From a virus: a DNA stretch of 28,544 nt. The notes under the pieces were generated by a model. The model searched no databases. It was not told the DNA's origin and saw only the letters and a program-made list of their open reading frames with translations. Positions 1 to 28,544 of the stretch are shown here, in pieces. Each line of letters begins with the position of its first letter. The stretch's first letter is position 1. The DNA lies in the IMG/VR virus record IMGVR_UViG_3300025736_000136, positions 1 to 28,544 of that record, one strand, 5' to 3'. Made by a program: the position numbers and the translations under genes.

Positions 1-1150
1 GTTCCTCTATGTCTGCTAATACTCTAATCGAAGGTTCTATTATCGTATCATATATCTCTAATAAATTCTGTCTCTTCAATTCTGAATATAAAGTATTCTT
101 GAATAGATCTATCGTAGAGTCAGCGTCAGCACATGCATAATGGCAAAGTAAGGGAGTAGGAACATCCAAGAAATTTCCTTTCTCAGCACATTTCAATACT
201 TCATCGTCTCTAAAATTTACACTAGTATATATCCTACCCAAAGTCTTTAACCCATGTGGTAAATTCTCATCAATCAAATGATGCATCAAAACAGTATCCC
301 AAATATATCCTTTAACGTCTATCCCATATTTCCTGAGATAATGTATATCAAACTTAGCTCCCGATAAAACTTTGGCAATATCTGAATCTTCTAATATATC
401 TTTTACTAATTTAATAACTTCACTATTGTCTTCCCACTTAACTGCCCCTTTATATCCTATTAACGGTATAAAGAATCCTTCTCTTTCTTTACCTGACATC
501 TGAACTGAAATTATTTCACCGTCAAGTTCTTTCGATGTAGTTTCAGTGTCAAGTGATATTGTATCAAATTTTTTCAAATAGTCAATAGCCTCTTTGATTT
601 TATTCAACGGATAAGCGTAGTAGTAGCCGACTTTACGAGTTGACTCTCCGTTGATTATTCGTTTCGCTAGTTGTAGGTCTTGGACGATAAGTTTCGTCCA
701 GTCCCACCTTCCGTGTAAGCAAGCAGCAGGGTGATAAGTAGGGACGACAAGCATATCTCCAAGTGAATAAACTTTGCCTCGATAATTTTTCATAGAACGA
801 AAACCCAAAAGAGACTGAACAGCAGGGACACCGAGAGCTACTATGACAGATGGCTTAACTCTTTTAATATCAGCTACAAGATTTTCGTGGCAACATTTTA
901 CAGCTTTGTTTATATTATTCTTATCATCAAGTTGACATCTCATAGCATTAGTAATAAATAATTCTTCCCTATCTATACCAACCTCTTTAAGAAAAGAATT
1001 AAGTCTCCTTCCGCTCGACCCTACAAAATATTTTCCTTTTCTACACTCTTCTCCAGCTGGTGCCTCTCCAACAAGCATCATTTTAGCATTTAGATTACTA
1101 GAAGGTTCGACTCTTGTTTGATTTTTTAATGGACAATTTTCACAAGACAT
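1..1150 (-). CDS. Uracil-DNA glycosylase / 3'-5' exonuclease fusion, probably the N-terminus of a family A DNA polymerase (partial)
   Basis: 383 codons are open to the left edge, so the C-terminus is missing. Residues 1-165 look like a family 4 uracil-DNA glycosylase: cysteines 3, 6, 72 and 86/87 could hold a 4Fe-4S cluster, GEAPAGEE lies at 28-35, GSSGRRL at 44-50 and YHPAACL at 139-145. Residues 180-383 are a DnaQ/PolA-type proofreading exonuclease with DTE (201-203), AKFD (265-268) and the YxxxD motif (Y338, D342), so all metal-binding acids are present. A polymerase domain is inferred beyond the window because this exonuclease type normally precedes PolA. The ATG overlaps the stop of the upstream adenine methyltransferase in TAATG. 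The glycosylase could remove uracil during replication or could be a structural remnant. The domain calls are firm; polymerase continuation is inference. Confidence 0.88.
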   Translation of the reverse strand, partial: MSCENCPLKNQTRVEPSSNLNAKMMLVGEAPAGEECRKGKYFVGSSGRRLNSFLKEVGIDREELFITNAMRCQLDDKNNINKAVKCCHENLVADIKRVKPSVIVALGVPAVQSLLGFRSMKNYRGKVYSLGDMLVVPTYHPAACLHGRWDWTKLIVQDLQLAKRIINGESTRKVGYYYAYPLNKIKEAIDYLKKFDTISLDTETTSKELDGEIISVQMSGKEREGFFIPLIGYKGAVKWEDNSEVIKLVKDILEDSDIAKVLSGAKFDIHYLRKYGIDVKGYIWDTVLMHHLIDENLPHGLKTLGRIYTSVNFRDDEVLKCAEKGNFLDVPTPLLCHYACADADSTIDLFKNTLYSELKRQNLLEIYDTIIEPSIRVLADIEE

Positions 1151-1746
1151 TAGTTATTCTCCATTTGTGAAACTTCTAATAGACTATCTCTTATATCTCT
1201 TCCATCGATATCAAGACCAATTGAATCCCAACCTGAAACTTTCTCTCTAGCAAATAATTCTATTCTAGAAGAACTAGGGAATAATCTTACTATCCTCTCT
1301 CTAATCTCATTAGGTTTCCTTGAATGTTTATCAATAGGAGCCATAACAACACTATGGACACTAGCCGATGCTCTCTCTATCTTACCTTTACGTCCAAGCA
1401 AAACGTACTCTGGATTACTCCGAGTTACATTTCCCATTCCCCAGAATAATGTATCAGTTTTTCGTTTATTAGTCTTTATCCAAGTAAATGCTATCCCATA
1501 ATAATCAAATCCCCATGCCTTTACTTCAGAGATACATTCATCCATCAAAGGTCCAGTAGCCCAAAGGAACAAGTAGCAATTATCATCACAAATATTTGAT
1601 ATAGGAAGATTACTTATTTGTTCAGTAGTCATCGTAGGATACTCTTTTCTACATCCTCTTTTTGCTCTACATCCACTCTTAGTTTTAGCATAACCATAAT
1701 TTCTATATGACCGAGGAGGGTCACATAAAATAATTCTGTATCTCAT
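1150..1746 (-). CDS. MT-A70-type N6-adenine methyltransferase with DPPR in place of DPPW
   Basis: 198 residues with the MT-A70 layout: the catalytic-loop motif lies at the N-terminus (residues 9-12), followed by YPTMTTEQISNLP, LFLWATGPL, the GF-Y-G-x-x-FTWIK strand and RNPEYVLLG-like SNPEYVLLG. MT-A70 proteins transfer a methyl group from SAM to N6 of adenine in DNA or RNA; phage members usually modify phage DNA to evade restriction. Here the fourth motif residue is Arg (codon CGG) instead of the usual Trp (TGG) or Leu, a one-base change. The rest of the fold looks intact. It sits between the ligase-like gene and the polymerase fusion. It could be active with altered chemistry, or catalytically dead. 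Confidence 0.85.
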   Translation of the reverse strand: MRYRIILCDPPRSYRNYGYAKTKSGCRAKRGCRKEYPTMTTEQISNLPISNICDDNCYLFLWATGPLMDECISEVKAWGFDYYGIAFTWIKTNKRKTDTLFWGMGNVTRSNPEYVLLGRKGKIERASASVHSVVMAPIDKHSRKPNEIRERIVRLFPSSSRIELFAREKVSGWDSIGLDIDGRDIRDSLLEVSQMENN

Positions 1747-1837
1747 TTTAACTCCTTATTTTTCCTTTCATATTTGCCCCAATTTGGGCTTTCTTTTAGT
1801 AGATGAATAGTAAACCATACCTAAGATAAAAACTCTT

Positions 1838-2554
1838 TCAAATTTGGCCGTTTGCGGCGGTATTTTTTGAAGAAAAGTAGTCCTTTCGTTTCAATTTCCA
1901 ATTTATAGGATTTCCATTACGAAATAAGACCATCGGATATGATCTAGCCACAATCCCTTCCATTGGAAAATCATCTTTATCATTCTCTTCTTTAGCTACA
2001 ATTGAATATACTGGATCGAGAACCTTCATTGGACACACGAAACCTACAGCCTGATCCATATTCATAATTCCAAATATAGGAACTGTCTTAATCCCTATTT
2101 TGTTTGATACATCAACTACATCATCCCATTTCAGCCACCATTTATCAACTAATACATCAAATAGTCTAAATGATATATCTTTCCTATAATTACCTCCTTT
2201 CTTCTGTACACGTTTTCCATATACCTCACCGAATAGTATCACATCTACAGAATCATAAGGGAATATCTCTCTTAGTTTCTCAATAGGAAACATTTCTATC
2301 AAAACTTTCATTATTAATTCTGGCGTTTCTGATCTATCTGTTCTACCTCTAATATCTATTATGTCTTTTGGCCCATTTCCACTATCTTCCCTATGATATA
2401 GAATTTTTGCATTCCGACCATCTATCTTCTCCGTTATTATGTAATTCTTTATATTGCTAAACTCTGGACATCTAATCTCATCAGTTACTTTAAATGTCTC
2501 TTTATCTCTCTTGAATAATGTCTGTGTCTTCGGATAAGTTTTCATAACTCTCAT
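1838..2554 (-). CDS. ATP-dependent RNA-ligase-like nucleotidyltransferase
   Basis: 238 residues with the covalent nucleotidyltransferase motifs in order: motif I EKIDGRN at 42-48 with the likely adenylated Lys43, a motif III-like FGEVYG at 108-113, FRLFDVLVD at 129-137, motif IV EGIVAR at 199-204 and motif V WKLKRKDY at 219-226. The size and the lack of an extra OB domain resemble the RNA_ligase (Rnl2-like) family of phages more than full DNA ligases. The probable role is repair of host-cleaved RNA or nick sealing. Its ATG overlaps the stop of the zinc-binding small protein upstream (ATGA), with a GGAGGAG ribosome binding site. RNA versus DNA substrate cannot be settled here. Confidence 0.82.
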   Translation of the reverse strand: MRVMKTYPKTQTLFKRDKETFKVTDEIRCPEFSNIKNYIITEKIDGRNAKILYHREDSGNGPKDIIDIRGRTDRSETPELIMKVLIEMFPIEKLREIFPYDSVDVILFGEVYGKRVQKKGGNYRKDISFRLFDVLVDKWWLKWDDVVDVSNKIGIKTVPIFGIMNMDQAVGFVCPMKVLDPVYSIVAKEENDKDDFPMEGIVARSYPMVLFRNGNPINWKLKRKDYFSSKNTAANGQI

Positions 2555-2766
2555 CTTTCTCCTCCATAATTTACATAAGGTTCTACTTCTTCCATCTTAT
2601 AGAGGAAATCAACAGTGCAAGAGCAAGACAAATCTGGCACTTCCTCTGTACAATCTACCATCATCAAACGTTTACACTCTGGACATTGGAATACCTTAAC
2701 ATTCACAGCATTCTTTGTGAGTCCAGAATAAAAAAGGGGCATATCAGGAATTTCAACTCTTTTCAT
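2551..2766 (-). CDS. Small zinc-ribbon-like protein
   Basis: 71 residues, not recognised as a named family. Two cysteine pairs, CPEC near residue 28 and CSC near residue 48, are spaced like a zinc ribbon. The gene is part of the modification/replication operon: its start overlaps the end of the upstream SH3-like gene by 14 bases, a GGAGG lies just before the ATG, and its stop overlaps the ligase start. It may bind nucleic acid, but this is inference from the cysteine pattern alone. Confidence 0.65.
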   Translation of the reverse strand: MKRVEIPDMPLFYSGLTKNAVNVKVFQCPECKRLMMVDCTEEVPDLSCSCTVDFLYKMEEVEPYVNYGGER

Positions 2767-2947
2767 CTAGTTCCTCCAATTCATCTTCATAGAAATAACC
2801 TTCCTTGTATACTACATCATCCTCCAATCCCTCTACTTCAACACGATACATCAAACCATCAAATTCTAATATAGTTCCAAGTTTTTGCCAGCATCTATCC
2901 ATAATAAGATCTGGACAAACTATTCTGATTCTATCATTTACTTTCAT
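2753..2947 (-). CDS. Small SH3/KOW-like protein, paralogue A
   Basis: 64 residues opening with MKVNDRIRIVCP, then CWQKLGTI and ending YFYEDELEEL. This is the pattern of small phage SH3-barrel or KOW-like proteins. It is clearly related to the protein at 4550-4735, which shares MKVxD, WQKLGTI and YFYxDELE. The two genes flank the DNA methyltransferase, so a duplication or an accessory role for that enzyme is possible. The start overlaps the methyltransferase stop by 14 bases with a GAGGGGTGA ribosome binding site. The function is unknown; the fold assignment is tentative. Confidence 0.7.
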   Translation of the reverse strand: MKVNDRIRIVCPDLIMDRCWQKLGTILEFDGLMYRVEVEGLEDDVVYKEGYFYEDELEELDEKS

Positions 2948-4553
2948 TCAATTCACCCCTCTCTATTGCTTCTATTCTACAATCTGATATTTTGTTGTAA
3001 ATTATCTCATTATCAAATCCAATGTATCTTCTATTTAATGCTTTAGCGGTACAAGCAGTAGTTCCAGAACCTAAGAATGGATCTAAAACTATATCATTTT
3101 CACGAGAACCTAATACTATTAGGTATGAAAATAGAGACATAGGCTTTACCGTAGTATGTATATTGCCCCAAGCTCTCAGACTCATTCGTTTTTTAGTCTC
3201 TTTATAAATACGTTCTTCCTCTTGACCTAGCCATTCATATTTCTCTTTATCTATCTGATGATAACCGGATACAGATTTATCTCTTCCCCAATATAATTCT
3301 TCACATCCTCTATTCTTTTCTCGTTTCGCCGCCTTCGCCGTGATGAGATATGGAAATGTCTTCTGAACTGAAGTAGGAAGATTCTTGATACGTTCTTCCC
3401 ACCAGGCATCAAGAGAAAAAAATCTACTAAATCCACCTGAATCTCCTATAGTCTCTACATCTCTAGGATATTGTTTACCATACACATTAAATTGTCCACC
3501 TTCAATATACTGTTTCATCAAACCTGATTTATGTATAGTACCATCATTCAATATATCATCACTGACCAAGATGTTGGCCGGGAAGCGGCCTTGATTTCCT
3601 CTACTTACTGCCTTAAAGCCCCATCCTTGATTTTGAGTATCCAGCTTTTTGGTTCCATCTCTATCAATGGCAAGATTCTCTTTTGTAGGAATCCGCCCAT
3701 CATCCAGCCACGTTACCCCCTTCCCATTGGCAAGAGCCTGGTCAACATAGGTCTTTTCTGATAGAGGCTTCATCGCCACCAAGATTACCTCCACTGATGG
3801 CTTCGGCTGAAAACCGGAGTACGCCCCGTCGAGGGCCTTGGCCTGGGGGGTGGCGGGAGCGGTGATATTATATTCTTCACCGATATGTTCTTTCCATGGT
3901 CTTGAAACTTGTTCTTTCGAAAAACCACAATTCCCCCTCACTTGTTTATCAACTACTTTACCAATAGCACCTACCAAATGGTCATACTTATTATCCAAAT
4001 CAAGTATGTCTTTTAATTTTTTGTAATCATTATTATTGGGAATTCTAAAATTATCTCCATCAGCTTCCCACCAATTACAGCCTGCAACATAACCAAACAT
4101 TCTATTTAATTGCTTTAAAGAAAGTCCTTTTTTTTCTCTTTGTTGTTTTATATATTGGCTAAATAGCCTTGGTTCTAAATATTTGCCACCTCTTTTGTCC
4201 ACCGCCTTCCCAATGTTACTTGCCTTCGGGAATCCACTTGCAAATGTCCAATACAAGCTCGTAAACCCCACCCGGAACCCTGCATCCTCCAGGCGGACGA
4301 TCATTCTGGCCAAGCAATCTTGGCGGGGGCCGGACATCACGAAGGCAAAGGCTCCAGGCTTGAGCACCCTGAGGCATTCCCGCCATATCTCTATGGGAGG
4401 GAGGGCTTTGTCCCATTGCTTACCCATGAAGGAAATCCCGTAGGGACAATCCGTAGGTATTAAATCGACAGAATTATCCTCTATTTCCGACATATTCACA
4501 GAGGATTTATTGTATATAATATCAACTTTCAAATAATCCTTATTATAAATCAT
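2934..4553 (-). CDS. Beta-class DNA methyltransferase with an inserted HTH domain
   Basis: 539 residues. Catalytic motif IV (TDCPYG, 34-39) comes first and SAM-binding motif I (DPFLGSGTT, 491-499) near the C-terminus, the permuted beta order of N6-adenine or N4-cytosine methyltransferases. HTTVKP before motif I is also typical. Residues about 121-225 interrupt the usual run from SNIGKAVDK to NITAPATP; within them, 129-187 read like a Cro/XRE helix-turn-helix. That stretch is visibly AT-rich while the flanking core (about 3560-3880 and 4190-4450) is GC-rich, so the insertion or the core was probably acquired separately. The start overlaps the upstream SH3-like gene in ATGA. Role: protection of phage DNA or regulation by methylation. 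The target site is unknown. Confidence 0.88.
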   Translation of the reverse strand: MIYNKDYLKVDIIYNKSSVNMSEIEDNSVDLIPTDCPYGISFMGKQWDKALPPIEIWRECLRVLKPGAFAFVMSGPRQDCLARMIVRLEDAGFRVGFTSLYWTFASGFPKASNIGKAVDKRGGKYLEPRLFSQYIKQQREKKGLSLKQLNRMFGYVAGCNWWEADGDNFRIPNNNDYKKLKDILDLDNKYDHLVGAIGKVVDKQVRGNCGFSKEQVSRPWKEHIGEEYNITAPATPQAKALDGAYSGFQPKPSVEVILVAMKPLSEKTYVDQALANGKGVTWLDDGRIPTKENLAIDRDGTKKLDTQNQGWGFKAVSRGNQGRFPANILVSDDILNDGTIHKSGLMKQYIEGGQFNVYGKQYPRDVETIGDSGGFSRFFSLDAWWEERIKNLPTSVQKTFPYLITAKAAKREKNRGCEELYWGRDKSVSGYHQIDKEKYEWLGQEEERIYKETKKRMSLRAWGNIHTTVKPMSLFSYLIVLGSRENDIVLDPFLGSGTTACTAKALNRRYIGFDNEIIYNKISDCRIEAIERGELNESK

Positions 4554-4735
4554 ATCTTTTCCAGTTCGTCATCGTAAAAATAGCTTTTCCTGAAAGTATC
4601 AAGTTTCTCCCCATTCACTTCTACTATATTCATACCAATCTCCTTATCTATTCCTGTTATAGTTCCAAGCTTCTGCCAATATCTTTGCTCGGTTATTCCT
4701 GGAGCGATTATCTTAACTTTATCCCCTACTTTCAA
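4550..4735 (-). CDS. Small SH3/KOW-like protein, paralogue B
   Basis: 61 residues related to the protein at 2753-2947, with MKVGDKVKIIAP, YWQKLGTI and YFYDDELEKI. The start is TTG, overlapping the previous stop in TTGA and preceded by GAGGTGATAAA. It is placed directly before the DNA methyltransferase, while its paralogue is directly after it. Such small barrels in phages often bind nucleic acid or protein, but no function is shown here. Confidence 0.7.
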   Translation of the reverse strand: MKVGDKVKIIAPGITEQRYWQKLGTITGIDKEIGMNIVEVNGEKLDTFRKSYFYDDELEKI

Positions 4736-5067
4736 TTTATCACCTCAATTCCCTTTATTCTTCCCTCTCGAACCAGCCTTTCTATAGCTAATTGCACGGC
4801 TATCACGAAGGCATCGCTGGCCAAGCTGGAGCTTGCTTCTGGTATACTTTCTTGAGGGTTAAAATCCTTCCCGTTTATGGTGAGGTCGCCGCTGGAAAGG
4901 TTGAAATGGAAAGTTTCTATATCGGCTGGAAGGTGAATGTTCGGGAAAAAAGACTGGAGCATATTCCAGGCTTTTTTTATAAGGCATTCCGTGTGCATTA
5001 TATCGTCAATAATTACCGTGTATAATCCATTATCTTGCCGTTCTAAAGTAACGCAATCCGCTGACAT
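4732..5067 (-). CDS. Hypothetical protein
   Basis: 111 residues, not recognised. The first half is beta-rich (NGLYTVIID, FHFNLSSGDLTING) and the C-terminal third is a predicted helix (SDAFVIAVQLAIERLVREGR). There is no signal peptide or membrane segment. It sits in the same transcription unit as the methyltransferases: a GGAGG precedes the ATG and the stop overlaps the TTG of the next gene. Local GC content is higher than in the genes downstream. Confidence 0.6.
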   Translation of the reverse strand: MSADCVTLERQDNGLYTVIIDDIMHTECLIKKAWNMLQSFFPNIHLPADIETFHFNLSSGDLTINGKDFNPQESIPEASSSLASDAFVIAVQLAIERLVREGRIKGIEVIN

Positions 5068-5802
5068 TCAATCCTCCTTTTTTATTTTGATTACCGTTTC
5101 CAGCATTCCCCGTCTTTTCTTGCCACCCTGGAAGGGAGCGCCTATAAACTCAAAGCTCTTTATCTCGTCGTCACTGAATACCTTGTTGAATATAGCTCTC
5201 CACCATTCTTTCGTATAGCAGCTTACGTGAGTGGGGTCTTGAGGCTCCATATAGAAGCGTTTAGCTACGGAGCCATAATCCTTGTCAAAGACAGTGATGT
5301 TATGATTTATCCAATGCTTGCCAATTCTCTTACTTTCTTTTAAACACTTGATTATCTCTTCCGGCGTCAGGTGCTCCATAAAATCCCAGGAATAAACCAG
5401 GTCAAAAGTGTCATCACCGAAGAAACGCTTCAAGTCTGTAGCGTTAGCTCTAAAGAGGTAGTGAAGCATCTCCGGATGACAGTTGGCAATGGCATACATA
5501 GAGATGTCAACGCCCACAGCATCTATACCCTGCATCCTGAAAGCCTGAGGCAGAAAGCCTTTAGCACATCCCAACTCCAAGAATGTATAGACTGGGGCGA
5601 ACCTTTTAGCTAAACCTCTGGCAGTATCCAAATATCTGTCTTTCCACATCATTAGCCCATACCCCTTTCTGTTATCAAATTTTTCAGGGAAGGTGTATCC
5701 AAGCGGCTCAGCTAATCCGTCGAAGTAGTTTTTATCCAACCACCTTTTCAGATTCTTCGGCCTCTTAGCATTTTCTTCACTTCCCGCTACAAATGCTGGC
5801 AT
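5068..5802 (-). CDS. Class I SAM-dependent methyltransferase
   Basis: 244 residues with a Rossmann-type SAM site: FLELGCAKG at 74-82 (motif I), GVDIS at 97-101 (motif II acid), then FDLVYSWDFMEHL, the usual post-II/IV strand of the Methyltransf_11/23 group. The C-terminal part (DPTHVSCYTKEWW) resembles small-molecule or glycan methyltransferases more than DNA enzymes. Being near an RmlA/RmlB pair, it might methylate a deoxysugar, but a capsid-protein or lipid substrate is equally open. Its start follows the previous stop directly (TAAATG), with only a weak ribosome binding site, so coupling is likely. Confidence 0.8.
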   Translation of the reverse strand: MPAFVAGSEENAKRPKNLKRWLDKNYFDGLAEPLGYTFPEKFDNRKGYGLMMWKDRYLDTARGLAKRFAPVYTFLELGCAKGFLPQAFRMQGIDAVGVDISMYAIANCHPEMLHYLFRANATDLKRFFGDDTFDLVYSWDFMEHLTPEEIIKCLKESKRIGKHWINHNITVFDKDYGSVAKRFYMEPQDPTHVSCYTKEWWRAIFNKVFSDDEIKSFEFIGAPFQGGKKRRGMLETVIKIKKED

Positions 5803-6342
5803 TTAACTATCCGTAGAAACAAACTTCTTAGTTCTATCTCTGAGTATTTGCCAAGATCCTTCTATCACACTGAAGAACTTTCTGATTTTATCTTCCTCGT
5901 CATCACTTCCCACGTGGTAAATCTCAGCCAATTCCGGGTCAGCCACTACTAGCTCTGTTCCAGCGTCAGGTGCTCCATCGCTATCAATACCAGAATAAAC
6001 CTGGAACCCCATCTCATCCCCCACTTCAGCCGAGAGAATAGTACGCTTTACCAGTTCTGGAAGCTCTCGCTCTTTTGCATAGGTGGTACAATACACCTGA
6101 ATGGTGAAGTGATAGGTCATCCATCTACTCTCATAGCCGGTATAATCCGGTTGCACATCCACTTCGTCATCGTCTCGGTATGGATTCAGAAGTACAAAAG
6201 GCAGAGTCAAAAGGCTCAGATTCAACGTCGGATGCACTATATAGAATCTGTCAGCGAAATCGCTGTCCAGAGCCGTAGCGTTCCTGAGAAAATAAACCAA
6301 GCTATCATAGAAGGCCTGCCCTAAATTAGCTACTGTGGCCAT
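5803..6342 (-). CDS. Putative tail-completion (tail terminator-like) protein
   Basis: 179 residues. An N-terminal helix (QAFYDSLVYFL) is followed by beta strands (RFYIVHPTLNLSLLTLPFVLLNP, split here; then YHFTIQVYCTT) and a charged helix (KERELPELVKRTIL). This order and the position after the connector and gp10-like genes fit a tail terminator or neck protein. No diagnostic motif was found, so the call rests mainly on gene order. The start overlaps the end of the RmlA gene by 17 bases. It is separated from the other joining genes by the sugar cassette. Confidence 0.4.
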   Translation of the reverse strand: MATVANLGQAFYDSLVYFLRNATALDSDFADRFYIVHPTLNLSLLTLPFVLLNPYRDDDEVDVQPDYTGYESRWMTYHFTIQVYCTTYAKERELPELVKRTILSAEVGDEMGFQVYSGIDSDGAPDAGTELVVADPELAEIYHVGSDDEEDKIRKFFSVIEGSWQILRDRTKKFVSTDS

Positions 6343-7063
6343 GATTCCTCACCCCCATTTCCAAACAGAATATAGAGCTCCTAAGCAGAGATTCATAAGT
6401 CCCCATATCACTCCAGAAGCATTCCAGTATCCTATAATATAAATCACCCTGACTGATGTAAGACTCATTAGTATCAGTTATTTCCAGCTCACCCCTGTCA
6501 GAAGGTATCTGCCTTTTAATCACGTCAAACACCATCGGATCGTAGAAGTACAGGCCGGTAACAGCTAAGTGGCTCTTAGGCTTCTGGGGCTTCTCCTCAA
6601 TGCTAACAATGTATTTGTCCAGCACCTCAGCTACTCCAAATCTTTTCGGGTCAGCTACTTCTTTCAAGAACACCTTAGCCCCTTGAGTCAACTGGTCAAA
6701 CTCTTCCACATCTCTTTTAAAGTTATCCTCAAAAAGATTATCCCCTAAAATGACGGCCAGATTTTCTCCATTGGTGAAGCCTTCAGCTAAAAGGAGAGCC
6801 GAGGCAATGCCTGAAGCGAAATCCTGAACTTTGTAAGTGAAATTAGCTTTGAATCTTTCGCCGCTTCCCAGCACCTCCATCATATCACCCATATGCTCTT
6901 TGCCGGTTACGATCATTATATCAGTTATGCCGGCGTTGATGAGCGTCTGGATAGGGTAATACATCATCGGGAGCATTCCTACAGCTAAAAGATGTTTATT
7001 TGTTACCTTAGTTAATTCGCCTAATCTGGTTCCATGTCCTCCAGCCAACACAATGCCTTTCAT
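6326..7063 (-). CDS. rmlA: Glucose-1-phosphate thymidylyltransferase, short form
   Basis: 245 residues. It makes dTDP-glucose from dTTP and glucose-1-phosphate. Visible are GGHGTRL (8-14), the catalytic-type NKHLL lysine near 23, VILGDNLF and SIEEKP, all standard for this sugar nucleotidyltransferase family. The length matches the short family form without the C-terminal extension. The start is placed at the ATG in the ATGA overlap with the dehydratase gene (GGAGG seven bases upstream) and not at the longer in-frame start at 7102. With RmlB upstream it forms the first two steps of dTDP-deoxysugar synthesis; no RmlC or RmlD is present, so host enzymes would be needed for dTDP-rhamnose. Confidence 0.92.
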   Translation of the reverse strand: MKGIVLAGGHGTRLGELTKVTNKHLLAVGMLPMMYYPIQTLINAGITDIMIVTGKEHMGDMMEVLGSGERFKANFTYKVQDFASGIASALLLAEGFTNGENLAVILGDNLFEDNFKRDVEEFDQLTQGAKVFLKEVADPKRFGVAEVLDKYIVSIEEKPQKPKSHLAVTGLYFYDPMVFDVIKRQIPSDRGELEITDTNESYISQGDLYYRILECFWSDMGTYESLLRSSIFCLEMGVRNHGHSS

Positions 7064-8025
7064 ATCAATCGCCTCCACCATTTTTCGTTTTCTATGTACC
7101 ACCGGACAGTCTTCTTCAGTCCTTCTTTTAAGAGCAACATTTTTCTGTTTTCCAAACTGGCCAGCTTCTCACAATTTATGCAATATCTTCTGTCATGACC
7201 TGGGCGATCCTTCACGTATTCAATTTCACCCTGGCCCATTATTCTTATTATTTCCTGGATGATAGTTAAATTGTTGACCAGCTTTTCCGTTCCTATGTTG
7301 TATATCTGGCCGAGCATTCCTTTGTGTATCAGCAAGTCTAATGCCCTGCAATTGTCTTCGACGAAAATCCAATCCCTCTCTTGTTTCCCATCTCCATAAA
7401 TAGGAACCTTTTTGCCTTGAAGGATATTAGTAATAGCCAGGGGTATGAGCTTTTCCGGGTATTGGTAGGGGCCATAATTATTGCTGGAGCGACTGATGAC
7501 ATATGGTATGCCGTGCGTCCTGCCGTAAGCCTGGGTGAGCAGGTCTGCGGCGGCTTTAGTGGCTGAATAAGGTGAAGAAGGAATGAGCAAATCGAATTCC
7601 CTGGAGGAGCCACGAGTGACATCACCATACACCTCATCGGTTCCAATTTGCAAAATCTTGACCAATTTCCCTTCCGATTTCCGAGCCAAGACCCAATCCA
7701 AAATTTCTTGAACTCCTACATAATTAGAACGGACAAAAACGCTTGATTCATTAATACTTCTATCAACATGAGAATGGGCAGCAAAGTTAATAACCCAGTC
7801 GGGATACCAAGGCAAAAACAACTCATAAATAAAATTGATGTCCTTTTGAATAAACATATACCTGGGATCGTCTTCTATATCTTTGAGATTATTGAGGTTT
7901 CCAGCATAGGTGAGCTTGTCAACATTAATTATCTGATAGGTGGGATATTTCTTGAGCATATAATGAATAAAATTAGAGCCGATAAAACCTGCTCCTCCGG
8001 TGACTAAAAGCCTTAATCCATTCAA
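7060..8025 (-). CDS. rmlB: dTDP-glucose 4,6-dehydratase
   Basis: 321 residues of the extended short-chain dehydrogenase type. The NAD-binding TGGAGFIGS lies at 9-17, the acid/base motif TDEVYGD at 129-135 and the YSATK tyrosine/lysine pair at 153-157; SRSSNNYGPYQYPEK and GDGKQERDW are also diagnostic. It converts dTDP-glucose to dTDP-4-keto-6-deoxyglucose. The start is TTG with GGAGGAG nearby. It is followed by rmlA in an ATGA overlap. The pair is cargo inside the head-tail joining genes and may feed surface glycan change in the lysogen or infected cell, or glycosylation of virion proteins. Confidence 0.95.
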   Translation of the reverse strand: MNGLRLLVTGGAGFIGSNFIHYMLKKYPTYQIINVDKLTYAGNLNNLKDIEDDPRYMFIQKDINFIYELFLPWYPDWVINFAAHSHVDRSINESSVFVRSNYVGVQEILDWVLARKSEGKLVKILQIGTDEVYGDVTRGSSREFDLLIPSSPYSATKAAADLLTQAYGRTHGIPYVISRSSNNYGPYQYPEKLIPLAITNILQGKKVPIYGDGKQERDWIFVEDNCRALDLLIHKGMLGQIYNIGTEKLVNNLTIIQEIIRIMGQGEIEYVKDRPGHDRRYCINCEKLASLENRKMLLLKEGLKKTVRWYIENEKWWRRLI

Positions 8026-8043
8026 CTTCTCCTCCTTTTTCTT

Positions 8044-8094
8044 GAGGCTGGAGGGATTATTGCATACCCGAAACTGTTATTCAGGCACAGCCTC
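8044..8094. repeat. Inverted repeat between the XhlA-like and rmlB genes
   Basis: GAGGCTG (8044-8050) and CAGCCTC (8088-8094) are perfect 7-base inverted arms enclosing a second small stem (CCCGAA against TTCAGG with a G-T pair). No T-run follows on the minus strand. The structure lies just upstream of rmlB, at one edge of the sugar cassette. It could be a weak terminator, a leader structure or a recombination scar. Confidence 0.45.
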
Positions 8095-8106
8095 TTCTTA
8101 TCAAAA

Positions 8107-8352
8107 TCATTTCTTATTATTCAGGAAAAGATAAGCAACAACCACAAGCGCCGAGATAAGTCCTGCCAGCCCACCCCAAACTCCAGCTTTTACTTTGAGC
8201 ATACCAACATCAACCATTACTTTAGTCATCTTTTCATTAAGTGTTTCGTAACAGGCACTCATACGTTTTAGCTCATTCAAAACATATTTCCTCCACTCCT
8301 CCCAGCCATTTTCATCCAATTCCAGCACCTCCCTTGTTCCATTGGTCTCCAA
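8107..8352 (-). CDS. XhlA-like small membrane protein
   Basis: 81 residues: an acidic, coiled-coil-prone N-terminal half (WRKYVLNELKRM) and one C-terminal membrane segment (AGVWGGLAGLISALVVVAYL, split at the end) followed by Asn-Lys-Lys. This is the layout of XhlA/haemolysin-type phage proteins, which act with a holin in lysis or anchor to the membrane, although it lies here among head-tail genes. The ATG at 8352 gives a 41-base overlap with the gp10-like gene. A TTG at 8319 behind GGGAGG would shorten the overlap and may be the real start. Confidence 0.55.
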   Translation of the reverse strand: METNGTREVLELDENGWEEWRKYVLNELKRMSACYETLNEKMTKVMVDVGMLKVKAGVWGGLAGLISALVVVAYLFLNNKK

Positions 8353-8752
8353 GTATTTGTTTCACTATAGTTATAGCGGCTACCTTCATTGGTGCTCCAA
8401 CGCTTTTCACACCTCGATGGATAAATAGTTTTTTTGTCCGGTGCTCAAACTCCTGGGCAGCTGCATAAGGAAGGGATGATCCAACCATCCTTTCCATTTT
8501 CTTCATTCCCGATAGCCTCTTTCCAGTTATCACTTTTACTGGTCTACCTTCATGGCTGAGCCCAGGTGTCCACTTCTCCTGAGCTGAGAGACTCTTCTGG
8601 AGAGTTCCTGTTTGTACGGGCGTTAGCGGCTTTGCGTTTTCCCCGGCTTCCACAGCATATCTTTCCACAACTCTATCCAGAGCTCTAATCACAACCGGAG
8701 CAGCTCTGGCAACCATTGCAGCATTATTCCATCCAAAGAGGTTTCCAGCCAT
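8312..8752 (-). CDS. HK97 gp10-like head-tail joining protein
   Basis: 146 residues from the ATG at 8752. The pattern APVVIRALDRVV, then LTPVQTGTLQKSL and SLPYAAAQEFEHR matches the HK97-gp10 family (the P-x-x-TGxL motif followed by YA-x-x-xE-xG/F). These proteins act at the head-tail interface. The start is taken at the TAATG overlap with the upstream gene; an earlier in-frame start at 8785 is unlikely. It follows the connector and head-closure-like genes, the usual order. Confidence 0.7.
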   Translation of the reverse strand: MAGNLFGWNNAAMVARAAPVVIRALDRVVERYAVEAGENAKPLTPVQTGTLQKSLSAQEKWTPGLSHEGRPVKVITGKRLSGMKKMERMVGSSLPYAAAQEFEHRTKKLFIHRGVKSVGAPMKVAAITIVKQILGDQWNKGGAGIG

Positions 8753-9186
8753 TAGTCGCTCTCCTTTCTGAGAAGGATCAACCATCGAGAGACCACGTCT
8801 GAGCCTAATCCGTCTTTGTGGAGGTAAGCTATTTGATACTCCTCATCCTTGTAAACGGCTTTCTGATACTGAGTGCCGCTGACCGTTGTAGGCTCATCAG
8901 TGCTGAGTTCTGATTTTCTCCAGTCCAGAGTAGCCATAATATCACCTTGTTTGAGGATTCCCGCTGGTATAACCAGGTGTTCGTCGCCTTTCATTAACCG
9001 GATAACAGGTTCGACGTATTCGTTGGCATAGGCGTAGACTTTCTCCAGAGTTATAGCGTTGATAGAAGATAGAGTCCTTTTCACGAAGTAGAATTCTCCA
9101 GGTTGACAACGGCGTCCAGCTAATACTTGAAGCTCGTTGTCTTGAACCCAGTCAACTTCTTGTCTGGTTAGCATATCTGATTGCAT
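8752..9186 (-). CDS. Putative head-closure protein
   Basis: 144 residues, no firm motif. The sequence is beta-rich (GEFYFVKRTLSS, HLVIPAGILKQGDIMATLDW, YQKAVYKDEEYQIAYL) with no membrane segment or signal. It lies exactly between the connector-like and gp10-like genes, where head-closure (stopper) proteins usually occur. The assignment is by position and size only. Confidence 0.45.
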   Translation of the reverse strand: MQSDMLTRQEVDWVQDNELQVLAGRRCQPGEFYFVKRTLSSINAITLEKVYAYANEYVEPVIRLMKGDEHLVIPAGILKQGDIMATLDWRKSELSTDEPTTVSGTQYQKAVYKDEEYQIAYLHKDGLGSDVVSRWLILLRKESD

Positions 9187-9195
9187 TTTATCGCC

Positions 9196-9750
9196 TTAGT
9201 CCTGAAGGATTCCTACAGTTCCATTTTCATCATAAACTTCCGCACGTAAAACACCTATATCAGCATCTCCGCTTTGCTCCTCAGTGGCCTTCTCTTCAAA
9301 ATCCTTTGCCATTCTTCGGAAGTTCTCAGATTCTTTGGTTCTGTCAACTCGTTCATCGCCCGAATAATAATTGAAAAACTTAGCCGCATTAGTGGCTAAA
9401 GCTCTGCAGCAGTGAGCGGCTGAGAGGTTTATGTTGTTCCCGTAGTCGCTGAGGATACTATTCAGTTCATCATCTGAAAAAGCATTGTATTCGTATTTCT
9501 GAGCCAGAAGAATCAGCTTATCTGAAGGAGCCGTCACCATCGTCACCAAACCAGTGTCCAAATCCAGAGCGTAGTGAGTGGTTCTGGTCTGAGCGGCGTT
9601 ATCCAGAGTTATAACCTCTGTATCGGTTCTGATGGGGAAGAGCTTCAGCTTGAAATACTTCTTTGTGCCGTCCCCTGCGCCAAATTGATCAGCCACGCAG
9701 GCTTTATCCGGATCCCCTATAAGCAATCTCAGCTTTTGTAAATTTGTCAT
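9196..9750 (-). CDS. Putative head-tail connector (gp6-like adaptor)
   Basis: 184 residues. The N-terminal part (MTNLQKLRLLIGD) and the helical repeat around 105-150 (DDELNSILSDYG, LSAAHCCRALATNAAKFF, then RMAKDFEE) resemble phage adaptor proteins of the gp6/gp15 type, although a beta-rich segment (residues 25-85) lies between the two. Such proteins form the ring under the portal. The ribosome binding site before the ATG is poor, suggesting translation coupled to the upstream gene. Confidence 0.55.
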   Translation of the reverse strand: MTNLQKLRLLIGDPDKACVADQFGAGDGTKKYFKLKLFPIRTDTEVITLDNAAQTRTTHYALDLDTGLVTMVTAPSDKLILLAQKYEYNAFSDDELNSILSDYGNNINLSAAHCCRALATNAAKFFNYYSGDERVDRTKESENFRRMAKDFEEKATEEQSGDADIGVLRAEVYDENGTVGILQD

Positions 9751-9751
9751 T

Positions 9752-10123
9752 TCACTTAGTGACCAGTGGTATAGCCAACCCGACTTTCACTTGTTTATCA
9801 TAAGTGTAATAGCGTATCTGGAGTCTCAGCGGTTCTAACTGAGCCCCGATCATAATGCCGATATGTTTTTCTTCTGATTTCCACTCAGCACCTAAGAGCA
9901 GCAATCCTATCTTGAGATTAACTTCTGGCTCAACCTTCTTATCCACCACTGAAACGCCGGCTCCTACGAAATCCATTATTCTGATGTCAAAGGTTGGCTC
10001 TCCCAGATCTCCGCCTACAAAGCTGATAGAAGGTTCAAAAGACAAAAGGCATTTCTCTTCCGCCATAGCTCCCGCTGAAAGAATCAGCATTCCCAAAAGT
10101 ACCGCAATCAAAATTCTTTTCAT
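9752..10123 (-). CDS. Exported beta-rich protein of unknown function
   Basis: 123 residues starting with a clear Sec signal peptide (KR, then ILIAVLLGMLILSAGAMA) with likely cleavage after AMA. The mature part alternates polar and apolar residues in strands (FDIRIMDFVGAGVSVV, NLKIGLLLLGAEW, RLQIRYYTY), as in small barrels or outer-surface proteins, but it lacks a terminal aromatic residue. It is the last of six consecutive genes with export signals and directly precedes the connector gene. The family is not recognised. Confidence 0.65.
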   Translation of the reverse strand: MKRILIAVLLGMLILSAGAMAEEKCLLSFEPSISFVGGDLGEPTFDIRIMDFVGAGVSVVDKKVEPEVNLKIGLLLLGAEWKSEEKHIGIMIGAQLEPLRLQIRYYTYDKQVKVGLAIPLVTK

Positions 10124-10136
10124 TTCTTTTCTCCTT

Positions 10137-10826
10137 TTATTTTTCTACTCCTACTATTCTTAACTCCAAAACTATAAATGCTTCCTCAATCTCCAAATTT
10201 ACCTTGTGGAATTTCTGTTCGATGATTTTACCCTCAACGGTTGCTCCAGGTAGAGTCATACTACAAGGGATAGTTTTCAGCCTGATAGTAGCGCAATCAC
10301 TGTGAGTTAAGATATTCTGATTGGGGTATACGATTACGTTCTCTATCTTCCACCAATAGGGCAGTTTGTACTCCTTGAACTCTTCCTTTGGGATTATATA
10401 CCATTCACTCTCTTTTCTTTTTTCCAACCGGAATTCTATCCTTATTAAACCGTTTTGAGGGTTTGTAGGATCTTGCACGTTTTTATCGTCCAGGGGGACA
10501 AATTTGAATCCAAGTCCTTCCTTCAGAGATTCGGTTACAAATCTTTCCAGTTTCAATTCCTTCTTAATGACAAAATCCCCCAAAGCACTAACCAGAGTGC
10601 CATCCACGAATACCTTAGCTACACATCTTTTGTTGTTCTCGTTTTGCAATAAGATTTCATACTCTTCACCAAATGGCATAGTGACCCGTCCGTCTATCTC
10701 CCTCAGAGGTTTATCGTTGTGAATGATATTCAGGGTGAAGCCGCTATCGCTGACCGCATAAACAGGAGCAACAAAAGCTATTAATGCAATAATTCCTACT
10801 CCGATAAGCCATCCTAATATTTTCAT
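10137..10826 (-). CDS. Exported beta-sandwich-like protein of unknown function
   Basis: 229 residues with an N-terminal hydrophobic signal (LIGVGIIALIAFVAPVYA), probable cleavage after VYA. The mature part has DGRVTMPFGEEYEILLQN, then KVFVDGTLVS and PQNGLIRIEF, a strand pattern with a central VDG turn that I associate with a beta-sandwich fold found in some bacterial and phage proteins. No enzyme motif is visible. The start overlaps the previous stop in TAATG with GAGGTAAG upstream. It is the fifth gene of the exported-protein run. Confidence 0.62.
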   Translation of the reverse strand: MKILGWLIGVGIIALIAFVAPVYAVSDSGFTLNIIHNDKPLREIDGRVTMPFGEEYEILLQNENNKRCVAKVFVDGTLVSALGDFVIKKELKLERFVTESLKEGLGFKFVPLDDKNVQDPTNPQNGLIRIEFRLEKRKESEWYIIPKEEFKEYKLPYWWKIENVIVYPNQNILTHSDCATIRLKTIPCSMTLPGATVEGKIIEQKFHKVNLEIEEAFIVLELRIVGVEK

Positions 10827-11353
10827 TACCTTACCTCAACCCCTACCGTTATTCTTCCTTCCTTATCAGGTCTATATCCCAAAGTTACTGAGCCCATCCT
10901 GAGCCCAAGCATAATCACTGGACGAGGATCATCAATAAAATATTGCCAGCCTATCCCACCCACTAAATCAAATCCTTTCACTGGGAAGTTCTCCGCTCTC
11001 CGCTTTATCATCACATCCTTGTAGCTATCCGCTGCCGCCAGGCACAGAGCCCAGGGGCCGCCTTTCCCTCCAGGGAAATTCTGGAACCATATCCCCACTG
11101 AAATAAATGAGAATCCGTGCCCCTTCTCCCTTAAGATGGGGAACCGCATCCCGTTATCCACTATGGTAGGATAAACTCCGATTTCAAACTCCAGTGACTC
11201 CATTACATCCGTGGGAGGCGTAATCTCCCTCAGTCCCCTCAAGTTTTCCTCTGCGTTCACAGGGATTGCACAGAGGATAAATCCCAATAATGCTGGGATA
11301 AGTATTCCCCAGTAAATCTGCTTTAGTAACCCGCTTTCTTCCTTTCTATTCAA
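10826..11353 (-). CDS. Exported or membrane-anchored beta-rich protein
   Basis: 175 residues from a TTG at 11353, chosen because AAGGAGG lies five bases upstream; a TTG at 11374 is the longer alternative. A short basic N-terminus precedes a hydrophobic segment (IYWGILIPALLGFILCAIP, ending VNA), so it is a signal peptide or an anchor. The mature region is glycine- and beta-rich (GFSFISVGIWFQNFPGGKGG; PVIMLGLRMGSVTLGYRP), reminiscent of small envelope barrels. No known family was recognised. Confidence 0.6.
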   Translation of the reverse strand: MNRKEESGLLKQIYWGILIPALLGFILCAIPVNAEENLRGLREITPPTDVMESLEFEIGVYPTIVDNGMRFPILREKGHGFSFISVGIWFQNFPGGKGGPWALCLAAADSYKDVMIKRRAENFPVKGFDLVGGIGWQYFIDDPRPVIMLGLRMGSVTLGYRPDKEGRITVGVEVR

Positions 11354-11363
11354 CTTATCCTCC

Positions 11364-11804
11364 TTATCTCTCAATCGGTATTGGCTCTATGTTTATCTCA
11401 CTAACCTTCGGCTGCCCATGAATATATTTAATAATTCTATGCTTCACCAGTTTACTATCCTTATCAAACCATTCCTGTAATACTTCCTTAATAACGCCAT
11501 TCTTGTCGTATTCAGTAGCTTCTATCCTCTTGCTAACCATTTCCCCCGTATCCACAAACCTCGTCTCATATACCTGCCTCTCTCGGCCATTCTTCCCCTT
11601 TTCCACCGTGGAGGTCTCCTGAGTTTCCCTCTCTGGCCTGATTTCCTTGAGTTTGCCCAGCAAGCGGATAGCTGCGGCCAGGGGAGCTTCATCCTGCTTG
11701 AGGGTGAAGTTTTCCGTGACAAAGTTCTCCACGTCCTTCACCTCAGCCGCAAATGCGGGGAGGGTGAGGCCGAGAACCAGTAATATGCAAAGTATATATT
11801 TCAT
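11364..11804 (-). CDS. Exported protein of unknown function
   Basis: 146 residues with a typical Sec signal peptide (KYILCILLVLGLTLPAFAA), cleavage probably after AFA. The mature part is charged and mixed helix/strand (AAIRLLGKLKEIRPERETQE; VKHRIIKYIHGQP). AAGGAGG lies directly before the ATG. It is the third gene of the run of exported proteins. Nothing identifies a function; a periplasmic partner of its neighbours is possible but unsupported. Confidence 0.62.
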   Translation of the reverse strand: MKYILCILLVLGLTLPAFAAEVKDVENFVTENFTLKQDEAPLAAAIRLLGKLKEIRPERETQETSTVEKGKNGRERQVYETRFVDTGEMVSKRIEATEYDKNGVIKEVLQEWFDKDSKLVKHRIIKYIHGQPKVSEINIEPIPIER

Positions 11805-11815
11805 AGTTTCCTCCT

Positions 11816-12496
11816 TTATGGGGTATTCCTAACTAAACGGACATAATAAAGAGTTGTATCCTTATCTCTGCCATATATAAGATAAACACCAGCAGCAGGA
11901 GTAAAAGGGATGACCCAGGCTTCAGTAGTTCCTGCAAAATTGGTAGTTGAAGACCAATAACCAGCCGACACACACTGGAAGTACGTGGTATCGATAAAAG
12001 GCGCTCCTATACCGATGTCACAGACTACCAGACTAAACAACTCAAACACATTCGGCACTCTCCAGTCATCGTGCCCTGCCAGGGAAGCGGCGTTAGCGGC
12101 GGCGCAGAAGGCAAAGATATTATTCGTGTCAGCCGCTTTATACCAGTAGAGCTTGCCATCGTTGCCTGGGCCGAGGTCGGAGTCCGGGGTGTATTTCATC
12201 CACATTAGGCCCGAATTATTGTCCGTAACACAATCGTTCTCCATATTTATCGTTTTGCCGCTCACCGCAATAGCAGTAGTCCCGGAATATTGCCCAGTGG
12301 TGAGAGCTGTTAGGCTCCGGGCTTTCCCCTTCTGCAAAGAGCCATCATCCGCCTGAGAATCATATTGAGTATCTTGGCCGGTTACTTGCGTCTTGCAAGG
12401 CTTCAACCCAAAGTCCCAGGTGGTTACATCGGCGGCATAGGCCAGGGTTCCCAGGAGTAATATCAGGCCGCATATTAGTGCAATTTTTAGTTTCAT
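11816..12496 (-). CDS. Exported DUF1566 (Lcl C-terminal, lectin-like fold) protein
   Basis: 226 residues from the ATG at 12496 (GGGAG just upstream; an earlier TTG at 12508 is less likely). A signal peptide (LKIALICGLILLLGTLAYA) is followed by the DUF1566 signature: DNNSGLMWMKY, a helix with FCAAANAASLAGHDDWRVPN, then AGYWSSTTNF, AWVIPF and YYVRLVRN at the C-terminus. The family has a C-type-lectin/FGE-related fold and often serves in surface binding. Some relatives are targets of diversity-generating retroelements, but no reverse transcriptase or template repeat is visible here. It lies between a beta-helix protein and other exported proteins. Confidence 0.85.
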   Translation of the reverse strand: MKLKIALICGLILLLGTLAYAADVTTWDFGLKPCKTQVTGQDTQYDSQADDGSLQKGKARSLTALTTGQYSGTTAIAVSGKTINMENDCVTDNNSGLMWMKYTPDSDLGPGNDGKLYWYKAADTNNIFAFCAAANAASLAGHDDWRVPNVFELFSLVVCDIGIGAPFIDTTYFQCVSAGYWSSTTNFAGTTEAWVIPFTPAAGVYLIYGRDKDTTLYYVRLVRNTP

Positions 12497-12508
12497 TTTA
12501 TCTCCCAA

Positions 12509-14134
12509 CTAATTTGTCGTTGTCCAGGTTCCGTGCGCTCCCGGGATTATCCAGGTGACTATCAAGTGGACATACTCCAGGCTGATGTCAGCATAAGTCT
12601 GGGCGGCGACATCATTGTATATCGTCCCACCTGCACCGCTATCAGCAATTTTATCACTGTCAGCGGCAACAAGATTAAGACGACCAACCGCACACTTGAC
12701 AAATCTAAGTAACGCACCATCTTCAGCAGCTCCCACACTTGGCAAAGTAAAAGTTACCGTTCCACCGGAGTTCATTCGGATTGACTTGCCGAGGTCAGCA
12801 GTGGTGACAGCATATGTGGCAGTTTTGGTAGCGGTAGGAATATAGGCTGCCTGGACAGAGCCAAATACTACATCCTGCCCATCGTCCCAATCGTAGCCGT
12901 CCAGAAGGTCAGCATTGAGGTTGATGACTTTCGTGGTGGAGGTGAGAACCAGGGGAGCAGTGCCGTCGGCCAGGGTGGAAGTGATTTGTCCAGTAAGCTC
13001 AAAATACCCATCATTCTCGCTGTTCACATGGGTATAAGTCCCGGAGTTGGATACTCCGTCAGCCGCTACAATGTCATCCAGTTGGGAGACGACAGTATCA
13101 CCTGCCCCGATGATGAAGGAATTAGCGGTTCCGCCGGCAGAAGTGACGTGAAAGTGGTTGAACATTGACCTAATGCTTGGGCTACCTCCCGCCAGGAAAA
13201 TAGCAGCGGCGGTGGCAGTTGAATTGGCCACGTGGATGTCGCAACCTCTCACTTCATGACAACCAGTGCCGAGTATGTAAAATGTCCCTACGGTGTAGGT
13301 CGCCTCATCGTCCAGAACGTCTATATTGCATCGGTAGATATCCAAAACTCCGGTGCTAGTCCCCCATCCAAGAGCTGATGTTAATCCGGCGCCTGAACCA
13401 TCCACATCAATATTTACCCGCCTCAATTCAATCGCTGCGGCTGTGCCAACCTGGATAGGTACTTTAATGGCGGTAGCATCGCTTACCGAGTTGGTGTATT
13501 TTATAGTGCCAAGAACCATCGCCACGTTTCCGGTGGTATTTAGGCAGGATGGCTGGTCAGAGCCGGTCACGGTGCTATTCGTGAGTTCCAGGTGACACCA
13601 GCGTAGCCGTAGGGAACCTGAGCCGGTTATGATGTCTTTAGCGTTGGTAGTGGGCGCAGTCATTTTGAGTTTCATATTTTCAATTCGACAGTTAGTATAC
13701 GCCCCAAAATCGACAATATTAGCATCAGCAGTAGTGACAAGTTGCTTGGCAGTTAAGCCCATACCCCGCACAGTCTGGTTATCAGCGGTGAAATTGATGG
13801 TGTCGTCAGTGTACGTTCCAGGAGCCACCCGAATTAAAACCGGGACGGTATTGGCATCGAGAGCAGCCTGGATGGTGTTATAATCTGCCCCGGCAACGGC
13901 CACAGTGACAATGCTTTGATATGGAGTGGCAATACTGGAGGCAGTGAGAGTACCGATGACCTCTAAATCTTCTACATTTTCCAGATCATACCCGCCAGCG
14001 TCCACATCCTGATACCATTGGTAAATATCCGGGGAGTATTGCGAATAACCGCCTGAATAGCTGGCAAAAGCTACACCTGAGAAGGTTAGGATCAGAACAC
14101 TCATCAATCCTATTATTATTTTCTTGAGGATCAT
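12509..14134 (-). CDS. Exported right-handed beta-helix protein with a tail-fibre-like C-terminal part
   Basis: 541 residues with a Sec signal peptide (IIIGLMSVLILTFSGVAFA). Residues about 75-330 are pectate-lyase-like: ADYNTIQAALDAN and IRVAPGTYTDDTINF open the helix, and short repeated strands (CRIENMKLKM, LRLRWCHLEL, IELRRVNIDV, LDIYRCNIDV, HEVRGCDIHV) follow at regular steps. Around residues 385-425, LADGTAPLVLTSTTKVINL and NADLLDGYDWDDGQ match wording common in phage fibre proteins. The coupling of an export signal to fibre sequence is odd for a virion part. The start has GGAGGTAA upstream and follows the HNH gene by one base. It may bind glycan at the cell surface. Confidence 0.8.
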   Translation of the reverse strand: MILKKIIIGLMSVLILTFSGVAFASYSGGYSQYSPDIYQWYQDVDAGGYDLENVEDLEVIGTLTASSIATPYQSIVTVAVAGADYNTIQAALDANTVPVLIRVAPGTYTDDTINFTADNQTVRGMGLTAKQLVTTADANIVDFGAYTNCRIENMKLKMTAPTTNAKDIITGSGSLRLRWCHLELTNSTVTGSDQPSCLNTTGNVAMVLGTIKYTNSVSDATAIKVPIQVGTAAAIELRRVNIDVDGSGAGLTSALGWGTSTGVLDIYRCNIDVLDDEATYTVGTFYILGTGCHEVRGCDIHVANSTATAAAIFLAGGSPSIRSMFNHFHVTSAGGTANSFIIGAGDTVVSQLDDIVAADGVSNSGTYTHVNSENDGYFELTGQITSTLADGTAPLVLTSTTKVINLNADLLDGYDWDDGQDVVFGSVQAAYIPTATKTATYAVTTADLGKSIRMNSGGTVTFTLPSVGAAEDGALLRFVKCAVGRLNLVAADSDKIADSGAGGTIYNDVAAQTYADISLEYVHLIVTWIIPGAHGTWTTTN

Positions 14135-14135
14135 A

Positions 14136-15332
14136 TTAGCTTACCTCCACCTTTTTCATTTTGCTTGAACGAAAATGTAATTGTAGTGGCCGCTCCTTCG
14201 CCATCTTCTTTACTTTCCGCTTAAAATGCCGAGTCCAGTGATCACGGTTGACATTCACAACTGTATTACATCCTCTGCAAAGAGAAATCAGATTCTCTGG
14301 CATACAATTCTTCTTATTATAATCAATATGGTGGATATCCAATTTACGAGTCGCCTCTATTTCAGGACAACCACACTTTTGGCATTTATAGCCATCTCTG
14401 GTTCTGATAAGTTCTTTTAATGACTCGTTAAATTCAGAGGGGTAATACCTGGAGGGAATATCGCCCGTCCAATTCGGATTGCGCTCACCAGAATGCCAAG
14501 CAACCGAGCATTCAGTGCTACAAAAATGATGCTTGTTTTTCTCTATCTCGCACCTTCTTTTGACTACCAACTTTTCGCAGTAATCACACTTAACTTGAAT
14601 TGGGCCACCTTTCCAATTAGGATGATTCTCACCCATCATAGACTTTCTATTCTCTTCCTTAGCCCACCATTCCTTCTTTCCTTGTGCTCGCTTTGCAACT
14701 ATTGCATTAGTAGCAGCAGTTTTACCTTCATTCCAATTAACATCCCCCTTCTTAAATTCAGTCGCTGGTGATGTATGTCTCCCTTTCGTAGTAATCCTCA
14801 TCTTCTCTATGCTTTTTCTAAGTCTTTCATCAGTCTCAACCGTTAAATCCTTATTCCAACAAGTATAATGCCTACCCTTCTTAGTAAGTATCATCTTTTC
14901 TGTAGCCTTCCTAACCCTTTCATCAGTTTCAGCCGTTAACCCTTTAATCCAAGAAGTATACTCCCTGCTTCTCTTAGTAAGCGTCATTTTCTCTACCAAC
15001 TTTCTAACTCTCTCATCGGTTTCAACTGTCAAATCTTTACACCAAGAAGTGTAATGCCTGCTTCTTTTAGTAAGTGTCATCTTCTCTACACCTTTTCTAA
15101 GTCTTTCATCGGTTTCAACCGTTAAATCTTTACACCAAATATCATGGCCTTTCTTAAATCTCATATCTCTTGTTGGGATATCACATTGATACATAATGCG
15201 CCTTACTACCTCTAAGCCCATCCCAATTTCTTTCGCCACTTTAGATAATATAAGCTCATCTTTCCAATACAACTTTTCAATACGTTCTCCTATATCAGCA
15301 CCATATCGGTGAGCAAGAAGCTCTGTAAGCAT
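14136..15332 (-). CDS. Free-standing HNH endonuclease with four tandem repeats
   Basis: 398 residues. An N-terminal helix-turn-helix-like part (ILSKVAKEIGMGLEVVRRIM) is followed by FKKGHDIW, four 31-residue repeats (66-189), a second FKKGDVNW, zinc-binding cysteines 249, 252, 271 and 275, GENHPNWKGG and GERNPNWTGD, and the HNH nuclease (YKCQKCGC, LDIHHIDYN with His334/335, NLISLCRGCN). The composition is that of a phage homing endonuclease with NUMOD-like DNA-binding modules. It stands between a capsid-type gene and the exported-protein run, a common type of site for such mobile genes. The local sequence is more AT-rich than its neighbours. Confidence 0.9.
   Translation of the reverse strand: MLTELLAHRYGADIGERIEKLYWKDELILSKVAKEIGMGLEVVRRIMYQCDIPTRDMRFKKGHDIWCKDLTVETDERLRKGVEKMTLTKRSRHYTSWCKDLTVETDERVRKLVEKMTLTKRSREYTSWIKGLTAETDERVRKATEKMILTKKGRHYTCWNKDLTVETDERLRKSIEKMRITTKGRHTSPATEFKKGDVNWNEGKTAATNAIVAKRAQGKKEWWAKEENRKSMMGENHPNWKGGPIQVKCDYCEKLVVKRRCEIEKNKHHFCSTECSVAWHSGERNPNWTGDIPSRYYPSEFNESLKELIRTRDGYKCQKCGCPEIEATRKLDIHHIDYNKKNCMPENLISLCRGCNTVVNVNRDHWTRHFKRKVKKMAKERPLQLHFRSSKMKKVEVS
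14766..15137 (-). repeat. Four tandem 93-bp repeats inside the HNH gene
   Basis: The repeats encode units that start with Trp, continue KDLTVETDER and LRK, then EKMTLTK and RHYTS. The units lie at residues 66-96, 97-127, 128-158 and 159-189; the first three are closest and the fourth diverges at its end. At DNA level the matching stretches are almost identical, so the array expanded recently. The flanking FKKGxxxW motifs suggest that the unit is a DNA-contacting module. Confidence 0.9.
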
Positions 15333-15647
15333 TTACCATCCCTCCAGCACGCGAATATCCAGATTGTTCGAAGCAGCGATAGCGTAAATCAAAACTCCTA
15401 CGTCTAAGCTGAAAGAACGATTCCCTCCATTAGGCAACGGAATCCCCCTAGTAATTGTAACTCCAGCCCCACCCAGAAAAATCCCGCTCCCACTATTATT
15501 AAAAATTTCTATATGACGTCTGTGAACGTGTGCTGTGGCAGGAAGTGGAACAGCCGTAGTTCCCACCGTTACCGGCGATTCAAGTACGCCTCCTGTAAGC
15601 CAATCAGAATTCGGGCTCCTGTTCTTACTCAAAGAAATGGGAATCAC
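15333..15647 (-). CDS. Small capsid-decoration-like beta-sandwich protein
   Basis: 104 residues. The pattern VTVGTTAVPLPA, RRHIEIFNNSGSGIFLGG, GVTITRGIPL and then LDVGVLIYAIAASNNLDIRV is one I associate with small phage structural proteins encoded near the capsid genes, where it forms a compact beta domain. No enzyme motif. Its position two genes after the major capsid gene fits a decoration or fibre-base role. The stop touches the HNH start (TAAATG). Confidence 0.6.
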   Translation of the reverse strand: MIPISLSKNRSPNSDWLTGGVLESPVTVGTTAVPLPATAHVHRRHIEIFNNSGSGIFLGGAGVTITRGIPLPNGGNRSFSLDVGVLIYAIAASNNLDIRVLEGW

Positions 15648-15890
15648 CTACCTCTTAGCTTTTGCCTTAGTTCCTACTCTACTCTCATTTAACACTTTCT
15701 TAGGCGTCGCTTTAGTTTTATTCCTGGGAACCCGGGTCATCTTCTTAGCATCCCTAAGTTCCTTCTCAACTCTCTTCTTCTTTTTTTCCTCGTCCAGAGC
15801 TTGCCATTGCTTTAATATTTCTGGATTAGCTTTCCTCGTTATCTGGCGCACTCTGAAGGGTATTCCCGTAAATCCATCTATTAAAGGCAT
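15648..15890 (-). CDS. Lysine-rich hypothetical protein
   Basis: 80 residues, strongly basic, with a long charged helix (EKKKKRVEKELRDAKK) and a C-terminal KAKAKR tail. Not recognised. Such proteins near capsid genes could bind packaged DNA, but this is speculation. A GGAGGATAG lies upstream of the ATG and the gene directly follows the hairpin after the major capsid gene. Confidence 0.5.
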   Translation of the reverse strand: MPLIDGFTGIPFRVRQITRKANPEILKQWQALDEEKKKKRVEKELRDAKKMTRVPRNKTKATPKKVLNESRVGTKAKAKR

Positions 15891-15929
15891 TCTAAACTAT
15901 CCTCCTGTTCAATCTTCTTTTTTATTATT

Positions 15930-15959
15930 GGAGGGAACTATACTCTGATAGCTCCCTCC
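15930..15959 (-). terminator. Strong stem-loop after the major capsid gene
   Basis: Arms GGAGGGAGCTAT and ATAGTTCCCTCC pair over 12 positions (one G-T) around a six-base loop when read on the minus strand. It sits 21 bases after the capsid stop. The following bases are A-rich, not T-rich, so it is not a classical Rho-independent terminator. It may protect or process the capsid mRNA or lower read-through into downstream genes. Confidence 0.5.
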
Positions 15960-15979
15960 ATTCAATCCACAACTTATTC

Positions 15980-16966
15980 TTAATAAGCGGTTCTGCAGAG
16001 CTTATCCGGCTCAACTATGTCAGCCGCAAAGCGGGCTTTAGCCCTGAAATTCTCTGTATCTCTCAACAGATCTTCCCAACTCTTGATTTGCAATACCAGT
16101 CGTCTCAGAAAAATCGAACCTCCGAAAGTCCCAGCCAGCCCGATGTAGTAGTAAGTGGTATCGATGTACGGAGTCACGATCACATTCAAGAGGTTCTGAA
16201 AGACATTAGAACCTCCAGGAGCGTTGGCAGCTGCTATATTAGCTGCTACGGTTAGAGTGGTATTGATCAGTTCCTTAGCTTGGAAGCTATGAGTCGGATC
16301 CACCACCAGATAATCTGGAGTGATGGGATCTAACTCTGCTCTTCCACCAGTAGTTACAGTCCTATTCAACAGTGCAGCCAATCCAGACTCCAGAGCTGCA
16401 GCGCTGAGAGTGGTTCCAGCGTTGGCAGTCATATTAGCGCCTCTCGCCGTCATAGCGGCAAAAGCCACGTAATCCTCTTTTTGTTTGAAGCGGTTCCCAA
16501 CCATCCGGAGACACCACCCCATCATGTCAACCTCTATGTCATCCAGCATATCCTCATCAAAGCCGCAGATGCACTCATACTTATCAACTTCCATCTTAGC
16601 TTCTCCAGAGGCTGGCCCGGTATGTCTGACTTCTCGACCGGTTTCGCCACTAGGAGAGGTTTGAGTTCCAGCCTTGTAAACATGGATTCCTTTCAGTCCT
16701 GGGAAGTCAACAGCTTTCCCTTTATTCAGCGTAACCAAATCAAAGATTTGGTTCCAGATAGCCATGTGTTCGGTGTAGCCATCCAGCAATTTGGTGTTGA
16801 AAGCGGTTCTGAACAGTTCCGGCACCTCTGAGGACACACGAGCTTCTTGAAGCTGGCGTCCTAAAACTCTTATCTTAGCCTCATTCCAAGCTGAAGAGCC
16901 TGCTCTCAAGCTAGGTTGCTTGAATTCTTTCACTTCTATTAAATTAACATCTTCTTCTTTAGCCAA
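15980..16966 (-). CDS. Major capsid protein, HK97-fold type
   Basis: 328 residues. An N-terminal arm with LGRQLQEARVSSEVPELF is followed by DGYTEHMAIWNQIFDLV, then an E-loop/P-domain-like stretch with KGIHVYKAGTQTSPSGE, the spine region VDKYECICGFDEDML and a C-terminal A-domain with PDYLVVDPTHSFQ and IDTTYYYIGLAG. No signal or membrane segment. Length, composition and its place after a scaffold and decoration protein support the call; no single residue proves it. The start is TTG, preceded by GGAGGTGA six bases away, inside a leader shared with the decoration gene. Confidence 0.82.
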   Translation of the reverse strand: MAKEEDVNLIEVKEFKQPSLRAGSSAWNEAKIRVLGRQLQEARVSSEVPELFRTAFNTKLLDGYTEHMAIWNQIFDLVTLNKGKAVDFPGLKGIHVYKAGTQTSPSGETGREVRHTGPASGEAKMEVDKYECICGFDEDMLDDIEVDMMGWCLRMVGNRFKQKEDYVAFAAMTARGANMTANAGTTLSAAALESGLAALLNRTVTTGGRAELDPITPDYLVVDPTHSFQAKELINTTLTVAANIAAANAPGGSNVFQNLLNVIVTPYIDTTYYYIGLAGTFGGSIFLRRLVLQIKSWEDLLRDTENFRAKARFAADIVEPDKLCRTAY

Positions 16967-16983
16967 TTAAAGTCACCTCCATT
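16958..16983 (-). promoter_or_regulatory. Translation initiation region of the major capsid gene (copy 1 of a 26-nt repeat)
   Basis: On the minus strand the sequence holds GGAGGTGA, a six-base spacer, the TTG start and the first bases of the gene. The same 26 bases occur at 17460-17485 before the decoration gene. Both starts are TTG, and no nearby in-frame ATG competes. Confidence 0.8.
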
Positions 16984-16997
16984 GCTTATAGCACTTA

Positions 16998-17468
16998 TTA
17001 CAGATACGGAGTAGAACTATCATACAGATAAGGACTCCGTTTTCTCACTGGAGTAATGAATACCTCCACTGCTTCCGCTGCGGCGATTCCAGGTGTTCCA
17101 CTTTCAGCCACTCCACAGGAAATCTCCTGAGCGTGACCTCCGCCTAAATCAACCGTAGTAGCATTTCCAGAAACGAACAAATAGCGTCCTGGAGTGATGG
17201 CTTGTGCTGAAGCAGTAGGAAACTCGAATACTCCCGTCTGCCATACCAGCACCTTATCACCAACCACACCAGCTCCTTCAGCTACTCCGGCTATTCCACC
17301 CGTGCCGAACAACAGCATAGGATCGGTAGCTCGGTGGAGCAATCCGCCTCCATCCAGAAACACGAAATCACCAGCGTAAATGGTTTCAGCGGCTTCAAAC
17401 TCGGTCAAAACTCCAGCTCTTAAATAGTTTTCGAGCTGAGAGTTGTATGTCATTATTTGTTTAGCCAA
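16998..17468 (-). CDS. Capsid decoration protein (DUF2190-like)
   Basis: 156 residues, glycine- and alanine-rich beta sequence: AAETIYAGDFVFLDGGGLL, IAGVAEGAGVVGDKVLVW, AITPGRYLFVSGN and ISCGVAESG. This looks like the small beta-barrel proteins that stud HK97-type capsids (DUF2190/head decoration group). It is encoded between the scaffold and the major capsid protein. Its TTG start uses the leader repeated before the capsid gene, so both proteins are probably made at matched, high levels. Confidence 0.72.
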   Translation of the reverse strand: MAKQIMTYNSQLENYLRAGVLTEFEAAETIYAGDFVFLDGGGLLHRATDPMLLFGTGGIAGVAEGAGVVGDKVLVWQTGVFEFPTASAQAITPGRYLFVSGNATTVDLGGGHAQEISCGVAESGTPGIAAAEAVEVFITPVRKRSPYLYDSSTPYL

Positions 17469-17485
17469 TTAAAGTCACCTCCATT
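17460..17485 (-). promoter_or_regulatory. Translation initiation region of the decoration gene (copy 2 of a 26-nt repeat)
   Basis: Identical over 26 bases to 16958-16983, with GGAGGTGA and a TTG start. It overlaps the end of the scaffold gene by two bases. Confidence 0.8.
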
Positions 17486-18023
17486 ATACTACAATAGTCT
17501 TCAATTTTCTTGCATCCGCCTGGACAATGTCTCTGGCGGTATCCCAATGTTTCTCACCTTCTGAAAGTATCTCCTCGTCAGTCTTCTCTTTTACTTTTGC
17601 TTCGGCATCCTGCGGAGGAACTCCTTTAACCGGAGAAACCTTTTTGAGCAGGTCGGAAGCGGCTTCTTTCAGATAGGCTATTTCAGCGGTCAAAGACTTT
17701 CCGATTTCCTCTTCGGTCTTGCCGGTAACTCTCTTCTTCAGGAGCTCCTTAGCTTTATCGCTGATCTCCAATTTGGAAATCTCGGTTTCCGTATAAGCGG
17801 CCAGCTTCTTCTCGGCCTTCTCAGCTTCAAAAGCGGTTACCTTTCCTTCCGCTGAAGCTAACTTGGTTTCCAGTTCCTTCACCTGGTCATCAACTATCTC
17901 TTTCTCTTTTTTCAGAGTATCTTTAGCCTCATTCAAATCACCAATTTGACTTAACAATTCAGCTTTTGCAGACTCTACCAAATCTCGCACGATGGGGTCT
18001 GCCATAGCTTCATCACGAGTCAT
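17484..18023 (-). CDS. Capsid scaffolding protein
   Basis: 179 residues from the ATG at 18023, seven bases after GGGAGGTG; a TTG at 18029 would be too close to it. The protein is almost all charged helix and coiled coil (LNEAKDTLKKEKEIVDDQVK, LETKLASAEGKVTAFEAEKA), with a conserved-looking C-terminal segment (SEGEKHWDTARDIVQADARK). Size, coiled coil and placement between the protease and the capsid genes fit a scaffold that is digested during maturation. Confidence 0.75.
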   Translation of the reverse strand: MTRDEAMADPIVRDLVESAKAELLSQIGDLNEAKDTLKKEKEIVDDQVKELETKLASAEGKVTAFEAEKAEKKLAAYTETEISKLEISDKAKELLKKRVTGKTEEEIGKSLTAEIAYLKEAASDLLKKVSPVKGVPPQDAEAKVKEKTDEEILSEGEKHWDTARDIVQADARKLKTIVV

Positions 18024-18039
18024 ATTCAAACACCTCCCA

Positions 18040-19944
18040 TTATTTAGTTATACTGGTTACAACGGCTCCAGCTATTCCACCGTCTCGGACTAAATCAAAT
18101 CCTTTGAAATTCATGTCCATTACTCTTTCTCTTTGTTTTCCATTACTGTTCTCCAGCTTTATCTTACCACCAGCTCTAAGAGAAAGGGGTTGGCTTCCAG
18201 CGGGCTTAGACCTCAGTAATTCCTGAGCGTCTTTGCCGAAGCTGGTATCATTCACTTCCGCCTCAAAGTTCACTTTTCCTTCTTTAGTCAAATCTACTGA
18301 GACAACCCTTCCAACTTCTGGACAGGTAGCATCCAGGGGATTAGTAATATTTCCGTCTTTAGGATGACCAAGCATAACCGTTAGTGGTAATCCGCCTTCA
18401 ACGGCTATAGTATGTTGAGCCTTCTCCACAGCTCGTCTGACTACATCAGCTGGATAAAAGCGTCCGTTGCCCGACTCAGTATCAGCATGGAGGACCGTGC
18501 CTCTAAAGCGGAAATTGCTGGCTTCGGCCCACTCCTCAGTAGCTATTTCAGCACTCTCAGTTATAATGGCCTCAGATAGCCGGGGGATTCTGACTATTTT
18601 CTTCACCGAAGAAGCTTTGATCAACTCAATTATGTCTTTTTGCTTATGAACCTTTAAGATGGCCACAGCAGAGGTGGTTCTTTCAAAAGCTATCTTAGCT
18701 GAATCGTTCTGGGTCGTTAAGAGGGCATAGACGGCTTTTAATTGATTAGCTGTAGATTTACTCTCAATTTTTCTAATTACCGCTGAGAGAGCTGTCAATG
18801 CGTTCCTAAATGAAGCAGGTATCTCCCCAAAACTACCGTAGCCGTAATAACCGATAGGCCCTTTCAGTGGAGATAAATTTTCCTCAATCATATTGCTCAC
18901 CCCATTCTTTACTTTCTTAGCTTCTTGGCCTGGGCCTGGGCGGCTCTTCCTTCTCATCTGGCCGCCACACTTCTTACACTTGAGCGTATTGCAATGTTTA
19001 TCAGTCTTTATGGTATAATCGCATTTAATACATTCACATTCATATTGTTGAGCTTCTGGTTCAACTTTCTCCTTATCTTCTTTGGCTTCATCCTTAACCC
19101 ATTCCTGGTCAAAGTAGGAATCAGCTATCCCATATTCCAATGCTTGTTCCGGAGTTAAAAACATATCAGTCTCTCTAAGGACTTTCGATTCAATCTCTCT
19201 CTTATCTTCTAGGTTAGTATGCTTAACATAATGAGCAATCATCCGATTGTGGATAATCTCAAATTCCCTCTGCCTGGCCTTCAGCTCTGCCTGGCTTCCA
19301 CCGATCATACCAGAAAAGCGATGGGATAAAATACTGGCGTTCTGAGAGATTTGTCGTTCATCACCGGCCATAAAGATCATCAGGCCAGCCGACATAATTT
19401 TTCCAAGAGCTATAGTTTGAATAGGACAACGGACATACTCGATCATATCTGTAATGGCGAAACTGGCATAGACGCTTCCACCAAAAGAGCTGATAATAAT
19501 TCTAACCGGTTCCTTCTGGTTTTCTTTATCAAATTGAAGCAGCTTCCGGCAAATATCCTCAGCCGTGTAATCATATACACCGCTGAAAAGGAAAATAAGG
19601 CGTTCTTCCTCAACTTCCTTTGGTTCTTTTTTCTCAGCTTCAACAAACTCCTTAGTGGTATAAGTGTTTATTAGCTTACTTTCGTTAAAACTACAGAACA
19701 TCGTCGCCCCTGTTTCATTAAGGTCTGAGAAAGCTAAAGCCTTATGTGCCTTCAACCAGGTCTTAGCCTTGCTCATCGTCCATCCTTTAGCTTTAGCAAA
19801 GAGATAGGTCACAATAAGCTTACGGTTTACGCAATAGAGAGCCTTTATACCTTCTCGCTTGGAAACCGTCATAGTCCTGATAACATCCCCAGCTTTCCTC
19901 TTTGCAACCGGGATACGCACAAAATGTTCTGTTTCTTCTGGCAT
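18040..19944 (-). CDS. Dual-protease capsid maturation polyprotein: ClpP-like plus T4 gp21-like
   Basis: 634 residues. An N-terminal extension (1-110) leads to a ClpP-like serine protease: SSFGGSVYA (152-160), the catalytic serine in IMSAG (Ser185), the histidine in LSHRF (His208) and a candidate Asp near 260. Cysteines 303, 305, 308, 318, 323 and 326 form a zinc ribbon. Residues 462-634 match prohead proteases of the T4 gp21 type: NGRFYPADVV (493-502), the histidine in MLGHP (His527), EVGRVVSV and the serine in LSLRAGG (Ser588). Two unlike proteases are thus joined. An ATG at 18891 (Met352) behind GGGGTGAG may give the second half alone. It follows the methyltransferase-like gene after a 325-bp gap and precedes the scaffold. 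Confidence 0.85.
   Translation of the reverse strand: MPEETEHFVRIPVAKRKAGDVIRTMTVSKREGIKALYCVNRKLIVTYLFAKAKGWTMSKAKTWLKAHKALAFSDLNETGATMFCSFNESKLINTYTTKEFVEAEKKEPKEVEEERLIFLFSGVYDYTAEDICRKLLQFDKENQKEPVRIIISSFGGSVYASFAITDMIEYVRCPIQTIALGKIMSAGLMIFMAGDERQISQNASILSHRFSGMIGGSQAELKARQREFEIIHNRMIAHYVKHTNLEDKREIESKVLRETDMFLTPEQALEYGIADSYFDQEWVKDEAKEDKEKVEPEAQQYECECIKCDYTIKTDKHCNTLKCKKCGGQMRRKSRPGPGQEAKKVKNGVSNMIEENLSPLKGPIGYYGYGSFGEIPASFRNALTALSAVIRKIESKSTANQLKAVYALLTTQNDSAKIAFERTTSAVAILKVHKQKDIIELIKASSVKKIVRIPRLSEAIITESAEIATEEWAEASNFRFRGTVLHADTESGNGRFYPADVVRRAVEKAQHTIAVEGGLPLTVMLGHPKDGNITNPLDATCPEVGRVVSVDLTKEGKVNFEAEVNDTSFGKDAQELLRSKPAGSQPLSLRAGGKIKLENSNGKQRERVMDMNFKGFDLVRDGGIAGAVVTSITK
18886..18905 (-). 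promoter_or_regulatory. Possible internal translation start in the protease gene
   Basis: On the minus strand GGGGTGAG lies six bases before an in-frame ATG (18891, residue 352). This is where the zinc-ribbon part ends and the second protease half begins, so a separate shorter product is plausible. Confidence 0.4.
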
Positions 19945-20071
19945 ATTCTCACCTCATCAAAATAATCCAAAAGGAGAATTCTCATTACCCCTCAATATAA
20001 AGAAAATAATAGTTTTTTTGTTTTATTGATTTTGGATAGGTTTAATCGGTAGGAAATAGCTGGAATAGCTT

Positions 20072-20105
20072 CTAATAAAAGGGGTTACTCAATATATTAC
20101 CCCTT
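20072..20105 (-). terminator. Rho-independent terminator candidate
   Basis: On the minus strand AAGGGGT and ACCCCTT form a seven-pair stem with a 13-base loop, followed at once by TTTTATTAG. It lies about 165 bases after the stop of the methyltransferase-like gene and would end transcription before the capsid module. The loop is long, so strength is uncertain. Confidence 0.5.
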
Positions 20106-20244
20106 AACATCACTCAAGGAGGTCTTTATTTCAATACTATTTTCATTTTTTCTTATGTTGAATAGTTCTAAAGGGAATTATTTTCTAAGGTAGGTTTCCA
20201 GAGTTTATCTTCTGTAATCAGCTACGGGTTAGCGTTGACAATCT

Positions 20245-20261
20245 ATGGGCAACTTGCCCAT
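20245..20261. promoter_or_regulatory. 17-bp palindrome, operator-like
   Basis: ATGGGCAA and TTGCCCAT face each other around one base, eight bases after the stop of the methyltransferase-like gene. There is no T-run, so it is not a standard terminator. It could be a protein-binding site or a small RNA hairpin. Confidence 0.4.
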
Positions 20262-20269
20262 CTGAGAAA

Positions 20270-21271
20270 TCAAACATAACCAACTACTTCCCAACATTCC
20301 TTCTTTTTCTTTAGATTCCAGGCGCCTGAGAAGCTCTTGTTTATATCCATCCTAACTTTGAACAGCTTCTCTTCTTTCATCTGAGTCAGTGCCTTCCAAC
20401 TGAAAGTATCCACCAGTAACATCAGCTCATCCCCGCTTACTCGCTCCAGCTTCTTTCCCGCTTGCATCCAACCCAAAGAACCCCTGAAGATATAAGCGGC
20501 TTTCCTGAAGATATTGACAGGTTGCTTGAAGAGGATAGTTACCGGGTCACCCAGAGCTATCACTCCACCTTCCCAGTAGTCGGTCTCCTTGGGTTGTAGT
20601 CTAAAGTCAAGGTGATAGTCTATGTCTGGAAGTATTTTGATTGCCTGCTCAAGTCCCTTCTTGCTTTCTTTCTTGAGATTCTTAGCCTGGAACATCAGCT
20701 TTTTCAGCTCTTTCTCGCTTAGGCCGGTCAGGTGGAGCTGCAGCACTCCAGCTCCTTTAGCTCCTGAAGCTATATCCAGCACCCCCAGCTCTCCAGCTAT
20801 GCCTTCTTCATCGCTCCTGACGACTACCGGATTAACCAGCATAGCTTTTCTGATCTTCTCCAGAATGGAACCCTTCTTCATAGCTATCAGTTTCCCTGAA
20901 AGGATACTCATTCCTTTCTTCTCTACTTGGGTCAGGCTTTTAACCTCGAATTTTGGGTAGAGCATCCAGAGCTTTCTCTGGTTGTCGTCACAGAAGCGCA
21001 GGATAGAGTCTGCTGACCAGTCCCAGACTTCTTTATGTTGAGGAACTCTAAACTCAAATTCAAAGCTTCCTCCATCTTTCAACACTCTCCAGACCTCAGA
21101 CATCACAAAACGCTGAGAATCGGTGAGCTCCTTCTTTACATAGATGGCTTCGGCACAACCTTCTGGGAAGGGTATGCCATTTTCAAACTGCCAGGGGAGG
21201 TCAGCTTTGGGGTCCGGGAGAATGTTGAGCCAGCTAGGCCTTCTGGAAGAGCTATAATTGAGCTTGAGCAT
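20270..21271 (-). CDS. Degenerate methyltransferase-like N-terminus joined to a LigD phosphoesterase-like domain
   Basis: 333 residues. Residues 1-130 resemble the second half of a class I methyltransferase (WLNILPDPKADLPW, GIPFPEG, SEVWRVLKDGGSFEFEFR), but the glycine-rich SAM loop expected near residues 4-10 reads NYSSSRR, so SAM binding is doubtful. Residues about 170-290 include LQLHLTG (His180) and DYHLDFRLQ (His220, Arg224) then WEGGVIALGDP, similar to the 3'-phosphoesterase domain of LigD-type ligases. Both calls are by eye and tentative. It is followed by the gap before the capsid module. Alternative: a structural protein family that merely shares these strings. Confidence 0.5.
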   Translation of the reverse strand: MLKLNYSSSRRPSWLNILPDPKADLPWQFENGIPFPEGCAEAIYVKKELTDSQRFVMSEVWRVLKDGGSFEFEFRVPQHKEVWDWSADSILRFCDDNQRKLWMLYPKFEVKSLTQVEKKGMSILSGKLIAMKKGSILEKIRKAMLVNPVVVRSDEEGIAGELGVLDIASGAKGAGVLQLHLTGLSEKELKKLMFQAKNLKKESKKGLEQAIKILPDIDYHLDFRLQPKETDYWEGGVIALGDPVTILFKQPVNIFRKAAYIFRGSLGWMQAGKKLERVSGDELMLLVDTFSWKALTQMKEEKLFKVRMDINKSFSGAWNLKKKKECWEVVGYV

Positions 21272-21527
21272 TTTTCCCCATCATGTTCCAATCCCTGAGC
21301 AAGATGAAAGCCTCTTCCCTGGTGAAGCCAGCGTTAATATAAGAAACAAATAGAGTCTTCTGGAAGTTAATCAATGTCTTGTGGTGGCCACCTCGGAGCA
21401 TATTAGCCAATGCTTCCTGTGCTCGCCTCATTCCTACTTCATCAAATGCTTTTTCTTCTCTCATGATTTCTTTTATCCCTCCTGCGATCATATTTGACTT
21501 TACCAGCTCCAGACATCCTGAAGCCAT
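21252..21527 (-). CDS. Hypothetical helical protein
   Basis: 91 residues, mostly helix, with no known motif (MRRAQEALANMLRGG; SYINAGFTREEAFILLRDW). The second helix with GFTREEAFxLL recalls a small conserved phage motif, but I cannot name it. The ATG at 21527 lacks a ribosome binding site and overlaps the 46-residue gene; Met13 at 21491 is an alternative start. The stop overlaps the start of the next gene by 20 bases. Confidence 0.55.
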   Translation of the reverse strand: MASGCLELVKSNMIAGGIKEIMREEKAFDEVGMRRAQEALANMLRGGHHKTLINFQKTLFVSYINAGFTREEAFILLRDWNMMGKNAQAQL

Positions 21528-21640
21528 TTATACTTGATGTTGAGTTCTTCTATCTTCTCAACTTCCTTTTCTTCTTTATAGGATTCCAGTTCGCCGGTTT
21601 CCTCGTTTATAAGAGCTTCAATGTCATCGTAGTATTTCAT
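21500..21640 (-). CDS. Small acidic/basic helical peptide gene
   Basis: 46 residues: MKYYDDIEALINEETGELES followed by a charged helix and a Trp-rich end (KWLQDVWSW). An AGGAG lies upstream at a somewhat long distance. It starts as the two-TM gene ends (4-base overlap) and runs 28 bases into the next gene. The density of real codons between neighbours supports it; the function is unknown. Confidence 0.5.
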   Translation of the reverse strand: MKYYDDIEALINEETGELESYKEEKEVEKIEELNIKYKWLQDVWSW

Positions 21641-21840
21641 CTTGAGTTTCTTCTCCTATTCTGCCGCCTTGCTAACCAAACAAGAACCAGAAGCCAACTG
21701 CCAATAATGGATATTATTATCGCTCCTGCCAAGAAATTGAAAAACGCTATTGGCAATCCAGCGAACATAAGGATCATCAAGAAAATTACAAACACTTTCA
21801 TTCCGTAGCCTTTACCTAATATCTTATCTTTATCAGCCAT
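21637..21840 (-). CDS. Small two-segment membrane protein
   Basis: 67 residues from the ATG at 21840, five bases after GGAGGTG. Two membrane segments follow (VFVIFLMILMFAGLPIAFF and AGAIIISIIGSWLLVLVWL), then a very basic tail (RRQNRRRN). Holins can look like this, but so do many small phage membrane proteins, and no endolysin is adjacent. Confidence 0.65.
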   Translation of the reverse strand: MADKDKILGKGYGMKVFVIFLMILMFAGLPIAFFNFLAGAIIISIIGSWLLVLVWLARRQNRRRNSR

Positions 21841-21892
21841 CCCCACACCTCCCAGAGCCAGCGGCCACGTAGCCCAGGATGCCGGCGGTCAT

Positions 21893-22129
21893 TTATCCCC
21901 CCTCCGGTGCTGGCATCTGTTTCTTCGCCTCCGGTTTCTCAGGACAAATAAGATAATCACAGTCCCCGGTTGGGTCTGGCCTTTGGTATCCCGCCTTGCA
22001 ACCAATATTAACCTCGCCGCACGGCATAAAATTGTCCAGGCTACAACCACACTCATCATAGTATAGCCCATCGTAGCCGTGTTGCTTTAGCCAGTCCCGC
22101 AAAATGTTTTCTACGGTTGGATTGCTCAC
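21893..22129 (-). CDS. Cysteine-rich conserved phage protein
   Basis: 78 residues. The pattern LKQHGYDGLYYDECGCSLD, MPCGEVN, CKAGY and CDYLIC matches a small cysteine-rich protein seen in many phages and prophages, of unknown function; the cysteines may bind zinc. The GTG start overlaps the upstream stop (GTGA) with GGAGG seven bases ahead. Confidence 0.7.
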   Translation of the reverse strand: MSNPTVENILRDWLKQHGYDGLYYDECGCSLDNFMPCGEVNIGCKAGYQRPDPTGDCDYLICPEKPEAKKQMPAPEGG

Positions 22130-22443
22130 TTTGGAGCCTCCGAGCCGAGGATTTGATTACAAACAGCAAAAATTGCATTTTGCTTTATAGATTCCCACCC
22201 CGCAATCTTTAATTCTAGTTGTTTTGTTGGACAATCATATAACTTATTGATTGTCCTTTTTTCCTTTCCTAGTGCATCTGAAGCATCTTGACGTACTTTG
22301 GAAATCGTCTTCTCCAGTTCCTTGAGCTGTTTCTTCAGTTCAGCAAGACGCGGAACATTAGCCAGGGTAGCATGAACTCCGTCATTTAGAAGTTCTGGTA
22401 TACTATCTGCCAACTTAACTATTCTCCTCAATCCTCTTTTCAT
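22126..22443 (-). CDS. Hypothetical coiled-coil protein
   Basis: 105 residues, mostly helix, with a heptad-like core (LAELKKQLKELEKTISKVRQ) and basic start (MKRGLRRIVK). No catalytic motif. The start overlaps the preceding stop in ATGA, with GGAGG seven bases before. It belongs to the tight chain of small genes 21500-23235. Confidence 0.6.
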   Translation of the reverse strand: MKRGLRRIVKLADSIPELLNDGVHATLANVPRLAELKKQLKELEKTISKVRQDASDALGKEKRTINKLYDCPTKQLELKIAGWESIKQNAIFAVCNQILGSEAPK

Positions 22444-22643
22444 TTCTTGGCCTCCTTCCCTAAAACACGCTTCTCTAGTTCAGCAAAGTCTTCCTCAACG
22501 GAAGACACATCTCTAGTAGGTTCCTTAAATGTTTCTCCATGTTTTGCTCGAAACCAATCTCCACGGTTCCGACTCCTATGCTTCTGCGCTTTGTGAATGT
22601 GCCTTTTCCCACTATGGATACTCACTTCCCCACCTCCTTGCAT
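22440..22643 (-). CDS. Small charged hypothetical protein
   Basis: 67 residues from the ATG at 22643, or 61 from a GTG at 22625. Both starts have a good ribosome binding site: AAGGAGG before the ATG, GGAGGTGGGG before the GTG. The basic first half is His/Lys/Arg-rich (SGKRHIHKAQKHRSRNRGDW) and the second half is an acidic helix (EEDFAELEKRVLGKE). Not recognised. Confidence 0.55.
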   Translation of the reverse strand: MQGGGEVSIHSGKRHIHKAQKHRSRNRGDWFRAKHGETFKEPTRDVSSVEEDFAELEKRVLGKEAKK

Positions 22644-22798
22644 TTCTTAGCCTCCTTCCGTCTTGGTAGTGTATATGCTAAAAACGGAATGCTAATAGCA
22701 AAACATAGTATTCCTGCAAGCCAAGCTCCACAAACTGCCACGTATAAACCAATCAAGATATTAGCTATCCCTATCGCAATTCCTATGAACCTAATCAC
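22622..22798 (-). CDS. Small two-segment membrane protein, GTG start
   Basis: 58 residues: VIRFIGIAIGIANILIGLYV, then AVCGAWLAGILCFAISIPFL, and a basic tail ending KEVGK. The GTG start overlaps the stop of the upstream gene in GTGA, behind GGAGGTGGGGAA. Two hydrophobic helices are clear. It overlaps the next small gene in the same manner. Function unknown; a holin-like role is only a possibility. Confidence 0.65.
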   Translation of the reverse strand: MIRFIGIAIGIANILIGLYVAVCGAWLAGILCFAISIPFLAYTLPRRKEAKKCKEVGK

Positions 22799-23235
22799 TT
22801 CCCCACCTCCTTTGCGAGCGCAATAACTGCACGCATCATGGCAAGCTGACGGGTTTTGCCTGACCGTGCGATAATAACATTTCCACCTGACTTAATATGT
22901 ACCTCGCATTGATACCATCCCTTAGTGATCTCTAAATCTTCATACCCCAACCCCTTCAACGCAGGCTCAATATCATTCTCCCATTGGAGGAGAGGTTGGC
23001 CTACTTCATGCCAATCTGGGCCAATACAGTCAGTGAGGCCATAAGCAGATGTATACGCTTGAACTGGACAGTTTGCTTTGCTACGTTCATCCCAATTCGG
23101 AAAGACAAGCACAGCCTCCCCATAGTCTGTCAATCCCCAATCTCCCACCTTCGGCTCCCATCCCTTCCACCCCAGAGCCTTGAGAGCTTCATTGCACTCT
23201 GGGGATAATGCTATTTGTTCTTTTGTCGGTTGCAT
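22795..23235 (-). CDS. Hypothetical protein
   Basis: 146 residues from the ATG at 23235; a start ten codons earlier would overlap the upstream gene. Mixed fold: ECNEALKALGWKGWEPKVGD, VLVFPNWDERSKANC, YQCEVHIKSGGNVIIARSG and a C-terminal helix (RQLAMMRAVIALAKEVGK). It has a typical look of conserved phage proteins but I cannot name it. Its last codons (KEVGK) also form the ribosome binding site and GTG start of the next gene. Confidence 0.6.
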   Translation of the reverse strand: MQPTKEQIALSPECNEALKALGWKGWEPKVGDWGLTDYGEAVLVFPNWDERSKANCPVQAYTSAYGLTDCIGPDWHEVGQPLLQWENDIEPALKGLGYEDLEITKGWYQCEVHIKSGGNVIIARSGKTRQLAMMRAVIALAKEVGK

Positions 23236-23236
23236 T

Positions 23237-23638
23237 TTAGTCGCACTCCTCTTGGCTTGTATCAAGTTGCAATGATTCCTCGATTTCTTCCTCGGTTATT
23301 CCCTTATAGGGGTCATCCCCGTACCGATGTTCCCAAGGAATAAGTTCATCCAGAAAGAGCCAGTATCCCTTGTAGTTAATGATAACCTTTATGTCGACAC
23401 CTTTCGGGATATAAATTACCGTGTCTGCGTTCAATTCAAGCATCACCGAATCCATAAAAGACCAGAGAGGCTTTGCCTCATAGATTTCATAGCGGGCACT
23501 ATCTTGCGGAAAAGCGATCTGGTGTTCATTTTCTGGCAATACTACATACTCAGAATCCCATGCAAGTTTGTGCTCCTCACACACCCCCGCCCCTCCCATG
23601 AGAAGAACGATTACCAGGGCCAACAATGTTATCTTCAT
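23237..23638 (-). CDS. Exported protein of unknown function
   Basis: 133 residues from the ATG at 23638, which has AGGAGG directly before it. A signal peptide (MKITLLALVIVLLMGGAGVC) is followed by a hydrophilic, acidic domain (LPENEHQIAFPQDS; VIINYKGYWLFLDELIPWE). A cysteine at the cleavage region hints at a lipoprotein, but the residues before it do not form a good lipobox. It lies outside the six-gene exported run. Confidence 0.62.
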   Translation of the reverse strand: MKITLLALVIVLLMGGAGVCEEHKLAWDSEYVVLPENEHQIAFPQDSARYEIYEAKPLWSFMDSVMLELNADTVIYIPKGVDIKVIINYKGYWLFLDELIPWEHRYGDDPYKGITEEEIEESLQLDTSQEECD

Positions 23639-23652
23639 GGTTCCTCCTTTCT

Positions 23653-24048
23653 TCACGAGATAGTTATGTAAGGTGCTCCCCCAGGAAACATTTGCCAAAG
23701 CTCCCGTTTTTCTGGAAATATCTTTACTTTATTTATAGCCATTCCTAATTGAACGAGCTGGTCCATTCTTTGGTGCAACCCAGTCCATTGTTCATTGTTT
23801 TTAGTATTACACAGATTGAGGAATGACCAACCTCCCCCGTGACCAGATCTAAATTTGGTTGGCAATTCTTCCAACATTAAAACGATCTCTACCTTGTTTT
23901 CCTCCACTCTTTTGGGATGAAACAATGTCTTAAACATAATGCCCTGAACCGTAATTGGTTCAATTTCTGGATTGCCGTCATCGTCGATCTCGTCATCATG
24001 AAACAGACAGCTCAAATATATTTTCTCTACTCTATCACTTTCTATCAT
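23653..24048 (-). CDS. Conserved phage hypothetical protein
   Basis: 131 residues. The pattern VQGIMFKTLFHPKRVEENK, LPTKFRSGHGGGWSFLN, NNEQWTGLHQRMDQLVQLG and WQMFPGGAPY is a recurrent one in phage and prophage proteins, though no function is established to my knowledge. GAGGAG lies before the ATG. It is the first gene after the tRNA-like element. Confidence 0.65.
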   Translation of the reverse strand: MIESDRVEKIYLSCLFHDDEIDDDGNPEIEPITVQGIMFKTLFHPKRVEENKVEIVLMLEELPTKFRSGHGGGWSFLNLCNTKNNEQWTGLHQRMDQLVQLGMAINKVKIFPEKRELWQMFPGGAPYITIS

Positions 24049-24072
24049 CTATCTCCTCTCCCAGGGTAATTG

Positions 24073-24179
24073 CCCCGCTGACAGGATTCGAACCTGTTAT
24101 TACCACACTATGAGTCAAGGTCTCACGTGGTGTTAGTCGCCTTGTTACCCCAGCGTTTTCGCCAGAACGCCACAGCGGG
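24073..24179 (-). tRNA. Oversized tRNA-like gene, anticodon not assigned
   Basis: Read on the minus strand: a seven-pair acceptor stem (CCCGCTG with CAGCGGG, extended to nine pairs by flanking GC), U8/G9, a D arm (GCGT/ACGC at 24170-24153) with GG in its loop, and a perfect T arm (ACAGG, TTCGAAT, CCTGT at 24097-24081), G at the discriminator and no encoded CCA. Between D and T arms lie 54 bases instead of about 22-40, and no normal five-pair anticodon stem with U33 forms. A long hairpin (24131-24102, ten pairs with a three-base bulge) could be a variable arm; CAAGG/CCTTG is a second possible stem. It may carry an insertion or be decayed. Confidence 0.6.
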
Positions 24180-24182
24180 GCG

Positions 24183-24305
24183 TTATTTCTTCTTCCCTTG
24201 AGCTACATTCTTTACTCCTTTGCCGATGTTCCAGCAGAAGCCCAGAAAACCTACTATAAGAACTATTCCCACTATAGCCACCATAACCATAAAAACTGTG
24301 TCCAC
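24183..24305 (-). CDS. Small single-pass membrane protein, GTG start
   Basis: 40 residues: an N-terminal membrane helix (VFMVMVAIVGIVLIVGFLGF) followed by a basic tail (NVAQGKKK). GGAGGTGA lies six bases before the GTG. It ends two bases from the tRNA-like stem. Function unknown. Confidence 0.6.
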   Translation of the reverse strand: MDTVFMVMVAIVGIVLIVGFLGFCWNIGKGVKNVAQGKKK

Positions 24306-24322
24306 CTTAGCTCACCTCCCTT

Positions 24323-24478
24323 CTATATATTAACCTCAGTGCTCTTTGGGCGCTCTCCCTGCTTAACCAATTCGTTCAGGCGGTCGGCTATGGCCAGAAG
24401 AGCATAACAAGCCCCATACTGAGAGCCAAATGTCTTCGCATCCCGTATAGCCTTTTCTACCAGTCCCTCATAACTCAT
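24323..24478 (-). CDS. Small hypothetical helical protein
   Basis: 51 residues (MSYEGLVEKAIRDAKTFGSQ, then YALLAIADRLNELVKQGE), amphipathic helices without a membrane segment. AAGGAGG lies before the ATG. It fills the space between the tiny membrane genes on both sides. Not recognised. Confidence 0.6.
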   Translation of the reverse strand: MSYEGLVEKAIRDAKTFGSQYGACYALLAIADRLNELVKQGERPKSTEVNI

Positions 24479-24490
24479 CCTTTCCTCCTT

Positions 24491-24577
24491 TTACATAAAA
24501 TCATTCATAGCTTCTCTAACTATTTCCAGAATCTTCAGCAATATTGGTATCAACGGAATAACCCACCAGGGCCACAT
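24491..24577 (-). CDS. Tiny membrane peptide gene
   Basis: 28 residues with a Trp-rich hydrophobic start (MWPWWVIPLIPILLKILEIV) and a polar end. GGGAG lies before the ATG in a leader (AAGGGAGATTGAAATG) identical to that of the gene starting at 25015. Its reality rests on that leader and on the fit between neighbours. Confidence 0.45.
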   Translation of the reverse strand: MWPWWVIPLIPILLKILEIVREAMNDFM

Positions 24578-24588
24578 TTCAATCTCCC

Positions 24589-24840
24589 TTATTGCTCAAA
24601 AGCACAATATGTTCCTATCAATTTTTCCTCAATATTCCTTTGCCTCATATTTTCCATTACTTTATCATAAAACCCCCTTAATTCCTTCTGCACTTTATCA
24701 GCTTCAGCCAACGTTTTCGTTATCCTAGCATACTGCTCATCGCTGAGAGAAATCCTGAAACAATCTTCAGACTCGGAAGATCCTCCCATATCAAAGTAAT
24801 AAGGTGAATATTCATCTTCAACAAGATAAACATCAGGCAT
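24589..24840 (-). CDS. Hypothetical protein
   Basis: 83 residues. An acidic, Tyr-rich N-terminal part (DVYLVEDEYSPYYFD) leads into a charged helix (EQYARITKTLAEADKVQKEL). Not recognised. GGAGG lies eight bases before the ATG, inside the end of the upstream membrane gene (8-base overlap). Confidence 0.55.
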   Translation of the reverse strand: MPDVYLVEDEYSPYYFDMGGSSESEDCFRISLSDEQYARITKTLAEADKVQKELRGFYDKVMENMRQRNIEEKLIGTYCAFEQ

Positions 24841-25015
24841 TTTTCTTCCCTCCCACTCTCAGGAATAATGCAATAACAGCTAACAAACAAACACACAACC
24901 CCACCATTGACAAATACACCTCTTGGCTGTTATAGCTCCAAAAGCTTTTGAATAGCCTACCAGCAAAAATACCACTTCCAAAACATTCTATATAAAACAC
25001 TGCTTTCTGAAACAT
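24833..25015 (-). CDS. Small membrane protein
   Basis: 60 residues with one clear C-terminal membrane helix (LSMVGLCVCLLAVIALFL) and a weaker hydrophobic N-terminal part. It ends in RVGGKKNA. The leader before the ATG is the same AAGGGAGATTGAAATG as at 24577. Function unknown. Confidence 0.55.
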   Translation of the reverse strand: MFQKAVFYIECFGSGIFAGRLFKSFWSYNSQEVYLSMVGLCVCLLAVIALFLRVGGKKNA

Positions 25016-25132
25016 TTCAATCTCCCTTTTCTACTTGTAAAAATATCTTATCTTACCCCCGTAGAGACACATCTTGAACCCTTGCTGGATAAGCATCGGG
25101 CTTTTAGGCTTTTTGCTTCTTTTAGGGGTAAA

Positions 25133-25294
25133 TTACTGCTCATTTTCCTTGTATTTTATTACTTTTCTGGGATGCTCTATATTGTTTAGAGCCTCTATAA
25201 CCTCATTCAACTTGGCTGTAATACGCTCTATTGCTTGTTCTCCCTCAGCATAACCAAAGAAGTTTCCAATATTAACCTTCAATTTCTCAATCAT
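25133..25294 (-). CDS. Small hypothetical protein
   Basis: 53 residues: MIEKLKVNIGNFFGYAEGEQ, then a helix (ERITAKLNEVIEALNN). AGAGGAGAG lies before the ATG, which overlaps the stop of a possible 35-residue gene in ATGA. Not recognised. Confidence 0.6.
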   Translation of the reverse strand: MIEKLKVNIGNFFGYAEGEQAIERITAKLNEVIEALNNIEHPRKVIKYKENEQ

Positions 25295-25398
25295 TTTCTC
25301 TCCTCTTTTTTGATGCTGTTTACCCCCGTAGCGGAGTCCATTTTATTCACTGTTAGAGCCATTCTTTGTAAAAGACATTCAGGCGTTTTCAGCATCAT
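25291..25398 (-). CDS. Possible 35-residue gene
   Basis: MMLKTPECLLQRMALTVNKM continues to a Lys/Glu-rich end. It starts one base after the previous stop (TAAAATG) and overlaps the next start in ATGA, which favours translation by coupling, but there is no ribosome binding site of its own and no known relative. Confidence 0.35.
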   Translation of the reverse strand: MMLKTPECLLQRMALTVNKMDSATGVNSIKKEERK

Positions 25399-25399
25399 T

Positions 25400-25813
25400 T
25401 TACACTGAGACAATCCCACCTCTCTCTACGAAGTCTATAGTCGTCCATTTCTCCCCAACTTTATCCCATTTCTTCTTGTACTGCACCCACATAATGCAGA
25501 CCAAGAAAAGCTGTTCCAGCGTCTCACAACCGCATTTACTCCAAGCTCCTGAGCCTTCATCCCACATAGAAAAGAACATCAACTTAGTGCTGGGAAGCTT
25601 AAAGTTGCCTTCAAGCATATCTATTAGCTGATCAAGCCTGGAAAGCCAGAATACTATAAAAGGGCGGTTAAATAGATCCTCATTCCCTATCACCCCAATA
25701 CCATTGTTGCGATGCCAATAAAAGTCTCCCAACTCAACAGTATGCCCTTTGTAGTAATCCTGCACCTCCAGCGCCTTCCGGCACATATTAACATACTTAT
25801 CGCTGACGTCCAT
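25400..25813 (-). CDS. Conserved phage hypothetical protein
   Basis: 137 residues. YVNMCRKALEVQ, ELGDFYWHR, FWLSRLDQLIDMLEG and WDKVGEKWTTIDFVE form a pattern I know from small phage proteins of unknown function (the W-L-x-R-x-DQL motif is typical). Several Trp and Cys residues; no signal. The ATG has GGAG ahead and overlaps the end of the upstream membrane/coiled-coil gene by 17 bases. Confidence 0.62.
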   Translation of the reverse strand: MDVSDKYVNMCRKALEVQDYYKGHTVELGDFYWHRNNGIGVIGNEDLFNRPFIVFWLSRLDQLIDMLEGNFKLPSTKLMFFSMWDEGSGAWSKCGCETLEQLFLVCIMWVQYKKKWDKVGEKWTTIDFVERGGIVSV

Positions 25814-25943
25814 TATTCATCTCCTCCTTTAGTTTCTCAAGTGCCTTCTCCATCTTCACCATATCTCCTCTTAGTTTCCTGAGAACAAGGTACTCCAGAG
25901 CAAAGACAACGGCTATAACTCCTATAACTATTATGGCTCCCAT
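25797..25943 (-). CDS. Small membrane-anchored coiled-coil protein
   Basis: 48 residues from the ATG at 25943, five bases after GGGGAGG; an upstream in-frame start at 25994 is less likely. An N-terminal membrane helix (MGAIIVIGVIAVVFALEYLV) leads to a coiled coil (MVKMEKALEKLKEEMNN). This resembles small phage membrane proteins that may act in lysis or membrane anchoring, with no firm assignment. Confidence 0.6.
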   Translation of the reverse strand: MGAIIVIGVIAVVFALEYLVLRKLRGDMVKMEKALEKLKEEMNNGRQR

Positions 25944-25944
25944 A

Positions 25945-26154
25945 TTATCCTCCCCTGGGTGCAGCTCCACCTGGTTCAGTCCAGTGTAACACACCTCCCT
26001 CGCTGGAAGGAACCAACTCCTCTTCCATATAAGCTATTATCTCCTCAGCTACTACCTCTCCAACCACGTCTAAATCCAGATAATTTGTTGCCTTGATCCG
26101 GTCTAGCCGGGTGCCTCTGTGCTTCATCAGAATCTTCAGAATACCTTCTTTCAT
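25945..26154 (-). CDS. Hypothetical protein
   Basis: 69 residues. A helical first part (KEGILKILMKHRG) and an acidic helix (VVAEEIIAYMEEEL) precede a Gly/Pro-rich tail. Not recognised. AAGGAG lies seven bases before the ATG. It is the first gene after the A-rich spacer downstream of the homing endonuclease. Confidence 0.55.
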   Translation of the reverse strand: MKEGILKILMKHRGTRLDRIKATNYLDLDVVGEVVAEEIIAYMEEELVPSSEGGVLHWTEPGGAAPRGG

Positions 26155-26276
26155 TTGCTTACTCCTTTTAGCTTTTTCTTCCTTTTTATGGTTGTGTTTT
26201 GAACTTCTTTTTTATTGTTTTTAAGGGTTTTTCAAGTCTTTTTTATTTCTTTTTTTAGGGTCTGGGGTTAGCTCTT
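26155..26276 (-). other. A-rich spacer after the homing endonuclease gene
   Basis: On the minus strand the spacer is dominated by A-runs with scattered TTGAAAAACC and AATAAAAAAG blocks. No gene and no clear -35/-10 pair. It may hold a promoter for the small-gene cluster or simply be AT-rich junction DNA. Confidence 0.5.
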
Positions 26277-27311
26277 CTAATTATTCGCAAACTCAAGCAG
26301 AAACTGGTCCTTAGTTCTATCTTCCTTTTCCTCAATCCGCTTTGGAAACTCCCACATAGAAACCTTCTGACTAAATTCTATCTCCAGGAATTCATAGACA
26401 TCCTTATCAATCAGAAACAATGAATACTCTGGGAATAACTCAATGAACTTCTCAATCTTCATCTTACTCTTTGGCCTCATAAATCCCTTAACCTCACAGA
26501 ATTGTTTTGCTCCAAGTTTGAAATCTGGAGTGTAGCAAGTCTCACCTAACCTGAAGGTCTCCCCTTCATACTCATATTCGATCCCAAGATAATTAAAGAT
26601 CCTAGCTACGTTCGCCTCCCAGGTGCTTCTCACATTATGCCCCAGATCATCTCGGAATCCCCCGTGGTTAAGATTACATCTCGAAGAAGGAACTTTACCG
26701 AACATGCCATTACCCGAACCAGCTACCTTTTTACCAGCAGCTTTCAACCTGGGGTCGGTATATTTAGTCAAGCCCTTATCCCAAGGGATATTGCCCATAT
26801 TCCCCTCTGATATTTTTCGCCTCGTCTCCTCTGTAACCACACAACCATAACGAGGATTATTCTCCCCGGTATTCATTTGGCTACGTTCTTCAGGTGTATA
26901 TTTGGCCCAGCGGTTATAAGCCCTTTTAGAAGCTATTTCAGATCTCTCTTCTTTAGTTTTCTTACTTTGCTCGTATTTTGCCAAACAAGACCGGGAACAA
27001 CACTTGGAAATCTCAAAGCGTCTTTTCGTAACCTTATACTCCTTATGGCACCACCGACAGATCTTAGTCAAATCGCCTCTTTCACTACAACTATGGCTAC
27101 AAAATTTCTGATTCGAACTAAATTTCCTTGGCATAAATACCTTTCCACAACAAGCACAAAACCTCTCTTTACGCTCCTTCAGCACTCTATGCTTTCGATA
27201 GTACCGCTTAGCATAACAAAGATTGCAAAGCCCAAATGCCTGATGTGGTCTTTCTTTACCACAACTCTCACAAACAATCAATTTCGGCTTACTTATTTTC
27301 AAACCTCTCAA
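26277..27311 (-). CDS. Zinc-finger/NUMOD3/PD-(D/E)XK homing endonuclease
   Basis: 344 residues. Three zinc-binding units at the N-terminus: Cys14/17/29/32, Cys52/55/71/75 and Cys85/88 with 104/109. A NUMOD3-like DNA-binding segment (TEETRRKISEG, 160-170; then IPWDKGLT) follows. The nuclease is at 225-290: STWEANVARIFNYLGI with Glu232, YTPDF (Asp263) and CEVKG (Glu273, Lys275), the PD-(D/E)XK core. The start is probably a TTG at 27311, or a TTG three codons later. It interrupts the run of head genes after the MuF-type gene and is the second homing-type nuclease in the window. Confidence 0.88.
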   Translation of the reverse strand: MRGLKISKPKLIVCESCGKERPHQAFGLCNLCYAKRYYRKHRVLKERKERFCACCGKVFMPRKFSSNQKFCSHSCSERGDLTKICRWCHKEYKVTKRRFEISKCCSRSCLAKYEQSKKTKEERSEIASKRAYNRWAKYTPEERSQMNTGENNPRYGCVVTEETRRKISEGNMGNIPWDKGLTKYTDPRLKAAGKKVAGSGNGMFGKVPSSRCNLNHGGFRDDLGHNVRSTWEANVARIFNYLGIEYEYEGETFRLGETCYTPDFKLGAKQFCEVKGFMRPKSKMKIEKFIELFPEYSLFLIDKDVYEFLEIEFSQKVSMWEFPKRIEEKEDRTKDQFLLEFANN

Positions 27312-27316
27312 CTCCT

Positions 27317-27430
27317 CTATTTCTTCTCAGTCTTCTTCTTTTTCTTTTCCGTTGCTTTCTTATATGGCTTATAACCAATTCCTGCTTCCGGTTCGTCTAT
27401 AATATATCCACCATCTTTAGTTTTTGGCAT
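27317..27430 (-). CDS. Lysine-rich mini-protein
   Basis: 37 residues (MPKTKDGGYIIDEPEAGIGY, then a Lys-rich tail). GGAGG lies five bases before the ATG, one base after the MuF gene ends. Size and place would suit a small immunity or partner protein for the MuF C-terminal domain, but nothing in the sequence shows this. Confidence 0.5.
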   Translation of the reverse strand: MPKTKDGGYIIDEPEAGIGYKPYKKATEKKKKKTEKK

Positions 27431-27431
27431 T

Positions 27432-28544
27432 CTAACCTCCTACTGGAATTCTAGTATATTCTAAGCCTAATTCTTTAGCTGTATTCTTCATAATTATATG
27501 GCTATATTTTATTGAAGCTGCCCGTTCAGTCAATCTCGGCTTCAACCCAGAAGGAGTTGAAATAAGCTGATAAACATCATTTTTCCACTCCTCTGCAACT
27601 ACTTCCTCGTACTTACCATAAACACGCTGTATTCTTTCGCCAGTTGGCCAACCCTTACCAGCTTTCGGTTGTAAACTATACTTATACTCTTTACCCACTA
27701 CCCAAGTTTGTTTTTCATTCGCATAGCTACTAAAGCCAATATCTTCCATTGAAAAAGACGAGCCATTAGGGTGATTATGGACAACAATTGCTCCCTTGCC
27801 CCTTAATAACACTATCTCATCCTTATTATAAGCCAACTGAGGAGTTTTACCTACTTGCTTTTTGAATAAGAATTGGTTTCCCAAACTATCAAAATGAGTC
27901 GCTCTCTCTGTCTTATATCCACCATACTTATGTGCAAAAATATCAATTCCAGTCTTTATCTTAGCAGATGGCTTGAGAATTACAGGCCCTTTAATAGGCA
28001 GAGTTACTCCAGCTTCTTCTCTCATCTGAGTTATTTCAGCTGGAGTGAAAAGGTCACTCCTATAAATATAAGTTGTATAACAACGCCCATTGGGGTGCTG
28101 AGGATTCCCCGCACTTTCACCTTTATCATAATAGTATTCATTTCCCTCTAATGGCTCACAAATCGAACATGGCCAGGGACCTACCGGGTTAACCCTATGT
28201 CTCTCTCCTATTATCCAATCAGTGCTCTTACCATAGGCGGTATGACCTGCTTCAAAAGACCTGGCGCCCTCGGTTCTAGCGATTCTTCTTGCCTTTGCAG
28301 TAAGCCCCTTAGCTGGTTTACCCCGTTCAGCTCCGATCATTTGTCGTATGTCTGTCGTTAGTTTTCCCACGGTGTCACCCTGGATCAATCCCAGCTGAAG
28401 CCTGCTTTGTATCTGTTTCAGAGCTTGAACGGTATCAGCGTCACTGAGCTGCAAAGCATACTCAGAATATACCTCTATCGCTTGCTTATTCAATATGCTG
28501 AAAGAAGGCGTAATGGTTTTATCCATATTAGCCAGGAGCGCTTC
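27432..28544 (-). CDS. MuF-type minor head protein with JAMM-like C-terminal domain (5' end beyond the window)
   Basis: The frame stays open to the right edge, and the first ATG (28526) has no ribosome binding site, so the N-terminus is probably missing. Numbered from that ATG, residues 75-160 are the MuF core: ARTEGARSFEAG, the zinc-type CSIC (120-123) and HPNGRCY (144-150). Residues about 190-364 are extra: VVHNHPNGSSFSMEDI holds His250, His252, Ser259 and Asp262, close to a JAMM/MPN metalloprotease motif but one residue shorter than the classic spacing. C-terminal fusions of this type are known as polymorphic MuF toxins of temperate phages. Role: head morphogenesis plus an injected effector, the latter inferred. 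Confidence 0.82.
   Translation of the reverse strand, partial: EALLANMDKTITPSFSILNKQAIEVYSEYALQLSDADTVQALKQIQSRLQLGLIQGDTVGKLTTDIRQMIGAERGKPAKGLTAKARRIARTEGARSFEAGHTAYGKSTDWIIGERHRVNPVGPWPCSICEPLEGNEYYYDKGESAGNPQHPNGRCYTTYIYRSDLFTPAEITQMREEAGVTLPIKGPVILKPSAKIKTGIDIFAHKYGGYKTERATHFDSLGNQFLFKKQVGKTPQLAYNKDEIVLLRGKGAIVVHNHPNGSSFSMEDIGFSSYANEKQTWVVGKEYKYSLQPKAGKGWPTGERIQRVYGKYEEVVAEEWKNDVYQLISTPSGLKPRLTERAASIKYSHIIMKNTAKELGLEYTRIPVGG

Follow-up and report, generated by a model that had tools for sequence, protein, structure and literature searches.

Bacteriophage T5 encodes Llp, a protein that is exported to the host envelope and whose gene adjoins that of the receptor-binding protein (PMC9586334), and phage lambda encodes Lom, a signal-bearing beta-barrel specified between tail genes (PMC12309495). 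The block of six genes described here is comparable to both: its products are predicted to be exported to the envelope, as are the phage-encoded T5 Llp/Cor exclusion lipoproteins, and, as with Lom, they bear signals and their genes lie among the structural genes of a tailed phage. However, the Llp/Cor proteins are single small lipoproteins, whereas the block specifies six non-lipoproteins without sequence similarity to them, and Lom is an outer-membrane barrel located between tail genes, whereas the block occupies a capsid-neck site. Nothing homologous to exclusion proteins was found in PADLOC, Pfam, PHROGs or NCBIfam, and no block protein matches the Lom/Ail family in Pfam or NCBIfam. Two further families are relevant to individual members: the Lcl_C/DUF1566 domain, which is C-type-lectin-like and which diversity-generating retroelements commonly target (PMC6642488), and the LPFGSEY-type viral beta-sandwich proteins, an unnamed family that includes XacN1 ORF366.

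The block lies in a 28.5-kb virus fragment, the whole of which (28,544 nt) is referred to as the window, with most coding on the minus strand. Its gene order is as follows:

Top of the window: minor head protein and endonuclease
18040-19944: head protease
16998-17468: decoration protein
15980-16966: capsid protein, followed by two small head genes
15333..15647, minus: conserved small head gene, left border of the slot, counterpart of the 101-aa head gene of relatives
14136-15332, minus: HNH endonuclease (phrog_8446, E 1.9e-21), inside the slot, with the small head gene on one side and the exported genes on the other
14134-9752, minus: six consecutive open reading frames with predicted exported products, namely
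12509..14134, minus: fibre-like protein, 541 aa, signal MILKKIIIGLMSVLILTFSGVAFA with the mature protein predicted to begin SYSGG
11816..12496, minus: Lcl_C/DUF1566 protein, 226 aa from ATG 12496 (longest ORF start 12508)
11364..11804, minus: 146-aa protein of no known family
10826..11353, minus: 175-aa protein of no known family, from TTG 11353 after GGAGG (longest ORF 10826-11374)
10137..10826, minus: 229-aa member of the beta-sandwich family, which has gained a signal where the domain starts and has lost the C-terminal zinc ribbon
9752..10123, minus: 123-aa protein with amphipathic beta-strand alternation
9750-8312: neck genes, behind the exported block
9196..9750, minus: conserved neck/connector-type gene, right border of the slot (57-66% identity in the relatives L002, L090, L091 and L093)
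5068-8025, minus: nucleotide-sugar and methylase genes behind the neck genes, comprising a GDP-mannose dehydratase/epimerase-type gene, a nucleotidyltransferase, a conserved 179-aa protein and a methyltransferase

The six genes are consecutive on one strand, as the initial annotation had described, and are separated by 1-13 nt or overlap by one base; a purine-rich ribosome-binding site precedes most of them. Shine-Dalgarno placement shifts two starts, that of the DUF1566 gene to ATG 12496 and that of the gene first read as 182 aa to TTG 11353. Since promoters and terminators were not found in excess over shuffles, it is the spacing that argues for co-transcription; Rfam gave no match. The block had been placed between capsid and connector genes, which holds for the slot as a whole, but its direct upstream neighbour is the HNH endonuclease and not a head gene. 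The HNH gene itself contains three tandem repeats with a spacing of 93 nt (14779-15138), which encode TVETDER-type units. The GC content is 50-51% over 12000-14000, the part that holds the fibre-like and DUF1566 genes, versus 40-46% in the adjoining kilobases.

Export signals were assessed with a home-made, rule-based score that combines positive charge of the n-region, hydrophobicity of the h-region and the -3/-1 rule. On this score the six block proteins reach 4.1 to 5.2; when each N-terminus was shuffled 500 times, no more than one shuffle equalled the observed value. When every score above 0 is counted as signal-bearing for the other window genes, the home-made score separates the block (6/6) from the remainder (1/28; Fisher p = 5e-6), which bears out the earlier claim that each gene begins with a Sec signal or signal-like anchor. 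By inspection, each signal has a likely cleavage site of the A-x-A or V-x-A type and none contains a lipobox. The lone signal-bearing gene outside the block (minus-strand ORF 23237-23698, true start ATG 23638 after AGGAGG) belongs to no known family. Export of the six products by Sec-type signals is thus supported at the level of sequence, among other evidence because the 229-aa protein has gained a signal and lost a zinc ribbon.

This protein belongs to a family that, judged by sequence, is normally cytoplasmic and spread widely among viruses. A scan of IMG/VR with a two-sequence alignment returned 97 relatives, of which 80 were kept (L005-L084); the window protein is 52% identical over 107 aa to one of them, L006, and the alignment places in it the N-terminal beta-sandwich domain and the G-x-T-V-x-G motif common to the LPFGSEY-type proteins. 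The other members examined lack a signal and most carry a terminal zinc ribbon, whereas the window copy is the reverse. No signal peptide was seen among the N-termini listed for the relatives, a few of their starts being extended or uncertain; they start at the domain itself, and the signal of the window protein sits exactly there. A double-zinc-ribbon model matches 29 of 34 aligned family members and does not match the window protein. A reduced zinc-cysteine module would be of little use outside the cytoplasm, so the joint gain and loss argue that the export is real. The isolated jumbo phages XacN1, CM1 and RAS14 have a family member too, its gene being listed as hypothetical or left without annotation, and in XacN1 the gene (ORF366) adjoins that of the tail sheath. 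The fold of the 229-aa protein is predicted with a core pLDDT above 90 and finds matches, at E values down to 1e-11, among proteins from giant viruses, iridoviruses, baculoviruses, nudiviruses and white spot syndrome virus; those to ICP-18 and to proteins of the AcORF17 type are weaker (E 1e-3 and above). No solved structure matches the model convincingly (best PDB E 0.05), and Pfam has no entry for the N-terminal domain.

Searches with capsid and neck proteins yielded four related fragments (L002, L090, L091 and L093) and an additional short one, L003, close to L002. The gene order around the slot is kept among them, and most flanking proteins are 50-79% identical. Between the 101-aa head gene, which is missing from L091, and the neck gene, the content of the slot changes:

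Window: HNH endonuclease and six exported genes
L002: exported 121-aa protein ending FGYRYTW, 188-aa protein and HIT-like protein
L090: exported 345-aa fibre-like protein, exported 111-aa protein and HIT-like protein
L093: the fibre gene of L090, broken by an in-frame TAG (L093 8688-8690), and HIT-like protein
L091: HIT-like protein only, no exported gene

The HIT label was given by eye from an HFHLQ motif, Pfam not reporting HIT, and no such gene is recognisable in the window. Of the five phages compared, all but L091 have signal-bearing genes at the slot, the window being one of these four; on the L090 contig signals are confined to the two exported genes of the slot, one of them its intact copy of the fibre gene, with 0 of 70 genes elsewhere bearing one. 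As the relatives hold different, broken or no exported genes there, the slot is likely, on this sequence comparison, to be a fixed site for changing, dispensable cargo at which exported proteins recur. Comparative mapping, which the initial annotation had proposed, thus revealed variable cargo that is present or absent among relatives. Its suggestion that the six proteins work together is not supported: the exported genes that relatives have at the slot number one or two and are unrelated, and the identical six-gene set was found in none of the four relatives and in no other genome searched. The capsid protein gave no match among phage records and genome contigs. The contig of L002 (G001) encodes further signal-bearing proteins at 6287-9282 and 12753-13274, which are fibre-like, sialidase-like (764 aa, by eye) and beta-rich; at 71793-73923 it has a signal-bearing protein resembling the solute-binding component of sugar ABC transporters, followed by a permease-like gene (both by eye).

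The 541-aa fibre-like protein resembles the exported proteins found in L090 and L093 over its signal and first ~30 mature residues (42-44% identity over ~65 aa), and its remainder is unrelated to theirs. A conserved N-terminus with an exchanged C-terminus is typical of fibres. The beta-helix assigned to it earlier rests on a pectate-lyase-like start pattern in its middle, recognised by eye, and on a low-confidence model (pLDDT 43) with repeated strands, which in the PDB retrieves chiefly beta-helix lyases first and tailspikes further down (E >0.3); pattern and model are suggestive of this fold. Residues 371-413 match cyanophage tail-fibre and structural proteins with up to 65% identity, and the tail-fibre motif LNADLLDGYD lies near residue 400. 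The exported protein is nevertheless probably not an ordinary tail fibre, because L093 encodes a separate, signal-free fibre-like protein of 570 aa behind the tape-measure gene, the usual place of tail fibres.

In the DUF1566 protein the full C-terminal domain is present, the match to Lcl_C (PF07603) covering profile positions 2-117 of 117 with E 3.7e-22 and 79.3 bits against a gathering threshold of 34.9. A weak match to the surface adhesin Lsa25 (E 1.9e-6) is far below the curated cut-off. The protein has no relative in viral contigs or phage records, and only weak bacterial ones in Anaerolineae and Bacteroidetes MAGs. Although such proteins are often targets of diversity-generating retroelements, neither a reverse transcriptase nor a TR/VR repeat pair occurs within the window, which is a fragment. 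The phage collection yielded no relative of the 175/182-aa, 146-aa or 123-aa protein, nor did IMG/VR for the 182-aa form. Beta-type alternation is strong in the 123-aa protein (1 of 1000 shuffles) and was not found in the 146-aa or 175-aa protein, so that the description of the unassigned members as mostly beta-rich applies to some of them only. A similarity of the 123-aa protein to the exported protein of L002 (E 0.014 over 42 aa) was not accepted as homology.

Just behind the neck genes, nucleotide-sugar genes occupy 5803-8025 (6326-8025 in the evidence for a sugar cassette), contrary to the initial view that no host-type gene lies nearby. The same region is greatly expanded in L090 and L093; in L090 it extends over ~16 kb with SIS isomerase, HAD phosphatase, GHMP kinase, nucleotidyltransferases and glycosyltransferases. 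Such gene content suggests synthesis of heptose-type sugars, which may serve host surface glycans, virion glycans or DNA.

The reading that we consider fairly probable is that the block is an accessory, moron-type cargo cassette in a fixed slot of the late operon that acts on the host surface. The separate parts differ in strength: exported, variable and dispensable late cargo is likely, action at the envelope is likely if the proteins are exported, and we infer late co-transcription, a diderm host and the surface location of the products. The phage probably uses the six proteins to alter the host cell surface, since they appear to be built for export, one of them with a signal gained and a zinc tail lost. 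This could proceed in the following manner: The six genes would be read late in infection together with the head and neck genes, and Sec would carry their products out of the cytoplasm; in a diderm host these would be active either in the periplasm or on the cell exterior. Infected cells and their debris may thereby change at the surface such that sister or rival virions bind unproductively, which would be the most likely use. Fibre-like and C-type-lectin-like modules may occupy or mask receptors, alongside the nucleotide-sugar genes of the phage; masking by the block is speculative, and exclusion or masking is a plausible guess by analogy, with good precedents in T5 Llp and lambda Lom. A tentative and on balance doubtful extension is that a dedicated late slot turns virus modules, namely those of fibres and a cytoplasmic beta-sandwich protein found across viruses, into secreted surface proteins that form a modular coat or decoy, with a conserved exported N-terminal dock and exchangeable C-terminal fibres.

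Conversion unrelated to exclusion, in which the infected host would gain the ability to adhere, bind glycans or scavenge and thereby supply the phage or benefit itself, has a small but real chance of being correct. The C-type-lectin-like nature of Lcl_C/DUF1566 domains (PMC6642488), the weak Lsa25 match and the solute-binding-like and permease-like proteins encoded by the L002 contig are in keeping with it; however, neither an integrase nor a repressor was noticed in the window, nothing in the fragment marks the phage as temperate, and the capsid search of 84,980 genomes produced no relative. It is similarly unlikely that a permissive site merely happened to gather six unrelated genes, which brought their signals from different donors and share no role. 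In favour of this, no relationship was detected between any of the six, the GC content rises over 12000-14000 and the set is absent from every other genome searched, but the recurrence of signal-bearing genes at the slot in four of five phages, set against 0 of 70 elsewhere on the L090 contig, speaks against chance. Least probable are virion or virion-bound adhesins that join the particle outside after lysis, or an uncleaved hydrophobic N-terminus: the cyanophage-like tail-fibre motif of the beta-helix protein, the position of its gene in a structural operon and the other signal-bearing fibre-like proteins of L002, perhaps near tail genes if that contig is circularly permuted, are outweighed by the cytoplasmic assembly of tailed virions, by L093, whose fibre-like protein at the tail-fibre place is signal-free and whose signal-bearing one in the slot has a stop codon, and by L091, which lacks the fibre-like gene.

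Envelope-remodelling phage proteins are known one at a time, and a slot with changing exported sets, as favoured here, would be a place to find many more of them in uncultured phages. The 229-aa protein represents a clear case of a viral family changing compartment, by signal gain together with zinc ribbon loss. Its beta-sandwich and zinc ribbon family is unnamed, occurs in many uncultured phages and extends, by fold, to eukaryotic DNA viruses; few of the proteins related to it by fold in iridoviruses, baculoviruses and giant viruses have been characterised, and a secreted version could help to show the ligand of the domain.
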